Shown piece by piece: positions 1 to 64,000 of a stretch of DNA of 64,000 nt (the first letter of the stretch is position 1; each line of letters opens with the position of its first letter). The notes beneath the pieces were generated by a model. The model worked only from the letters and a program-made list of their open reading frames with translations. It was not told the origin of the DNA and did no database searches. The stretch is from Prevotella sp. tf2-5 (GTDB taxonomy: Bacteria > Bacteroidota > Bacteroidia > Bacteroidales > Bacteroidaceae). The stretch spans positions 124,001 through 188,000 of the forward strand of contig NZ_FOWK01000002.1 in assembly GCF_900115435.1 (NCBI RefSeq), given 5' to 3'. Position numbers and translations under genes: made by a program.

Positions 1-586
1 GCAGTTCTTCATCGGTCAGAGGTTTATCAGAATCACCTGAAAAGAAACTCCTTACACCTTCCTTGAGAAGTTTGGAGAGGCGGGGTGAGTCGGTGTTCGC
101 AAGCAATGGAATCTGTTTGCCATCGCTCTTACGGAAAGTGAATCCCACCTCGGTAGTAAAGCCGTGTATGCCGCCACCATAGTCGTATGTCTGATAATAA
201 TAGGTGATGTAACGACTGGTCTCAGCCAGCTTAGTGATGTGGTGACTCTTGGAAAAGGCTCCCAGTCGATCCTCAGGGGGCATCTCATCATAAACACTAT
301 GCCAATCTGCTGACAGCGACTCAAACAGTGATGCGCCATAAGACAGAATATCATCGGGGCTGTTGAACGTTCCTCCGAGCAGATAAGCGATATGATGGCG
401 CAGGCTGTCTACCAGGACCTGTTCTCCTTTACAGGGCCAGTGAACCAATATGGAGACTTCTGCAGTGGTGTCGCTCTTCTCGAAAGTGACGATGTCCGTG
501 ACGAGAGGACGCTTTGCCGCAAAAGCATGATGACCGCCTGCGATAAGCAGTGCGGTCATCATCATAGTTATATAAATGTGTTTCAT
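1..586 (-). CDS. DUF3298/RsiV-like secreted protein, C-terminus cut by window edge
   Basis: The reading frame is open from the ATG at 586 to the window start (about 195 codons seen). It begins with a hydrophobic signal peptide ([18 protein letters not shown], then HHAFA before the likely cleavage site). Around residue 140 it has a tyrosine-rich YYYQTYDYGGGIHG stretch followed by a G-x-x-F-T-F-R block, the hallmark of DUF3298 domains (the periplasmic fold shared with RsiV and lysozyme-binding proteins). The ATG overlaps the pgk stop by one base (TAATG), so the gene is probably translated from the pgk transcript. The function of such Bacteroidales proteins is unknown. Family assignment is fairly secure; role is not. 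Confidence 0.75.
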   Translation of the reverse strand, partial: MKHIYITMMMTALLIAGGHHAFAAKRPLVTDIVTFEKSDTTAEVSILVHWPCKGEQVLVDSLRHHIAYLLGGTFNSPDDILSYGASLFESLSADWHSVYDEMPPEDRLGAFSKSHHITKLAETSRYITYYYQTYDYGGGIHGFTTEVGFTFRKSDGKQIPLLANTDSPRLSKLLKEGVRSFFSGDSDKPLTDEEL

Positions 587-1857
587 TACTCACCCTTGAT
601 AGCTGCAACGCCAGGGAGCACCTTACCCTCGATAGCCTCCAGCAGAGCGCCACCACCGGTAGAGATGTAAGAAACCTTGTCGGCAAGACCGAACTTGTTA
701 ACACAAGCTACAGAGTCACCACCACCAATCAGAGAGAACGCGCCCTCGGCAGTAGCCTTGGCGATAGCCTCGCCGATAGCACGAGAGCCAGCAGTGAAGT
801 TGTCACACTCGAAGACACCGGCAGGACCATTCCACAGGATGGTCTTAGCACCCTCGATAGCCTTGCGGAAGTCCTCCTGAGAGGCAGGACCTGCGTCAAC
901 ACCCTCAAAACCAGCGGGAACCTTGTTGGCAGGGCAGGTGATGATCTCAGCACCCTCCTTGACAGTCATCGTGCCAAAGTCGAGACCATTAGTAGCAGTG
1001 CAGTCGCTACCCAGAACGAGTTCTACACCGTTCTTCTTGGCAAGCTCCTCAACACCCAGTGCCACATCCAGCTTGTCGAGCTCTACGATAGAGTCACCGA
1101 TCTCACCATTGTGAGCCTTGGAGAAGGTATATGTCATACCACCACAGAGGATGAGCTTATCAACCTTACCGAGCAGGTTCTCGATGATACCGATCTTAGA
1201 AGAGACCTTAGAACCACCCATGATGGCAACGAAAGGACGCTTGATGTTAGAGAGGACGTTGTCGACAGCGGTAACCTCTTTCTCCATCAGCAGACCCAGC
1301 ATCTTGTTGTTGGCGTCGAAGTAGTCGGCGATAACAGCGGTGGAAGCGTGCTTGCGGTGTGCGGTACCGAAGGCGTCCATCACATAGCAGTCAGCATAAG
1401 AGGCAAGCGTCTTGGCGAACTCTTTCTGAGAAGCCTTCATAGCCTTCTTAGCCTCGTCGTACTTAGGATCTTCCTTGTCAATACCTACGGGTTTGCCTTC
1501 CTCCTCAGGATAGAAGCGGAGGTTCTCCAGCAACAGAGCCTCACCCATCTTCAGAGCCTTAGCGGCATCCTGAGCCTTGGCGCAGTCGGGAGCGAAAGCA
1601 ACGGGTACACCCAGTGCCTTCTCTACAGCCTCACGGATCTGACCCAGTGACTTCTTCATGTCTACCTTTCCTTTGGGCTTGCCCATGTGTGACATGATGA
1701 TAGTAGCACCACCGTCAGCAAGGATTTTCTTCAGGGTAGGAAGGGCACCACGGATACGGGTGTCGTCAGTGATCTTACCATTCTCGTCCAGGGGTACGTT
1801 GAAGTCTACACGTACGATTGCCTTCTTACCGGCAAAGTTGAATTCGTTAATTGTCAT
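586..1857 (-). CDS. pgk: phosphoglycerate kinase
   Basis: Cytosolic glycolytic enzyme interconverting 1,3-bisphosphoglycerate plus ADP and 3-phosphoglycerate plus ATP. The 423-residue product is the normal length for Bacteroidota. It shows the N-terminal substrate-binding [10 protein letters not shown] motif, the SHMGKPKG segment, the hinge [10 protein letters not shown], and the C-terminal nucleotide-binding WNGPAGVFE and GGGDSVACV motifs. An upstream in-frame ATG at 1899 would add 14 residues, but MTINEFNF at 1857 matches the usual N-terminus and lies about 40 nt below a TAACTTTGTG -7 box. The downstream DUF3298 gene overlaps its stop by one base, so the two form one transcription unit. Confidence 0.97.
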
Positions 1858-1896
1858 AATCGTGTTATTTAAAAATGTAGTATTTCCAAAATCGAC

Positions 1897-1906
1897 CACA
1901 AAGTTA
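1897..1906 (-). promoter_or_regulatory. -7 promoter box for pgk
   Basis: On the minus strand this reads TAACTTTGTG, matching the Bacteroidota -7 consensus TAnnTTTG. It lies about 40 nt upstream of the chosen pgk ATG. Confidence 0.6.
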
Positions 1907-1996
1907 CGAAAATAACTTCATAGTTCATAGCTCATCGTTCATAATTTAAATCTTTTTTACGTACGACAGATGATAATGTAAGACGGAGTTGGCAAA

Positions 1997-4078
1997 TCAG
2001 AATGAAAGACGCCATTTTGCTCCTCCCATGATCCAACATCCAGGCTGTGGCACATTGCCGTAGTCGACATATCGCTTGCTGGTAAGATTGTTGGTCTCAA
2101 TATAGACGGAATAGGTGTCGGTGTTCCAGCTCAACTTCGCGTCAACGACAGAGTAGGGGTGATAGTCGCACACCTCTCCATTGACGGTCGTATAGGATCC
2201 CATACGGTCTTGGAAGCGATACTTCACAAGGAGGTCGAGATGCTTGACCACATGGACCAACAATGACGCCGTCAACTTATGCCGCAGGTACTCCAGGGAA
2301 TATTGCGACTGCAGGTAGTCTTCCACATCCTTGTCTTGATGCAGGTAGCAGTAGGCGAGGTTCAGCGTGTAGCGGTTAGCGGTTAGCGTTGCCTTTGTCT
2401 CGAAACCGATGGTGTTCACTTTGGTGTGGTTGACGCTCTGCCAGACAGGGTCCGCCTCACGGGTGTCCATCACCCAGTCGATCATGTTACGGGCATGATG
2501 ATGGAAGACACTTGCAGACATGTTGAAGATGTCCGACTGGAATCTCACACCTCCCTCTAACGCATGTAACTCCTCGGGTTTCAGATACTTGTCTGCTTGA
2601 TGACCGCCTACGCTGTAAAAGAGCTCTGTGAAGGATGGCATACGAAGGGAGGAGTTGTAGGAGGCATAGATCTTCCAGTGGGTGCCGATGCGATAGCTGG
2701 CGTCAATACCGGGATATACCTTCAACGGCATCTGGTTCCATGTGTTCTTCACAGCGACAAAGCCAGCAGAGAGGGTGAGACGTTTTAGGATTACGTTATG
2801 CTCCAGATGGAATGAGAGATTCGAGCGGTTCAGTCCTACCTTGTAATGACTGAAAGGGTCGGAGAGGGGCTCACCGAGATTCGTGCTCACGATATCCTCA
2901 TTGCGGAACTCAGCTCCCAAGGCTGTACGTCCCAACAACCAGTCGAAATAGCTGTTCAGGTTGATGCCGAAGACATCCGTGCGGTGGTAGTTGAAGGGTA
3001 TTCTCTCCTCAGTGCCGCGTGTCAACTCGAAACGGTCGTAACTACGGTTCCAATAGATGGCGGGATGGATGTGAAACTCAGCAGTCTTGCCTCTTACCTC
3101 ATACCTCATACCTCTGATATCTCCCTGTAGTGCGGTGTTGAGCTTGGTGGTCTTCTCATACTGCTCATCGAACTTCGCACTGTAGAAAGTGTTGGAGCCG
3201 AAACCCTTGGTCGACAGACCCGCATGCCAGTTCAGTCGAAGCCCCTCCTGTTGATATTGTCCTTGGTAGAACACCTTGCCACCACTGTAGTCGCTATTCA
3301 GACTACCAGCCTTCGAACGGCTGTAGCCGTCACTGCGGGTGTAGGAAGCAGAAAACTGAGAGTTGAGAGGTGACAGCTGTGGCTTGAGACTCACTCGTCC
3401 TCCTGCTGACAGGTAACCAAAGGAGCCTCCCTCCACTCTTACTTCAGCCATCTTACTTCTGGCATCTCTCGTCACGATATTGATCGCCCCCATCAGAGAG
3501 GAAGTGCCATAGACACGTCCGGCAGGTCCCTCTAACACCTCGATACGCTCGATGTCCGAGAGGTCGCATGGGAAGTCGAAGGCGTTATGACCCGTCTGGG
3601 GGTCACAGATATTGATACCGTTGAGCAGGATGGTGATCTGCTCACTAGTACCGCCTCGTATGCTGATATCCGTCTGTGCACCAATCGGTCCTCGTTGACG
3701 GACATCCACGCCTGCGGCGTATTTCAAAAGGTCGTTAATACTTTGTACTGGCGCCGCTTGAATATCCTCACGACTCAGTACAGTGACCATTCTCACGGCT
3801 TGCCCTAATGCAAGCGGGGCGCGTGACCCTGTGACCTCTACATCCTCAAGGGTCGCTTCTTTGTCCGGGGTGTCATCGGTGGTGGCACTGGTGGTCGTCG
3901 ACCCGTCGGCAACAACTCCCTTGTGGTCGATGGCGGCACTGGCGGTAGTCAGTGTCGCAACGCTCAGTACACCAATGGTCACCACATGTCCCAAACAGGC
4001 AAAGAGGGCATATCCTTTCCTTGCAAAACGGTGGAAGCGGAATACCTTGCGCTGGTTGAAAGTTGGTTTGTACATCAT
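1997..4078 (-). CDS. TonB-dependent outer-membrane receptor, BtuB-like
   Basis: Predicted 693-residue outer-membrane receptor. A long N-terminal leader with one hydrophobic stretch (about residues 20-50) precedes a TonB-box-like VEVTGSRAP and a plug domain with ISIRGG, ITILLNGINICDP and IERIEVLEGPAGRVYGT; the rest is beta-barrel ending in an aromatic residue (WRLSF). Unlike SusC proteins it has no N-terminal carboxypeptidase-regulatory-like domain and is much shorter, which fits the BtuB/CirA type that imports cobamides, haem or siderophores. There is no adjacent ABC transporter and no recognisable cobalamin riboswitch in the 85-bp upstream gap, so the substrate cannot be named. It diverges from queC. 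Confidence 0.85.
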   Translation of the reverse strand: MMYKPTFNQRKVFRFHRFARKGYALFACLGHVVTIGVLSVATLTTASAAIDHKGVVADGSTTTSATTDDTPDKEATLEDVEVTGSRAPLALGQAVRMVTVLSREDIQAAPVQSINDLLKYAAGVDVRQRGPIGAQTDISIRGGTSEQITILLNGINICDPQTGHNAFDFPCDLSDIERIEVLEGPAGRVYGTSSLMGAINIVTRDARSKMAEVRVEGGSFGYLSAGGRVSLKPQLSPLNSQFSASYTRSDGYSRSKAGSLNSDYSGGKVFYQGQYQQEGLRLNWHAGLSTKGFGSNTFYSAKFDEQYEKTTKLNTALQGDIRGMRYEVRGKTAEFHIHPAIYWNRSYDRFELTRGTEERIPFNYHRTDVFGINLNSYFDWLLGRTALGAEFRNEDIVSTNLGEPLSDPFSHYKVGLNRSNLSFHLEHNVILKRLTLSAGFVAVKNTWNQMPLKVYPGIDASYRIGTHWKIYASYNSSLRMPSFTELFYSVGGHQADKYLKPEELHALEGGVRFQSDIFNMSASVFHHHARNMIDWVMDTREADPVWQSVNHTKVNTIGFETKATLTANRYTLNLAYCYLHQDKDVEDYLQSQYSLEYLRHKLTASLLVHVVKHLDLLVKYRFQDRMGSYTTVNGEVCDYHPYSVVDAKLSWNTDTYSVYIETNNLTSKRYVDYGNVPQPGCWIMGGAKWRLSF

Positions 4079-4096
4079 GTTTTGATAAAAAAGTCG

Positions 4097-4106
4097 TGCA
4101 AAGGTA
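4097..4106 (-). promoter_or_regulatory. -7 promoter box for the TonB receptor
   Basis: Minus-strand TACCTTTGCA, 18 nt above the receptor ATG. It is the mirror of an identical 10-mer on the plus strand at 4151 serving queC. Confidence 0.7.
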
Positions 4107-4150
4107 GTAAATAATTTCTAATTACTCATTCCTGATATCGTTTTTTTTCT

Positions 4151-4160
4151 TACCTTTGCA
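4151..4160 (+). promoter_or_regulatory. -7 promoter box for queC
   Basis: Plus-strand TACCTTTGCA ending only 3 nt before the queC ATG. Transcription from such a box should begin roughly at the ATG, so the queC mRNA may be nearly leaderless. Confidence 0.7.
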
Positions 4161-4163
4161 ATC

Positions 4164-4820
4164 ATGGAAAAGGATACAGTACTGATTTTAAGTGGTGGCA
4201 TGGATTCTGTCACCTTATTATATGACGAGCAGGAGCGTATAGCCCTTGCCGTCTCGTTCGATTACGGGTCGAAGCATAATGCCAGGGAGATCCCGTTTGC
4301 CAAGATGCATTGTGAGCGACTGGGTATCAGGCATATTGTGATACCCCTCGACTTCATGACGAGGTATTTCAAGAGTTCGTTGCTGGAGGGTGGGGAGGAG
4401 ATTCCCGAAGGTCATTATGCGGATGAGAATATGAAATCGACCGTCGTGCCCTTCCGTAATGGTATCATGCTCTCCATTGTCGTCGGTATCGCTGAGTCGA
4501 ATGGTCTGAAATATGTGATGATGGCTAATCATGGGGGCGACCATACCATCTATCCGGATTGCACACCTGAGTTTGTTGAGGCTTTCGACAAGGCGGCGGC
4601 AGCGGGAACCTTTGTCAAGGTAGGACTGCGCTCTCCCTATACGAATATCACCAAAGGGGATATTGCCCGTCGCGGCAAGGCTCTGGGTATCGACTATGCC
4701 GAGACATGGTCGTGTTACAAAGGGGGTGACAAGCACTGTGGTAAGTGTGGTACTTGCGTGGAACGGAAGGAGGCTCTTGCCGAGGCTGGTATTGACGACC
4801 AGACAGAGTATGAGGACTGA
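4164..4820 (+). CDS. queC: 7-cyano-7-deazaguanine synthase QueC
   Basis: Makes preQ0 from 7-carboxy-7-deazaguanine, ammonia and ATP in the queuosine pathway; cytosolic. The 218-residue protein carries the N-type ATP-pyrophosphatase P-loop LILSGGMDSVT (about residues 7-17), the VPFRNG motif, and a C-terminal zinc site in the segment WSCYKGGDKHCGKCGTC. Length is normal for the family. queE, queF and queD are not next to it. The nearest in-frame ATG sits almost on the expected transcription start (see the -7 box at 4151), which suggests leaderless translation. It converges with radA, 32 nt away. Confidence 0.95.
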   Translation: MEKDTVLILSGGMDSVTLLYDEQERIALAVSFDYGSKHNAREIPFAKMHCERLGIRHIVIPLDFMTRYFKSSLLEGGEEIPEGHYADENMKSTVVPFRNGIMLSIVVGIAESNGLKYVMMANHGGDHTIYPDCTPEFVEAFDKAAAAGTFVKVGLRSPYTNITKGDIARRGKALGIDYAETWSCYKGGDKHCGKCGTCVERKEALAEAGIDDQTEYED

Positions 4821-4852
4821 GGGCTGATGTGTGAGGGCTGATGGCTGAGGGA

Positions 4853-6256
4853 TTAGCCGAACAACGCACGCAACGCTTCCTCTACCTTACGGACAGGGAC
4901 TAACTCTATCTTGAACTTCTTACGGTTGAGACCTGAGAGGTTGTATTTGGGGATGATGATATGGGAGAATCCTAATTTCTCTGCTTCGGCAATGCGTTGC
5001 TCGATGCGGGCGACAGGACGTACCTCACCACTGAGTCCTACCTCACCAGCCATACACCAGCCACTCTCTATCGGGGTGTCGACATTGCTCGACAAGACGG
5101 CGGCGATGACACTGAGGTCCATTGCCATATCGGTGACCCTAAGACCTCCCGCGATATTCAGGAAGACATCCTTTTGCATGAGTTTGAAACCCACTCGTTT
5201 CTCCAAAACGGCAAGGAGCATGTTCAACCGACGCTGGTCGAAACCTGTGGCACTGCGCTGTGGGGTACCGTAGGCGGCAGTGCTGACGAGCGCCTGTGTC
5301 TCTACCAGGAAGGGACGGATACCCTCGATGGCACTGCTGATAGCCACACCACTGAGTCCCTCATGGTCTTCTGTCAATAGTAACTCGGAGGGGTTGCTGA
5401 CCTGTCGGAGCCCTGTCTGCTGCATCTCGTAAATACCTAACTCAGAGGTACTTCCAAAACGGTTCTTGATACTTCGCAGAATGCGATACATATAATGCTG
5501 GTCACCCTCAAACTGGATGACGGTATCCACGATATGCTCCAAAATTTTCGGACCTGCTAAGGTACCCTCTTTGGTGATATGTCCTATCAGGATCACAGGA
5601 ACACCACTGGTCTTGGCAAAGCGGAGCAGTGCCGAGGCACACTCACGGACTTGTGCGATACTGCCTGCCGACGACTCGACATCTTCTGTGGAGATGGTCT
5701 GGATGGAGTCGATGACCACCAGTTCCGGCTGTACCTCCTTGATATGGTCGAAGATCGCCTCGAGGGAGTTCTCACAGAGGATGAGGAAACCTTCTGACCC
5801 CTCCAGCCTCCCCTGTTGAGGGGAGGTAAGGCGTTCGGCACGCATCTTGAGCTGGTGCGCTGATTCCTCACCACTGACATACAGCACTTTCTTCTCCGGC
5901 AGGTTCAGCATGGTCTGGAGGGAGAGGGTAGACTTTCCGATACCGGGCTCGCCACCAAGCAGGACGATGGAACCGGGGACGAGACCGCCACCCAGCACAC
6001 GGTTCAATTCCTCGTCATGCATATCGATACATGGGTCATCGTGAGCAGAGATGTCGCGCAGTCGTAACACCTTGTTCTCTCGCAGTTGTCTGCCAGCCGA
6101 TGCCGCCGCCGATGTTGCCGTCACCTGTTTACGGGTGTCAGCCACCTTGATTTCCTTGAACGTGTTCCACTGTCCGCACGACGGACACTTACCAATCCAT
6201 TTCGCTGATTCCTGTCCGCAGTTCTCGCAGACATACATTGTCTTGTCTTTTGCCAT
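4853..6256 (-). CDS. radA: DNA repair protein RadA
   Basis: Branch-migration ATPase related to RecA and Lon, involved in recombinational repair; cytosolic. The protein has an N-terminal zinc finger (YVCENCGQ, then KCPSCGQW), a Walker A GGEPGIGKST near residue 100, a Walker B LVVIDSIQT, the RadA-specific KNRFG motif, and a C-terminal Lon-protease-like domain ending in VRKVEEALRALF. A longer frame opens 13 codons upstream, but the zinc-finger proteins usually begin MAKDKT; that ATG at 6256 gives 467 residues and lies 6 nt below a -7-like box. Confidence 0.95.
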   Translation of the reverse strand: MAKDKTMYVCENCGQESAKWIGKCPSCGQWNTFKEIKVADTRKQVTATSAAASAGRQLRENKVLRLRDISAHDDPCIDMHDEELNRVLGGGLVPGSIVLLGGEPGIGKSTLSLQTMLNLPEKKVLYVSGEESAHQLKMRAERLTSPQQGRLEGSEGFLILCENSLEAIFDHIKEVQPELVVIDSIQTISTEDVESSAGSIAQVRECASALLRFAKTSGVPVILIGHITKEGTLAGPKILEHIVDTVIQFEGDQHYMYRILRSIKNRFGSTSELGIYEMQQTGLRQVSNPSELLLTEDHEGLSGVAISSAIEGIRPFLVETQALVSTAAYGTPQRSATGFDQRRLNMLLAVLEKRVGFKLMQKDVFLNIAGGLRVTDMAMDLSVIAAVLSSNVDTPIESGWCMAGEVGLSGEVRPVARIEQRIAEAEKLGFSHIIIPKYNLSGLNRKKFKIELVPVRKVEEALRALFG

Positions 6257-6262
6257 ATCGAC

Positions 6263-6272
6263 TGCGAAGATA
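6263..6272 (-). promoter_or_regulatory. probable -7 box for radA
   Basis: Minus-strand TATCTTCGCA, one mismatch from TAnnTTTGca, 6 nt above the chosen start. A second candidate for near-leaderless transcription. Confidence 0.4.
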
Positions 6273-6445
6273 CAAAAAATAACCGAATATGCCAAACTTT
6301 TTACTTTTTCTCTATTTCTCGAAAAACTACTCCCATGTCCTCCGCCCTTTATTTATCGGGGTTTGAGCCCCATGAACGGGAGAAGGGGAGTAGTTTTTTC
6401 GATTTTCTTAAAAATTCAATGAAATCGGTTACCGACTGAAGAGCA

Positions 6446-6533
6446 CTTTCGACCCTCGAAGCCCCTACCTTCGACCCGAGGAAGCGGCACCTTCACAGGC
6501 AGGAGGTGCCGCCTTCGTAAAACATCCCTGTTA
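6446..6533. repeat. 22-bp-pitch repeat array, CCTTCGA type (locus 1, part 1)
   Basis: Four consecutive 22-bp steps begin at 6446, 6468, 6490 and 6512, each starting C(C/T)TTC. The sequence within a step drifts, but palindromic pairing persists: GCGGCACCT at 6484-6492 pairs perfectly with AGGTGCCGC at 6504-6512 across an 11-nt loop, and CTTC/GAAG flanks the centre of the second unit. No ORF of interest overlaps. The region 6257-7120 holds no gene; it holds this array, two further arrays, an inverted-repeat module and one promoter-like site. Confidence 0.75.
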
Positions 6534-6561
6534 GTTGCTTTTTATTCCGATGCCTCCTATC

Positions 6562-6627
6562 TCAGTAAATTCACTGAATTTGGTGAGTAAATTCACTGAA
6601 TTTACTGAGTAAACACACTGAATTTAC
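6562..6627. repeat. 22-bp-pitch palindromic array, AGTAAATTCA type (locus 1, part 2)
   Basis: Three tandem 22-bp units start at 6562, 6584 and 6606. The middle unit carries the 10-bp arms AGTAAATTCA and TGAATTTACT separated by a single C, a perfect dyad centred on 6596. The first unit has the same arms over 9 bp, and the third keeps the right arm with a changed left arm (GTAAACACA). Confidence 0.85.
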
Positions 6628-6662
6628 TTTCATAGAAGATACTTCTGTCGGTCTTAATGCCT

Positions 6663-6838
6663 TGTGTATGGGTAGAAGGTTACTAGTGATGGGGTGTTAG
6701 TGCCTACCTTCGAGGGTGTTAGGTACCGCCTTCGAGGGAGAAAGGTTCCGCCTTTCAATCGTTTGCCTATAGCCAAACGACCGTGCGGCTCCAGCCAAAC
6801 AACTGAACGGCTATAGCCGAAAGCAAACCGCTCAAAAA
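6663..6838. repeat. 22-bp-pitch palindromic array, CCTTCGAGGG and AGCC/GGCT types (locus 1, part 3)
   Basis: Eight consecutive 22-bp steps start at 6663, 6685, 6707, 6729, 6751, 6773, 6795 and 6817. Neighbouring units are alike and distant ones are not: the first four share GGG-(t/a)g-..-AGGT, units at 6707 and 6729 begin CCTTCGAGGG, and units at 6773 and 6795 begin CCAAAC. Dyads repeat at the same pitch (GGCTCCAGCC, GGCTATAGCC; TACCT/AGGTA). The constant pitch with changing sequence is directly visible. Confidence 0.8.
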
Positions 6839-6903
6839 ACAATCGCTGTATTATGTGTCACTACACTCGTTTTTTACACCATTTTTGCATCAAAACCGCC
6901 TTT

Positions 6904-6984
6904 CCTTGTCACCGTTGCCGCTATGTTGTTACCGACAATCCACTGATAATCAAATAGTTTTGCAAGGCGGCAACGGTGACAAGG
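6904..6984 (-). repeat. 81-bp inverted-repeat module, copy 1
   Basis: Perfect 18-bp inverted arms lie at 6904-6921 and 6967-6984 (outer end CCTTGTCACC, inner end GTTGCCGC) around a 45-nt centre. Read on the minus strand, 40 nt of the left arm and centre (plus-strand 6943-6982) match 31814-31853 at 35 of 40 positions, so this is a dispersed repeat. No coding potential was seen. It lies 65 bp from the end of the 22-bp arrays. Confidence 0.8.
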
Positions 6985-7045
6985 GTTTTAAAATTACGTG
7001 TAGGGAATGGTGGGTATTAAAAGCTCCACATTCCTGTCCAATCAT

Positions 7046-7076
7046 TTTGTCTTTTGAAAGAAATGTTGTACCTTTG
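7046..7076 (+). promoter_or_regulatory. orphan promoter, plus strand
   Basis: TTTG at 7046-7049, a 19-nt spacer, then TACCTTTG at 7069-7076 gives a full -33/-7 match, yet no plus-strand gene follows. It points into the 3' end of the minus-strand ORF6N gene. Just downstream, GGATCACTGAGA near 7081 can pair with TTTCACTGATCC near 7119-7130 with two mismatches. It may drive an antisense or small RNA. Confidence 0.45.
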
Positions 7077-7120
7077 TGGTGGATCACTGAGAACCGACCC
7101 CGTTTTTCCACGCACGACTT

Positions 7121-7795
7121 TCACTGATCCTGCATAAATCCGATGCGTCTCCGTGGTTTCGGTTCCTTGGGCTGCAACTCCGCCAGTGCCTCGCTGATGG
7201 CATCCAGCTGAGCCCTCGTCGACTCATTGATGTCGTTCTGGTCATGAAGAATATCTTCTATGTCGAGTTTCAACTCTTCAAAGTCCTTGCGTAACTGTGC
7301 CACATCGGCAGCATAATCGGGGAATTGTAACGATGTCGCTATTTTACGGAACTCAGTGAAAGTACGCATAATGCCAATATTTATCTGTATGGCAAGAGAA
7401 GAACGTAGTACACTACTTAACATTGCAACGCCATTTTCAGTGAATGCATAGGGTAGTTTTCTGCTGCCCCCCCAGCCTTTATCATGTTTTGTTTCTCTTT
7501 TGTCAAGAAATCTTGAAATCACAATTTGTGATATCAAGTTGCTACCTTTTGATATGTTCTCGGTGTTTTCGGATACTTTTTCTGATCTCAAGATTTGATT
7601 TGTCAATATTTCCAACTCACCTTTGGTTAGTTGAAACATGAAATCTTCAGGGAAACGCTCGATGTTACGTTTCACAGCTTGATTCAATGCTCTTGTTTCC
7701 ACTCCATACAACTCTGCCAAATCGAAGTCCAGCATCACACGCTGCCCCCGAATCTCATAGATCTTATTCCGTATTGACTCTACATTGTGTTCCAT
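7121..7795 (-). CDS. ORF6N-domain protein
   Basis: The 224-residue protein opens with an ORF6N domain: IYEIRGQRVMLDFDLAELYGVETRALNQAVKRN followed by RFPEDFMFQLT (about residues 10-60), and a second conserved block LPYAFTENGVAMLSSVLRS near residues 110-130. The C-terminus is charged and helical. ORF6N domains occur in phage antirepressors and in many chromosomal Bacteroidales genes; they are thought to bind DNA. There are no phage genes nearby, so this is a lone chromosomal copy. A dyad overlaps its promoter, which hints at autoregulation. It ends MQDQ with a basic PKPRRR stretch just before. Confidence 0.85.
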   Translation of the reverse strand: MEHNVESIRNKIYEIRGQRVMLDFDLAELYGVETRALNQAVKRNIERFPEDFMFQLTKGELEILTNQILRSEKVSENTENISKGSNLISQIVISRFLDKRETKHDKGWGGSRKLPYAFTENGVAMLSSVLRSSLAIQINIGIMRTFTEFRKIATSLQFPDYAADVAQLRKDFEELKLDIEDILHDQNDINESTRAQLDAISEALAELQPKEPKPRRRIGFMQDQ

Positions 7796-7801
7796 AACGC
7801 C

Positions 7802-7811
7802 TGCAAAGTTA
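7802..7811 (-). promoter_or_regulatory. -7 promoter box for the ORF6N gene
   Basis: Minus-strand TAACTTTGCA, 7 nt above the ATG at 7795; again a very short leader. Confidence 0.65.
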
Positions 7812-7823
7812 CGAAACAGGATG

Positions 7824-7847
7824 GAGACAGATTTTCAAATTTGTCTC
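7824..7847. promoter_or_regulatory. dyad over the ORF6N promoter, possible operator
   Basis: GAGACAGATTT and its near-complement AAATTTGTCTC form a 24-bp imperfect dyad positioned where the -33 element should lie. A further ATTTGTCTCA copy begins 21 bp after the one inside the dyad. An autoregulator site is an inference. Confidence 0.4.
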
Positions 7848-7928
7848 AATTCCTTTCATATTTGTCTCATCCCTATGGAATTTTAGTTAAGAAAACCAAA
7901 AATCCGCACAACATGCCAAATGAAGCCT

Positions 7929-7957
7929 CTACCTTCGACTCTATGGAGGCGGCACCT
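7929..7957. repeat. solitary CCTTCGA-type unit
   Basis: CTACCTTCGAC followed after a short gap by GCGGCACCT matches the second unit of the array at 6468-6492 apart from a few changes and one extra base. It sits between the ORF6N and protease genes and looks like an isolated relic or seed of the periodic arrays. Confidence 0.45.
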
Positions 7958-7978
7958 GTTTTGGGTGTAAATTCTTGA

Positions 7979-8869
7979 TTATTGTTTGATATATAAGAAA
8001 TTGTTGTCATAATCCAATACAAGTTCTACTTCTTTTAAGAACTTGTATCCTATCGCTCCTGCATAGTTTCTGCCGATGCTGGCGGGAATTATCGGTAGAA
8101 TACTTTTTTCCATGTTGACTTTCTTCCCCAACATCTCAGCGGAATCCATTTTGATGTATTTTATCGTCTTCCCATCTTTAGTTCTTTCTGATAGTTCAAA
8201 CCCTTGTCTGTTGAGCGATTCGATCACTCCTTCGCTTTTCCCGCATAAAAAGAAAAAATTTGCATTGCCAGTGTCAATGATGAATCTCCCGATAATCTGT
8301 CCGGACCTGTAGTCGCTGTCCATGATGCGCAAAGGAGCGTCAGTCCCTACAAACCCTTTCTTGTCAATGGTCATAATGCCTCGCTTGTATTTATTCTCAG
8401 GTAATGCCTGCTTGCCATATTTTACATAACCTTTAGCGATATTCAACGTTACCATCTGACTACCGTCTTTTGCCATATAGCAACTACCCATTATCATATC
8501 GTATCCACCATCTTTAAACCATTTCTTTGCCTGTCTTAAATCGGCTATATAAACAGGGCGGGTGTTACGTAAGCCGTCAACATCCAATGTGTCAGATATA
8601 ACTTGGTAACACCATAGTGTTTTGCCAATAGCGGTTAGACGTAGAGCGTGATGGCAAGCTGTCGGGTTCAGTTCCAATCCAGAAGAAACGACAAAAGTGC
8701 TGTCAAGAACAGTGATGGACGATCCTGTGTCAATCAATGCACGTGCTTTTACTTGTTTGTTGAGACTAACTTCCGCAATCATGTGGTTCTTCACTTCCTT
8801 AAAGCGAATGTGTTGGGCGTATACGCTTTGGACGGATATGACTGCTAAGAAGAAAAGTATTGTTTTCAT
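7979..8869 (-). CDS. secreted retropepsin-like aspartyl protease family protein
   Basis: A 296-residue protein with a clean signal peptide (MKTILFFLAVISVQSVYA). It carries two aspartyl-protease-like DTG motifs: ALIDTGSSITVLDS near residue 45 and FIIDTGNANFFFLCG near residue 205, the layout of the two-lobed retropepsin-like proteins common in Bacteroidota. The second lobe has DTGN rather than DTGS, so activity is not certain. The longer frame upstream (to 8950) lacks a signal peptide and overlaps the promoter at 8896, so ATG 8869 was chosen. The substrate is unknown. Confidence 0.75.
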   Translation of the reverse strand: MKTILFFLAVISVQSVYAQHIRFKEVKNHMIAEVSLNKQVKARALIDTGSSITVLDSTFVVSSGLELNPTACHHALRLTAIGKTLWCYQVISDTLDVDGLRNTRPVYIADLRQAKKWFKDGGYDMIMGSCYMAKDGSQMVTLNIAKGYVKYGKQALPENKYKRGIMTIDKKGFVGTDAPLRIMDSDYRSGQIIGRFIIDTGNANFFFLCGKSEGVIESLNRQGFELSERTKDGKTIKYIKMDSAEMLGKKVNMEKSILPIIPASIGRNYAGAIGYKFLKEVELVLDYDNNFLYIKQ

Positions 8870-8895
8870 ATTATCTATTTGATTTTCATTCTTTT

Positions 8896-8905
8896 TGCAA
8901 AAGTA
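8896..8905 (-). promoter_or_regulatory. -7 promoter box for the aspartyl protease gene
   Basis: Minus-strand TACTTTTGCA, 26 nt above the chosen ATG at 8869; it supports the shorter start. Confidence 0.6.
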
Positions 8906-8999
8906 TATCTTTTCGTGCAATTTAGCAAATATAACTATGATTTTATGCATTGATTTCAGAAAGAAATGGAATTTTTATTATCATTTGAAATATAATGTG

Positions 9000-9009
9000 T
9001 ACCTTTGCA
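9000..9009 (+). promoter_or_regulatory. -7 promoter box for the binding-lipoprotein operon
   Basis: TACCTTTGCA, 8 nt before the ATG at 9018. It rules out the upstream in-frame start at 8895. Confidence 0.65.
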
Positions 9010-9017
9010 CTTTGATT

Positions 9018-9938
9018 ATGAAGAAAATATTTTATGCCATTATAACGCTGATGATACTGTCGGCATGCGGACAGTCTTATGAGGAGACGAAACGACAGAA
9101 CCAGCAACTGCGTCGGGAGGCGATGCGTAAGGACTCTGCGGCACTGAAGATCGCCGTGATGCCTACCCTCGACTGTCTTCCAATGTTCGTCGCTGAGTAT
9201 GAGCATTTATATGACACCCTGAACGGGGGTGTGCGTCTGAAACCCTTTGTGGCACAGATCGACTGTGACACCGCCATAGAGCGTCGACGGGTGGAGGGTT
9301 GTGTGAGCGACCTTATCAGAGCCGCGTGTATCGAGAAGCGTGGGATGAAACTACGGTATGCTGCCGCCACGAATGCCTATTGGCAGCTTGTCACCAATCA
9401 TAACTCACGTATCCGTCAGTTGAAACAGTTGGATGACAAGATGCTGGCGATGACCCGTTTCTCTGTGACGGATTTCCTTTGTGACCTGATTGTCGACTCC
9501 GTGAAACTGCGTGATGAGCATGTGTTCCGTGTTCAGATCAACGACCTGAACGTGCGGATGGATATGTTGCGTAACAATGAGATGGATGCTCTCTTCTTAC
9601 CAGAGCCGCAGGCAACGGAGGCAAGGTTGGCGAAGAACCCGGTGATCTTGGACACTCGTCGTCTTGACCTGCAGATGGGAGTGATTGTCTTCCGTGAGCA
9701 GGAGATGCGTCATCCCGAGCGTCAGAAACAACTCGACCTCTTTGTCAAGGCATATAATGCGGCTTGTGACTCTATCAATAAGAAAGGTGTCCGTTATTAC
9801 CGTGACTTGATCATCAAGAAGTGTGGTGTGTCGGGAATGGTAGTGGATTCCTTATCACAGCCCATCAAGTACCAGCATGCCATTGGTCCTCGTCAGAAAG
9901 ACATGGACCGGGCGCAGAAATGGCTTCAGAAGAAATAG
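9018..9938 (+). CDS. lipoprotein resembling a periplasmic substrate-binding protein
   Basis: A 306-residue lipoprotein (MKKIFYAIITLMILSAC, lipobox LSAC). After a charged linker it shows LKIAVMPTLDCLPMFVAEYEHLYDTL, the opening strand and helix typical of NMT1/THI5- or SsuA-like binding proteins, and later MDALFLPEPQATEARL, which resembles their second-lobe segment. It lacks neighbouring ABC permease or ATPase genes. It is followed after 3 nt by a TPR-protein gene, so the two are co-transcribed. Fold assignment is moderate; ligand unknown. Confidence 0.65.
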   Translation: MKKIFYAIITLMILSACGQSYEETKRQNQQLRREAMRKDSAALKIAVMPTLDCLPMFVAEYEHLYDTLNGGVRLKPFVAQIDCDTAIERRRVEGCVSDLIRAACIEKRGMKLRYAAATNAYWQLVTNHNSRIRQLKQLDDKMLAMTRFSVTDFLCDLIVDSVKLRDEHVFRVQINDLNVRMDMLRNNEMDALFLPEPQATEARLAKNPVILDTRRLDLQMGVIVFREQEMRHPERQKQLDLFVKAYNAACDSINKKGVRYYRDLIIKKCGVSGMVVDSLSQPIKYQHAIGPRQKDMDRAQKWLQKK

Positions 9939-9941
9939 GAC

Positions 9942-12074
9942 ATGACAGGAACGGAACAGCAAATACAACGTGTCGCCGGAGAACTGCACAGAGGTAATGT
10001 GGGGCTGGCGATTGCCGAGATGGATACCTATCTCGCAGCTTATCCACAGCCGCAGACCATGGAGCGGCTGAATGGTATCAAGGCAGAGTATGAGTTGATG
10101 GCAGACTATTGGAGAAGAGGGGTGAACGACCCTCAGTTAGACCAGCTCTACCATCATTTGCTACAGCGGGTCTATGTGCTCTATGCCAATATCGCCTCCT
10201 ACCACCGGATGCGTCAGTATCCTACCTTATCCGGGATATATAACCGTGTCCGTACAGAACGGAGAGAGTGGTCGTTGACGGATATCCGTAAGGAGATGGA
10301 GGACTTCGTGAGTAATATCGCCATGCTGGAGCTAGAGCCTGAGCATATCCGGCAGGAGCGGAGCGAGCAGCTCTATCAAGAACATCAGACAGCGGTGAAC
10401 AGCTTGTTCTGTTATGTGCTGACCTCCCGGATGTGGACAGATGGTGTAGGACATGACTTTGAGGAGATCCTCCTCTCGCCGACTATTGACAGTAATGACC
10501 AGCAGCTACTGGTGTCAGCTGTCACCCTGTCGCTCCTGAATCAGTATGACATGGTGAAATTCCGTATGCTGGTGAATGTCTACCGTCGCTCCCAAGAGGA
10601 GGCGGTGCGTCAGCGTGCCTTGGTGGGGTGGGCATTGTCATTGCGGGAGGATGTCCGTGAGATATACCCGGAGCAGGAGGAACTGGTGAGCGCACTCCTT
10701 TCCTCGAAAAAGGTCTGTGAGGAACTCACTGAGCTGCAGATGCAGTTGATATACTGTCTGAATGCGGAGCAGGACACCCATACCATCCAAAAGGAGATCA
10801 TGCCGGATCTCATCAAGAATAACAACCTGAAGATCGGACCGTTCAGTATCGAGGAGCGTGAGGATGATCCGATGGAGGATATCCTGAACCCGGAGGCTTC
10901 AGAACAGCGGATGGAGAAGCTGGAGTCGACCTTCGGACGTATGATGGACATGCAGAAACAGGGGTCGGACATCTATTTCGGCGGTTTCTCACAGATGAAG
11001 CGCTTCCCGTTCTTCTATGATATCAGCAACTGGTTTGTGCCCTTCTACCTGCAGCATCCTGATATCAGGAATTTTGTCAACAGGATGCAAGGTAATAAGT
11101 TCATGGAGAAAATGATGAAGACGGGTCCTTTCTGTAACAGTGACAAATATTCGTTCATCATCGCCTTCCAACAAGTCATTGACCGTATCCCGGAGAGTAT
11201 GCGGAAGATGCTGGAGCAGGGAGAGGCAACGATGGGTGAGATACCAGCGGACGAATTGGCGACACCAGCCTTTATCCGCCGTGCCTATTTGATGGACCTG
11301 TATCGCTTCTATCGCTTGTTCCCCAGTCGTAATGAGTTCGAGAACCCGTTCAACACCAGCGCTATGAACCTGGGGGCATGTGAGTTCTTCAGCCTGTGGC
11401 TGTTCAAGGGGTCGCCCTTAGAGCCTTATAAAGACCAGATCGTACGTTTGCTGAAACGCAAGAAGATGGAAGAGCCAGCCATGCATCTGCTGGATTCGTA
11501 TAGTGATGATCATCGTTCTGTCCAGTATTATATCTGGTATGGACAGTATCATGAGGCCTTGAAGTTGGATCCTCATAATGAGAAAGCCCTGAGGGGGAAG
11601 GCGCGTGAGTTGTTTGACCTGGGGATTTTCGATGAGGCGATGGACGCCTATGACGACCTGCTGCTATTGTGTCCTGACCATCCTAACTATCTGTTGAACA
11701 AGGCGGTGTGTCTTGTCAATATGAAAGAGTATGAGGAGGCGTTGAAACTGCTGTACCGTCTGAACTACGAACATCCTGACAACGACCAGGTGAGCCGTGT
11801 CCTGGCTTGGACGCATCTTTGTTGTCATCAGTTGGAACAGGCAGATAAGCTATACCAAAGACTGACTGCGGTGGACAACGTGTATCGTGATGACTGGATG
11901 AATGCTGGTTATTGTTGCTGGTTCCTGGGCAGGATAGATGAGGCGATCCATTGTTTCAAGGCTTCTCTGAGAAATGGTGACACTACTTTTTTCTCCTTTG
12001 ACCATGAACTCCTTGAGGATTATGGCATCAGTGAGACTCAGTTCAGGCTGATGTATGCTGCTGTCTGCTCTTGA
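9942..12074 (+). CDS. tetratricopeptide-repeat protein
   Basis: A 710-residue, largely helical protein without a signal peptide. The C-terminal third contains recognisable TPR units (KALRGKARELFDLGIFDEAMDAYDDLLLLCPDHP, then a unit around YLLNKAVCLVNMKEYEEALKLLYRLNYEHPD, and DDWMNAGYCCWFLGRIDEAIHCFKASL), about residues 545-690. The N-terminal two thirds is helical with no domain I recognise. The gene starts 3 nt after the binding-lipoprotein stop. Its last 32 nt overlap, tail to tail, the 3' end of the acyltransferase gene on the other strand. A scaffold role is only inferred. Confidence 0.7.
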   Translation: MTGTEQQIQRVAGELHRGNVGLAIAEMDTYLAAYPQPQTMERLNGIKAEYELMADYWRRGVNDPQLDQLYHHLLQRVYVLYANIASYHRMRQYPTLSGIYNRVRTERREWSLTDIRKEMEDFVSNIAMLELEPEHIRQERSEQLYQEHQTAVNSLFCYVLTSRMWTDGVGHDFEEILLSPTIDSNDQQLLVSAVTLSLLNQYDMVKFRMLVNVYRRSQEEAVRQRALVGWALSLREDVREIYPEQEELVSALLSSKKVCEELTELQMQLIYCLNAEQDTHTIQKEIMPDLIKNNNLKIGPFSIEEREDDPMEDILNPEASEQRMEKLESTFGRMMDMQKQGSDIYFGGFSQMKRFPFFYDISNWFVPFYLQHPDIRNFVNRMQGNKFMEKMMKTGPFCNSDKYSFIIAFQQVIDRIPESMRKMLEQGEATMGEIPADELATPAFIRRAYLMDLYRFYRLFPSRNEFENPFNTSAMNLGACEFFSLWLFKGSPLEPYKDQIVRLLKRKKMEEPAMHLLDSYSDDHRSVQYYIWYGQYHEALKLDPHNEKALRGKARELFDLGIFDEAMDAYDDLLLLCPDHPNYLLNKAVCLVNMKEYEEALKLLYRLNYEHPDNDQVSRVLAWTHLCCHQLEQADKLYQRLTAVDNVYRDDWMNAGYCCWFLGRIDEAIHCFKASLRNGDTTFFSFDHELLEDYGISETQFRLMYAAVCS

Positions 12075-13161
12075 TACGTTGACAGCACCATGTCCATCCC
12101 AAGGGGATGCCTACTCCCACGATAGCATAAAGCACCCAGAACCAGTCTTCTTTGGCATGCTCATGGATGACCATGTGGCATCCTATCTGGGCCATGTCGA
12201 GGTCGTAATACCAGATCTTCAGCAGACTGACTACCTTATAGCTGATGATGTGGAAGACGAAGATGGGTAGGGTATTGTCACCGCAATAGACGAGGAAGCG
12301 TTTTACCATCCCCTCATGACGGTTGAGATAGGTGGCGATGTTATAGGTCATGAGGAAACCGCAGATAGCGGGGACGGGTAAGGAGATGAACTGGGTGAAA
12401 GAGGAACGCCAGTTCATATTGGCGGTCAGATACTGGGAGAAGAGAGCGACGATGACGGCGAAGACGATGGTCATCCACCAGGTCACCTTATACTGTCGTT
12501 CCCATTGACGGAACAGGAACCCGCAACCGAAGAAGAAGGTACCCATGATCTCCCGATAACCTCCTTGTATCAGGGGGATGATACGCAACCCCTCTGCCGT
12601 TTTCCATGCTGCCAATAAGAGCATGAGGACACATACCCCGACGGGGGCGATCACCTCCCGATAGGGAGTAAGACGGGAGGTCCTGCCAGCGACATAGTCC
12701 AAGCCTTTATATATAATAAGGTACGCGATACTTGCCACCAACAGTCCTCTGAAAAACCAGAAAGCGCCGCATAGGAACTGGTCGTAGCCTCCCATTGCCG
12801 TCACCATGTTCCATAGGTTCTGTTGCATCTGATGCCAGGAGTAGGGATGTGTCACCCCACCGCTCCAGTTGCCATATTGCTCATTGAGGATACCCAGGTC
12901 GAACATCCAGTTATGGATGATCAGGAAGAATACCGCCCATTTCAGGAAAGGGATATAGAGTCCTTTGAAGCGTTTCTTCACAAAGGTCGCCTCGTCATGG
13001 AGATAGCGTAAGGAGAAGAAATAGCCTGCCGTGATGAAGAATACCGGCATGTGGAACTCATAGAGAAACTGACTGACCACATCGGGGGCATCAGCATGTC
13101 CTATCACCATCAGGATAATGGCAAGTGCCTTACAGATAGAGATGACGGTATTACGCTGCAT
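12043..13161 (-). CDS. acyltransferase family 3 (OafA/NodX type) membrane protein
   Basis: A 372-residue protein with about ten hydrophobic segments. The N-terminus RNTVISICKALAIILMVIGHAD contains the conserved His of the family, followed by FHMPVFFITAGYFF. Members transfer acetyl, succinyl or similar groups onto sugars of surface glycans at the inner membrane. It is last in a minus-strand unit with phospholipase D, the HTCS-like regulator and Kdo genes, which suggests an envelope-glycan substrate. The start lies 6 nt after the phospholipase D stop. Its final codons overlap the convergent TPR gene by 32 nt. Confidence 0.85.
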   Translation of the reverse strand: MQRNTVISICKALAIILMVIGHADAPDVVSQFLYEFHMPVFFITAGYFFSLRYLHDEATFVKKRFKGLYIPFLKWAVFFLIIHNWMFDLGILNEQYGNWSGGVTHPYSWHQMQQNLWNMVTAMGGYDQFLCGAFWFFRGLLVASIAYLIIYKGLDYVAGRTSRLTPYREVIAPVGVCVLMLLLAAWKTAEGLRIIPLIQGGYREIMGTFFFGCGFLFRQWERQYKVTWWMTIVFAVIVALFSQYLTANMNWRSSFTQFISLPVPAICGFLMTYNIATYLNRHEGMVKRFLVYCGDNTLPIFVFHIISYKVVSLLKIWYYDLDMAQIGCHMVIHEHAKEDWFWVLYAIVGVGIPLGWTWCCQRIKSRQQHTSA

Positions 13162-13167
13162 AGAGAA

Positions 13168-14427
13168 TTACATGAAGGGGGCTAGCAGATGGGCGAACCA
13201 GCCGCGGAACTTCTGCCAAGGGGTACGGAACTGGTCCCAGGACTCCTTGGTTAAGAGAAAACACTTCTTGGTGTCCCTGTCGAACATATCGTCCAGCTCC
13301 TTGGTGGTGGCCTTGTCGATGATGACAGCGTTCTGCTCGAAGTCACATTTCAGACTCCGGGCATCCAGATTGGTACTGCCTATCGTGCAATAGCGTCCAT
13401 CCACCATCATGATCTTGGAATGGTGGAATCCTGGCTCGTACATCCAGACGATGGCTCCTCGTTTCATCAGTTTGTGTGCCTGGTAGTAGGCACAGTCTGG
13501 TGTCAGGGGGATATCACTCTTTGCTGATTGCATGATCTCCACCTTCACCCCTCGCTTGATAGCTCTCGTCAGTGCTCGTGTGACAGTGGGTATCAGGGTG
13601 AAATAGGGGTTGATAATCTTGATGGAGTCTTGCGCCTGGTCGATAGCGCTGATATAGAACTGACGCATGATTTTTGGAGTAAGATGGGGCTCCCTGGTGA
13701 TAATACCTACCATCTTGTTACCTGCCGTGGAGGTGGTATCGGGCTTTAGTCCTTCAAATTTCGTCAGTGTGCCGCCGCGATAGTATTTCATACCGTGTAT
13801 GTTCTCGCCAGTGACACGGTTCCATATCCGAAGGAAAATCTTCTGTAACTCGTTGACGGCATCTCCTTCTATACGACAATGCATGTCTCGCCATTCCCCC
13901 ACTTGTGGTGTACCTTTGATGTAATAGTCGGCGACATTCATACCACCGGTATAGGCAATCTGTCCGTCAATGACCACGATCTTACGGTGGTCACGTCCGA
14001 AAATCTTGTTGACCCATGGGAAACGGATCGGCTCGTATTCCACAATATCGATGCTGTCATCCCGTAATGCCTTCAGGTGGTGTTTCTTCAGCGGCTGGTT
14101 GTTGGAGTCATTCCCAAAACCGTCGAACATGGCACGTATCTCCACTCCTTCTTTCCTTTTCTCACGAAGAATGTCGAAAAGAAGGGAAGCGATGGAGTCG
14201 TTACGGAAATTGAAATATTCCAGATGGACACTGCTCTTTGCCTGACGGATAGCCTTGAACATGTCGTCGAACTTCTCCTCTCCGGACATCAACAGTGTCA
14301 CGCTATTATTGTCGGAGAAGTTGATCTTCTTGGAACGTAATGTTTGAACTATCAGCGAGTCGCTCGTCTGAGCGCTCGCTGACAGGGTGATGTATACCAG
14401 TAATGCGATAATCCAGAACCGCCGCAT
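13168..14427 (-). CDS. phospholipase D / cardiolipin synthase-like protein
   Basis: A 419-residue protein with two HKD motifs, the catalytic signature of the superfamily: HRKIVVIDGQIAYTGGMN near residue 145 and HHSKIMMVDGRYCTIGSTN near residue 334. An N-terminal hydrophobic segment (MRRFWIIALLVYITLSASAQ) reads as a signal peptide, so the enzyme would face the periplasm; most Bacteroidota cardiolipin synthases have two N-terminal membrane helices instead. The ATG at 14427 is one base past the regulator stop; an upstream start at 14457 would overlap that gene and spoil the signal peptide. It acts in phospholipid head-group transfer or hydrolysis; which one is open. Confidence 0.85.
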   Translation of the reverse strand: MRRFWIIALLVYITLSASAQTSDSLIVQTLRSKKINFSDNNSVTLLMSGEEKFDDMFKAIRQAKSSVHLEYFNFRNDSIASLLFDILREKRKEGVEIRAMFDGFGNDSNNQPLKKHHLKALRDDSIDIVEYEPIRFPWVNKIFGRDHRKIVVIDGQIAYTGGMNVADYYIKGTPQVGEWRDMHCRIEGDAVNELQKIFLRIWNRVTGENIHGMKYYRGGTLTKFEGLKPDTTSTAGNKMVGIITREPHLTPKIMRQFYISAIDQAQDSIKIINPYFTLIPTVTRALTRAIKRGVKVEIMQSAKSDIPLTPDCAYYQAHKLMKRGAIVWMYEPGFHHSKIMMVDGRYCTIGSTNLDARSLKCDFEQNAVIIDKATTKELDDMFDRDTKKCFLLTKESWDQFRTPWQKFRGWFAHLLAPFM

Positions 14428-14428
14428 C

Positions 14429-17400
14429 TTACTTCTTGTATTTGAGACGGTATTCAAGTGGTGTCATACCGTATTTCTCCCTGAAGATATTGATGAAGTT
14501 CTCTGCTGTGGAGAATCCGATATTAATGGCAAGCTCACTCATATTGATATTTGTCTTCGTCAAGAGGACACAGGCGTGTTTCAGTCTTATCTCACGAACA
14601 ACCTCGGCGGGTGTCTTGGTCGTGATACTGCGAATCTTATGGAAGAAAGGTACACGTCCCATACCCATCGAAGACGCCATCTCCTCCAGACTGATCTGTC
14701 CACGGCTCATGTTATGCAGCACGTATTGTTCTACGTTCTTCATCAACTGGCGGTCCATCATATTGCTCATCGAGTAGTCACCGATGGTCTCGTCCTCACT
14801 ATAGAACTGGAAGTTATTTTGTTGTTTGGTAACCTCCTCTGCAGGTTTCTGCTGTTCCGGTTCCTGAGTCTCTTCTGTCTCAGTCTCCTTGGATGTGGGA
14901 GCCTCGATGTCGTCATACGCCATCGTAGCTGTTGTCATACTGGCGTTATGACCCTCCAGCATACGTGTCTCACGTCCTTCAATCGTGTTCTGTTCCATCT
15001 CGACAGGTCCGAGTCCCATCAGTTTGTTAAAGCGCATGACAGCCTCTTGCACATTGAAAGGTTTGGCGAGGTAGTCGTCAGCAGCTAAGGTGATATTCAT
15101 ATCACTCATCATCTCTTGCGTCAGGACAGTGTCTGTCATCAACACGAACTTCACGTTCTGTGTGTGAGGATTAGACTTCAGCTTGTTACACAGTTCACTA
15201 CCGGTCATGTGCTTCATGTCATGCTTACAGATCACGAGGTCTGCTTTCAAGGATTCGATATCCGGGATAGCCAGTCTGATGTCGTCATAGACATGGAAGT
15301 CGTAGACCTCATGCAAATGAGCATTCATGAAGTTGATGAAGTCTTTATTGCTGTCAATGAATACCACGTTAAACTTATGGGTCTTCTTATCCAGACGCAA
15401 CGGCTGGATGTTGGCAGTCAGCTCTGCTGTTGCAATCGAAGGCAGTCTGACTTCTCCTTGGTCGTTGAGTTCCAGACGGTCTTTTGCCGTGGACTCTGCT
15501 TTCGCCTCGGGATTCTCCAGAATAGTTTGCATCTCGGAAATACGGGTGATGACCTGTAGCATCTGGAAATGTAAGGAGTTCAGTTGCTCACGACCTTCCA
15601 GGTCTCTCTCGCGCTCGGCAAGATTACCGATGATCGTTGTCATGCGCGCCATTGGCTGGCGTAGCTCATCACTGGTCGTCTTGATCTCCTCACGCTGGCG
15701 TTTTAACTCCTCGACGACCGTACGTTTCCTGATCAGGAAATTCTTGACTTTCTTATAACCATAGCGCCATACCAGCAAGGCTATGATGGCGATGATGACA
15801 TAGACCGTAAGCATCCACCATGTCAGCCACCAAGGACGCTCAATGTTGATTTCCAGTTTGCGTTCCTGATTACTTACGGCACCATCAGCACTGACCGCTT
15901 TTACGTGCAGGGTATAGCTGCCACTGCCCAGGTCCCGGAACTTGACTCCGTGTAGCAGAGCGTCTCCGTTTCGCCAGTCATGGTCGCGTCCCTCCATCCA
16001 ATACATGAATTGCAGACGTTCGCCTTGGTTGTAGTTACCTGCGGCGAATTTGATGGTGAAGGTGTTCTGCTTGTTCTTCAGATAGATCTTATTACTTTCG
16101 TTCAATGCCTGGGCAAGAATGACATTTCCGTCATATTCATGTCCGACCATGACCTCCTCCTCTCCGATAAAGAGTTGTGTGAGCATGACACGGGGTAGGG
16201 TATTCTGGTCCATTTTCGCACCTTGACGCACCCAGTTCACACCGAACAAACCACCAAACAGGACGGTACCGTCGGATTTCGTCAAGATGGAACCTGTGTT
16301 GAACTCATTGCTCTGTAATCCGTCTTTTATATCATAGTTATAGAGCCCATATCCGAAGGTACCTTCCTCTCTGTTACGCTGTACGACAATACGGCTGATA
16401 CCATTGCTGGTGGTTATCCACATATTGCTGTTCCTGTCTTCTGTGATACCACAGATAGAGTTATTACAAAGTCCTTGTTTCTCTGTAATGTAGTTCAGGG
16501 AGTCTGATACCACATTCAGTACATTCAAGCCCTCACGGGTACCCACCCATATCAATCCTCTGGAGTCCTCAAAGACTTGGGTGATATAGTTGTTGGTGAA
16601 GGTCTTGAGATTGGTGGAGTTACCTGTCAGGAGGATTTTTTCACGATTAGACAGGTTCAGTATCACCAAACCTTCTGAGGTACCAATCAATAACTTGTTG
16701 CTCTTACCATAGAAAAGGGATGTGATATTGTTCGTGCTCAACATACCGTTCTCCCGGGTATAGGAGGAGAAGGTGTCCATTTTCGGATTATAGACTTGCA
16801 ACCCCCCGTTCGTCGCTATCCATAGGTTACCGCTATTATCTTTGGCAAGGGCATTGACATGGTCGTCTATCAAGGTCTTCATACTGTCACGGACTACAGA
16901 GAAGATATGTGAGGAGCCGTCTTTGATACGTGTCAGACCGTTCTGGCGGGAGCCCACCCATACACTTCCGTCGGTGGTTGCTTCCATACAGGTTACTTTC
17001 TGACTTGCCAACGGTCCCTCATACCCGATAACGCCTTTGTCACTCGTTCCGTACCAGACGTTTCCGTCTGAGTCTTGTGTGATAGCGGTGATGTCACCAT
17101 TAAAGGTCGACTGGAACTTATAGATAATATCACCATAGAAAGCCACACCAGACTTCTCTGTTCCTATCCATAGCAGATCCGTGTCGTCCACATAGACACT
17201 CTGGACACCTGTCGTTTCTTGTGTCATCTGATCGCTTTTGCCATTATGTGGCTGTACGGATTCTATCTCATGGCTGTTCACGTTCATCCTGAGAAGTCCC
17301 ATCCGGTCAGTTCCGATCCAGATGTTTCCTTTGTTGTCGCCCGCCATGCCGTTCACGCTCCTGTCGACGGCGATACTTGTCAGTCCGATACTGTTGCCGA

Positions 17401-18169
17401 TGGCAGTATCCCAGACATTAGTACTCTTATTATACATCATCAGGGTTCCCTGACCATAGAGCCAGATATTGTCCGACTGGTCGGCGAAGACTTTCAGTGA
17501 GTGGCTCTTGCGAAGGTGTTGCTGGGCGATATGCTCGGTTGCCCAAACGGTATGTTGCTGATGCATGATGTCACAGCAGATCATCCTGCCGTCCTCATAG
17601 ACAATGATGGCGCCGTCGCGACACTCACCGATGGAGCAGATAACACCCTGTGGCACTCCATGACTGTCATCGGTATATCCGAACTCATAGAGTAGCTGTT
17701 GTTGCATGTTATAGGCTACCACTCCTTTATTGGGAATAGCTGCCCACAGGTTCTTGTGGCGGTCGAAAAAGACGACATTAGGTTGTCCCTCGATACCCAT
17801 TCGGGCATAGACCTGTTTCATGTCCCGCTCAAAGGTCTCCGTTTGCGGGTGGTAGATACAATAACCTGCTGAGGTAAGGATCCATAGATTACCGTCCAGT
17901 GCCTCCTGGATACTCAGGATATAGCTGTCGGGCAGGGAGGAGCCGTCCTTGGAGTTACTTTGGAAGTTCCGGAAGGTGTAACCGTCATACCGGTAGAGTC
18001 CTGCCGGTGTTCCAAACCACATATATCCACGACCGTCTTTCAGGATACAGTTAATCTGACTGCTGGTCAATCCGTCTTTGATGTCCAGCGTCTTGAACAG
18101 ATAGACGCCTGCTACAGCCAGGGGCAGTGCAAGCATCAGTATCAATACTATTTTCTTCAGTCCTTTCAT
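14429..18169 (-). CDS. HTCS-like sensor/AraC regulator lacking kinase parts
   Basis: The 1246-residue protein has the outline of a hybrid two-component system: signal anchor, periplasmic propeller repeats (e.g. YMWFGTPAGLYRYDGY, NIWIGTDRMGLLRM, LIWVGTREGLNVLN; residues ~30-660), a Y_Y_Y domain (~690-765), a membrane helix (~780-806), a helical stretch (~810-880), a receiver-like domain (~930-1045) and a C-terminal AraC HTH (~1140-1246). Where a kinase has SHELRTPL this one has SDELRQPM, so the phospho-accepting His is Asp. Only about 50 residues separate this from the receiver, so no HATPase domain fits. The receiver reads DLVICKHDMKHMTG where DxxMPxMDG is usual. It lies inside an envelope operon. 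It is not frameshifted. Confidence 0.85.
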   Translation of the reverse strand: MKGLKKIVLILMLALPLAVAGVYLFKTLDIKDGLTSSQINCILKDGRGYMWFGTPAGLYRYDGYTFRNFQSNSKDGSSLPDSYILSIQEALDGNLWILTSAGYCIYHPQTETFERDMKQVYARMGIEGQPNVVFFDRHKNLWAAIPNKGVVAYNMQQQLLYEFGYTDDSHGVPQGVICSIGECRDGAIIVYEDGRMICCDIMHQQHTVWATEHIAQQHLRKSHSLKVFADQSDNIWLYGQGTLMMYNKSTNVWDTAIGNSIGLTSIAVDRSVNGMAGDNKGNIWIGTDRMGLLRMNVNSHEIESVQPHNGKSDQMTQETTGVQSVYVDDTDLLWIGTEKSGVAFYGDIIYKFQSTFNGDITAITQDSDGNVWYGTSDKGVIGYEGPLASQKVTCMEATTDGSVWVGSRQNGLTRIKDGSSHIFSVVRDSMKTLIDDHVNALAKDNSGNLWIATNGGLQVYNPKMDTFSSYTRENGMLSTNNITSLFYGKSNKLLIGTSEGLVILNLSNREKILLTGNSTNLKTFTNNYITQVFEDSRGLIWVGTREGLNVLNVVSDSLNYITEKQGLCNNSICGITEDRNSNMWITTSNGISRIVVQRNREEGTFGYGLYNYDIKDGLQSNEFNTGSILTKSDGTVLFGGLFGVNWVRQGAKMDQNTLPRVMLTQLFIGEEEVMVGHEYDGNVILAQALNESNKIYLKNKQNTFTIKFAAGNYNQGERLQFMYWMEGRDHDWRNGDALLHGVKFRDLGSGSYTLHVKAVSADGAVSNQERKLEINIERPWWLTWWMLTVYVIIAIIALLVWRYGYKKVKNFLIRKRTVVEELKRQREEIKTTSDELRQPMARMTTIIGNLAERERDLEGREQLNSLHFQMLQVITRISEMQTILENPEAKAESTAKDRLELNDQGEVRLPSIATAELTANIQPLRLDKKTHKFNVVFIDSNKDFINFMNAHLHEVYDFHVYDDIRLAIPDIESLKADLVICKHDMKHMTGSELCNKLKSNPHTQNVKFVLMTDTVLTQEMMSDMNITLAADDYLAKPFNVQEAVMRFNKLMGLGPVEMEQNTIEGRETRMLEGHNASMTTATMAYDDIEAPTSKETETEETQEPEQQKPAEEVTKQQNNFQFYSEDETIGDYSMSNMMDRQLMKNVEQYVLHNMSRGQISLEEMASSMGMGRVPFFHKIRSITTKTPAEVVREIRLKHACVLLTKTNINMSELAINIGFSTAENFINIFREKYGMTPLEYRLKYKK

Positions 18170-18188
18170 AACCTGTTTTGTTTTCTAT

Positions 18189-19136
18189 TTATAAGATACA
18201 TGCATAGCGGTCTACGACACCTAACAGTCTGTTGTCGTTGTCGGAAACCAGTACGTTATGTATTTTGTTCTCGTTCATAATTCTCTGTATCTCGGCAATC
18301 TTTGTCTGCGGAGAAACTGTCTTGGGTGATTGCGTCATGATGTCACAGACGCTGCGGTCGAAGAACTCCGCTCTCCATCGCTCCATTGCCCGTCTGATAT
18401 CACCATCGGTAATGATACCTGCTATCCTGTCGTCCTTCATGGCGACACCAAGTCCCAGCTTTCCCTTGCTCACCAGGATAATAGCCTCTCCTAAGTGCAT
18501 CTTCGGACTCAGGATGGGCAGGTTCTCTGTGATCATCACGTCTTGCGCAGTGGTCAGCAGCCGCTTTCCCAGTTCTCCACCAGGATGGAACATGGCGAAA
18601 TCCTGAGGTTGGAAATGACGCTTGTTCATCAAGGCGACAGCAAGGGCATCACCCATCACCAGTGTCACCGTGGTACTGCTTGTCGGCGCCAGGTTCAGTG
18701 GACACGCCTCCTTCTCCACGCTGACATTCAGATGACAGGTGGAATATTTCGCCAATAGTGATTGTGGGTTACCGCTCATCGCGATGATGGGGATATCCAT
18801 GTGGAGCACCATTGGAATGAAACGCAACAGCTCATCTGTCTGTCCGGAGTTAGAGATGGCAAGTACGACATCCCCTTTCGCCATCACCCCCAGGTCACCA
18901 TGGAACACATCCAGAGGGTTGATGAAGAAAGACGGTGTACCCGTCGATGCCAGGGTAGCGGCGATCTTTGCTCCGATATGTCCGCTTTTCCCGACTCCTG
19001 TCACGATGACTTTACCGGTGCAATGCATCATCAAATCGACAGCTTTCTCGAAGTTGTCGTCAATCTTGGCGATCAAGTCCAGTACGGCTTGTGCCTCGTC
19101 TTTGATACATTGTATGGCGTTCTCTTTATCTGTCAC
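18189..19136 (-). CDS. kdsD: arabinose-5-phosphate isomerase KdsD/KpsF
   Basis: Converts ribulose-5-phosphate to arabinose-5-phosphate, the first step of Kdo synthesis for lipopolysaccharide; cytosolic. The 315-residue protein has a SIS domain (VIVTGVGKSGHIGAKIAATLASTGT, then AISNSGQTDELL, and the Thr/Ser run APTSSTT) followed by two CBS domains (~205-315). The ATG overlaps the kdsA stop by four bases (ATGA), and the next gene starts 19 nt after its stop, so it is the second gene of a five-gene unit. Length matches the family. Confidence 0.93.
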   Translation of the reverse strand: MTDKENAIQCIKDEAQAVLDLIAKIDDNFEKAVDLMMHCTGKVIVTGVGKSGHIGAKIAATLASTGTPSFFINPLDVFHGDLGVMAKGDVVLAISNSGQTDELLRFIPMVLHMDIPIIAMSGNPQSLLAKYSTCHLNVSVEKEACPLNLAPTSSTTVTLVMGDALAVALMNKRHFQPQDFAMFHPGGELGKRLLTTAQDVMITENLPILSPKMHLGEAIILVSKGKLGLGVAMKDDRIAGIITDGDIRRAMERWRAEFFDRSVCDIMTQSPKTVSPQTKIAEIQRIMNENKIHNVLVSDNDNRLLGVVDRYACIL

Positions 19137-19885
19137 TTTAATTGCTTTATTAAATCTTCTAATTTGCTTAGTTCCAGCATGTTGGCGGCATCACTCAGTC
19201 CGTTGTCGGGGTCGGGATGCACTTCAAAGAACCAGCCTGTGGCCCCGAACGCTTTGGCGGCAAGAGCCATCTGGGATACATAACGGCGGTCACCGCCTGT
19301 CTTTCCGTCGGCTCCTCCTGGTCGTTGCACACTATGGGTGCAGTCCATAATGACTGTCGGTACCATCTCCAGCATGTCAGGGATATTCCTGAAATCCACC
19401 ACCAGGTTGTTATACCCCATCATATTCCCACGCTCCGTCAGCCATATCTCTTTGGCTCCTGTGTCACGTGCTTTCTCCACAGGGTAGCGCATGTCCCGTC
19501 CACTGAGGAACTGGGCTTTCTTGATGTTCACGACTTTTCCTGTCTTGGCAGCGGCGATGAGCAAGTCTGTCTGCCGGCAAAGGAAGGCGGGAATCTGGAT
19601 GACATCCACCACCTGTCCCACGGGTTCGGCTTGCCATGACTCATGGATGTCCGTAAGCAGGCGGAGCCCGTATTTCTCCTTGATGTCATGAAGCATCTGG
19701 AGACCTTTCTCCATACCCGGACCGCGAAACGAACGGATGGACGTGCGGTTCGCCTTGTCAAAGGATGCCTTGAATATGATGTCAGTCCCCTGTCTCTTAT
19801 TGATATCCACCAGTTTTGCCGCTACTATATCCAGCAGCTCAGCGGATTCTATGACACATGGTCCTGCGATAAATGTCCTTTCCAT
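19133..19885 (-). CDS. kdsA: 3-deoxy-8-phosphooctulonate synthase KdsA
   Basis: Condenses arabinose-5-phosphate with phosphoenolpyruvate to Kdo-8-phosphate. The protein shows the family motifs FIAGPCVIES, FKASFDKANRTS, GLRLLTDIHE, IQIPAFLCRQTDLL, TERGNMMGYNNLVVDFR, DCTHSVQ and FEVHPDPDNGLSD. An ATG five codons upstream (19900) lies only 5 nt below the -7 box, so MERTFIAG at 19885 (250 residues) was preferred, leaving a short leader; the longer start is possible. The conserved Cys of PAFLCRQ and the Cys in IAGPC leave the metal class (metal-dependent or not) undecided here. It heads the operon shared with kdsD. Confidence 0.93.
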   Translation of the reverse strand: MERTFIAGPCVIESAELLDIVAAKLVDINKRQGTDIIFKASFDKANRTSIRSFRGPGMEKGLQMLHDIKEKYGLRLLTDIHESWQAEPVGQVVDVIQIPAFLCRQTDLLIAAAKTGKVVNIKKAQFLSGRDMRYPVEKARDTGAKEIWLTERGNMMGYNNLVVDFRNIPDMLEMVPTVIMDCTHSVQRPGGADGKTGGDRRYVSQMALAAKAFGATGWFFEVHPDPDNGLSDAANMLELSKLEDLIKQLK

Positions 19886-19905
19886 GTCTGTAGTGCACAT
19901 TTCCC

Positions 19906-19915
19906 TGCAAAGATA
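19906..19915 (-). promoter_or_regulatory. -7 promoter box for the kdsA operon
   Basis: Minus-strand TATCTTTGCA, about 20 nt above the chosen kdsA ATG. No other -7 box was seen in the short gaps down to 12043, so this probably drives all five genes. Confidence 0.65.
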
Positions 19916-19981
19916 GTCATTATTCTACAAATAAAACAATCTTTGATTAATTATTTTATATAAAAGGATGAAAAATTGTCC

Positions 19982-22303
19982 TTATTTAATATGTACGTCC
20001 TGTTGCGGGAAAGGTATCTCGATGCCGTTCTTGTTGAGTGTGTCGTAAATGGTGTTGAGCACGTCACTGATGACATAGGACTGCTTGGGGGCGTCTGCCC
20101 ATACGAACATCTTCAGGTTGATACCTGAGTCTGCCAGCTCGCCGATAACAGATTTCGCTTTTTTAGACTTATCCATCCATTTGTGCTTCATCTGGTTGAC
20201 AGCACCGTCGACCAGTTCGATGACTTGTTGGAGATTGCTGCCATAGGCGACGCCATAGTGGACAACGGCAAGGACGTAGCCGTGGTTGCGAGTCAGGTTC
20301 TTATAATTCTTGGTAAATAACTGAGAGTTCTGGAAAGTGATGACCTCACCATACAGTGACTCGACGACCGTTGAGGTATAGCTGATCTTAGTCACCTTAC
20401 CCATAGTGCCGTCCACCTGGATCCAGTCGCCTACTTTGATGCGTCCAGCCATCAGGGTGATACCATAGTAGATGTTCTCGATGATGTCCTTCGAGGCGAA
20501 ACCAATACCAGTCGACAAGCCTCCGGTAACCACCATCAGCCATGCGAGGGAAATGTTCAGAATACCCATCGTAATCAAGAACCAGGTGCCCCAGATGATG
20601 ACCTGAATTACATTTCTGCCCATCACCTCCTTGCTGGCAGCAGTGGTCGGGTCGGCTATCTGGTAGTGCATCCGCATCAGTTGCAAGATGGTCTTGCTGA
20701 TATAGGCAAAGAAGAACCACAGGCTGACAACGATGGCAAGTGAGACGATGCTCAGTTTCAGGTTTTTCAGGTTGACGAAGTTGGTATTGAAAATCTTCCA
20801 GCACAGATCACTGAGGTTAAAGACATCCGCAGCCCAATAAATACTGATCATGACAGAGACGACACCCGCCACGGGAAGCAATACCTGATAGAACAAGTCG
20901 TAAGCCCAAGTCTTGGTGATAGGCTTGTCTGCCATCTTGTGCTTAATGCCATATAGTTTCATGTATTGCAGTGCACAGGTGATGGTCAGAATACAGGTCA
21001 GTTGCATCGTCCACCATATCAGCATCTGTACAGCCATCAACGTGTAACCTGACCATGAGCTGATGACAGATGCGATGAATACGATCAGTGAGACGTAGCT
21101 GTAGAAGATGTCAGACCGTGGGATGTTCTGGTTGTGCCGTGCAATGACACTCCATTGCCAGATGGTACAAAGGAATAGAACCGGTGGGAATAACATGTTG
21201 ACCAATTCATTAGGTATCAGGATGATACGGAAGGCGATGACCAGGAAACTGATTGCCATCAACGGGGTGTAGATACGGAAAGCGCTTTTGATCTGGTCTC
21301 CTTTGACGCGGAGTAAGAGAGATATCAGGATGACACCCATCAGCCAGGCGAAATTCACCAGCAGGTTACTTGCCATAATAATGAAGTTCTGTTTTGCAAG
21401 GGCAAGGGCGATACCTAAGATTATGGCAAAGGTGATGGTGGTCGTGGCTAGTGTGATACAGGTCCGTTTTTTCATGAACTCCTCCGTGCGGAACCGTTTG
21501 GGTACGATATAGCGTATAATGGAGAAATTCAGCAGAGAGGCGATGATAGCATATATGATAATGGTGATGAACAGGCCGAATATCCAGCGGCTGTCCCATT
21601 GCGAATAGGCGTTCGGCTTGTATTTCTTTGCCACCGTCTTAGACATCATCTGCCATTGTCTTCCCCAGTCTTTCAAGATATTGAAATAGCTGTCTCCACC
21701 GTTCTTGAAGATACTGGTCTGGATATCGTTATACCGTTTCTGGGCATAGTCGTTCAGATAGGAGAGACGCTGCTCCGTCATATTGTAATAACGGATGTAG
21801 TCCTGCATCGTGGAACGGTTTTCTTGGAGCGAGTTGCGGATGTTAGTGGCAAGTGTCAGGCAGACGCTGCGGTCTATCTTCGCCCGTTCGTCAAGGGTCT
21901 GTACAGGCATCGCCTTCAAAGAAGAGATGAGTGAATCGTATCTGGCAATCTCTGAGTCTGCTTTGTTCAGGAAGATCTTAAAGGGTGTCTTCTGCCGTTG
22001 AAAAGCATGGTATTGCTCTGTCGCCTCATGGCAGGCATATGTCAAGTCGAACACATACTCTTGTTTCTGGGAATAGAGCATCAGCGAGTTCTGGTTTGAC
22101 TGCTTCATGGTGTTCATTAACTGGTCCCTGACCCGCTCGCTCTGTTTCTTGTTGATCTCCAGCATCTGCGACATCTCCCGATGGAATGTCGTCAGTTCCG
22201 TACGTAGGATCTGCAACGTCTGTGGGAGGTCTTTCTCTTTCAGAACGGCATGTGCGTCGGTCACACATACCAATATGATGAATAAAAGCAGTATTTTTTT
22301 CAT
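19982..22303 (-). CDS. MscS-family mechanosensitive ion channel with large N-terminal extension
   Basis: The 773-residue protein starts with a signal peptide (MKKILLLFIILVCVTDAHA), a helical periplasmic domain (~25-220), then about ten membrane helices. The MscS core lies near residues 560-770: the pore-lining GGLSTGIGFASKDIIENIYYG, the beta-domain RIKVGDWIQVDGTMGKVTKISYTSTVVES and the C-terminal alpha/beta domain. This is the layout of MscK/YbdG-like channels that protect against osmotic downshock at the inner membrane. The upstream in-frame Met at 22366 would overlap the promoter at 22321, so ATG 22303 was chosen. A monocistronic unit. Confidence 0.9.
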   Translation of the reverse strand: MKKILLLFIILVCVTDAHAVLKEKDLPQTLQILRTELTTFHREMSQMLEINKKQSERVRDQLMNTMKQSNQNSLMLYSQKQEYVFDLTYACHEATEQYHAFQRQKTPFKIFLNKADSEIARYDSLISSLKAMPVQTLDERAKIDRSVCLTLATNIRNSLQENRSTMQDYIRYYNMTEQRLSYLNDYAQKRYNDIQTSIFKNGGDSYFNILKDWGRQWQMMSKTVAKKYKPNAYSQWDSRWIFGLFITIIIYAIIASLLNFSIIRYIVPKRFRTEEFMKKRTCITLATTTITFAIILGIALALAKQNFIIMASNLLVNFAWLMGVILISLLLRVKGDQIKSAFRIYTPLMAISFLVIAFRIILIPNELVNMLFPPVLFLCTIWQWSVIARHNQNIPRSDIFYSYVSLIVFIASVISSWSGYTLMAVQMLIWWTMQLTCILTITCALQYMKLYGIKHKMADKPITKTWAYDLFYQVLLPVAGVVSVMISIYWAADVFNLSDLCWKIFNTNFVNLKNLKLSIVSLAIVVSLWFFFAYISKTILQLMRMHYQIADPTTAASKEVMGRNVIQVIIWGTWFLITMGILNISLAWLMVVTGGLSTGIGFASKDIIENIYYGITLMAGRIKVGDWIQVDGTMGKVTKISYTSTVVESLYGEVITFQNSQLFTKNYKNLTRNHGYVLAVVHYGVAYGSNLQQVIELVDGAVNQMKHKWMDKSKKAKSVIGELADSGINLKMFVWADAPKQSYVISDVLNTIYDTLNKNGIEIPFPQQDVHIK

Positions 22304-22320
22304 GTTTTTGCGTAATTTCC

Positions 22321-22330
22321 TGCAAAGGTA
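22321..22330 (-). promoter_or_regulatory. -7 promoter box for the MscS channel gene
   Basis: Minus-strand TACCTTTGCA, 17 nt above ATG 22303. Confidence 0.65.
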
Positions 22331-22374
22331 GAAAATATTTCTCAATTCTTCGTTCTTCATTCTCAATTATTTTG

Positions 22375-22384
22375 TATCTTTGCA
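22375..22384 (+). promoter_or_regulatory. -7 promoter box for the BadF-type kinase gene
   Basis: TATCTTTGCA, 20 nt above the ATG at 22405. Confidence 0.65.
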
Positions 22385-22404
22385 AATAATTAAAAGACAA
22401 AACG

Positions 22405-23301
22405 ATGAAACTGATAGCAGACAGCGGAAGTACCAAGACTGATTGGACACTCCTTCATGACTCAGGCAGAAATGTCGACGAGGTATTCGTGAAAACTTTC
22501 AAGACGCAGGGAATCACCCCCATTCACCAAACCCCGGCGGAGATCCGTCAGATATTGGCACAGGAACTGATGCCACAGCTCTCTACCTTCTCGCGTGCCC
22601 AACTTGTTAATTCGAAAATTCTTGAAAGCCCCTTGCTTTCAAATATCAGTGTGTTCTTCTATGGAAGTGGTTGTACTCCTGCCCATGTCCCTACGGTAAA
22701 ACAAATCATAGGAGAGGTCCTTTCCCTTCAGAAAGTAGAGGTCTACAGCGATCTGATGGCGGCGGCTCGTGCTTTGTGTGGTCATGAGGAAGGTATTGCC
22801 TGTATCCTTGGTACAGGAGCAAACTCTTGTTTGTATGATGGTGAAAATATCATACAAAACACACCTCCTCTTGGTTATGTCCTTGGTGACGAGGGGAGTG
22901 GTGCTGTGTTAGGCAGACTTTTTATGAATGCCATCTTTAAGAATCCGCAATTTGCGGAAATCCGTGACGCCTATCTGTCAGAGACTAAGTTGACGATGCC
23001 TCTTATTATTAATAAGGTGTATAGGGAACCCCTTGCCAATCGTTTCCTTGCGTCTACCTCCTCTTTCATCCAGCAACATCTTGATTTCAAGCCCTTACGA
23101 CAGATGGTGATAGCCAATTTCCGTTCCTTCTTCCAGCATAACCTGGTACAATACGGACGACGTGACTTGCAAGTGCATGCCATCGGCAGTATCGCTTTCT
23201 ATTATCAGGAGGAGTTGAGGGAAGCCGCAGAGAAGGAGGGATTCAAACTGGGCAAGGTACAGGCGACACCGATGGAAGGATTGATAAAATATCACCAATG
23301 A
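22405..23301 (+). CDS. BadF/BadG-type ATPase, probable N-acetylglucosamine kinase-like
   Basis: A 298-residue cytosolic member of the ASKHA superfamily. It shows the phosphate-1 motif LIADSGSTKTDWTL at the N-terminus, the AARALCGHEEGIACILGTGANSCLYDG segment (phosphate 2), and LGDEGSGAVLGRLFM, the GDEGSG signature of eukaryote-like GlcNAc kinases. Bacteroidales carry several such genes, thought to phosphorylate amino sugars released in peptidoglycan or glycan recycling. It stands alone with its own promoter and a terminator-like hairpin behind it. The sugar specificity is inferred from family only. Confidence 0.85.
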   Translation: MKLIADSGSTKTDWTLLHDSGRNVDEVFVKTFKTQGITPIHQTPAEIRQILAQELMPQLSTFSRAQLVNSKILESPLLSNISVFFYGSGCTPAHVPTVKQIIGEVLSLQKVEVYSDLMAAARALCGHEEGIACILGTGANSCLYDGENIIQNTPPLGYVLGDEGSGAVLGRLFMNAIFKNPQFAEIRDAYLSETKLTMPLIINKVYREPLANRFLASTSSFIQQHLDFKPLRQMVIANFRSFFQHNLVQYGRRDLQVHAIGSIAFYYQEELREAAEKEGFKLGKVQATPMEGLIKYHQ

Positions 23302-23362
23302 CCTTCCGGTGTTGATACTTTGATGCCGAAATATGATACTTTTGATGATATTGGCTTAATTT

Positions 23363-23394
23363 CCGCATTTTTTTTATGCGGTAACATTTTTTTT
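23363..23394 (+). terminator. probable terminator after the kinase gene
   Basis: CCGCAT and ATGCGG pair around a T-run at 23363-23381, followed by a further T-run at about 23387-23394. The loop is itself T-rich, so strength is uncertain. Confidence 0.45.
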
Positions 23395-23397
23395 GTT

Positions 23398-23405
23398 TAT
23401 TTTTG
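23398..23405 (+). promoter_or_regulatory. -7 promoter box for the SusC operon
   Basis: TATTTTTG (then CA), 76 nt above the SusC ATG. This leaves a leader of about 70 nt, longer than most in the window. Confidence 0.55.
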
Positions 23406-23481
23406 CAAACTGAAAATCCACTCCTTGATGGGGTAGACTAATGAAACTGAAGTATATTACTACTAATTTAATATTAATTTT

Positions 23482-26400
23482 ATGAAAAAAACAACACGAA
23501 AAGCAATTGTAAGAATCAGGTACTTGGTACTGTTTCTTATGATGTTCCCTCTTTGTGCTTTGGCGCAAAATGTGAACGTGTTCGGTACGGTGACGGATGC
23601 CAACAGTGGTGAGGAAGTCATCGGAGCGACAGTGAAGGTGAAGGGCGCCTCTGGTGGCTCTATTACCGATTTTGAAGGTAAGTACAAGATTTCCGTGAAG
23701 CCAGGTGCTACCATAGAAGTCTCGTATGTAGGTTATCAGACCAAGTCTGTCAAAGTGACTAAGGCTGGGCAGTTAGACATTCAGATTGCAGAGGATGTCA
23801 ACATGCTGGAGCAGGTGGTTGTCGTTGGTTATGGTACGATGAAACGTAGTGACTTGACAGGTTCTGTATCAAGTATTGATGAGAAGGCTATCAAGCAGGG
23901 TGTCAATACCAGTATTGAGCAGGCGATGCAAGGACGTATCGCCGGTGTTGCCGTCACTCAGAACTCTGGTGCCCCTGGTGGTGGTATCTCCGTACAGATT
24001 CGTGGTATCAACTCTCTGAGTGGTAACGAGCCTCTGTATGTGATTGATGGCGTGGCTATGTCTGGTCAGACAGGTGATAACTCTTCGGTATTAAGTACTT
24101 TGAACCCTTCGGACATCACCTCTTTGGAAGTACTTAAAGATGCTTCAGCAACCGCTATTTATGGTTCGCGTGCATCTAATGGTGTTGTCCTGATTACAAC
24201 AAAGAAGGGCTCTGAAGGTAAGCCAAAAGTTATTTATGAAGGTATGATGGGTTGGCAGAAACTTCCCAAGCATCTGGATATGATGAACCTGAAGCAGTAT
24301 GCACAGTTCTATAACGACCGTGCTGCCCTTTGGGGATGGGGGGCTATGGAACAATACAAAGATCCGTCATTGTTGACAAATGGTACAGACTGGCAGAATG
24401 AACTGTTCCAGGTTGCTTTCATGCACCAGCATCAGTTGGGCGTTAGTGGTGGTACAAAAGACATGAACTATAACCTCTCTGGTGGTTATCTGAATCAGGA
24501 TGGTATCGGTATCGGTTCTGGTTTTAAGCGTGCCAGTTTCCGTGCTAATGTTGAGACAAACGTCAATAAGTGGTTGAAGGTTGGTGCAAATGGCTATTTC
24601 GCACGTACCAAGCAGATTATCACTTTTGATGATGCCAACGTTATTCAGGATGCCATTTCTATGACTCCAGACGTGGCTGCCCGTAATGCAGATGGTTCAT
24701 ATGACTCAGGTGCGGAGAATGAGTTCAACTATACAGAAAACCCGTTGTTCAAGGCACAGCAGATAGACAATCATAATGAGAAGTCTCAGTTGGACTTCAA
24801 CCTTTATGCAAACATTACCCCGATTAAGAATCTTGTCCTTCGTGTCGAGTATGGTGGAAGTTTCTCATGGGGCGACTCTTATTACTTCCGTCCAGAGTAC
24901 TCTTATGGCTCTAATAATCAGAAAGTCGAGTCGTTAGGTCAGCGTACTTCCTCAAAGAGTAAATATCAGAGTTTCAAGCAGTATGCTACCTATGACTTTG
25001 ACCCACTGAAGAACAATCATCTGCAGATCATGTTAGGTCATGAGTCACAATGGGGTGACTGGTCAAACCTCTCTGCTTCTAGAAGAGGGTTTATCTCTGA
25101 CGCTATCCACTCTCTCCATGTTGGTGATGCTACTACGGCAACTAACGACGAGCAGGGTAGTGAGTGGGCTATTGAGTCATACTTCGGACGTTTGAACTAC
25201 AATTTGTTAGACCGTTATTTGTTGACCGCTACCCTTCGTGCTGACGGTTCTTCTTCATTCGGTCCAAATAACCGTTGGGGTTGGTTCCCTTCATTGGCTG
25301 CTGCTTGGCGTATTACTCAGGAGCCATTTATGAAGAATGTCACATGGCTGAGTAATGCGAAGCTCCGTATTGGATGGGGTCTTGTGGGTAACCAGAGTGC
25401 AGGCTCTTATGCATACGGTGTTGCAATGAGTGCAGTATCTACTGCTTGGGGTAATGGCTACTATGCTGGTAACTATGCGAACCCCGACTTGAAGTGGGAG
25501 AGTACCAATGCATGGAACATCGGTCTTGACCTCTCTTTCTTCAATAACCGTATTGAGTTCATCGTGGATGCTTATTATAAGAAGACCGAGAATCTGTTGA
25601 TGTACTCTGTTCTTCCTACTTATCTGATTGATGAGGAAGGGTATCAGTACTACTTTGGTATCTATCCACCATATGTGAACGCTGGTGCCATTCGTAACAA
25701 AGGTATAGAGTTTACCCTGAACACGGTGAATATCTCTAATAAGGACTGGCAGTGGCGTACCGGTGCCACCATTTCTTTCAACCGTAACAAGTTAACTAAG
25801 TTGAATAGTGAGGATTCCTCTTTGCAAGGTCGTATCGGTAGTGATACCTATACTTTGTCAGAGGTAGGTGGTCCTGTTGGTCGTTTCTATGGTTATAATG
25901 TGATTGGCATGTTCAACAAAGAGGATGATTTCTATCAGAAAGATCCGAATGGTGACAGAATGATTGATAAGAATGGTAATTTCGTTCCTGTTGCACGTCC
26001 AGTAGACAGTGATGGTAATATGTATGACATCAAACAGAACGGTATCTGGGTAGGTGACTATATCTATGAAGATGTTGACGGTGATGGTAAGATTACTGAA
26101 TCGGACCGTAAGTATATTGGTGACCCGAACCCGAAATTTACCTTCGGTTTGAACAACACGATTACTTATAAGGACTTTGAGTTGTCGTTCTTCCTGAGCG
26201 GCTCTTATGGCAATGATGTTTACAATGTGCTCCGTCAGACTAAGACTGATCCTAAGGGATGGGGTAACAAGATGGCTTATGTTGCCAATTGTGCGAAGAT
26301 TGAGATGTATGACCCAGAGGGTTCTTTGAGTGATATCTCAAATGTGTATATTTCTAATGCTGGTTCAGCATCATGTTGGCGTATAGAGCCTTCTGGTGGC

Positions 26401-26691
26401 GGTCAGAATACGAACAACCGTATTTCATCTGCCTTTGTAGAGAATGGTTCATATATTCGCTTGAAGTCACTCTCTCTTGCTTGGAATTTGCCAAAGCGCT
26501 GGATACAAAAGATTGGTATTGATTGGTGTCAGGTATATGCCAATATTCAAAACCTCTTTACGATTACTGGTTACGATGGTTACGATCCTGAAGTCGGTGC
26601 CCAGGGACAGAGTGTGATTCTGCAGGGACTTGATAACGGACGCTATCCTTCTCAGCGTATTTACAACTTCGGTCTCAAACTCAACTTCTAA
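23482..26691 (+). CDS. SusC/RagA-family TonB-linked outer-membrane transporter
   Basis: A 1069-residue TonB-dependent transporter that imports oligosaccharides across the outer membrane with its SusD partner. Signal peptide ending FPLCALAQ; carboxypeptidase-regulatory-like domain ([23 protein letters not shown] to [13 protein letters not shown], ~30-105); TonB-box-like region and plug ([75 protein letters not shown]); then a beta-barrel ending NFGLKLNF. It opens the gluco/mannan locus and is followed after 13 nt by its SusD. Substrate is inferred from the neighbouring enzymes (beta-1,4-gluco/mannan). Confidence 0.95.
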   Translation: [1069 protein letters not shown]

Positions 26692-26704
26692 TATTAAATA
26701 GGAT

Positions 26705-28546
26705 ATGAAAAAATTGAATATATTGCTGTTGGCTGGTTCTCTGATTGCCATGGGAACACTTACTACTAGCTGTGGTAAGGATTTCCTTGACAAGACTCCT
26801 CAGCATTCCTATACAGCAGATACATATTACTCTTCTGATGCAGCGGTCATGAAAGCTATAGAGCCGTTGTATAATTATGCATGGTTCAACTATAACTACC
26901 GTGCTATGGTGGGTATGGGCTCTGCTCGTGCTAACGATGGATGGAACCCTTACCTGAATCCTCAGTTTGCTACCTTCCAGGTAACTGGTCTTGATGGCGA
27001 CCTCGCTAATGCTTGGAAGTCATTCTATTTGGTGGTATCTATGTCTAATCAGTTGATTTCAGATGTCAACACCTATTGTACAGAAGCTGTCAGCGAGGAG
27101 GTGAAGAACCTTGCTTTAGGTGAGGCATATCTGATGCGAGGATGGGCATATTTCTATCTGCTACGTTCATGGGGTGATGTGATCGTCTATGAAGACAATC
27201 TTGAAATGACCAATACCCCTGTGGTTCCTCTGACGAAAGAAGAGGACGTTCTGAAGTTTGTTGTTCGTGATGCCCGTCGTGCTGTAGAACTCCTCCCAGT
27301 GGCAAGTACCAGCAACCATGCTACCAAGTACTCCGCAGAGGGACTTCTCGCCAAGGCACTGCTTGCCCAGAGTGGATGGGGCAAAAATGGGACACGTGAC
27401 CAGAGTATCCTTGACGAAGTTGTTGATCTTTGCGACGATATTATCAACAATGGACCGTATACTCTGATGCCAGATTATGCGGACCTCTTCAAGTATGATA
27501 ATAATAACTTCACCATGCAGAACTCAGAGACGTTGCTGGCGATGCACTGGGCAGACCCATTGACAGCTACATGGGGAACCTATAGCGCCAACTACTCTGA
27601 CCTTGCATGGAGCGGCTCTTCTGATGTTAATGTATGGGGTGGTATCTATGCTTCTGTAGATATGCTTGACCTTTACAATGAGGATATCAGTGACTCTATT
27701 CGTTTCCAGGCAACATTCTGTCTGCCAGGTATTTACTATAATTACTGGGATACCGGTAACGACTTGGTTGCAGCATCTGATAAGACTCCTGAAAAGGGCT
27801 ATCCACAGCCTACAGGCTATGTCTATAATAAGAAGTTCTGTCAGTTGAAGAAATGGGTGGTAGGTACGAAGGCTGACTGTCAAGGTCACCTCGCACAGAT
27901 GGCTTCTCCTCTGAACACTTATATTCAGCGTCTTGCTGATATCTATCTGATAAAGGCTGAGGCAATTCTTGGTAACGATGACACTACCTCTGACGCAGAG
28001 GGTCTCGAGGCTATCAATGCCGTTCGTGCAAGAGCAAAGGTGAAAGATATGCTGACCTCTTACGGACTTGCTGAATTGATTAAGGAACGTCGTAAGGAGT
28101 TCTGCATGGAGTTCTCTAACTGGTACGACATGGTGACATGGTATCGTTGGCAGCCCCAGTATATGCTTGACTATTTCAATAACAAGCAGCATCGTGCCTT
28201 CATGGTTAACCAGGGTGACGTGCTCTATAATGCTGATCGTTCTATCTCTTATCGTACATTCCCTAACCGTCAGTCGTCTCCATGGTATTTCTATGACGAT
28301 ACAAGAAGTCCTCGTGGTTGCTACTGGAATGACTGCATGCGTGAGGAAGATTCCGAGACGGTCATCCAGACCAAGGAACAAGGTTATGTCTATGATGTGG
28401 ATGCCTTGTCCAGAGCCCGTGATGGCTACGATCCTGTAACACTTAGTGAGACGAACATCTTCATGCCTTATCCCGAGGCTGACGTGATTCGCAATCCTTA
28501 CTTCAAGGAACCAGCTCAGAACTATGACTTTGGAGATGAAAAGTAA
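26705..28546 (+). CDS. SusD/RagB-family glycan-binding lipoprotein
   Basis: A 613-residue surface lipoprotein (lipobox TTSC after MKKLNILLLAGSLIAMGTL) that caps the SusC barrel. It has the FLDKTPQHSYTADTYYSSDAAVMKAI opening typical of SusD, TPR-like helices (GEAYLMRGWAYFYLLRSWGDV), and the C-terminal SusD block ADIYLIKAEAILGNDDTTSDAEGLEAINAVRARA followed by LIKERRKEFCMEFSNWYDMVTW. The gene is translated 13 nt after SusC and 21 nt before the next lipoprotein. Confidence 0.95.
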   Translation: MKKLNILLLAGSLIAMGTLTTSCGKDFLDKTPQHSYTADTYYSSDAAVMKAIEPLYNYAWFNYNYRAMVGMGSARANDGWNPYLNPQFATFQVTGLDGDLANAWKSFYLVVSMSNQLISDVNTYCTEAVSEEVKNLALGEAYLMRGWAYFYLLRSWGDVIVYEDNLEMTNTPVVPLTKEEDVLKFVVRDARRAVELLPVASTSNHATKYSAEGLLAKALLAQSGWGKNGTRDQSILDEVVDLCDDIINNGPYTLMPDYADLFKYDNNNFTMQNSETLLAMHWADPLTATWGTYSANYSDLAWSGSSDVNVWGGIYASVDMLDLYNEDISDSIRFQATFCLPGIYYNYWDTGNDLVAASDKTPEKGYPQPTGYVYNKKFCQLKKWVVGTKADCQGHLAQMASPLNTYIQRLADIYLIKAEAILGNDDTTSDAEGLEAINAVRARAKVKDMLTSYGLAELIKERRKEFCMEFSNWYDMVTWYRWQPQYMLDYFNNKQHRAFMVNQGDVLYNADRSISYRTFPNRQSSPWYFYDDTRSPRGCYWNDCMREEDSETVIQTKEQGYVYDVDALSRARDGYDPVTLSETNIFMPYPEADVIRNPYFKEPAQNYDFGDEK

Positions 28547-28567
28547 TAATTTAAAGAAGACAAAGCT

Positions 28568-30205
28568 ATGAATAAGATATTAAAAATGCAAAACGGACTG
28601 CTACTGGCTTTGATGGCTTTCTTTGCACTTGGCTTCACTGCTTGTAGCGATAGCGATGGTGGTGGCGGACAACCTGAGATTACAGGTGTTCGTGTTTGCG
28701 ACCCGGAGAAGGCAGACAGTCTTTTCACTAAGTCGGCTCAAGGACAGACGATTGCCATTATTGGTAAAAACCTGGGTAATGCCCTCGCTGTCTATATTAA
28801 CGACCAAAAAGTGGGCTTCAGCTCCACGCTGAATACGGATCACAGTATTATTGTGAAAGTTCCCTCTGAGACGGATGGTTTCCAACTCACTGCTTTCAAC
28901 TCAGACCTGAAGGATGAGATTCGTGTGGAGACAGGAGGCGGTATTGCAACCTATGCTTTCAAGGTATTAGGCGCTTATCCTTCTATTGCCCGTATTCAGG
29001 GAGCTTATCCTCGTTCTGCTGGTGACATCCTGAATGTCTATGGACTCAACCTCTATAGTATTGAGAAGATGTACTTTACGGATGCTTTAGCTGATGATAT
29101 TGCTATAGCTATTGCCGATCAGGATGAGGTTCCAGGCAATCATGTTGCCGTCACCGACTATGATATTGTGAAGCAAGACCGCTATATCAACTCCAATCAG
29201 AGTTACGAGGTTAGTTCTCAGATCCAGCTGGTGACTCCTGATCTTTCTTTTGATGAGGGTTCTCTGGTTATTGAGTGTGCAGCCGGTATCGTATATATTC
29301 CTTATACGAAGGTTCCTGGTAAGCCAGTGATTACCGATATCAGTACTGATATGCCTATCCCTGGTACAGACTTCATCATCAAGGGACGTGAGTTTGTACA
29401 GGTAGAGTCTGTCTCCTATGGTGACATCACTCTTACTGCTGACGACTTCACCGTTGCAGAGTCTGAGGACCAGATTACTATTGCTTTCACTAAGGATCTG
29501 AAACCTTCTGAGGGCTCTGGTACAACTTTGACGGTTACCACTCCTGGTGGTACGGCTACCGTTGAAAATTTCTATATGTATGAGAGCATTATCTTGAACT
29601 TTGAGCCAGGCTTTGCTACCGATAATGGTTGGTCTCCGAATGGAGAACTCATGGCAGAGGCTTCCAGCCAAAGTATTCCTTATGTCAGTGACGGACAGTT
29701 CTGGCGCATTAAGTCAAGCGATGCAGGCATGAACTGGTGGTCTACCATGTGTTACTTCCGTAAGGACTGGAATGGAAACTCATTCTCTCTCCCGGGCTTC
29801 GACAAGATTCCTGCAAGTGCCTCTACCGATGACGTATATCTCGCCATGGAGGTTTGGGATAATAATACGGACTTCGGTGGTGCACAGTATCCATTCCTGC
29901 ACTATCAAATCCAGACCATTGGGGATGCGAAGACTCTTGTCTTTGAGAACTTCATTCAAAATGATGTGGTCTATAAGGAGAAAGCCCTTCGTGCTTATGA
30001 CAACACACAGCCCAAGGAGCAGTGGTACCGCCACGTAACTAAACTCAGTAACTTTGACGGATGGGCTGGTAAGACCTATGCGGATGTCGTTGCTGATGGT
30101 ATCAACCAGATTCGTTTCATGCACATGAACTGGAATGCTGCTCCTTCTACGATGGATATCATGTTTGATAATGTACGTATAGTATATATCCCATCAAGTA
30201 AGTAA
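28568..30205 (+). CDS. surface glycan-binding lipoprotein with IPT/TIG domains
   Basis: A 545-residue lipoprotein (lipobox GFTAC) in the SusE/F position. Residues ~35-130 and ~245-345 look like IPT/TIG immunoglobulin folds (PEITGVRVCDPEKA to IIGKNLGNALAVYIND; KPVITDISTDMPIPGTDFIIKGREF to LTVTTPGGTATVENF). The last ~200 residues, rich in Trp and Tyr (DNGWSPNGE, MNWWSTMCYFRKDWNG, QWYRHVTKLSNFDGWAG), fit the C-terminal glycan-binding domain of xyloglucan/mannan SGBPs. It would hold the polysaccharide at the cell surface beside SusD. The exact ligand is not evident. Confidence 0.85.
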   Translation: MNKILKMQNGLLLALMAFFALGFTACSDSDGGGGQPEITGVRVCDPEKADSLFTKSAQGQTIAIIGKNLGNALAVYINDQKVGFSSTLNTDHSIIVKVPSETDGFQLTAFNSDLKDEIRVETGGGIATYAFKVLGAYPSIARIQGAYPRSAGDILNVYGLNLYSIEKMYFTDALADDIAIAIADQDEVPGNHVAVTDYDIVKQDRYINSNQSYEVSSQIQLVTPDLSFDEGSLVIECAAGIVYIPYTKVPGKPVITDISTDMPIPGTDFIIKGREFVQVESVSYGDITLTADDFTVAESEDQITIAFTKDLKPSEGSGTTLTVTTPGGTATVENFYMYESIILNFEPGFATDNGWSPNGELMAEASSQSIPYVSDGQFWRIKSSDAGMNWWSTMCYFRKDWNGNSFSLPGFDKIPASASTDDVYLAMEVWDNNTDFGGAQYPFLHYQIQTIGDAKTLVFENFIQNDVVYKEKALRAYDNTQPKEQWYRHVTKLSNFDGWAGKTYADVVADGINQIRFMHMNWNAAPSTMDIMFDNVRIVYIPSSK

Positions 30206-30221
30206 TTAAAGAATAATGATT

Positions 30222-31715
30222 ATGAGAAAGAATATATTAAACACTGCACTCCTGCTGCTCCTTGCCTTTGTGGCAGGAGCATGCAGCGACAGCGATACCA
30301 CCAAGACGGTGGATAATGGTCGCAGAAGTGGTGCCGGTACCATCCTGGAATTGCTGGATAATGAGGAGGAATCTCTCTCATCACTGAATTTTGCGATGGG
30401 TGTCGGTAATTATATAATAGGTGTAAACTGTGATGGTGACTGGACTGCCTCTGTAGATGCCGACTGGGTGACCTTGTCAAACTATGCAGGCTATGGATTC
30501 ATCAATAAGTTAAGCTATACCAAAATATCTGTTCCCAAGAATGAGGGAGCTGAGCGTACCGCTACGCTGACTATCTCTACTGGTAATCTGACAAAAACCC
30601 TGCTTATCACGCAGAAAGGTCCTGGCGCAGATCCGGACGATCCGTTTGAGACTTCTTATGAGTTGGTGGAGAATCTGAAGATGGGTTACAACCTTGGTAA
30701 TACCCTTGATGCCAACCCATGGGGCTCTTGGTGGGATCCTTCTACCAAGACCATCGCTGACTGGGAGACATCATGGGGTCAGCCTTTGACTACGCAGGAG
30801 ATCATCGATGCCATTGCGGCAAAGGGCTTCAACATTATTCGTATTCCTGTGACATGGTATCCTCACATGGATGCTCAGGACAATGTCAGTGCAGAGTGGA
30901 TGAACCGTGTTCAAGAAGTTGTTGACTATGTGCTGAAAGCAGGTTGCTATTGCATCCTTAACATTCAGCATGACAATGGTGCTGCCAATGGACGTACAGA
31001 CGGTGGCGCATGGCTCTATGCAGATATCGACGACTATCCCGCATTGACGGTCCGCTATCAGAAACTGTGGAAGCAGATTGCAGAGCATTTCAAGGACTAT
31101 GACGAGCATCTGATCTTCGAGTCGTTCAACGAGATCCTGAACAAGAGTTACTCATGGACTGCTCCTTCTTCAGCTACGGATGGTGCTTATCAGGCTATCA
31201 ATAAGTTGCAGCAGGACTTCGTGAATGTGGTTCGTGAGACTGGTGGTAACAACAAGTATCGTAACCTTGCTGTGACTACTTATTCTGCAACTGGTACTAA
31301 TGATGTTGCTCTTCAGGCTTTTGAACTGCCTGATGATCCTTCCAACAACCACCTCTATCTGTCTATACACTCTTACGATCCTTACAACTTCTGTAACTAC
31401 AATGCTGGTAAGAATCAGGATGGTTCGGAATATGATTATAACATCTACGTGTTCAATGAGGATTGCGAGGCTACCATCGATGGTGTGTTCGCTCGTGTCA
31501 GCAAGCGTGCTTCAGAGGTGGGTGTTCCATTCATCTTTGGTGAGTTCGGTGCTATCGACGAGAGTAAGAGCATGAACGAGCGCATCAAATATGCCAAGTA
31601 TCTCAAGACGAAGTTCCAGCAATATGGAACAGCGGGTCTCTGGTGGATGGGACTCTATAATCGTGAGGACGATGAATGGTATGAGGAAGAACTCGTTGAC
31701 GCACTCTTCCAGTAA
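30222..31715 (+). CDS. BACON-domain GH5 endoglycanase lipoprotein (probably GH5_4)
   Basis: A 497-residue surface lipoprotein (lipobox VAGAC). Residues ~40-140 form a BACON domain (SLSSLNFAMG to ITQKGPG) that spaces the enzyme from the membrane. The catalytic barrel opens GYNLGNTLDANPWGSWWDP and ETSWGQPLTTQEII, the GH5_4 pattern. The acid/base Glu is in FESFNE (about E304) and the nucleophile in FGEFGA (about E441); NIQHDNG supplies the conserved His. GH5_4 members cut beta-1,4-glucans, xyloglucan or glucomannan, so it may cleave the glucosyl part of glucomannan. Last gene of the SusCD block; a strong terminator follows. Confidence 0.9.
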   Translation: MRKNILNTALLLLLAFVAGACSDSDTTKTVDNGRRSGAGTILELLDNEEESLSSLNFAMGVGNYIIGVNCDGDWTASVDADWVTLSNYAGYGFINKLSYTKISVPKNEGAERTATLTISTGNLTKTLLITQKGPGADPDDPFETSYELVENLKMGYNLGNTLDANPWGSWWDPSTKTIADWETSWGQPLTTQEIIDAIAAKGFNIIRIPVTWYPHMDAQDNVSAEWMNRVQEVVDYVLKAGCYCILNIQHDNGAANGRTDGGAWLYADIDDYPALTVRYQKLWKQIAEHFKDYDEHLIFESFNEILNKSYSWTAPSSATDGAYQAINKLQQDFVNVVRETGGNNKYRNLAVTTYSATGTNDVALQAFELPDDPSNNHLYLSIHSYDPYNFCNYNAGKNQDGSEYDYNIYVFNEDCEATIDGVFARVSKRASEVGVPFIFGEFGAIDESKSMNERIKYAKYLKTKFQQYGTAGLWWMGLYNREDDEWYEEELVDALFQ

Positions 31716-31737
31716 ACCAGAAATAACGAATTGAATC

Positions 31738-31774
31738 ATGGGACTTGCCCTCAAAGGTGAGTCCCATTTTTTTT
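31738..31774 (+). terminator. intrinsic terminator of the SusCD-GH5 unit
   Basis: ATGGGACT pairs with AGTCCCAT around an inner loop, followed directly by a run of T. It sits 22 nt after the GH5 stop and separates the two blocks of the polysaccharide locus. Confidence 0.85.
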
Positions 31775-31813
31775 CTTTCCTCGCGTGCGCGCACACTATA
31801 AAGTTTTTTTTCG

Positions 31814-31871
31814 TTGTTACCGTTGCTACCTTGCAAGACTATTTGATAATCAGGTGATTACAGGTGACAAG
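31814..31871 (+). repeat. inverted-repeat module, copy 2 (partly degenerate)
   Basis: Positions 31814-31853 match the minus strand of 6943-6982 at 35 of 40 bases, including the shared run ACCGTTGC and the core TATTTGAT. The right side is shortened: TGACAAGAA follows after a gap, so the long perfect arms of copy 1 are lost. Two GTTGCCGC pieces follow at 31882-31900. The gene-free stretch 31716-32368 holds the terminator, this module, the next array and a promoter. Confidence 0.7.
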
Positions 31872-31950
31872 AACGAAAAATCGTTGCCGCTCGTTGCCGC
31901 TCAATGCTGTTTTTGCCCCTAAAATGAGGTTAAAACCGTGTTAAAAACTG

Positions 31951-32192
31951 ATTCCTATTTGTCTTTTGGAAGTGAGAAGGTACTCCGATCGATTATTCCA
32001 GGCATTGGAATCAACCATTCCAGGCATTGGAATTTGATATCCGAAACTAGGGGATACTTTATTCCATGCCATGGAACAAGTTGTTCCACCCCATGGAACA
32101 AAATGTTCCACCCTATGGAACAAACAGGCAGGTGCCGCCTGCTGCCCTCGATGGTAGTACCTGCTGTTCTCGAAGGGTAATACTTTCTTAAC
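31951..32192. repeat. 22-bp-pitch palindromic array, TTCCA/TGGAA type (locus 2)
   Basis: Six contiguous units start at 31995, 32017, 32039, 32061, 32083 and 32105, each with 6-bp arms and a 5-nt loop (positions 1-6 and 12-17). Units one and two read ATTCCA/TGGAAT, units five and six GTTCCA/TGGAAC, and unit three swaps another pair, so arm bases change together. The grid extends to degenerate units at 31951 and 31973 and into CCTTCGA-type units read on the minus strand (about 32127-32180). Confidence 0.85.
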
Positions 32193-32237
32193 AATTTCTT
32201 GGTATATTTTACCACGACGGATAATTTTGCGGACAAA

Positions 32238-32271
32238 AATTTGGAGGTTTGGAGATTAATTCCTAATTTTG
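32238..32271 (+). promoter_or_regulatory. promoter of the secreted binding-protein gene
   Basis: AATTTGGAGGTT at 32238-32249 (containing -33 TTTG) and TAATTTTG at 32264-32271, 14 nt apart. The same 12-mer at the same distance from a -7 box precedes the mannanase gene at 34084. Confidence 0.65.
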
Positions 32272-32368
32272 CATCGTGTATGATTTCGGCATATAGGGTG
32301 GAGTGTACACATAACAAGAACTGATTACAAACTTTTAATATTAACCAAACAATTTAAATTAAACGCTT

Positions 32369-33949
32369 ATGAAAAAATTATTTACTCTGATGGTAATGGT
32401 ACTTGTTGCACTGGGCGCACAAGCCAAGAAGCAGCTCGATCTAACCAATCCCAACTGGGTGTGGGGTTGCACCTACGATGCCGCCACCCAAACTATCTCT
32501 TACACCGCCGACGGCTGGGGCGGCTGTGGCTGGACGCTGACAGGCTTCGACAAGACTGCCGGCACTGCCATTGACCCCTACTCAACCGAGGGTTTCGACT
32601 ATGTGGTCATCAAGATTGAGAAGAGCGAGCTGAAGACGGCTATCAACATAAACTATACCGACGGTGCGACCACCAATGGCAAGACGGGCGACGAGTTCGG
32701 ACTCCAGGATTTCGACGCCTCGCAGACCGCCTTCGAGCCCGGCACGACGCTTTTGACCGTGAAGCTGGTCAAGAACAAGCCCTATCTGCTGGGTCTTAAC
32801 ATTCAGAACCTCACATGGCAGGCTGCTGCCCCCAATAACCCCGCCGGCACCGTTGTGCTGAAGGATGCCTATCTGGCTACCGAGGCGGAGTATCAGGAGG
32901 CGGTCGAGGAAGACAAGAACAAACCCAAGGACCCAACCGTCGATATTGACATCAAGAACTGGGGCTGGGGCTGGAGTGCCACAGGTACTGTCGACGGCGA
33001 TGCCGTTAACGTGGCCATTACGGGTTCTGGCGGTGCCTACTCTACAGGTTTCCAGCCCGCTGTCGACTGGTCGAACTACAAGTATGCCATTGCTGTATTG
33101 ACCAGCGTCAAGGGTGGCGAAGGTGGCTATCTGAACCTCGGTGTCAAGGGCGCCAACAACGAAACCGCAGCCAGCGAGAGCGCTGCCCTCGTCGAAAACC
33201 AGGAGCAGTTCATCTATGTTGATCTCAGCGCTAATGCCGCCATTGCTTCTGCCGTGGCACAGGTATGGCTGCAGGGCGAAAATGGTGTGGAGGCTAAGTT
33301 CACCCGCCTGTACCTTGCCGATGAACTGCCCGCTGTAGCTCCCGCTAGTACTTCCACTACTCTGATTGACTATCCTACAAAGGAGGATGGTATAACAGTA
33401 AGCGGTACATCTACTTTGAATGTAACGGTAAAGATTCACACTAATACTGATGCTGTTAAGGCTATTCAGTTTAAGAATGGTTATACATCAGATGGTAAAA
33501 TCAACGCTAACTGGGCTTCGCTTACGGTAGATGGTGGTTTCAAGAAAGGTGATAAGATAGAGATTGCTGGTGTGCTCAATAACTCTGACGCAAACAAGCA
33601 GGCTGCTGTAACACTGTTTGTGGGAGCTCAAGGTGAGGCTGCAACAGACCTCTGGAAATCAGATTTGTTTATTAATGGTCGTCTTGTTGCTGATGATCCT
33701 ACAGTACAGACTTACACTCTTGAGGCTGACTATCCCGAACTGAAACTGGGTCGTGCTAATGGTTTGACCAATGCAACAGGTACTTGGGTAACTTATCTGA
33801 AGATCATTCGTGAGAGTGCTACTGGCATTCAGGAGATTCCTGTTAAGGTGATCGCCAACGATGTTATTTACAACCTCGCTGGTCAGAAGGTGAACGAGAA
33901 CTACAAGGGTATCGTTATCAAGAACGGTAAGAAATACATTCAGAAGTGA
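32369..33949 (+). CDS. secreted three-domain carbohydrate-binding-like protein with sorting-type C-terminus
   Basis: A 526-residue protein with signal peptide MKKLFTLMVMVLVALGAQA. Three beta-rich segments follow: ~20-175 (LTNPNWVWGCTYDA, GWGGCGWTL), ~190-315 (IKNWGWGWSATG, VDWSNYKYAIAVL) and ~330-490 (GITVSGTSTLNVTVKIHTNTDAVKAIQF to YLKIIRE). They carry solvent-type Trp clusters that suggest glycan binding, but no catalytic motif. The tail VIYNLAGQKVNENYKGIVI then KNGKKYIQK resembles the conserved C-terminus of many Prevotella secreted proteins. Base composition changes near codon 325: 35 of 60 bases are G/C at 32941-33000 but 25 of 60 at 33481-33540. Exact function unknown. Confidence 0.75.
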   Translation: MKKLFTLMVMVLVALGAQAKKQLDLTNPNWVWGCTYDAATQTISYTADGWGGCGWTLTGFDKTAGTAIDPYSTEGFDYVVIKIEKSELKTAININYTDGATTNGKTGDEFGLQDFDASQTAFEPGTTLLTVKLVKNKPYLLGLNIQNLTWQAAAPNNPAGTVVLKDAYLATEAEYQEAVEEDKNKPKDPTVDIDIKNWGWGWSATGTVDGDAVNVAITGSGGAYSTGFQPAVDWSNYKYAIAVLTSVKGGEGGYLNLGVKGANNETAASESAALVENQEQFIYVDLSANAAIASAVAQVWLQGENGVEAKFTRLYLADELPAVAPASTSTTLIDYPTKEDGITVSGTSTLNVTVKIHTNTDAVKAIQFKNGYTSDGKINANWASLTVDGGFKKGDKIEIAGVLNNSDANKQAAVTLFVGAQGEAATDLWKSDLFINGRLVADDPTVQTYTLEADYPELKLGRANGLTNATGTWVTYLKIIRESATGIQEIPVKVIANDVIYNLAGQKVNENYKGIVIKNGKKYIQK

Positions 33950-34046
33950 GTGAAGAACTAAGTTTACTTTGATTCTTCCGAGCGAAAATGTATTCGACGT
34001 AGTCAAGTTCATTCAGAAATAATTGACTATCCTTGAGTGATATGAA

Positions 34047-34076
34047 GGTGGGACTCCAACGAGTTCCACCTTTTTT
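34047..34076 (+). terminator. intrinsic terminator after the binding-protein gene
   Basis: GGTGGGACTC pairs with GAGTTCCACC (one G-U) around CAAC, followed by six T. It makes the preceding gene a separate unit from the mannanase operon. Confidence 0.85.
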
Positions 34077-34083
34077 GTTGAAT

Positions 34084-34117
34084 AATTTGGAGGTTACGAA
34101 ATAATTAGTTACTTTTG
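34084..34117 (+). promoter_or_regulatory. promoter of the GH5_7 mannanase gene
   Basis: AATTTGGAGGTT, a 14-nt gap, then TACTTTTG at 34110-34117; same element and spacing as at 32238. Confidence 0.65.
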
Positions 34118-34149
34118 CTAACTAAAAGGAATGATAAACCAATACTAAC

Positions 34150-35442
34150 ATGAAAAAGCTATTACTACTAATGATGGTGGCAGTTGTGACTGTCGCCTGT
34201 CAGAAGAAACAGGAGACGACGATGGACTATGTGAAAGTAGAGAACGGGCATTTTATGCGCGCTGGTAAACCTTATTATTATGTAGGTACCAATTTCTGGT
34301 ATGGCGCTATCCTTGGTTCTGAGGGACAGGGAGGCGATCGTACCCGTCTGGGTCGTGAACTGGATGAGATGAAACGCATGGGTATTGATAACCTGCGAAT
34401 CCTCGTGGGATCGGATGGTGAGCGTGGCGTGAAGACGAAGGTGGAGCCTACGCTACAAGTGTCACCAGGTGTGTATAATGATACTATTTTGGCAGGACTC
34501 GACTACTTGTTGATGGAGATGGGCAAGCGTGACATGGTCGCCGTGCTCTATCTGAATAACTCATGGGAATGGAGTGGGGGCTATGGCTTCTACTTAGAGC
34601 ATGCGGGGGAGGGTAAGCAGCCCCGACCCGATGACGTGGGCTATCCCGCTTTCATGAATGCAATGGCGAAATATGCCACTAACGAGAAGGCTCATCAGTT
34701 GTTCTATGACTATGTGCGTTTCATCATCAGTCGTACCAACCGTTATACGGGTTTGAAATATACAGATGATCCCGCCATTATGTCGTGGCAGATCGGTAAC
34801 GAGCCGCGTGCCTTCTCCAAAGAGGCACTGCCTGCCTTTGAAAAATGGCTTGCCGAGGCTTCTGCTCTCATCCGCTCGTTGGACAAGAACCATCTGATCT
34901 CTGTGGGTAGTGAAGGGTCATGGGGTTGTGAGAATGACCTGAGCTCTTGGACACGTATCTGTGCTGATAAGAATATCGACTATTGCAATGTGCATCTGTG
35001 GCCCTACAACTGGGGATGGGCAAAGCCAGACTCTCTCATCGAGCATCTGCCCAGGGCTTGTGAGAATACCAAGGCATATATCGACCAGCACCTTGCTGTA
35101 TGCGACAGTTTGAACAAGCCCCTCGTCATGGAGGAGTTCGGCTATCCGCGTGATGGTTTTCAGTTTGCGTTACACACTCCTACCAAGGGACGTGACGGCT
35201 ATTACAAGTATGTCTTCTCACTGGTTGCCGACAATGCGGAGAACGGTGGGAAGTTCGCCGGATGTAACTTCTGGGGATGGGGCGGCTTCGCAGAGCCCAA
35301 GCATGAGCAGTGGCAAGTCGGTGATCCTTATACCAACGACCCCGCCCAAGAGGCACAAGGTCTGAACTCTGTCTTCGCTTCTGACACGACAACCCTTGAT
35401 GTCATCCGCACTCAGGTGGAGCGAATGAGTCAGGTAAAGTAG
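34150..35442 (+). CDS. beta-mannanase, GH5 (GH5_7-like), lipoprotein
   Basis: A 430-residue lipoprotein (MKKLLLLMMVAVVTVAC). It hydrolyses internal beta-1,4-mannosidic bonds. The (beta/alpha)8 barrel starts FMRAGKPYYYVGTNFWYGA, characteristic of GH5_7; the acid/base Glu is E218 in WQIGNEPR, and the nucleophile is E329 in VMEEFG. FWGWGG and YLNNSWEWSGG supply aromatic subsites. It has its own promoter and no BACON or CBM. The next gene begins about 100 nt later with a separate promoter, so it may be transcribed alone or read through. Confidence 0.92.
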   Translation: MKKLLLLMMVAVVTVACQKKQETTMDYVKVENGHFMRAGKPYYYVGTNFWYGAILGSEGQGGDRTRLGRELDEMKRMGIDNLRILVGSDGERGVKTKVEPTLQVSPGVYNDTILAGLDYLLMEMGKRDMVAVLYLNNSWEWSGGYGFYLEHAGEGKQPRPDDVGYPAFMNAMAKYATNEKAHQLFYDYVRFIISRTNRYTGLKYTDDPAIMSWQIGNEPRAFSKEALPAFEKWLAEASALIRSLDKNHLISVGSEGSWGCENDLSSWTRICADKNIDYCNVHLWPYNWGWAKPDSLIEHLPRACENTKAYIDQHLAVCDSLNKPLVMEEFGYPRDGFQFALHTPTKGRDGYYKYVFSLVADNAENGGKFAGCNFWGWGGFAEPKHEQWQVGDPYTNDPAQEAQGLNSVFASDTTTLDVIRTQVERMSQVK

Positions 35443-35504
35443 AAATATGTTAAATTGTATGTGATAAAGGCAACAAAGTATCATTATATTTACAAAAATA
35501 ATGC

Positions 35505-35514
35505 TAACTTTGCA
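35505..35514 (+). promoter_or_regulatory. -7 promoter box for the esterase-GH26 operon
   Basis: TAACTTTGCA, 34 nt above the esterase ATG. It probably drives 35549-43244, where gaps are 6 nt or less or genes overlap. Confidence 0.65.
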
Positions 35515-35548
35515 ACCGATATTGATACAAACCTAAACATTAAGAACA

Positions 35549-36844
35549 ATGAAACGTATAGAAACCGTTTTAATATTGCTGTTGCTGGCTTGTGTGTTAC
35601 CCATGCAGGCGCAGATTCGGGGCAATGAGATACAGGTGATTGTCGTACCTGACCATCAGGATTGGAAATATGAAGTGGGGGAAACGGCAACCTTCAAGAT
35701 CAGTGTGACACGCTCCGCAACGTTGTTAGACAATGTGACCGTCGATTATGAGGCTGGTCCGGAGATGTATCAGGACGTGAAAAAGAAGGGTGTGCTACTG
35801 AAAGATGGTACGTTGACCCTGAAGGGAAAGATGATAAAACCGGGTTTCTATCGTGTCGATGTCAAGGCATACGTGGGTGGTAAAGAGTATAAAGGTGCCT
35901 GTGGCGCCGCTTTCTCACCAGAGAAATTACAACCGTCAACAGTGATGCCGAAGGATTTTGAGGAGTTCTGGCAGAATGCCATCAAGGAGGCACGTAAAAC
36001 GGATCTGAATCCCACTAGACGTCTGTTGCCCGAGCGTTGTACCAAGGATGTGAATGTCTATGAGGTATCGTTCAATAATATGCAGTGGGACTATCGTACC
36101 TATGGTATTCTTAGCGTCCCGGTAAAGGAGGGTAAATATCCTGCCTTGCTGAGAGTGCCGGGTGCTGGTGTGCGTCCTTATGGTGGTGATATCTATACTG
36201 CCTCGCAAGGTGCCATTACATTAGAAATAGGTATTCATGGTATCCCCGTGACGATGGAACAGAAAGTGTATGACGATATCTTCCATGGTGCCCTCAACTG
36301 GTATTGGGAGTTCTATACCGACGACCGTGACAAGAACTATTACAAGCGGGTGGTATTAGGATGTATCCGAGCCCTTGACTATATAGAAGAATATACTCCT
36401 TGGAACGGTAAGGAGATGGGTGTGTCTGGCTCCAGCCAGGGTGGCTTCCTGACCCTCGCCACCGCAGGACTCGACAAGCGTATCACCTATTATGCTCCTG
36501 TACATGCCGCTCTTTGCGACCATACCGCCTCTCTGCAAGGGGTTGCCTGCGGATGGCCTCATTACTTCTATTGGAACAAGGGTGAGGGACAGGAGAAACA
36601 GATTGAGGTGTCACGTTACTATGATGGTGTGAACTTCGCCCGTCTGATTACAGACCAGCAGACTGGGTGGTTCTCGTTCGGCTATAATGATGATGTAGTA
36701 CCTCCCACCACGGCATGGGCAACCTATAATACCGTAAAGGGTCCCAAGACAATCAAACCTTATCAGGCAACCTGGCACTTCTGGTTCCAGGAACAGTGGG
36801 ACGAATGGGAAGAGTGGATGTTGAAACAAATGCATTTAAGATAA
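35549..36844 (+). CDS. acetyl esterase, AXE1/CE7-like
   Basis: A 431-residue secreted protein (signal peptide ending LPMQAQ). An N-terminal beta domain (~30-125) precedes an alpha/beta-hydrolase of the acetyl-xylan-esterase family: MPKDFEEFWQNAIKEA, YRTYGILSVPVKEGKYPALLRVPGAG, the nucleophile elbow GSSQGG (about S296), and PPTTAWATYNTV with a final His (ATWHFW). In a mannan locus its likely job is removing acetyl groups from acetylated gluco- or galactomannan. It is followed one base later by the GH26 gene. Confidence 0.85.
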   Translation: MKRIETVLILLLLACVLPMQAQIRGNEIQVIVVPDHQDWKYEVGETATFKISVTRSATLLDNVTVDYEAGPEMYQDVKKKGVLLKDGTLTLKGKMIKPGFYRVDVKAYVGGKEYKGACGAAFSPEKLQPSTVMPKDFEEFWQNAIKEARKTDLNPTRRLLPERCTKDVNVYEVSFNNMQWDYRTYGILSVPVKEGKYPALLRVPGAGVRPYGGDIYTASQGAITLEIGIHGIPVTMEQKVYDDIFHGALNWYWEFYTDDRDKNYYKRVVLGCIRALDYIEEYTPWNGKEMGVSGSSQGGFLTLATAGLDKRITYYAPVHAALCDHTASLQGVACGWPHYFYWNKGEGQEKQIEVSRYYDGVNFARLITDQQTGWFSFGYNDDVVPPTTAWATYNTVKGPKTIKPYQATWHFWFQEQWDEWEEWMLKQMHLR

Positions 36845-36845
36845 T

Positions 36846-37961
36846 ATGAAGAAAATTTTGGTAATGGTTGTGGTAGCAATGACAATGGTAGCGTGTGCCA
36901 CGAAACAGGCAGAGCCCCAGAAGACAGTGGCTCAACAATTGTTGGACCGTTTGGACTCACTTCGTCAGAAAGGAATTATGTACGGACATCAGGATGACCC
37001 GATGTATGGACTCACATGGGAGTATGACAAGGATTCCAGTGACGTGAAGAATGTTAGTGGCGACTATCCTGCTATCATGGGCTTCGACCTCGGGGGTATC
37101 GAGATGGGAGATAAGAAGAACTTGGACAGTGTGCCCTTTACCCGTATGACAGAGGAGATACAGAACCATTACCGTCGTGGTGGTATCATCACGCTGAGTT
37201 GGCACCCACGCAATCCTGTCACCACCATCGAAGGTGGCGGATGGGCAGGACAGAAATTCCCAGAGGGTACCGCATGGGATGTGACAGACTCTACTATTGT
37301 AAAGAAAATATTGCCCGGTGGCGAGTTCCACGAGAAGTTTGAAAGCTGGATGCAGCGTGTATCTGACTTCCTCGCTACCTTAAAGGATGATAATGGTCAG
37401 AAGATTCCTGTTATCTTCCGTCCCTGGCATGAGAACTCCGGCTCTTGGTTCTGGTGGGGTGAGAAACTCTGCACAGTAGAGGAGTATAAGGCATTGTGGA
37501 ATATGTTGCAGGATAAGTTGAAGGCAGACGGTTTCGACAACCTGGTATGGTCGTACTCTCCTGGTTGTCAGGATAACCTGACGGCAGAACGACTGCTTGA
37601 CCGCTATCCTGGCGATGACCGTGTGGACATGATAGGATTGGATGGTTATCAATGGGTGCCAGAGGAGAAAGACAAGTTTATTGAACGTACCAAGCAAAAT
37701 CTTGGAGTACTTTGTGAGGTGGCAACGGAACACAATCTGATTCCTGCACTGACAGAGACGGGTATGAAGAATATGACGCAGCCCGACTGGTGGAGCTCTA
37801 CATTGTTGCCTGCCGTGAAGGATTTCTCTATCAGTTATCTACTGACATGGCGTAACTATAAGGAGGAGTGGTTCGGACCTGCCCCCTCAAAGCCCGACGC
37901 AAAATATTTTGTAGACTTTTACAACGACGATAAAACCTTATTCCTGAACAACATTAAATAA
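36846..37961 (+). CDS. beta-mannanase, GH26, lipoprotein
   Basis: A 371-residue lipoprotein (MKKILVMVVVAMTMVAC). GH26 signatures are clear: MYGHQDDPMYG, IMGFDLGGIE, IITLSWHPRNPVT, the acid/base Glu in FRPWHENSGSWFWWG (about E196) and the nucleophile in PALTETGM (about E304). It likely trims imported mannan oligosaccharides to mannobiose in the periplasm or works at the surface; Bacteroides GH26 enzymes of both kinds exist. One base separates it from the esterase and 6 nt from the GH130 gene. Confidence 0.93.
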   Translation: MKKILVMVVVAMTMVACATKQAEPQKTVAQQLLDRLDSLRQKGIMYGHQDDPMYGLTWEYDKDSSDVKNVSGDYPAIMGFDLGGIEMGDKKNLDSVPFTRMTEEIQNHYRRGGIITLSWHPRNPVTTIEGGGWAGQKFPEGTAWDVTDSTIVKKILPGGEFHEKFESWMQRVSDFLATLKDDNGQKIPVIFRPWHENSGSWFWWGEKLCTVEEYKALWNMLQDKLKADGFDNLVWSYSPGCQDNLTAERLLDRYPGDDRVDMIGLDGYQWVPEEKDKFIERTKQNLGVLCEVATEHNLIPALTETGMKNMTQPDWWSSTLLPAVKDFSISYLLTWRNYKEEWFGPAPSKPDAKYFVDFYNDDKTLFLNNIK

Positions 37962-37967
37962 TCTGAT

Positions 37968-39134
37968 ATGAGCGATTTTAAGACAAAAGTGGCAGCATTG
38001 CGTGCACATCACGAAGAGCTGCTGACACGCAAGAACGAGCCTGTAGAGTGGGGCAATGGTATTTACGATAAGTGGAAGTATCCTATCTTGACAGCAGAGC
38101 ATACTCCCCTGGAGTGGCGTTATGACTTCAATGAGCAGGATAACCCGTACCTGATGCAACGCATCATGATGAATGCTACCTTGAACTCGGGTGCTATCAA
38201 ATGGAATGGTAAGTATATTCTCGTAGTCCGTGTGGAAGGTGCCGACCGTAAGTCGTTCTTCGCTGTCGCAGAGAGTCCCAACGGCGTGGATAATTTCCGC
38301 TTCTGGGAGGAACCCATCACCATGCCAGATGATGTGATACCTGCTACTAACATCTATGATATGCGTATCACCGCTCATGAGGATGGTTGGATATATGGTG
38401 TGTTCTGTGCTGAACGTCATGATGACTCACAGCCTGGTAACCTGAGTGCCGCAACGGCAACAGCGGGTATCGCTCGTACGAAAGACCTGAAGACATGGGA
38501 GCGTCTGCCTGACTTGAAGACGAAGAGCCAGCAGCGTAATGTGGTGCTGCATCCGGAATTCGTCAACGGCAAGTATGCGTTCTATACTCGTCCACAGGAT
38601 GGCTTTATTGATACTGGCTCTGGTGGTGGTATCGGCTGGGCACTTGTGGATGATATCACAAATGCGGAGGTAAAAGAGGAGAAAATCATCAACGCCCGTC
38701 ACTATCATACTATCACAGAGGTGAAGAACGGTGAGGGTCCACATCCTATCAAGACTAAGAAAGGATGGCTGCATTTGGCTCATGGTGTTCGCGCCACTGC
38801 CGACGGTCTCCGCTATGTATTATATATGTACATGACATCCTTGGAAGACCCCACAAAGGTCATTGCACAGCCTGGCGGTTTCTTCCTCGTACCCACTGGT
38901 GACGAGTATCTGGGTGATGTGATGAATGTCGCCTTTGCCAATGGCTGGATAGCTGATGAGAACGGAAAGGTATTCATCTATTACGCCTCTGCTGATACCC
39001 GTATGCATGTTGCTACCTCAACCGTCGACAAACTGATAGACTACTGTATGAATACCCCAGAGGACGGGTTCTATACGGCAGCGTCGGTGGAGACCATAAA
39101 AAAACTAATTGCAAAAAATAAACAGAATGGCTAA
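37968..39134 (+). CDS. GH130 phosphorylase, probable 4-O-beta-D-mannosyl-D-glucose phosphorylase
   Basis: A 388-residue cytosolic protein without signal peptide. It begins FKTKVAALRAHHEELLTRKN and has NGIYDKWKYPILTAEHTPLEWRYD, NATLNSGAI, YDMRITAHEDGWIYGVF and GWLHLAHGVRAT, the pattern of GH130_1 enzymes that phosphorolyse mannosyl-1,4-glucose to mannose-1-phosphate and glucose. With the epimerase two genes on, it completes the known mannobiose route of Bacteroidales and ruminococci. Its stop overlaps the transporter start by 8 nt. Confidence 0.92.
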   Translation: MSDFKTKVAALRAHHEELLTRKNEPVEWGNGIYDKWKYPILTAEHTPLEWRYDFNEQDNPYLMQRIMMNATLNSGAIKWNGKYILVVRVEGADRKSFFAVAESPNGVDNFRFWEEPITMPDDVIPATNIYDMRITAHEDGWIYGVFCAERHDDSQPGNLSAATATAGIARTKDLKTWERLPDLKTKSQQRNVVLHPEFVNGKYAFYTRPQDGFIDTGSGGGIGWALVDDITNAEVKEEKIINARHYHTITEVKNGEGPHPIKTKKGWLHLAHGVRATADGLRYVLYMYMTSLEDPTKVIAQPGGFFLVPTGDEYLGDVMNVAFANGWIADENGKVFIYYASADTRMHVATSTVDKLIDYCMNTPEDGFYTAASVETIKKLIAKNKQNG

Positions 39135-40524
39135 ATCTAAATTATCAGAGAAAATCGGTTACGGCTTCGGTGATATGTCGTCCAGTATGTTCTGGAAGAT
39201 ATTCTCCTATTATCTGCCGTTTTTTTATAGTAATATCTTTGGCTTGTCGCTGGTGGACGCCGGTATACTGGTGCTTGTCACCCGTATCTGGGATGCTGTC
39301 AGTGACCCGATGATGGGTGTTATCTCCGACCGTACCAATACGAAATGGGGAAAGTATCGTCCTTACCTGTTGTGGGTAGCGCCGTTCTTCTCCATTTGTG
39401 GTATCTTGTTGTTTACCACACCAGACTTGAACTACGGCGGAAAACTGATTTGGGCGTATGTCACCTATATCCTGATGATGACCGTCTATACGGGAATCAA
39501 TGTGCCTTATGGTGCTATGCTGGGTGTGATGACGGATGATACAAATGAGAAGACGGTATTCTCTTCTTTCCGTATGTTCTTCGCCTATGGCGGTTCGTTT
39601 ATCTCCCTTTTCCTCTGGGAGCCGTTGACGAATCTGACGGGTGGCTATAACACACCAGAGGGATGGTTCTGGGCTATGGTACTCATCGCCGCAGCTTGTT
39701 TCGTGATGTTCATCCTGTGTTTCTTCATGACGAAGGAACATCTGAAGACGGTCTCTACTGTCAGTGTGGGAAGCGACTTCAAGGCATTGCTCTCTAACAA
39801 ACCTTGGTGGCTGCTCATCGGTGCCGCATTGTGTTTCAATTTGTTCAATACCGTTCGTGGCGCTACTGTAGCCTATTTCTTCCAGGATATCATTGGCGCG
39901 AATGTCAATTTGGTGTTCTTCGGCTTGGTATTTGCGTTCTATGCAGGATTGTTCCTCGGTATCGGTGAGGTGTCTAACATGGTAGGTGTAGCCTCATGTG
40001 TACCTATCTCCGGTCGCTTGGGTAAAAAGACGACCTTTATCCTGGTGAATGCCTCATTGGTAGTGCTGAGTGTCCTGTTTTATTTCATTCCATGCTCACA
40101 GGCGGGTTATTGGATGATGTTGATCTTCCAGATTCTGATATCCATCCTGACAGGTATCATGTCACCATTGGTATGGAGTATGTATGCTGACGTGAGTGAC
40201 TATGCTGAGTTGAAGTTCCAGACAGCATCAACGGGTCTGATTTTCTCATCTAGTTCGATGGCTCAGAAATTCGGTGGCGCTATCGGTGGTGCTGCAGTAC
40301 TATGGCTGCTTGATGGTTTTGATTATATCACAGATGCCACACAGCTTGCCCAAGGTGTTACCCAACCAGCAGAGGCTCTTAGCTGTCTGCGTTGGCTGAT
40401 GAGTTTCATCCCTGCTTGTGTGGCTCTGCTGTCTATGTGTGTGGTATGGTTCTACCCATTGACGACCGAGCGTATTAAGGCGATTAATGCAGAACTGAAG
40501 GAAATACGTGCTATTGAGGATTGA
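39127..40524 (+). CDS. GPH-family sugar:cation symporter (MelB-like)
   Basis: A 465-residue inner-membrane protein with 12 predicted helices. KLSEKIGYGFGDMSSSMFW at the start and DAVSDPMMGVISDRTNTKWGKYRPYLLW are the classic GPH/MelB signatures. By context it imports mannobiose or related disaccharides from the periplasm. The ATG at 39127 (MAKSKLSEK) overlaps the GH130 stop by 8 nt; an earlier ATG at 39109 would overlap further and is less typical. Epimerase follows after 3 nt. Confidence 0.92.
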   Translation: MAKSKLSEKIGYGFGDMSSSMFWKIFSYYLPFFYSNIFGLSLVDAGILVLVTRIWDAVSDPMMGVISDRTNTKWGKYRPYLLWVAPFFSICGILLFTTPDLNYGGKLIWAYVTYILMMTVYTGINVPYGAMLGVMTDDTNEKTVFSSFRMFFAYGGSFISLFLWEPLTNLTGGYNTPEGWFWAMVLIAAACFVMFILCFFMTKEHLKTVSTVSVGSDFKALLSNKPWWLLIGAALCFNLFNTVRGATVAYFFQDIIGANVNLVFFGLVFAFYAGLFLGIGEVSNMVGVASCVPISGRLGKKTTFILVNASLVVLSVLFYFIPCSQAGYWMMLIFQILISILTGIMSPLVWSMYADVSDYAELKFQTASTGLIFSSSSMAQKFGGAIGGAAVLWLLDGFDYITDATQLAQGVTQPAEALSCLRWLMSFIPACVALLSMCVVWFYPLTTERIKAINAELKEIRAIED

Positions 40525-40527
40525 GAA

Positions 40528-41733
40528 ATGGAAGAATTGAAGAATATTCAAATCATGAAGAAAGAGATGCAGGATGTTGTACAGAACAACATCCTGCGCT
40601 TTTGGATAGATAAGATGGTTGACCGTGAGAACGGTGGCTTCTATGGAAGGATGGATGGTCAGGAGGTGTTACATAAGGATGCGGAGAAGGGTGCCATTCT
40701 CAATGCGCGTATCCTGTGGTCATTCTCTGCTGCCTATCGGGTACTGGGGAATCCGGAATATCTGAAGATGGCGACTTATGCTAAGGAATACTTTATCTCG
40801 CATTTTATAGATAAAGAATATGGTGGTGTCTATTGGAGTGTTGACTATAAGGGAAATCCGTTGAATACTCGCAAACAGTTCTATGCTATCGGTTTCGCAC
40901 TTTATGGTATGTCGGAATATGCCCGTGCCACTGGTGACAAGGAGGCTTTGGACTATGCTCTGCAACTTTTCGACTGTATCGAGGAACATGCCTTGGATCC
41001 TGTGTATAATGGGTATATTGAGGCAAAAACTCGGGATTGGCAACCGATTGCCGATATGCGCCTGTCGGAACTGGACGCCAATTTCCCTAAGTCACAGAAC
41101 ACGCACCTTCATATCATTGAACCATATGCCAACCTCTATCGTATCTGTAAGTTGCCCAAGGTGGAAAAGGCATTGCGTAATATCATCAATATTTTCACAG
41201 AACATATTCTCAATCCTAAGACACATCACTTGGACCTCTTCTTCGAGAATGATTGGACACGTGGTGCCGGACAGTTGGAAAGCTATGGTCATGACATAGA
41301 ATGCTCGTGGTTGATGCATGAGGCGGCATTGGTATTAGACGACAAGGAGGTTCTTGCCAAGATGGAACCGATAGTCCGTATGGTAGCGAAAGCTTCGGAA
41401 AAGGGATTATGCCGTGATGGCTCTATGATACATGAGGCAAATCTGGACACGGGACATGTGGATGATGACCTTCATTGGTGGGTTCAGGCGGAGAACGTCG
41501 TGGGCTGGATGAATATTTACCAGCATTTCGGTGACGAGGAAGCCCTTCAGCATGGTATCCGTTGTTGGCAGTATATCAAGGATAATCTCATAGACTGGGA
41601 GAATGGAGAGTGGCATTGGAGTCGTCATCCTGATGGAACATTGAACACGGTAGATGACAAGGCAGGTTTCTGGAAATGTCCGTACCATAATAGCAGAATG
41701 TGTCTGGAGGTCATAGAAAGAGTGTTTGAATGA
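40528..41733 (+). CDS. cellobiose 2-epimerase (AGE superfamily)
   Basis: A 401-residue cytosolic (alpha/alpha)6-barrel enzyme. Motifs typical of cellobiose/mannobiose 2-epimerases include NGGFYGRMDG, KGAILNARILWSFSAAYR, GGVYWSVDYKGNP, the catalytic-His block AGQLESYGHDIECSWLMHEAA, DDDLHWWVQAENVVGW and EWHWSRHPDGT. It would turn beta-1,4-mannobiose into mannosyl-glucose for the GH130 phosphorylase. Its stop overlaps the phosphatase start by four bases (ATGA). Confidence 0.93.
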   Translation: MEELKNIQIMKKEMQDVVQNNILRFWIDKMVDRENGGFYGRMDGQEVLHKDAEKGAILNARILWSFSAAYRVLGNPEYLKMATYAKEYFISHFIDKEYGGVYWSVDYKGNPLNTRKQFYAIGFALYGMSEYARATGDKEALDYALQLFDCIEEHALDPVYNGYIEAKTRDWQPIADMRLSELDANFPKSQNTHLHIIEPYANLYRICKLPKVEKALRNIINIFTEHILNPKTHHLDLFFENDWTRGAGQLESYGHDIECSWLMHEAALVLDDKEVLAKMEPIVRMVAKASEKGLCRDGSMIHEANLDTGHVDDDLHWWVQAENVVGWMNIYQHFGDEEALQHGIRCWQYIKDNLIDWENGEWHWSRHPDGTLNTVDDKAGFWKCPYHNSRMCLEVIERVFE

Positions 41734-43244
41734 GCAAGAGACTGTTCTTTGTGATTTGGATGGTGGGCATGGCGATGGCAATATCGGCAGGTAATAACCG
41801 TCCTTCATTCGGTGAGAAACCCAAACTGGTGGTTGGTATCGTTGTCGACCAGATGCGTTGGGACTACCTCTCTATATATTATAATAGGTTCACGCGTGAT
41901 GGATTCCGTCGTATGATAGATGAGGGATATAGTTTTGACAATTGTCTGATTAACTACCTTCCTACTGTGACTGCTATTGGGCATACCAGTGCTTATACAG
42001 GAACCACACCAGCTTTCCATGGGATCTGTGGTAATACCTTCTTTGTTGACGGTAAACGGACTTACTGTTGTTCAGACAGTACGGTACAGACTGTTGGAAC
42101 AGATAATAAGAACGTCGGGAAAATGTCGCCGAGGAACTTGTTGGCTACCACCATCGGTGACCAGTTACGTCTACATACTGGTTTCCGGTCTAAGGTTATT
42201 GGAGTTTCCTATAAAGACCGTGCTGCTATTTTTCCCGCAGGTCGAGCCGCAAATGCCGCCTATTGGATGGACTTGAAAAACGGACAGTTTGTTACTAGTA
42301 GCTATTATATGAAGGATTTGCCCCAATGGGTGAGGGATGTCAATAAGCAGATGGCAAAGAATGAGCAGTTGAAAAAACTGGGTGTGAATGTCGGCTTGTC
42401 TCCATTGACAGGTGTGCTGATTACCGATATGGCGATTGCTGCGATCCAAGGAGAGAAGATGGGACAAGGTGAAGAGACGGATATGCTGTGTGTCAGCTAT
42501 TCACATACCGATGTCATCGGACATAAATGGAGTACCCGTGGGGAACATACTGATGAGGCTTATCTGGAAATTGACAAGGAACTCGCCCGTCTCTTTGACG
42601 CACTTGATGCTCAGGTGGGAAAAGGAAATTATATCGCTTTCCTTACAGCAGACCATGGTGCTGCTCATAACTCACAGTTTATGGAGGACCATCGGTTGAA
42701 CGCGGGGAAATGGTCGTCAGAAAGACTGCGAAAAGACTTGGACGCTTATGTCGCTTCGAAGTTGGGGAATACCAAGTCATTGATACTGGGTATCCTTGAC
42801 TATCGCTTCTTTTTGGATAAAACGGAAATACGTCAACAGGGACTTGACTATCAGCGGGTGAAAGAAATAATCATTGATTATCTTCAGCAAAGCCCGAATC
42901 TCTCTTTTGTAGTCGATTGTGAGAAAATCGCGACTTCAGCTATTCCTCCTGTCCTCCGTGACCGGATGTTGTTAGGATATAGCTATCACAGGGGTGGGGA
43001 GATTTTTGTCGTTCCTGATCCTGGCTATTATGAGTATGGCTCATGGTCCTCGCCCGTGGGAACCACGCATGGCGAGTGGAATCCGTATGATGCACATATC
43101 CCTTTGTTATTTTATGGATGGCACGTCCCACATGGCAGTTATGCACAGGAAGTACACATCACAGACATCGCTCCGACAGTTTGCTCGTTGCTACATATTC
43201 AACAACCCAATGCCTGTATAGGTAACCCCTTGACATTTGATTGA
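41730..43244 (+). CDS. PafA-like alkaline phosphatase / type I phosphodiesterase family
   Basis: A 504-residue protein with signal peptide (FFVIWMVGMAMAISAG). Metal-ligand motifs are in order: VVGIVVDQMRWDYL, LPTVTAIGHTSAYTG (carrying the likely Thr nucleophile), SYSHTDVIGHKW, AFLTADHGAAHN, and the late TTHGEWNPYDAHIPLLFYG. It resembles the phosphate-irrepressible alkaline phosphatases of Bacteroidota and would act in the periplasm. It is translationally coupled to the epimerase, an unusual place for a phosphatase; a link to sugar phosphates or to charged substituents on the glycan is possible but unproven. Confidence 0.88.
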   Translation: MSKRLFFVIWMVGMAMAISAGNNRPSFGEKPKLVVGIVVDQMRWDYLSIYYNRFTRDGFRRMIDEGYSFDNCLINYLPTVTAIGHTSAYTGTTPAFHGICGNTFFVDGKRTYCCSDSTVQTVGTDNKNVGKMSPRNLLATTIGDQLRLHTGFRSKVIGVSYKDRAAIFPAGRAANAAYWMDLKNGQFVTSSYYMKDLPQWVRDVNKQMAKNEQLKKLGVNVGLSPLTGVLITDMAIAAIQGEKMGQGEETDMLCVSYSHTDVIGHKWSTRGEHTDEAYLEIDKELARLFDALDAQVGKGNYIAFLTADHGAAHNSQFMEDHRLNAGKWSSERLRKDLDAYVASKLGNTKSLILGILDYRFFLDKTEIRQQGLDYQRVKEIIIDYLQQSPNLSFVVDCEKIATSAIPPVLRDRMLLGYSYHRGGEIFVVPDPGYYEYGSWSSPVGTTHGEWNPYDAHIPLLFYGWHVPHGSYAQEVHITDIAPTVCSLLHIQQPNACIGNPLTFD

Positions 43245-43298
43245 GTGTTGAGAAAACAATTTCTACAATAAAGTGCTGATATATTGGAATTTATTGCG

Positions 43299-43306
43299 TA
43301 CCTTTG
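43299..43306 (+). promoter_or_regulatory. -7 promoter box for the small HTH gene
   Basis: TACCTTTG (then CC), 45 nt above the ATG at 43352. Confidence 0.6.
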
Positions 43307-43351
43307 CCGACGAAAAGTAGAAAGTAGATTAACCAACACCGACAAAGACAG

Positions 43352-43564
43352 ATGAATATTGGTAAGCACATTGAAGAAATTTTAAGGAAACAAGGAAGAT
43401 CTGCAGCCTGGCTGGCTACACAGATCCCCTGTGAGCGTACAAATGTTTATAACATTTTTAAGCGCAAAAGTCTGGACGTACGTTTATTGATGCGTATCAG
43501 CGTTATTTTGGAGTACGACTTCTTTAAGGAATTGTCCGAAGAAGCATTTCCTAAGCACAAATAA
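43352..43564 (+). CDS. small XRE-like helix-turn-helix protein
   Basis: A 70-residue protein: IGKHIEEILRKQGRSAAWLATQIPCERTNVYNIFKRKSLDVRLLMRISVILEYDFFKEL. The pattern Q-G-R-S-x-x-W-L-A-x-Q-I followed by R-T-N-V-Y-N-I-F is a lambda-repressor-type HTH. It has its own promoter and a strong terminator, so it is monocistronic between the mannan operon and the nuo operon. Similar single-domain proteins are common in Bacteroidales; targets are unknown. It could regulate either neighbour, but nothing here shows that. Confidence 0.75.
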   Translation: MNIGKHIEEILRKQGRSAAWLATQIPCERTNVYNIFKRKSLDVRLLMRISVILEYDFFKELSEEAFPKHK

Positions 43565-43567
43565 TTA

Positions 43568-43605
43568 AAGCCGTTGCCTTCAAAAGAGGTGACGGCTTTT
43601 ATTTT
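43568..43605 (+). terminator. intrinsic terminator after the HTH gene
   Basis: AAGCCGT pairs with ACGGCTT (the 3' part reads GTGACGGCTT) with an inner GCCTT/GAGGT pairing, followed by T-rich sequence. Confidence 0.8.
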
Positions 43606-43652
43606 TAGATAAAGTTTTTGATATTTATACTTTTTCTTTGCAAATTATTTCG

Positions 43653-43662
43653 TACCTTTGCA
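43653..43662 (+). promoter_or_regulatory. -7 promoter box for the nuo operon
   Basis: TACCTTTGCA, 37 nt above the nuoA ATG; the only promoter-like site found before the operon. Confidence 0.65.
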
Positions 43663-43699
43663 CGCAAATTGAATTCAATAAAATATTTAAAAACTTTTT

Positions 43700-44050
43700 A
43701 TGAACTTTACTTTGTTAATTACCGTTATCTTGACGGCTGTAACATTGGTGGCAGGAGCTTACGTCATTGCGAAGCTGATAGGTCCGCGATCTTACAACAA
43801 GATAAAAGGTGAACCATACGAGTGCGGTATCCCGACACACGGAACATCTTGGTTGCCTTTTACAGTAGGATTCTACCTGTTTGCCATCTTGTTCCTCATG
43901 TTTGATGTGGAGACTGTCTTCCTTTATCCATGGGCTGTCGTCGTGAAGGATTTTGGAGCTGCGGCATTGCTGAGCATCGGCTTCTTCCTGGTCGTATTAG
44001 TATTCGGGCTTGCGTATGCCTGGAGGAAAGGAGATTTGGAATGGAAGTAA
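43700..44050 (+). CDS. nuoA: NADH-quinone oxidoreductase subunit A
   Basis: A 116-residue inner-membrane subunit with three helices. The loop KGEPYECGIPTHG carries the conserved E-C-G, followed by LFLMFDVETVFLYPWAV. First gene of a ten-gene complex I operon. The nuoB ATG lies 10 nt inside its 3' end. Confidence 0.95.
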   Translation: MNFTLLITVILTAVTLVAGAYVIAKLIGPRSYNKIKGEPYECGIPTHGTSWLPFTVGFYLFAILFLMFDVETVFLYPWAVVVKDFGAAALLSIGFFLVVLVFGLAYAWRKGDLEWK

Positions 44051-44799
44051 GGAAACCCTACATTAAGAGCATTCCTTATGAGGAATGGAACGACAATGAG
44101 TCGCTGGATAAGTTAGTCGATGAACTCCAACAGGGAGGTACTAACGTTATTGTTGGCTCGCTGGACAAACTCATCAATTGGGGACGTGCTAATTCCTTGT
44201 GGTCATTGACTTTCGCTACCTCATGCTGTGGTATTGAGTTTATGGCATGCGGATGTTCCCGTTATGACTTTGCCCGTTTTGGTTTTGAGGTTACTCGTAA
44301 CTCTCCCCGTCAGGCAGACTTGATCATGTGTGCTGGAACCATCACTCATAAAATGGCACCGGCATTGAAACGCTTGTATGACGAGATGGCTGAGCCAAAA
44401 TATGTGATAGCTGTTGGAGGCTGTGCTATCAGCGGTGGTCCCTTCAAGTCTAGTTATCACGTTGTGAAGGGTATTGAGGAGATTGTACCTGTCGATGTAT
44501 TCATCCCTGGTTGTCCTCCCCGTCCAGAGGCTATCATGTATGGCATGATGCAGTTACAGCGTAAAGTGAAGATTGAGAAGTTCTTTGGTGGTGCTAACCA
44601 TAAGCAGACGGCTGAGGAAAAAGCGCTTGGTGTTTCTAACGAAGAACTGACGTATCGCAATAAACTCGGTGACCATCGCCGTGAAAAGGCAGGCGATGGC
44701 ATGTTGGGAAATCCTATTGTGGTTACGGATGTTCCTAAAGAGTTCATTGACGAATTGAAGAACTCAAAAGTGGAAGAAGGAAAGGAGACAGCCGTATGA
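44041..44799 (+). CDS. nuoB: NADH-quinone oxidoreductase subunit B
   Basis: A 252-residue peripheral subunit that binds the terminal iron-sulfur cluster N2. Cluster ligands are visible in ATSCCGIEFMACGC, in LIMCAGTITHKMAP and in FIPGCPPRPEA. ATG 44041 (MEVRKPYIKS) overlaps nuoA by 10 nt. The C-terminal 70 residues (EKFFGGANHKQTAEE onward) extend past the usual NuoB core. Two extra Cys in MACGC (where MATGA is common) are notable. nuoCD overlaps the stop by four bases. Confidence 0.95.
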   Translation: MEVRKPYIKSIPYEEWNDNESLDKLVDELQQGGTNVIVGSLDKLINWGRANSLWSLTFATSCCGIEFMACGCSRYDFARFGFEVTRNSPRQADLIMCAGTITHKMAPALKRLYDEMAEPKYVIAVGGCAISGGPFKSSYHVVKGIEEIVPVDVFIPGCPPRPEAIMYGMMQLQRKVKIEKFFGGANHKQTAEEKALGVSNEELTYRNKLGDHRREKAGDGMLGNPIVVTDVPKEFIDELKNSKVEEGKETAV

Positions 44800-46409
44800 A
44801 GTTAGATTTCTTATCATTCGAATACGACAAGTTCGTCTCTGAGATGCAGAACTTGAAAGAGAAGAAGCATTTTGACTATCTTGTAACGATTGTCGGTGAA
44901 GACTTTGGACCGGAAGAAGGTTTGGGGTGTATTTATATCCTTGAGAATACGGAGACTCATGAGCGTTGTTCCGTTAAGATGCTTGCCAGAACGCAGCTTT
45001 GTGGTGACGGCATCGCTTCCAATGGAATTGGTGAGTCAGACGGTCAGGTAGTTCCTTATCTGCCCACGGTCATTCATATTTGGAAAGTGGCAGATTTATT
45101 GGAGCGTGAGGTCTATGATTTCTATGGTATCGTGTTCATCGGTCATCCGGATATGCGCCGCCTTTTCCTTAGAAACGATTTCAAAGGATATCCTTTCCGT
45201 AAGGACTGGGTGTTTGATGATAGCTATACGTTGGCAGACGATGTGGAGACTGATTATGGACTAGAGTATTATTTCGACCGTGACGGTAACTTGCAGTCGA
45301 AGCATAATAAACTCTTCACAAGTGATGACTATGTTATCAATATCGGTCCTCAGCACCCTTCAACCCATGGTGTGCTCCGTCTGCAGACCGTACTTGATGG
45401 TGAGACGGTGAAACGTGTATATCCACATCTGGGCTATATTCATCGTGGTATCGAGAAAATGTGTGAGAGCATGACCTATCCACAGACGTTGGCTTTGACC
45501 GATCGTTTGAACTACCTCTCCGCAATGATGCATCGTCATGCATTGGTAGGTGTCATAGAGGAGGGTATGGGTGTTGAACTCACAGACCGTATCAAGTATA
45601 TCCGTACCATAATGGATGAGCTGCAGCGTATTGACTCCCATCTGTTGTATGTCGGTTGCTGCGCTCAAGACATGGGTGCTTTGACAGCTTTCCTGTATTC
45701 AATGCGCGATCGTGAGCATGTGCTCAACTGTATGGAGGAGACTACAGGCGGTCGCCTGATTCAGAACTATTATCGTATTGGTGGCTTGCAAGACGATATT
45801 GATCCGAACTTTGTGAAGAACGTGAAAGATCTGGTGAAGTACTTGAAGCCTATGATTCAAGAGTATGTGGATGTGTTTGGTGATAATATCATTACTCACA
45901 ATCGTTTTGAGAAAGTTGGTCCGATGGACAAGGAAGATTGTATCAGCTATGCGGTCACTGGTCCTGCCGGTCGCGCTGCTGGTTGGAAGAATGATGTCCG
46001 TAAGAACCATCCATACGACATGTACGATAAGGTAGAGTGGGAGCAGGTTATCATGACGGGCTGTGACACAATGGACCGTTATACCTGCCATATCAATGAG
46101 ATGTATCAGAGCCTGCATATCATCGAACAACTGATTGATAACATCCCAGAGGGCGAATTCTATGTGAAGCAAAAGCCGATTATCAAAGTGCCAGAGGGAC
46201 AGTGGTACTTCTCTGTTGAGGGTGCCAGTGGTGAGTTCGGTGTTTATCTTGACTCTCGTGGCGACAAGAGTCCGTACCGTTTGAAGATGCGCCCGATGGG
46301 CTTGTCTCTGACAGGTGCTCTTGACCCGATGCTGCGTGGTCAGAAGATTGCCGACCTGGTGGCTACGGGCGCAGCTATTGACTTTGTGATTCCTGATATC
46401 GACAGATAG
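44796..46409 (+). CDS. nuoCD: fused NADH-quinone oxidoreductase subunit C/D
   Basis: A 537-residue fusion: NuoC-like N-terminus (~1-165; VVPYLPTVIHIWKVADLLEREVYDFYGI, LRNDFKGYPFRKDW) joined to NuoD (~175-537; NIGPQHPSTHGVLRL, LGYIHRGIEKMCE, RLNYLSAMMHRH, GPAGRAAGWKNDVRKNHPYD). NuoD helps form the quinone site with NuoB. The fusion is the normal form in Bacteroidota and some other phyla, not a frameshift artefact. Confidence 0.95.
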   Translation: MKLDFLSFEYDKFVSEMQNLKEKKHFDYLVTIVGEDFGPEEGLGCIYILENTETHERCSVKMLARTQLCGDGIASNGIGESDGQVVPYLPTVIHIWKVADLLEREVYDFYGIVFIGHPDMRRLFLRNDFKGYPFRKDWVFDDSYTLADDVETDYGLEYYFDRDGNLQSKHNKLFTSDDYVINIGPQHPSTHGVLRLQTVLDGETVKRVYPHLGYIHRGIEKMCESMTYPQTLALTDRLNYLSAMMHRHALVGVIEEGMGVELTDRIKYIRTIMDELQRIDSHLLYVGCCAQDMGALTAFLYSMRDREHVLNCMEETTGGRLIQNYYRIGGLQDDIDPNFVKNVKDLVKYLKPMIQEYVDVFGDNIITHNRFEKVGPMDKEDCISYAVTGPAGRAAGWKNDVRKNHPYDMYDKVEWEQVIMTGCDTMDRYTCHINEMYQSLHIIEQLIDNIPEGEFYVKQKPIIKVPEGQWYFSVEGASGEFGVYLDSRGDKSPYRLKMRPMGLSLTGALDPMLRGQKIADLVATGAAIDFVIPDIDR

Positions 46410-46447
46410 TTGGAAAATTGAATATTTGAATAATTGAAAGTAAGATT

Positions 46448-47533
46448 ATGTTCGACTTTTCTATAGTTACACAATGGTTCGACAATCTGCTGCGTCAGAC
46501 ACTGGGGTTAGGAGATTTCTTGTCGATATTGATAGAATGTGTGCTGGTAGGTGTCATTATCCTGACGGCTTATGCGCTTATCGCCATGGTTCTGATTTTT
46601 ATGGAACGTAAGGTATGTGCCTATTTCCAATGCCGTTTGGGCCCGATGCGTGTCGGCTATTGGGGATTGCTGCAGGTTCTTGCCGATGTGTTGAAGATGC
46701 TCATCAAAGAGATCTTCTTCGTCGACAAGGCTGATAAGTTCCTGTATATTGTTGCCCCAATCCTTGTTGTCATCGGTTCTGTGGGTGCCTTTGCGTTCCT
46801 TCCATGGAACAATGGTGCCACTATCCTTGACTTCAATGTGGGCATATTCCTCTTGACGGCAATCTCTTCAATAGGTATTGTCGGTATCTTCTTGGCTGGA
46901 TGGGGTTCTAATAATAAGTACTCCGTGGTATCTGCTATGCGTAGTGCCGTACAGATGATTTCCTATGAGATGTCTCTCTGTCTTTGTCTGATTACCGCTG
47001 TTATCCTGACGGGTACAATGCAGGTGTCTGGCATCGTAGAGGCCCAGACTGGTCCTTTTAAATGGTTGATATGTCAGGGGCATATTCCTGCCATCCTTGC
47101 TTTTCTGACATTCTTGATTGCTGGAAATGCAGAAGCAAACCGTGGTCCGTTTGACATGGCGGAGGCTGAGAGCGAATTGACTGCTGGTCATCATACTGAG
47201 TATAGTGGTATGGGATTCGGCTATTTCTATCTTGCCGAGTTTATGAACTTGTTTATCACGGCAGGAATTGCCGCTACTGTGTTCTTGGGTGGATGGGCTC
47301 CAATCAATATTGGTGTGGACGGCTTTGACGCTGTCATGAACTATATCCCTGGTATCGTGTGGTTCTTGGGCAAGACCTTTGCTCTGGTATGGATACTGAT
47401 GTGGATTAAGTGGACTTTCCCCCGTCTGCGTATTGACCAGATTCTGAAACTTGAATGGAAATATCTGATGCCGCTGTCTCTCTTCAATCTTGTGTTGATG
47501 ACTGTCGTGGTGGCTTTGGGCTGGTATCTATAG
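46448..47533 (+). CDS. nuoH: NADH-quinone oxidoreductase subunit H
   Basis: A 361-residue membrane subunit forming the quinone tunnel. RKVCAYFQCRLGPMRVGYWGLLQVLADVLKMLIKE and GNAEANRGPFDMAEAESELTAGHHTEYSGM are family signatures; late KWTFPRLRIDQILKLEWKYLMPLSL is conserved too. It starts 38 nt after nuoCD. Confidence 0.96.
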   Translation: MFDFSIVTQWFDNLLRQTLGLGDFLSILIECVLVGVIILTAYALIAMVLIFMERKVCAYFQCRLGPMRVGYWGLLQVLADVLKMLIKEIFFVDKADKFLYIVAPILVVIGSVGAFAFLPWNNGATILDFNVGIFLLTAISSIGIVGIFLAGWGSNNKYSVVSAMRSAVQMISYEMSLCLCLITAVILTGTMQVSGIVEAQTGPFKWLICQGHIPAILAFLTFLIAGNAEANRGPFDMAEAESELTAGHHTEYSGMGFGYFYLAEFMNLFITAGIAATVFLGGWAPINIGVDGFDAVMNYIPGIVWFLGKTFALVWILMWIKWTFPRLRIDQILKLEWKYLMPLSLFNLVLMTVVVALGWYL

Positions 47534-47572
47534 TCACTATAGTTCCTGTAATCCCTATAGTAACTATTAAAT
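47528..47572. repeat. 9-bp CTATAG tandem repeat between nuoH and nuoI
   Basis: Five 9-bp steps start at 47528, 47537, 47546, 47555 and 47564, each beginning CTATAG or a variant (CTGTAA, CTATTA). The first unit supplies the nuoH stop. CTATAG is itself a palindrome. A second array of the same kind follows nuoL. Confidence 0.8.
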
Positions 47573-47581
47573 GAAAGAATA

Positions 47582-48127
47582 ATGGAAGATAATAAAACAT
47601 ATTTCGGAGAGATCGGGCATGCCCTGAAGACGCTTGCTACCGGAATGAAGATTACTTGGAAGGAATATTTCAAGGATTTCTTCACCAACAAGTCGACGGA
47701 GCAGTATCCCGAGAACCGCAAGACAACGCTGCATGTGGCAAAGCGTCATCGTGGGCGTTTGGTCTTTAAGCGTAATGAGGACGGTTCATATAAATGTACG
47801 GCATGTACTTTGTGTGAGAAGTCATGCCCCAATGGTACCATCAAGATTGCATCTCACATGCAGGAGGATCCTGAGACGGGAAAAAAGAAGAAGGTGCTTG
47901 ACGACTATCTCTATGATTTGGGTGACTGTATGTTCTGTCAGTTGTGTACCAACGCATGTAATTTCGATGCCATCGAATTTACGAATGACTTCGAGAATGC
48001 GGTATTTGACCGTAGTAAGTTGGTGCTTCATTTAGACAAAGAGGTATATCAAGGTGGTTCCCTGCCCAATCTGTTAGAGGGCGGTGCTGATTTTGAGATT
48101 GGTAAGTTTAATACTAAAACGAAGTAA
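47582..48127 (+). CDS. nuoI: NADH-quinone oxidoreductase subunit I
   Basis: A 181-residue 8Fe ferredoxin-like subunit. Two 4Fe-4S motifs are present: CTACTLCEKSCP (~65-76) and CMFCQLCTNAC (~112-122). It passes electrons to NuoB. With NuoEFG absent this subunit may be the docking point for the electron donor. Starts 48 nt after nuoH; the gap is a 9-bp repeat array. Confidence 0.95.
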   Translation: MEDNKTYFGEIGHALKTLATGMKITWKEYFKDFFTNKSTEQYPENRKTTLHVAKRHRGRLVFKRNEDGSYKCTACTLCEKSCPNGTIKIASHMQEDPETGKKKKVLDDYLYDLGDCMFCQLCTNACNFDAIEFTNDFENAVFDRSKLVLHLDKEVYQGGSLPNLLEGGADFEIGKFNTKTK

Positions 48128-48132
48128 GGACT

Positions 48133-48654
48133 ATGGCAAATTTAATCATGTTTGGCATTCTTGCTGTTGTCATTATCGGCTCTGCCCTGATGTGTGTGAT
48201 GACAACGAGAATCATGCGAGCCGCAACATTCATGTTGTTCGTGCTCTTAGGTGTGGCAGGTCTTTACTTCCTGCTTGACTATACGTTTTTAGGTGCTGCC
48301 CAGGTGGCTGTCTATGCTGGCGGTGTGACGATGATTTTCGTCTTTGCCATCCAGTTGGTGAGCAAGCGTTCGCTTCAGGGTACTATAGAACGTATCAAAC
48401 TCAGCCGTGTCCTTTGGGGCGGTTTATTGAGTGTGATAGGCTGCGCCGTTGTCATCTTGGTGTTATTGAAGAATCAATTTATGTATACAGCCATGGCAAT
48501 GCCTGATGAGGAGGTGCCGATGAAAAAGATTGGTATGGCTCTTGTGGGAGCGGATAAGTATCAGTACATCCTTCCTTTTGAGTTTATCTCTTTATTCCTG
48601 CTTGCCTGTATTATCGGTGGCTTGGTTATTGCAAGAAAGGAGGAGAACAAATAA
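48133..48654 (+). CDS. nuoJ: NADH-quinone oxidoreductase subunit J
   Basis: A 173-residue membrane subunit with five helices. TRIMRAATFMLFVLLGVAGLYFLLDYTFLGAAQVAVYAGGVTMIFVFAIQL contains the conserved A-x-Q-V-x-V-Y-A-G-G segment. Its stop overlaps the nuoK ATG by one base. Confidence 0.94.
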   Translation: MANLIMFGILAVVIIGSALMCVMTTRIMRAATFMLFVLLGVAGLYFLLDYTFLGAAQVAVYAGGVTMIFVFAIQLVSKRSLQGTIERIKLSRVLWGGLLSVIGCAVVILVLLKNQFMYTAMAMPDEEVPMKKIGMALVGADKYQYILPFEFISLFLLACIIGGLVIARKEENK

Positions 48655-48962
48655 TGGTACCTGTAGAATATTATTTTGTGCTGAGTGCACTATTGTTCTT
48701 TATCGGCGTTTTTGGATTTATTACCCGTCGGAACTTGGTTGCTATGCTCATCTCTGTAGAGTTGGTACTTAATGCCGTCGATATTAATTTCGCAGCATTC
48801 AACCGCCTGCTCTATCCTGGCTCTATGGAAGGAATGTTTATGACATTGTTTGCCATTGGAGTTTGTGCGGCAGAGTGTGCTGTGGCTATTGCAATTATCA
48901 TCAATGTATATCGCAATTTCAAGAGCGATACTGTTGACAGTATTAAGAATATGAAATGGTAA
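48654..48962 (+). CDS. nuoK: NADH-quinone oxidoreductase subunit K
   Basis: A 102-residue three-helix membrane subunit. LVAMLISVELVLNAVDINFAAF holds the conserved helix-2 Glu and FAIGVCAAECAVAIAIIINVYR the second. The nuoL ATG follows immediately. Confidence 0.95.
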   Translation: MVPVEYYFVLSALLFFIGVFGFITRRNLVAMLISVELVLNAVDINFAAFNRLLYPGSMEGMFMTLFAIGVCAAECAVAIAIIINVYRNFKSDTVDSIKNMKW

Positions 48963-50960
48963 ATGGTTATGGAGATATATAGTTATTCATTTCTAATCCT
49001 TCTGCTGCCAGCGCTTTCGTTTGTGATACTTGCGTTGGCTGGTATGAAGATGTCACATAAGACCGCTGGTCTTATAGGTACTACATCTTTGGGACTGGTA
49101 ACGGTATTGTCTTATATGACGGCATTCGCTTATTTTAGTGCGGACCGTCTTGCTAATGGTACCTTTGCTACCATCGTTCCCTACAACTTCACCTGGCTGC
49201 CTTTGGGTAACCTGCATTTTGACATGGGTATCCTGTTGGATCCTATCTCAGTGATGATGCTTATCGTCATCAGCACGGTGTCGTTCATGGTACATATTTA
49301 CTCTTTCGGCTATATGCATGGTGAGAAGGGTTTCCAGCGTTACTACGCCTTCCTCTCGCTGTTCACGATGTCTATGCTCGGACTCGTACTTGCCACGAAT
49401 ATCTTCCAGATGTATACGTTCTGGGAGTTGGTAGGTGTGTCATCTTACTTGCTGATTGGTTTCTACTATCCTTTGAAGCCAGCTATTGCCGCTTCTAAGA
49501 AGGCATTCATCGTGACTCGTTTCGCTGATATGTTCTTCCTTATTGGTATCCTGCTCTTCGGTTACTATACAGACTCATTCAGTTTCTCCTTTGCTGGAGA
49601 TATCGTGATGGGACAAGGCACTACACCGTTTATCGAGGGTAATGCTGCGAAGGCAATGGCAGCAGGAGCGTTTATCCTGCCTACCGCTCTGGTACTGATG
49701 TTCATCGGTGGTGCCGGTAAGAGTGCGATGTTCCCGTTGCATATCTGGTTGCCTGATGCCATGGAGGGTCCAACTCCTGTATCTGCATTGATCCATGCTG
49801 CCACGATGGTGGTCGCTGGTGTGTTCCAGATTGCCCGTATGTTCCCTTTGTGGGTGGAGTATGCACAGCCTCAAATGAGTATTGTGGTATGGGTCGGTGT
49901 CTTCACCGCCTTCTATGCCGCTGCTGTTGCTTGTGCCCAGAGTGATATCAAGCGTGTACTTGCTTTCTCCACCATCTCGCAGATTGCTTTTATGATGGTG
50001 GCACTGGGTGTTTCTCTTCCTGGTCATGAGGCTGTCCTTGACAACCATGCACAATTAGGTTTCATGGCAGGTATGTTCCATTTGTTCACCCATGCCATGT
50101 TCAAGGCTTGTCTGTTCTTGGGCGCGGGATGTATTATCCACGCAGTTCATTCTAATGAGATGGCGATGATGGGTGGCTTGCGTAAGTATATGCCGATAAC
50201 GAATATCACGTTCTTGATCTCTTGTTTCGCTATCGCAGGTATTCCTTTCTTCTCTGGCTTTAGTTCGAAGGATGAGATTATCACAGCGTGTTTCGCCTAT
50301 AGTCCTGTCGTAGGATGGATCATGACGGGTATTGCAGCTATGACGGCTTTCTATATGTTCCGCCTGTACTACGGTATATTCTGGGGTACGGAGAACAAGG
50401 AGGCACATGCGCATCATACACCTCATGAGGCTCCTGCTACGATGACTATTCCTCTGATTGTGCTTTGTGTAATTACGATGGGAGTAGGTATTTATACTAC
50501 TATCGCAGGTTTCGCAGGGTGGGGCGGCTCTTTCGGTCAGTTTGTATCTGCCGCAGGAACCAACTATACCATTCATTTCGATACACAGATCGCATTGACC
50601 TCTACCGTTATCGCGATTCTGAGTATCTGTCTTGCCACCTATATCTATAAAGGAGAGAGCCAGCCGATTGCCGACCGTCTGTATAAACAGTTCCCGCGTC
50701 TGCATCAGGCAGCCTATAAGCGTTTCTATCAGGATGAGATCTGGCAGTATGTCACTCACCGTATTATCTTCCGTTGTATCTCCAAGCCTGTTGCTTGGTT
50801 CGACCGTCATGTCGTTGACGGCACCTTCAACTTTATGGCATGGGGAGCTAATGAGGCAGGTGAGTCGTTGCGTCCTTGGCAGAGTGGTGATGTTCGTCAG
50901 TATGCCGTATGGTTCCTGACAGGCACTGTTGCATTAACATTAATACTATTGGCACTATAA
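48963..50960 (+). CDS. nuoL: NADH-quinone oxidoreductase subunit L
   Basis: A 665-residue antiporter-like proton-pumping subunit with about 16 helices. FWELVGVSSYLLIGFYYPLKPA, IGGAGKSAMFPLHIWLPDAMEGPTPVSALIHAATMVVAGV and FHLFTHAMFKACLFLGAGCIIH are signatures. The C-terminus after about residue 520 contains the amphipathic lateral-helix region. ATG 48963 directly abuts nuoK; Met3 is an alternative start. Confidence 0.95.
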   Translation: MVMEIYSYSFLILLLPALSFVILALAGMKMSHKTAGLIGTTSLGLVTVLSYMTAFAYFSADRLANGTFATIVPYNFTWLPLGNLHFDMGILLDPISVMMLIVISTVSFMVHIYSFGYMHGEKGFQRYYAFLSLFTMSMLGLVLATNIFQMYTFWELVGVSSYLLIGFYYPLKPAIAASKKAFIVTRFADMFFLIGILLFGYYTDSFSFSFAGDIVMGQGTTPFIEGNAAKAMAAGAFILPTALVLMFIGGAGKSAMFPLHIWLPDAMEGPTPVSALIHAATMVVAGVFQIARMFPLWVEYAQPQMSIVVWVGVFTAFYAAAVACAQSDIKRVLAFSTISQIAFMMVALGVSLPGHEAVLDNHAQLGFMAGMFHLFTHAMFKACLFLGAGCIIHAVHSNEMAMMGGLRKYMPITNITFLISCFAIAGIPFFSGFSSKDEIITACFAYSPVVGWIMTGIAAMTAFYMFRLYYGIFWGTENKEAHAHHTPHEAPATMTIPLIVLCVITMGVGIYTTIAGFAGWGGSFGQFVSAAGTNYTIHFDTQIALTSTVIAILSICLATYIYKGESQPIADRLYKQFPRLHQAAYKRFYQDEIWQYVTHRIIFRCISKPVAWFDRHVVDGTFNFMAWGANEAGESLRPWQSGDVRQYAVWFLTGTVALTLILLAL

Positions 50961-50997
50961 TACTATAGGTACTATAGACACTATAGGAACTATATTA
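50953..50997. repeat. 9-bp ACTATAG tandem repeat after nuoL
   Basis: Five 9-bp steps start at 50953, 50962, 50971, 50980 and 50989: three carry ACTATAG, the outer two ACTATA. Same unit family as the array after nuoH. The first unit includes the nuoL stop. Confidence 0.8.
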
Positions 50998-51016
50998 AAT
51001 AAAGAAGATAACAACA

Positions 51017-52498
51017 ATGAATATATTAAGTTTATTTGTGTTAATCCCGGCACTGATGCTGCTTTGCCTTTGGTTGGCGAAGAATCTTAATCAGGTGCGT
51101 GGCGTGATGGTGGCTGGTGCGTCGTGCTTACTCGCCCTGTCTATATGGCTGACCATCTATTTTATCCAGCAGCGTGCGGCAGGTAATACTGACGTGATGT
51201 TGCTGGCAGCATCCACACCGTGGTTCAAACCACTGAACATCGCCTACTCGGTAGGTGTTGACGGTATCTCTGTCGTGATGCTGTTGTTGTCAAGTATCAT
51301 CGTGTTCACAGGAACATTCGCCTCTTGGCAGTTGAAGCCGATGACGAAGGAGTATTTCCTGTGGTTCACGCTCCTTTCAACGGGTGTTTATGGTTTCTTC
51401 ATCTGCACGGACATGTTCACGATGTTCATGTTCTATGAGGTGGCTTTGATTCCGATGTATCTGTTGATTGGTGTGTGGGGTAGTGGTAACAAGGAGTATG
51501 CCGCAATGAAGTTGACCCTGATGCTGATGGGAGGTTCTGCCCTCTTGATTCTCGGTATCCTGGGTATCTACTATTACAGTGGTGCTACGACGATGAATGT
51601 CAATGAGATAGCTGCCATGCACAATATCCCTGTGGAGACACAGAAGGTGTTCTTCCCCTTCATCTTTATCGGATTCGGTGTTTTGGGAGCCTTGTTCCCC
51701 TTCCATACATGGTCACCTGATGGTCATGCCTCGGCACCTACGGCAGTGTCTATGCTGCATGCTGGCGTGTTGATGAAACTTGGAGGCTACGGCTGTTTCC
51801 GCGTTGCCATGTACCTGTTGCCGGATGCCGCCAACGAACTGGCATGGATTTTCTTGATCTTGACGACTATTTCTGTCGTATATGGTGCTTTCTCCGCTTG
51901 TGTACAGACCGACCTGAAATATATCAATGCTTACTCGTCTGTGTCACACTGTGGCTTAGTACTCTTCGCCCTGTTGATGATGACCAAGACATCCTGCACG
52001 GGTGCTATCCTGCAGATGCTCTCTCACGGTCTGATGACGGCACTCTTCTTCGCCCTCATCGGTATGATCTATGGACGAACCCATACCCGTGACATCCGTT
52101 ACTTGGACGGTCTGATGAAGATCATGCCATTCCTTGCTGTGGGTTATGTAGTGGCAGGTCTTGCCAACCTCGGTCTGCCGGGCTTCTCTGGTTTCATTGC
52201 TGAGATGACCATCTTCGTGGGTTCTTTCGAGAATCCCGACCAGTTCCATCGTGTCGCTACCATCATTGCTTGTACATCCATTGTCGTGACAGCCGTCTAT
52301 ATCCTCCGTGTGGTAGGTAAGATCCTGTATGGTGAGGTAAAGAACAAGCATTATCTGGAGTTGACGGATGCCACATGGGATGAGCGCGTTGCTGTTATCT
52401 GTCTCATCGCTTGTGTGGCAGGTCTTGGTCTGTTCCCCTTGTGGGCAAGTAACGTCATCTCTGATGCGGTAGGTCCTATTTTGGCTAACATTATTTAA
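51017..52498 (+). CDS. nuoM: NADH-quinone oxidoreductase subunit M
   Basis: A 493-residue antiporter-like membrane subunit. FMFYEVALIPMYLLIGVWGSGNKEYAAMKL, FPFHTWSPDGHASAPTAVSMLHAGVLMKLGGYG and LQMLSHGLMTALFFALIGMIYGRTHTRDI are typical. It starts 56 nt after nuoL, past the 9-bp repeats. Confidence 0.95.
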   Translation: MNILSLFVLIPALMLLCLWLAKNLNQVRGVMVAGASCLLALSIWLTIYFIQQRAAGNTDVMLLAASTPWFKPLNIAYSVGVDGISVVMLLLSSIIVFTGTFASWQLKPMTKEYFLWFTLLSTGVYGFFICTDMFTMFMFYEVALIPMYLLIGVWGSGNKEYAAMKLTLMLMGGSALLILGILGIYYYSGATTMNVNEIAAMHNIPVETQKVFFPFIFIGFGVLGALFPFHTWSPDGHASAPTAVSMLHAGVLMKLGGYGCFRVAMYLLPDAANELAWIFLILTTISVVYGAFSACVQTDLKYINAYSSVSHCGLVLFALLMMTKTSCTGAILQMLSHGLMTALFFALIGMIYGRTHTRDIRYLDGLMKIMPFLAVGYVVAGLANLGLPGFSGFIAEMTIFVGSFENPDQFHRVATIIACTSIVVTAVYILRVVGKILYGEVKNKHYLELTDATWDERVAVICLIACVAGLGLFPLWASNVISDAVGPILANII

Positions 52499-52515
52499 AA
52501 AGGAGGGTATAAGAT

Positions 52516-53970
52516 ATGAATTACGGACAATTCCTAAATATGATTCCTGAGTTTTATCTCGTTATCATTTTGTTAGCGGTTTTTGTGATTGACTTCATTG
52601 TACACCATAGTGAGAAGAAGCATGATATCCTTTTTTCAGTGACAGTAGCACTGATGGTAGTGTTGCCTGTGCGCATCGCATTACTGTCAGAACCCTCACA
52701 GGCTTTTGGTGGCATGTATGTTGCCTCTCTGGCATCCAATGTCATGAAGATTATCCTGAGTGTCGGAACAGTGATCGTACTGATTATGGCAGAGCCTTGG
52801 CTGAAGAATGAGGCAAAGCGGTACGACGGTGAGTTCTATTTGCTGGTACTCTCCACACTTTTGGGTATGTTCTTTATGGTGTCAAGTGGTAATTTCCTCA
52901 TGTTCTTCCTCGGATTGGAGATGGCGAGTGTGCCGATGGCATGTCTGGTAGCTCTCAACAAACTGAAGAAAGATTCTGCTGAGGGTGCCGCCAAGTATAT
53001 TATCACCGCTACATTCTCCAGTGCTGTGATGCTGTATGGTATCTCGTTTATTTACGGCTCTGTGGGTACGCTCTATTTCGATGATGTGACGCAGCGCATT
53101 GCTTCTTTCGCACAGCATAAAAGTCAGGTACCCATGCTCATTATGGGTCTGGTGTTCTTCTTCAGTGGACTGGGCTTCAAGCTCTCGCTGGTACCTTTCC
53201 ATTTCTGGACTGCCGACACCTATCAGGGTGCTCCGACACCTGTGACGGGTTATCTGAGCGTGGTATCAAAAGGTGCGGCAGCCTTTGCGCTGATGACGAT
53301 CCTGATGAAGGTATTCGCACCCTTGACGGCTTATTGGGAGTATATGCTCTATATCGTTGTCGTTCTCAGTATCACGGTTGCCAACCTCTTTGCCATTCGT
53401 CAGAAAGAGTTGAAACGGTTTATGGCATTCAGTTCTATCTCTCAGGCAGGATATATCATGCTTGCTGTTATCGGAAGCAGTCAGGCTGGTATGGCAGCAC
53501 TGATGTATTACATCTTGGTGTACGTTGTTGCCAATATGGCTGTGTTCACCGTCATCTCTACAGTAGAGCAGAATAATGGTGGTACGACGATGATGCATAG
53601 TTATAACGGACTCTATCAGACGAACCCCAAACTGTCGTTCCTGATGACACTCGCCTTGTTCTCACTGGCTGGTATCCCACCGTTCGCAGGTATGTTCTCG
53701 AAGTTTTTCGTGTTCATGGCGGCTGCAGAACAGGGCTCGTTCTGGGCATATTTCGTAGTGTTTATCGCCTTGATTAACACAGTAGTGTCACTCTACTACT
53801 ATCTGTTGATAGTGAAGGCAATGTACATCAAACCATCTGAGAATCCGTTGCCTACCTTCAAGACAGAAAGTAGTACGCGTCTTGCTCTTGCTATCTGCAC
53901 GGCAGGTATCGTGCTCTTCGGTGTCTGCTCTTGCATCTACGACTGGTTGTTTGCCAGCTCAGCCATGTGA
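52516..53970 (+). CDS. nuoN: NADH-quinone oxidoreductase subunit N
   Basis: A 484-residue antiporter-like membrane subunit. [57 protein letters not shown] and [21 protein letters not shown] identify it. Last gene of the operon; a strong hairpin terminator begins 26 nt after the stop. No nuoE, nuoF or nuoG lies before or after. Confidence 0.95.
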
Positions 53971-53996
53971 TATTCAATAAATTTCAGATAGAAAAG

Positions 53997-54021
53997 GAGC
54001 ATCTTCGGATGCTCTTTTTTT
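53997..54021 (+). terminator. intrinsic terminator of the nuo operon
   Basis: GAGCATC pairs with GATGCTC around a TTCG tetraloop, followed by seven T. Confidence 0.92.
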
Positions 54022-54105
54022 GTCCTTTTCTTGATTTAGGTCATCGAAAAGCCCCTTTTTTGCTCTTTTGTGCGCGATAACAGAACAACAAATCATAAAA
54101 GTCCT

Positions 54106-54115
54106 TAACTTTGCA
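54106..54115 (+). promoter_or_regulatory. -7 promoter box for the small beta-barrel gene
   Basis: TAACTTTGCA, 64 nt above the ATG at 54180. Confidence 0.65.
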
Positions 54116-54179
54116 CCGCAATTCAAAAAGAATGCAAAAAACATTAGGATAATTATTAATTAAAGAAAGGTAAAAGATT

Positions 54180-54710
54180 ATGAAAAAGATTTTGATGACT
54201 CTCGTTGCCGTTGCTATGGCAACAACCATGAACGCTCAGTGGTATGTTGGTGGTACCGTAGGTTACAACTACACTAAGGACAAGAACACAGACGTTAAGT
54301 CTAACACGTTCGTGATTACGCCTGAGCTGGGTTACAATCTGAATGAGAAGTGGGCTGTAGGTATGAAGATTGGTTATGCTTATAATAAGGTTGACGATGC
54401 AAAGAGCAATGAGTTTGTTGTAAATCCTTACGCTCGTTACACTTTCGTAAAGCTTGACAAGGTAAACTTCTTCGTTGATGGTGGTTTCGAGTACAACTAT
54501 GTCAAGGTTGAGGATGATAGCGCTAACGGCTTTGGTATCAGCTTCAAGCCAGGTGTTGCTGTTAATCTGAACGAGAAGATCAGCTTTGTAGCTCACGTAG
54601 GTAACTTCGGATGGTCTTCTGCTAAGGCTAAGAATGCCAAGTCTGTACAGTCTGTTGACTTAGGTCTGAATCTGGCTTCTGTTGACTTCGGTCTGTACTA
54701 CAACTTCTAA
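54180..54710 (+). CDS. small outer-membrane beta-barrel protein (OmpA/OmpW-barrel type)
   Basis: A 176-residue protein with signal peptide MKKILMTLVAVAMATTMNAQ. The remainder alternates polar and aromatic residues in eight strand-like stretches (WYVGGTVGYNY, FVITPELGYNLNEKWAVGMKIGYAY, FVVNPYARYTFVKL, NFFVDGGFEYNYVKV, GISFKPGVAVNLNEKISFVAHVG) and ends in an aromatic residue (VDFGLYYNF), as outer-membrane barrels do. Its codons are uniformly those of well-expressed genes here (GCT, AAG, GTT, CGT rich), suggesting high expression. Function unknown. Confidence 0.85.
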   Translation: MKKILMTLVAVAMATTMNAQWYVGGTVGYNYTKDKNTDVKSNTFVITPELGYNLNEKWAVGMKIGYAYNKVDDAKSNEFVVNPYARYTFVKLDKVNFFVDGGFEYNYVKVEDDSANGFGISFKPGVAVNLNEKISFVAHVGNFGWSSAKAKNAKSVQSVDLGLNLASVDFGLYYNF

Positions 54711-54747
54711 TTAAAGTAAAAGCATTATATTTAAATAAATTTCCTAT

Positions 54748-54780
54748 GGAGGGGTACATCTTCGGATGTACTCCTTTTTT
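54748..54780 (+). terminator. intrinsic terminator of the small barrel gene
   Basis: GGGTACATC pairs with GATGTACTC around TTCG, followed by CC and six T. Confidence 0.9.
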
Positions 54781-54863
54781 ATTGTTATTGTTTTTTCTAC
54801 GTAGGGAATGCAGCATTCTTGGCTTTCTTGGTGCATAAACATTTATTCTTTTTTTGAAAATTC

Positions 54864-54894
54864 TTTGGAGTTTTAGAAATATTTACTATATTTG
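54864..54894 (+). promoter_or_regulatory. promoter of the structured RNA
   Basis: TTTG at 54864-54867, a 19-nt spacer, then TATATTTG at 54887-54894. Predicted transcription start is near 54900, at the first base of the structured region. Confidence 0.65.
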
Positions 54895-54900
54895 CAATCG

Positions 54901-55110
54901 GAGTGGGAAGGACTTACTCCAGCAGAAGAAGCGTTATGCTCCCAACTAGCGAGATGAAAACCTAGGAAATTTTCAAAGCAAGGCTGAATAAAGCAGGAGG
55001 GCAGAACGGCTTCCACGTATAGGCGTGGGGGTGTACTCCATTTTCTTTATTCAGGTTTTCTTAGGACCTTCATCTCGGAACTGGCAAAAGCAGTCCCGCG
55101 CTTCTGCTGT
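54901..55110 (+). ncRNA. about 210-nt structured RNA, 6S-like architecture or mRNA leader
   Basis: Nested helices are visible. Closing stem: 54920-54928 with 55101-55109 (CAGCAGAAG/CTTCTGCTG) extended by GCG/CGC. Open central region: 54934-54949 opposite 55078-55096, the latter holding a small hairpin (ACTG/CAGT). Then 54950-54958 with 55069-55077 (CGAGATGAA/TTCATCTCG), 54961-54969 with 55057-55065 (one G-U), 54984-54993 with 55045-55054 (CTGAATAAAG/CTTTATTCAG) and a tip hairpin CCACG/CGTGG. A rod with a central bubble and a 3'-side hairpin is the 6S RNA plan. No terminator separates it from the protease gene, so it could instead be that gene's leader. Structure is well supported; identity is not. 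Confidence 0.55.
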
Positions 55111-55148
55111 GGTTGAAAATGAACTATAACATTCTTAGGAAAAGTAAA

Positions 55149-58100
55149 ATGATGAGGAATTTGGTATTACTATTAACAATGCTTGCCACTGGGTTATTGG
55201 TGAAAGCAGGTGAAGTCACAGAGCAGCAGGCTTTGAGTAAGGCACAACAGTTCTTTAACAGCCATCGTACGGTGCAGGGTACACGTCGAGCATCTGCTGT
55301 AACAGCTACATCGCTTAAGTTGGTGTATGTTGGCGCAATGCCTGGTTCGTCAGAGACAGTGAATGTTCATACCAGAAGGGCATCAGGAAGTAATGAGTCA
55401 CCAGTGTCACCGTGCTTCTATGTGTATAACGCTGACGACAATTCTGGGTTCGTCATCATCTCTGCCGACGATGCTGCCGACCCCGTTATCGGCTATAGTT
55501 TCTCAGGCTCTTTCGACCCAGACGACATACCCGATGGCCTGCAGTTTATGCTGAACAGGTATGCTAAGCAGATAGCGTCGCTCCGAACTTCAGGAAACAA
55601 AGGGGCCACCAGGAGAGCCCCCGAGGCTGGAAGTATCGTGGTGGATAAGCTGCTGAGCACCACGTGGGGACAGGGGTATCCATACAACTCTAAGGTACAT
55701 GGGCTGCCTGCGGGTTGTACGAATACGGCGTTGGCACAAATCATTAACTACTATCGGTATCCAAAAACTATAAAGAAAGAATCGCCTACCTCTATTCCTT
55801 ATTACAGAGGAGGCAACTTCCCTTTAGCAACTATTCCTGTCGACGGCCATACTTCTATATATGATTACTCTTCCTTCAAAGATAGTTATGGCAGTCTTGG
55901 TACCATATCCACCACAGAGGCAGAGAAAATCGGTTCTTTCTTCCTTGACATTTCTACGGGCACATATTCTAAAAGCGGGACAGCATCTCTGGCAGGTTTG
56001 CCTAGTTTGATTGAGTTTTATTATGAGATACTGGGCTATGACCCCTTTGCCTATTTTTATCTGATAGCGAATGCCGCACACTACGAAGAAGAGGGACGAC
56101 AAATCCTCTGCAAGGAACTTGACAATGGCAGGCCCGTCTTTGCTGGTGCTCCTGGTCGGCTTGGAAATCATGCCTTTGTTCTTGACGGCTATGCCAATGA
56201 CGGCAGTTTCCATGTCAATTGGGGATGGGCTGGCAAAAGCGATGGATGGTTCAAGATGTACGTAAGCAACGACGTGGGCTATTTGGAAGATGAAAACAAT
56301 TTTATTATCACTTATATTGGTTTCGCTCCTCCAGCCGACAAGGTACACCCCGTGGTCAGGGAATATCAGAAGGAACTTGACTGTGACATAACAGAGACTC
56401 TGGTTCCAGGTTCGCAGCAGACCTTTGAGAGCAAGTTTACAGTCACTAACGTAGAGTATGGCGTTGACAGCGTTGGCCTGGCGATTATGGACGGTTCGAA
56501 AATAAGCCGTATCATTAGCAAAAGTGTTCCGATTGACACATATGTGGATTACGGGGTGCTTACCGGAAAGGGGACCAATGATGTTGGCGAAGAGTACACC
56601 GATTACATAACTATGCGGAAAGACCTGAAAGGTATTAAGACCACCTTCTATGTGCCTGAAAACAATACTTCTGAAGACATCACCTGTCAGCTCGCCATGG
56701 TCTATCTCGCCGAGGGTAAGTGGCAGCTGCCAAACAAGTATCCGAGTTCTCTTTCCGACACACCCGTCCTCGCGGAGCCACTCACCATCAAGGTTGCACC
56801 CAAGGGAGTTTTCAGCATGAAGTATGGTGTTGGACAAATGACCAGCGTCTCTTTAGACCCTGAGGAGAACCCCTTCGCCTACGAAACGGATACTATTCTC
56901 GTCAACGGCAGTTTCCAACCTGTCACTACACATACCCTGAGCAATTGCCAAAACGTCAAGATGTGGTTTAAGCTTGAAAACGATGAACAAGGAATCCCGT
57001 TCCATGGCGACGTCAAATTTGAGATGATACGCCATGAAGACCAGAAGACAGTTTTCTCTACAGTTTTGGAAGATGTATATGTGTCGACAAGAGGAGGAAT
57101 GAACCAGCCTGAATTTGATGTGACCATCGACAATCTGCCTCCCGGCACTTATTTCCCACGTGCCGAGGGTAAGATATATATTAGAAAGGATGGGGAACAG
57201 ACCTTTGAACTGCTGACAGAGAACAAATTTATGGACTTTTCTTTTTCCGCTGGTTTAAACGTCTGGGAAGGCTACAAGGTTCTTGACAAAGAAGCAGCCG
57301 AGGAAATAGCCGCTCCCTATATCACGAAATTCTGGTGGACAGCTGATGACGACAGACCGTGGGACATCAACAATGTTGAATGGGGTGGTCATCCCGAAGG
57401 CATTGCCAGTGGGTTTAAGCATTATCTTTATCCGAAATGCCAAAGTGGTTATAACGTGACGGTGCATAATCCGAGCAGTAAATCCAAGAGAATTGCCCTG
57501 CTCTTCACCAATTTCCCCGGTACTGACACCCAGTACCACCCTGCTACAGACACCTTGCAGATGGTGGAGAAGGTTCTTGCTCCCAAGGAGACTTATACTT
57601 ACACGAATAAGTTTGAAAGCAAGAAGCCTGGCGACCAACTGTACTTGCATGCCGAGTATCAAGGTTTGGACGAGCATCTGCTGTGGTTCAAGCCAGGTGT
57701 CTATGAACTAATGGCCCGTGCTCATTCTGGCAGTGAAGAGGAAGGTGTCTATAAAGACAAAGCCCACGCGGTGTATCTTGGCGATTCTGAAAAGGGTATA
57801 GCTAAAGGCCTTGGATATCTGGATCAAGATCGCTATTTCAGAGGCGGAGCCTACCGTTTCTATGCGGACACGGTGGAGACAAAGCATTACGAGCAGTTCC
57901 CTAACTTCAGGTTTGGCAGTTTCGATAGCTATTATAGCGATTATACTGACTCATTGGTTGTCAATTACAAAAACGATATTTGGTATTCCATTAACGGTTA
58001 TGATGAATGGGAAACGCCCGATGTCCACTTTAGTTTCAGTTTCGAAGACGAGTTGGGACGATACATCACTCCTCCTCCAGTCGACTCCACCATCACAGAG

Positions 58101-61100
58101 ATATATGATGCCGATAAAAAGCTTCTCTATATTACGAGAGTACAGAGTTATGGTTCTAAAGATGAAAAGTCCGCAAGGGGAGTGTTTTGGAATGCTTCGT
58201 GCAACGTTCCTCGCCCTATGGGTAAATGTTATATGAAGCTCTACTTCAAGGTGCTTGAACATGTATATCCCCTTCTTGGCGACAACGAGTTCATCCCGGT
58301 AATGGCATTAGACAGTGTCGGTATAGATGAATACAAGCTAACACATGACTCACAATATCGTATGCATGTTGCCGGCGAGATATATGATTTTAAAGTCGAC
58401 GACAACGTCCTGGTGCGAGGTGCGACAACCGACCTGAAATACTGTATTAAGAATAACTCACCAAGCTATGTCTTCAACGGTACTATAGCTGTATATTCTG
58501 AGAAAAACCATGATGGCGAAGTGTTGGCGGCAAATACTAAACTGTCTGACGATATCCCTATCTCCATCAACCCCTATGCGACGGCTTATGGAGCTATACC
58601 AGTGTCCATACCGACAGACTTCGATGTGAATGACCCGGATGTGGATCTGTATGTTGTGGCTACAGACGAATACGGAAATCAGAAAACCGTTGATGATGGG
58701 TTTAATTTAAAAGGGGTATTCAGCATTCCTGTTGTAGACAACCAAGTCATCGTTTCCGTGCTGCCGTCGGAATGTGAGTATGGTGAAACCGTGGTGCCGG
58801 AAATCAGGGTGAGTGGAGGCTGCCCTGGGAAGACTTTCGAGTGGACGACACCGCCGACGATAGAATGCACGGCTAATGCCGATTCGCCGGCAGGTGTCTA
58901 CGAAGTGTATGTCAGTGGCGGCGAGGGTAATATTCCTATTAGTGATTATCGTGGCAATATTATGAAGATAAAACCTGCCAAGGCAACAATCAAACCTCGT
59001 GACGTGACCAGAGAGACGGGAGAGGACAACCCCGCATTGACATACGACATCACAGGACTGAAGAATGGGGACACCGAAGAGGTGCTGCTGTTCAAGCCAG
59101 AACTGGTCTGCGAGGCAATCAGTGACAGCAAGGCAGGGACCTATCCTATCACTATCAAGAACGCGATAAAAGCCGTGAACTATGACTTTACGGTGGAAGA
59201 GGGTATCATGACGGTAGAAGCACCCGCTGACCCGGGCATAGCACAGATTATTGTTGGCAACTACTCAAGAGAGTATGGCGACGACAACCCCGTCTTCCAG
59301 ATTGTTATCAATCCACAGCAGACTGCTACAGACACGCTGGACGTCAACGGACGGCATCATTATGCTGCAGCAGGCAGCACGGAACCGGAATGGGAAGAAA
59401 TGCCTACGATCACCATAGAGGCTACCAAGACATCGAAGCCTGGCACATATCCCATCAGCGTCACCGGAGGTAAACTGAAAGGATATAACGGTTTCGAAAT
59501 CATAGAACCGGGAATGCTGACAGTGAAGAAAGCCAACCTGCAGGTAATCGCACGAGACACTACACTGCGCTATCGCGAAGCCTGGAAACCCGAATACTTC
59601 GAGTATATTGGCTTCAAGAATGGCGAGAACCCCAGCGTCCTCGACACGGCACCGACACCAGACTACTATCAGCTGTTGGATGATGATGGCAGAATAAAGA
59701 CTTTGGTGCATAACCAGGTATACAACCCCACAGGAGGCGACGACGACTGCTATCATCTGGTCTTCCCACAACAGGAAGAGTTCTCTTCATTACGGTGGTG
59801 CTACGGCTACCTGAACGTGGTACCAGACACAATCCAGTTCTCTACAGGACCATTGCTGACGAGTACTTATGGCGACGTTAACGGTCCATTGTTACCAGAC
59901 GTGACGGCCTACGACCAGTTCCCGGCAACAGAATTACCAGAAGGCTATGCTGTCTATCAGGTACGGACAAAAGACGGAAGCTGGGTAATACCCATCAACG
60001 ACAGACTTGACGCAGGTGACCATCTACTACAAGATGACACGCTATTTGTCCATATCGGACTGGATACTGAGGAAGCAAGGAATGCATCTTATTTAGGTGA
60101 TGCTGGCTATGTGGCATACTATATTCCTACCTTAAGGGTGAAACCAGCAGAGTTATGGGTCCATGCAAGTACGGCTACATGGTGGGCTGTCAACTGGTTC
60201 AATATGCATGACGAGGTCAAGTTCTCTTATAGTGGATTCCAATGGGATGACAACGAAAGCGTCATTACACAAGAACCCACTTGGCGGCTGGCGGATGGTG
60301 AGATACCTCTTCCAGGCAATCACCAGATGGTAATAGACCAAGAGGCAAAAGCCAAGAACTACACCTTCAATTACGACCTCGGCTCTATCCTCATCAACAA
60401 GGCATCGCCAGCAACCTATTTCAGCCAGTTCGACAATGAATATGACGGTGAACTGAAATGGAAGGACGACATGGAATTCCTAAACACATACGTAGGAGGT
60501 ACTGATGTCTTGAGGATAGAAGACTATGGCATCTTTGGGTGCATCGAGAAGATTTTCCCAGGACGTTATGATGACTATTGGAACACCAATGGCAGGTTTT
60601 CCAAGCAATACGACTATCTGAACGACTTCAGCTTAGGCTATGACAAGGACACAGGTGTATCAACAGTTACATATGAAAAGGAAGGAGACTGTTATCTTGG
60701 GCTACGGCTTAACCTGCCTGCAGAGTTGTTCGATTATGCTAACAATGTATACATATCAAAGGATGTCCATGTCAAAAGACAGGGTATCGAACTGACTTTC
60801 CCAGCAGGTCAGCAGTGGCAGACGTTTGTCAGTGAAATGCCCTGTAAGTTGTCGGAGGGAAGTAACGCCAGGGTCTATGCCGTCTCAAGTGTTGACGACG
60901 AGAATGTCTATCTTGAGGAATATCCTGACGGCATTCCTGCCAACTGCATGGTGCTCGTAGGACTCGACAGTAAGCCTTTGGAGCCAACTACTATCACACT
61001 TGATTACTATGAACAGGCTTCCAGTATCCCAACACTCCTGATGGGTGGCATCTCCGAGACGACAGGTTTGACACCTTACCGCACATACGTGCTATACAAT

Positions 61101-61346
61101 GACGAGTTTGTCCTTAATAGCGGAACGTCCGTGGCTGCCGGCAGAGGATACCTCGCTAAGACGTCTGCTGAAGCCCGTCAGTATTTGGACATAGTCATTG
61201 ACGGAGAAGTGACATCTGTTCGGAAACCGACTTATATTCCGGGCAGTACTGACACTTGGTATGACCTGAACGGTCGCAAACTGAATGGTGCTCCTTCTAA
61301 GAAGGGCGTTTATCTGAGAAATAAAAGGAAAGTAACAATCAAGTAA
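55149..61346 (+). CDS. large C10-family cysteine protease with MBG repeats and sorting-type tail
   Basis: A 2065-residue secreted protein. Signal peptide MMRNLVLLLTMLATGLLVKA, propeptide (~25-140), then a streptopain-like catalytic domain: TTWGQGYPYNSK, catalytic Cys about 190 in PAGCTNTALAQIINYY, His about 341 in GNHAFVLDGY, and FHVNWGWAGKSDGWF. A long beta-rich middle (~420-1270) follows, then MBG-type repeats from ~1278 (IKPRDVTRETGEDNPALTYDITGLKNGD), more beta domains, and a tail WYDLNGRKLNGAPSKKGVYL. Bacterial C10 enzymes are usually 400-900 residues, so this is very long. TTG 55113 and ATG 55119 are alternative starts, but 55149 gives the best signal peptide. The MBG/dockerin gene follows directly. 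Confidence 0.85.
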   Translation: MMRNLVLLLTMLATGLLVKAGEVTEQQALSKAQQFFNSHRTVQGTRRASAVTATSLKLVYVGAMPGSSETVNVHTRRASGSNESPVSPCFYVYNADDNSGFVIISADDAADPVIGYSFSGSFDPDDIPDGLQFMLNRYAKQIASLRTSGNKGATRRAPEAGSIVVDKLLSTTWGQGYPYNSKVHGLPAGCTNTALAQIINYYRYPKTIKKESPTSIPYYRGGNFPLATIPVDGHTSIYDYSSFKDSYGSLGTISTTEAEKIGSFFLDISTGTYSKSGTASLAGLPSLIEFYYEILGYDPFAYFYLIANAAHYEEEGRQILCKELDNGRPVFAGAPGRLGNHAFVLDGYANDGSFHVNWGWAGKSDGWFKMYVSNDVGYLEDENNFIITYIGFAPPADKVHPVVREYQKELDCDITETLVPGSQQTFESKFTVTNVEYGVDSVGLAIMDGSKISRIISKSVPIDTYVDYGVLTGKGTNDVGEEYTDYITMRKDLKGIKTTFYVPENNTSEDITCQLAMVYLAEGKWQLPNKYPSSLSDTPVLAEPLTIKVAPKGVFSMKYGVGQMTSVSLDPEENPFAYETDTILVNGSFQPVTTHTLSNCQNVKMWFKLENDEQGIPFHGDVKFEMIRHEDQKTVFSTVLEDVYVSTRGGMNQPEFDVTIDNLPPGTYFPRAEGKIYIRKDGEQTFELLTENKFMDFSFSAGLNVWEGYKVLDKEAAEEIAAPYITKFWWTADDDRPWDINNVEWGGHPEGIASGFKHYLYPKCQSGYNVTVHNPSSKSKRIALLFTNFPGTDTQYHPATDTLQMVEKVLAPKETYTYTNKFESKKPGDQLYLHAEYQGLDEHLLWFKPGVYELMARAHSGSEEEGVYKDKAHAVYLGDSEKGIAKGLGYLDQDRYFRGGAYRFYADTVETKHYEQFPNFRFGSFDSYYSDYTDSLVVNYKNDIWYSINGYDEWETPDVHFSFSFEDELGRYITPPPVDSTITEIYDADKKLLYITRVQSYGSKDEKSARGVFWNASCNVPRPMGKCYMKLYFKVLEHVYPLLGDNEFIPVMALDSVGIDEYKLTHDSQYRMHVAGEIYDFKVDDNVLVRGATTDLKYCIKNNSPSYVFNGTIAVYSEKNHDGEVLAANTKLSDDIPISINPYATAYGAIPVSIPTDFDVNDPDVDLYVVATDEYGNQKTVDDGFNLKGVFSIPVVDNQVIVSVLPSECEYGETVVPEIRVSGGCPGKTFEWTTPPTIECTANADSPAGVYEVYVSGGEGNIPISDYRGNIMKIKPAKATIKPRDVTRETGEDNPALTYDITGLKNGDTEEVLLFKPELVCEAISDSKAGTYPITIKNAIKAVNYDFTVEEGIMTVEAPADPGIAQIIVGNYSREYGDDNPVFQIVINPQQTATDTLDVNGRHHYAAAGSTEPEWEEMPTITIEATKTSKPGTYPISVTGGKLKGYNGFEIIEPGMLTVKKANLQVIARDTTLRYREAWKPEYFEYIGFKNGENPSVLDTAPTPDYYQLLDDDGRIKTLVHNQVYNPTGGDDDCYHLVFPQQEEFSSLRWCYGYLNVVPDTIQFSTGPLLTSTYGDVNGPLLPDVTAYDQFPATELPEGYAVYQVRTKDGSWVIPINDRLDAGDHLLQDDTLFVHIGLDTEEARNASYLGDAGYVAYYIPTLRVKPAELWVHASTATWWAVNWFNMHDEVKFSYSGFQWDDNESVITQEPTWRLADGEIPLPGNHQMVIDQEAKAKNYTFNYDLGSILINKASPATYFSQFDNEYDGELKWKDDMEFLNTYVGGTDVLRIEDYGIFGCIEKIFPGRYDDYWNTNGRFSKQYDYLNDFSLGYDKDTGVSTVTYEKEGDCYLGLRLNLPAELFDYANNVYISKDVHVKRQGIELTFPAGQQWQTFVSEMPCKLSEGSNARVYAVSSVDDENVYLEEYPDGIPANCMVLVGLDSKPLEPTTITLDYYEQASSIPTLLMGGISETTGLTPYRTYVLYNDEFVLNSGTSVAAGRGYLAKTSAEARQYLDIVIDGEVTSVRKPTYIPGSTDTWYDLNGRKLNGAPSKKGVYLRNKRKVTIK

Positions 61347-61354
61347 AAAGATTG

Positions 61355-63418
61355 ATGATGATGAGACATTCTATTTTAAAAAGCATTATAGTTGCGGCAT
61401 TGCTCTCTGTCGCTCAGATGACGGTGGCTGCGGAAGATATATATATTGAGGAGACCAGTAATGGCCAGATTAGTTATGCCGTCAACGGCTCAACGGTGAC
61501 CCTGGCCGTCACACCGTCCGCTGACTATTACATCACAGTTGACGATATCGTGGTCCAAAAGACCATTGACGGTGGCTCTGTAGCGTCACAAAGGGCTTCC
61601 GGACCAAAGGTGGCAAGCAGTCTGCCGTTGACCCCTGTTGATGTGGATGACACAGGTAAGGGAACCTATACTTTCACTCTTGTCGAGGGTTATGGGGCAT
61701 ACGTGACTGCGACATTCACGGAATGCCTGTCTGTATCTCCGTCCGTCGAGATCAGTAATTGGATATATGGAGAGACACCAGTGGCACCAGTTATTCAGGG
61801 AAACACAAGCAGTGGTGACGTTACTTGTTATTACAAAGATGTACGCGAAGAAGACTATAGTCCGTCAGTCCCAGTCAATGCAGGAGAATATCGTTTATAC
61901 GCTGTCATAGCGGCTAAGGGACATTACAAGTCTGGCAAGACACCTGAGATACCTTTCTCTATTGACAAGGCTCCCCTGACGATTACGGCAAAGGACTACA
62001 CCATCAAGCAGGGTGAGGAACTGCCGACATTTGAGGTGGAGTATGAGGGTTTCAAGAACGGTGAGACTTCAGAAGTCCTGACGCAGCAGCCCACCGTCTC
62101 TACGAATGCGACCTCATCCAGTACTCCTGGTGAGTACGAGATTACCGTCAGTGGTGCTGATGCCCAGAACTATGAGATTACCTATGTTGCTGGTAAGTTG
62201 ACGATTGTAGATGCCGATGCCTTGATAGTCAAGGCGAATAGTTATACGATAGAGTATGGTGACGACTTTCCTAAGTTTGAGTTTACCAGTGAGGGTGCAA
62301 CGCTTGAAGGAACACCAACTATTACCTGTGAAGCAACAAAGACTTCCCCTATTGGAACCTATCCGATTGTTATCGCAAAGGGTAGTGTGACGAACTACAA
62401 CGCCACATACGTCAATGGTACGCTGACCATCACGAAGGCTCCCCTGACGATTACGGCAAAGGACTACACCATCAAGCAGGGTGAGGAACTGCCGACATTT
62501 GAGGTGGAGTATGAGGGTTTCAAGAACGGTGAGACTTCAGAAGTCCTGACGCAGCAGCCCACCGTCTCTACGAATGCGACCTCATCCAGTGCTCCTGGTG
62601 AGTACGAGATTACCGTCAGTGGTGCTGATGCCCAGAACTATGAGATTACCTATGTCGTTGGTAAGTTGACGATAGAAGAAAAAGTGGAGATTATGCCTAT
62701 TACTGAAACGGAAGAGACTTCGTTCAAAGAGATTATTGCGGGCGAAATGAATTTGGAGAACACTGTAATTGACAACACCTATTATAATATGGATGCAACA
62801 AACGGTGACGGCTATGATACTACGGAGGAGGCTCTGGTGCTGAACTCTACGACAACGGATGAGCAGATGAATGCGATACAGGATGCTGAGGTGGGTGATG
62901 CTGTCGTACATGAGAACTACACTGGCATCATCTTCGAGATTCCTGAGAGTAAGGGTAGCGTTACGGTCGATGTACAAACCATCGGGACGCATGTGTTGAT
63001 GGTACAGATAGGAAATAGTGTTCCAACAAAGATTACAAAGATGGAGCGAGGAACGGTTGATGTGCCATTTGATGTAAAAGAACCTTCTTATGTCTACCTG
63101 TATGCGAGTACGGAGAATGGAAGTGCTGCACGTCTTGATCGTGCTCCTGTAGTTGGTGAGAACAGTGTTCTGCTTTATGGCTACAAAGTGACTTTCGGTG
63201 CAAGTTATATCCCTGGTGATGCCAATGGTGACGGCAATGTGAACGTGACGGATATCGTGGCTACCGTCAACTTTATCATGGAGAATCCTACGAGTACCTT
63301 CGACTTTGAGGCTGCTGATGTTAACGAGGATGGTGCCGTGAATGTCACGGATATTGTGGGTATGGTGAATATCATCATGTCTAATCCTTCTCGTGAAATA
63401 GATGAAATAAGTCTATAA
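61355..63418 (+). CDS. secreted MBG-repeat protein with C-terminal dockerin-like domain
   Basis: A 687-residue protein with signal peptide (HSILKSIIVAALLSVAQMTVAA). Three MBG-type beta domains occupy about residues 200-440; the first and third (opening APLTITAKDYTIKQGEELPT) are almost identical. The C-terminus has two dockerin type I repeats: GDANGDGNVNVTDIVATVNFI and AADVNEDGAVNVTDIVGMVNII, with calcium-loop Asp/Asn positions kept. No catalytic motif was seen, so a surface adhesin or partner of the upstream protease is plausible. It begins 8 nt after the protease stop. Several tandem ATG codons (61355, 61358, 61361) make the exact start uncertain. Confidence 0.8.
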   Translation: MMMRHSILKSIIVAALLSVAQMTVAAEDIYIEETSNGQISYAVNGSTVTLAVTPSADYYITVDDIVVQKTIDGGSVASQRASGPKVASSLPLTPVDVDDTGKGTYTFTLVEGYGAYVTATFTECLSVSPSVEISNWIYGETPVAPVIQGNTSSGDVTCYYKDVREEDYSPSVPVNAGEYRLYAVIAAKGHYKSGKTPEIPFSIDKAPLTITAKDYTIKQGEELPTFEVEYEGFKNGETSEVLTQQPTVSTNATSSSTPGEYEITVSGADAQNYEITYVAGKLTIVDADALIVKANSYTIEYGDDFPKFEFTSEGATLEGTPTITCEATKTSPIGTYPIVIAKGSVTNYNATYVNGTLTITKAPLTITAKDYTIKQGEELPTFEVEYEGFKNGETSEVLTQQPTVSTNATSSSAPGEYEITVSGADAQNYEITYVVGKLTIEEKVEIMPITETEETSFKEIIAGEMNLENTVIDNTYYNMDATNGDGYDTTEEALVLNSTTTDEQMNAIQDAEVGDAVVHENYTGIIFEIPESKGSVTVDVQTIGTHVLMVQIGNSVPTKITKMERGTVDVPFDVKEPSYVYLYASTENGSAARLDRAPVVGENSVLLYGYKVTFGASYIPGDANGDGNVNVTDIVATVNFIMENPTSTFDFEAADVNEDGAVNVTDIVGMVNIIMSNPSREIDEISL
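61967..62205 (+). repeat. 239-bp direct repeat encoding an MBG domain, copy 1
   Basis: Nearly identical to 62435-62673 (offset 468 bp); I saw three single-base differences, one near 62132 and two near the end. Confidence 0.92.
62435..62673 (+). repeat. 239-bp direct repeat encoding an MBG domain, copy 2
   Basis: Second copy of the repeat at 61967. A divergent MBG domain (VKANSYTIEYGDDFPKFEF) lies between the two copies. Confidence 0.92.
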
Positions 63419-63438
63419 CATTATTTACTTCATAATGA

Positions 63439-63468
63439 GGGGGCACGTCTTCGGATGTGCCCCTTTTT
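63439..63468 (+). terminator. intrinsic terminator of the protease-MBG unit
   Basis: GGGCACGTC pairs with GATGTGCCC (one G-U) around TTCG, followed by five T. Confidence 0.9.
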
Positions 63469-63525
63469 GTATTCTTTTGTGAGATGTGGCAATAATATCC
63501 AAACTGCATGCGTTTATAATAAAAA

Positions 63526-64000
63526 ATGAAAATCATGAATAGGATCATTGCTATCATCACATTTCTATGCCTTTGCATGGGTATGAAGGCACAACAGGAG
63601 ACTGGTTCGTGGACACTGACGCCACGTGTGGGTATCAACTCATCGAATATGTCGGTAGAAGATTTATGGACAGACCTTGACCATGCTGTCGGTGCGAAAC
63701 GGAAATGGGGCTTTGTGGGAGGTCTTGACGCAGAGTATCACGCATGGCAGCAAATCGGTATCTCTGTGGGTGCCTACTATTCCAATGAGGGCTATACTTA
63801 TGGCACTGTGGACAATCTGGGTAAGGTGACACAGACACTTCACTTCATCAATATCCCTGTCCTCGTCAATTTCTATATAGAACCGAATATCCTGCCAGGT
63901 CTTGCCTTGAAGGCTGGTGTGCAACTGGGCTATCTGGTGAGTGGGAAATACAAGGATAACGTTAACTCCCTGACTAATACGAGTGACTTCAAGCGTGTCA
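63526..64000 (+). CDS. PorT-like outer-membrane beta-barrel protein, C-terminus beyond window
   Basis: The frame is open from ATG 63526 to the window end (about 158 codons). It begins with a signal peptide (MKIMNRIIAIITFLCLCMGMKAQ) and then strand-like segments WTLTPRVGINSSNMS, KWGFVGGLDAEYHAW, IGISVGAYYSNEGY, LHFINIPVLVNFYIEPNILPGLALKAGVQLGYLVSGKYKD. The FINIPVLVNFY and GLALKAGVQLGYL motifs match the PorT-type barrel family of Bacteroidota. No -7 box was seen in the short gap behind the terminator. Function unknown. Confidence 0.8.
   Translation, partial: MKIMNRIIAIITFLCLCMGMKAQQETGSWTLTPRVGINSSNMSVEDLWTDLDHAVGAKRKWGFVGGLDAEYHAWQQIGISVGAYYSNEGYTYGTVDNLGKVTQTLHFINIPVLVNFYIEPNILPGLALKAGVQLGYLVSGKYKDNVNSLTNTSDFKRV

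Follow-up and report, generated by a model that had tools for sequence, protein, structure and literature searches.

A dispersed intergenic mosaic repeat with an alternating 11-bp half-site lattice in a Prevotella-like genome

Plasmid iterons and the tandem operators of dimeric HTH regulators place half-sites at intervals of one helical turn and operators at intervals of two, on the same face of the helix. REP elements measure 20–40 bp, carry tags and are associated with RAYT proteins. Mosaic repeats of several further kinds occupy bacterial intergenic regions. The BrickBuilt MITE of Porphyromonas gingivalis is, like the element reported here, a dispersed intergenic combination of short tandem repeats and flanking modules in the Bacteroidales and shares with it predicted stem-loops; the accessible part of its description gives a 23-nt period, repeat numbers from 1 to 22.8 in each element, and a leader and a tail with IS5-like terminal inverted repeats (PMC4596501). 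The neisserial intergenic mosaic elements with dRS3 are likewise mosaic short-repeat arrays with 6-bp inverted arms, in which 20-bp repeats, ATTCCC(N8)GGGAAT, are combined with RS elements of 30–160 bp, and one dRS3 type serves as a phage integration target, as far as the accessible text of the source goes (PMC3898611). The E. coli BIME-2/REP elements are also palindromic mosaic elements between genes (PMC6379681, PMC3733652). According to the portion of the report available, gyrase cleavage is enriched at BIME-2 elements, and the E. coli gyrase motif is symmetric, ~130 bp long and of 10.75-bp GC periodicity (PMC6379681). Gyrase binding is a possible parallel.

The array and its composite element

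The window, that is, the whole 64,000-nt stretch analysed, contains six contiguous 22-bp units at 31995–32126, each consisting of a 6-bp arm, a 5-nt core, a second 6-bp arm and a 5-nt linker, in agreement with a sequence-only reading of this DNA. The base differences listed in that reading were likewise present: the outer pair is A:T in unit 1 (31995–32016; ATTCCA-GGCAT-TGGAAT, linker CAACC) and unit 2 (32017–32038; same arms and core, linker TTGAT), an A/C mismatch in unit 4 and G:C in units 5 and 6, and in unit 3 (32039–32060; ATCCGA-AACTA-GGGGAT) C:G replaces T:A at pair 3:15. Units 4–6 (32061–32126) form a three-unit RTTCCA-N5-TGGAAY block. Unit 3 is of a different class in the same register; it retains the outer A:T, and four of its six pairs are formed, two being broken (G/G and A/G). 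Units of this other class adjoin the TTCCA block also in copies L040, L044 and L051 (G and L numbers denote sampled genomes and loci). An in-phase unit of a third class follows at 32127–32148 (GGCAGG-TGCCG-CCTGCT) and resembles the GAAGG-TGCCR-CCTTC units flanking other arrays. The pattern TTCCA-N(3-9)-TGGAA was found six times in the window, five of them within the array, against 0.78 expected, and none of 100 shuffles reached six; self-similarity of the window peaked at lag 22 (88-bp windows, lags 8–59 scanned).

The array is flanked by an ORF that ends at 31715 and by eye looks like that of a secreted glycosidase, and by an ORF that starts at 32369 and had no match in a Pfam search. Two short ORFs on opposite strands, called by our long-ORF heuristic, span the array, and we take them for spurious. 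TAnnTTTG motifs, presumably the Bacteroides promoter element, are present at 32222 and 32264, ~100–140 bp past the array. Rfam searches gave no match at gathering score anywhere in the window, and a tRNA search of the window found none.

The array is part of a composite intergenic element with dispersed copies. Module A, of ~90 bp (31814–31904; GTTACCGTTGC...GTTGCCGCTC), recurs at other array loci, with 82–90% matches at L037, L040, L042, L044, L048 and others. The whole element was assigned to 31814–32140, its extent being the part alignable at 82% identity over 331 bp with another copy in the own genome (G000:C9, L040). In this genome (3.51 Mb, 23 contigs), TTCCA-N5-TGGAA occurs at 47 places compared with 9 for the reversed control pattern, and the chained pattern gave 21 forward and 18 reverse matches compared with 0 for its reversed control.

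Alignment of the copies by 22-bp unit revealed a recurring order in which module A is followed by ATTCCA-GGCAT-like units, next by one ATCC-GGAT unit and by GTTCCA units (three or four as a rule), and then by GAAGG-TGCCR-CCTTC-like units, some copies being without one or other component; the register continues from one palindrome class into the next. The TTCC block comprised three units in 7/7 fetched copies of G056, three or six in 5/5 copies of G142, three or four in eight of nine own-genome loci (0 in the ninth) and one to four across seven loci of G035. A second window array of like architecture, of the TAAATT-cactg-AATTTA class, is located at 6564–6629, and its region has 93–98% copies (174–207 bp) elsewhere in the own genome.

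Three further repeats of the window were recorded. Soon after the 6564 array, more tandem stretches of 22-bp period and different sequence (GGGTGTTAGGTACCACCTTCGA; CTATAGCCAAACAACCGAACGG) occupy 6692–6818. A perfect 18-bp inverted repeat (CCTTGTCACCGTTGCCGC) at 6904–6921 and 6967–6984, with 45 bases between, belongs to a dispersed module also found near arrays (31814–31904, L037, L040, L044). At an ORF end, 50941–50994 holds 3.1 copies of a TA-rich 17-bp tandem repeat, TAATACTATAGGAACTA.

Half-site classes and the 11-bp comb across genomes

Half-sites alternate along the arrays: they face in opposite orientations at distances of 11, 33 and 55 and in the same orientation at 22 and 44. Secondary lags one base off (10, 12, 21 and 23) also appeared in the orientation count and were put down to overlapping half-site patterns. 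The half-site sequence varies by species, and different classes share a single register inside one array. Genome G117 uses CAATAG/CAAAAG around a TGGCA core and also TTCCA around a GGGGC core; G061 uses CAAWTT with core CGCCC; and locus L116 of Prevotella sp. RGIG3792 uses GTTYCY. Within arrays of G035, G056 and G117, where classes mix, the arms were no more alike than the cores.

In G061, the CAAWWT-N5-AWWTTG pattern matched 295 sites compared with 2 for the reversed pattern, so that half-sites number in the hundreds in the richest genome sampled. Among the 100 sites listed of these 295, all 49 close spacings were multiples of 22, and adjacent half-sites in this genome favour different variants. 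From the same 100 places, 40 of 51 clusters were fetched; left out were three single hits outside arrays by eye, five clusters already in the set and the last three. Chains of the CAAWWT type were found in 26/149 genus genomes and those of the AAGTGSCACTT type in 19/149, many of these genomes having one or two matches, near control level; in one chain-pattern survey the control matches of G116 exceeded the true ones. The chained TTCCA pattern was present in 9/150 genus genomes including the own, several with only one or two matches, and its control gave one match in one other genome. Among 149 genomes of the order, the TTCCA double-unit pattern occurred in one, the own genome.

The spacing was also measured by a sequence-blind procedure, in which palindrome centres were called from arms at 3–8 bases from a central base and the distances between centres were counted, G000 being represented by the window together with 20 sampled stretches of 20 kb, and G117 by 20 stretches. 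In intergenic DNA of G117, the count was 8 to 21 at every multiple of 11 from lag 11 to lag 99, with a mean of 13.9 compared with 2.2 at other lags. The corresponding counts in G000 were 23 at lag 11, 14 at lag 22 and 2 to 6 thereafter (mean 7.1 compared with 2.5). In called-coding DNA of G000, multiples of 11 were raised (mean 20.7 compared with 12.8 at other lags) when the window and L078 were included, two sources whose arrays sit under short accepted ORFs; with these two removed, the coding comb was absent (11.3 vs 10.5 for ORFs of at least 90 aa, 9.9 vs 9.7 for at least 200 aa), as it was in coding DNA of G117 (12.1 vs 11.2). A scan of periods 17–33 at the lowest threshold counted 7 (G000) and 12 (G117) intergenic arrays at period 22, 3 and 8 at period 33 and 0 or 1 at any other period, and coding DNA gave 0 to 3 arrays at every period. 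Genes were called by the long-ORF heuristic throughout; array thresholds of 12, 15 and 18 were compared and later analyses used 10 to 12. Loci L001–L033, duplicates of other stretches, were left out of the statistics that followed the initial unit alignment.

Twenty further genus genomes, sampled with one stretch each (two very short, one skipped), gave a comb of 9.5 on and 3.5 off the multiples of 11. In other families of the order (18 genomes, 16 long enough) the comb was weak (5.3 on, 4.0 off), and 4.8 kb of intergenic DNA from a pair of genomes that belong to the family but not to the genus showed none (0.20 vs 0.15). Loci shorter than 600 bp (L139, L165 and L174) were skipped in this survey. 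Genome G016 had no array in six sampled 20-kb stretches and one weak array in L184. A neighbouring gene led to named relatives, which are MAGs of Prevotella or Prevotellaceae and mostly of rumen origin.

Pairing covariation and arm conservation

The sequence-only reading had interpreted the changes on both arms as compensatory. This interpretation did not hold, and the outcome which that reading had named as its refutation, a lack of covariation across many aligned copies, is the one observed. In a set of 37 distinct TTCC/GGAA units, drawn from five sources, complementarity matched that of shuffled partners, with a covariation score of 0.060 compared with 0.058 and 92.3% paired cells in either case, four of the six pairs being invariant in this set because the search pattern fixed them. 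The outer pair of TTCCA units was complementary in 64/95 compared with 61.2 expected (P 0.21) and, in an earlier overlapping set, in 60/90 compared with 55.6 (P 0.08), related copies being non-independent in both sets. Half-changed outer pairs were common (A/C 15/95, G/T 8/95) and A:T doubles rare (4/95). Two pairs exceeded shuffles among the 95 units: pair 6:12 (P 0.031) is almost invariant (90/95 A:T), and pair 7:11 (P < 0.001), a core position, is complementary in only 18/95 units, which had been oriented by core composition. On the explanation preferred below, the A/G and T/C differences listed in the sequence-only reading are tolerated degeneracy of the half-site RTTCCA, not compensatory changes.

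Leave-one-pair-out tests with pooled within-array shuffles, in which related copies are non-independent, were significant at all six offsets, and in mosaic arrays entire arm classes were found to switch jointly from one unit to another. The pooled signal vanished when units, with related copies again non-independent, were compared only within a class (no offset significant at two or fewer differences, P 0.14–0.97). Over 18 within-class tests, offset 3 gave P 0.03 in one of its three settings and 0.054 in another, and offset 7 leaned the opposite way (P 0.96–0.98). The leave-one-out tests dropped arrays of one or two units, the weaker of the arrays lying under ORFs, and any unit that formed fewer than 4/5 other pairs; L133 and L134, copies of L036, entered them, identical arrays being removed by start sequence. 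L042, which lies inside L078, was excluded from the leave-one-out, within-class, GC, spacing/arm-likeness and 95-unit analyses.

In G061, where half-site positions 4 and 5 vary freely, complementary variants were rarer than chance across the core, at 24/100 compared with 36.4 among the 100 sites listed of 295 (P 0.0025) and 23/102 compared with 37.0 in another set (P 0.0004), and also across the linker (15/73 compared with 26.7, P 0.0008). Covarying base pairs were not found except at the outermost pair of G117, which does covary (15/22 compared with 8.6, P 0.0008).

Orthologous arrays revealed conservation of the arms at the window locus. The downstream gene (32369–33949) had matches in only 2/299 genus genomes, the own and one partial, so that no orthologous arrays were obtained through it. 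In Prevotella sp. UBA2755 (L123), synteny extends over 9.3 kb at 83.8% identity and includes the window array. Changes affected 8/30 core and 8/30 linker positions, together 16/60, compared with 4/72 positions of the arms (P 0.001). The three-unit block may be shifted by one unit in this pair, which would inflate core differences; units 1–3 were therefore checked separately and gave 3/36 in arms compared with 9/30 in the rest (P 0.03). Unit 1 is unchanged in L123, unit 2 has two right-arm changes, both uncompensated, and in none of the four arm changes was the partner changed. In RGIG3792 the same upstream gene ends in a terminator-like hairpin, and just past it lies an array of a different class (L116, 358–490) with GTTTCC, GTTTCT and GTTCCC arms, the variants being fully paired in 4/5 GTTYCY units. 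L114 and L117 have no array at this place. Between the orthologs L042 and L048, units were gained, lost and replaced.

One separate observation concerns the orthologous four-unit arrays L036 (1999–2081) and L050 (2070–2152), where most linkers resemble AAAGT in one array and ACTTT in its counterpart at the same core orientation, as though linkers had been flipped between arms.

Candidate explanations and comparison with known systems

Half-site identity, alternation, the 11-bp phase and partly block size are kept, and pairing, core sequence and core orientation are not, the trace to be expected of a two-fold symmetric protein that reads one half-site in each helical turn. Because half-sites alternate, one per 11 bp, operators fall on the same helix face. 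We lean, by a modest preference, towards a dispersed intergenic mosaic repeat, ~330 bp long here in a Prevotella-like genome, with a half-site lattice to which a putative symmetric protein would bind along a single helix face; the pattern looks more like a protein landing platform than a hairpin. The working part would be the 6-bp half-sites, each 22-bp unit representing a 17-bp two-fold operator. These half-sites would be read by a DNA-binding protein that acts as a dimer, or by a set of related proteins, with multimerisation along one face that might give a nucleoprotein patch between transcription units. Since several arm classes occur in one genome, a single sequence-specific protein would be an insufficient explanation. 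The unit turnover between L042 and L048, the variable block size in G035 and the own genome, the covarying outer pair of G117, the near-absence of arrays in genomes such as G016, and arms no more alike than cores in G035, G056 and G117 also count against this reading. Beyond this, and as a speculation we regard as unlikely, the lattice could be a bacterial chromatin-like addressing system, in which a fast-diverging protein family polymerising along DNA reads intergenic half-sites; the half-site sequence differs between species at constant spacing, as if protein and sites co-evolved.

The main rival, which we consider tenable if on balance doubtful, is a selfish or neutral MITE-like composite with no host function, in which slippage and recombination between arms would both enlarge the array and keep its units alike, the 22-bp register being that of recombination. 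The dispersed 82% and 93–98% copies, the unit turnover between L042 and L048, the species-specific high-copy classes and the patchy presence would all be expected of such an element; the slower change of arms than of cores and linkers at the orthologous locus, the three-unit block in all seven fetched G056 copies and a register preserved across unrelated classes speak against it. Selection on base pairing itself, in DNA cruciforms or RNA hairpins, is a very improbable reading that the results already disfavour. Folding is strong on both strands (RNA z −5.5 and −5.4; DNA z −6.1), a result to be expected of an inverted repeat, and the G117 outer pair, the joint change of arm classes and the paired GTTYCY variants of L116 point the same way. 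Set against these are the 37 units, with one of 18 within-class tests at P 0.03, the anti-covariation in G061 and the uncompensated changes in L123; moreover, hairpins with flexible linkers would presumably need no rigid 11-bp phase. Of the earlier proposal that selection keeps pairing or two-fold symmetric binding, the symmetry is supported by the conserved arms and the multi-genome lattice, and compensatory pairing is not supported.

Use of the lattice as a phased platform by gyrase or another DNA-wrapping protein, by analogy with gyrase on some E. coli BIME-2 elements, appears improbable. A gyrase-type wrapping site would have a GC periodicity of 10.5–11 bp over ~130 bp. In G117 arrays, AT-rich arms (GC 0.34) alternate every 11 bp with GC-rich cores (0.67) and linkers (0.57), whereas in the window's class GC oscillates at 22 bp (core/linker 0.55/0.35 in G000 and 0.77/0.33 in G056) and the three-unit block, at 66 bp, is shorter than the gyrase motif. 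Gene context is similarly divided: G061 arrays lean to convergent gene ends (13/39 defined contexts, 40 examined, compared with 7/51 background gaps, P 0.04; 5/9 arrays in its sampled stretches), but the bias is slight in G117 (3/13 array gaps, 17/110 overall) and absent in G000 (1/8 array gaps, 15/86 overall).

Mobilisation as REP elements by a RAYT (Y1 tyrosine transposase) was also considered and rejected as extremely unlikely. PF01797 proteins are present in 12/18 genus genomes searched, the own included, and the units are short intergenic palindromes. Yet only 2/10 fetched Y1-transposase neighbourhoods contain an array, both at the weak threshold, no PF01797 protein was found in the array-rich G035 and G056 (the latter only 62% complete), the tags GTAG or CGTC are absent on both strands from the window array and from 82 units of the TTCC class, and the accessible description of these elements contains no rigid 22-bp lattice (PMC3733652).

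Hairpins are a frequent explanation of palindromic repeats between genes; in the present case, helical phase and the identity of the half-sites have been retained and base pairing has not. A DNA-bound protein lattice, the reading we prefer, would be directly testable, and G061-like genomes, with 295 sites compared with 2 for the control, supply enough of them. We know of no 11-bp half-site lattice in BIME-2/REP elements. Tandem HTH operators and iterons differ in that the sites here are dispersed (295 in G061) and of several half-site classes. Literature searches on such repeats and on the named parallels brought up no account of a comparable Prevotella lattice in titles, the opening lines of abstracts and text passages, from a collection with few subscription papers. 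The period of 22 bp departs from the 23-nt tandem direct repeat of BrickBuilt, whose accessible description does not include an 11-bp alternation or an in-register change of class (PMC4596501). ATTCCC(N8)GGGAAT of dRS3 resembles ATTCCA(N5)TGGAAT; however, the arms here are RTTCCA, the spacer is N5 and the units form a contiguous 22-bp lattice instead of lying between RS elements, a contiguous helical lattice not being described in the available part of that source (PMC3898611). What distinguishes the present element from the known mosaic repeats is its lattice, rigid and alternating at 11 bp, with half-sites that differ from species to species.
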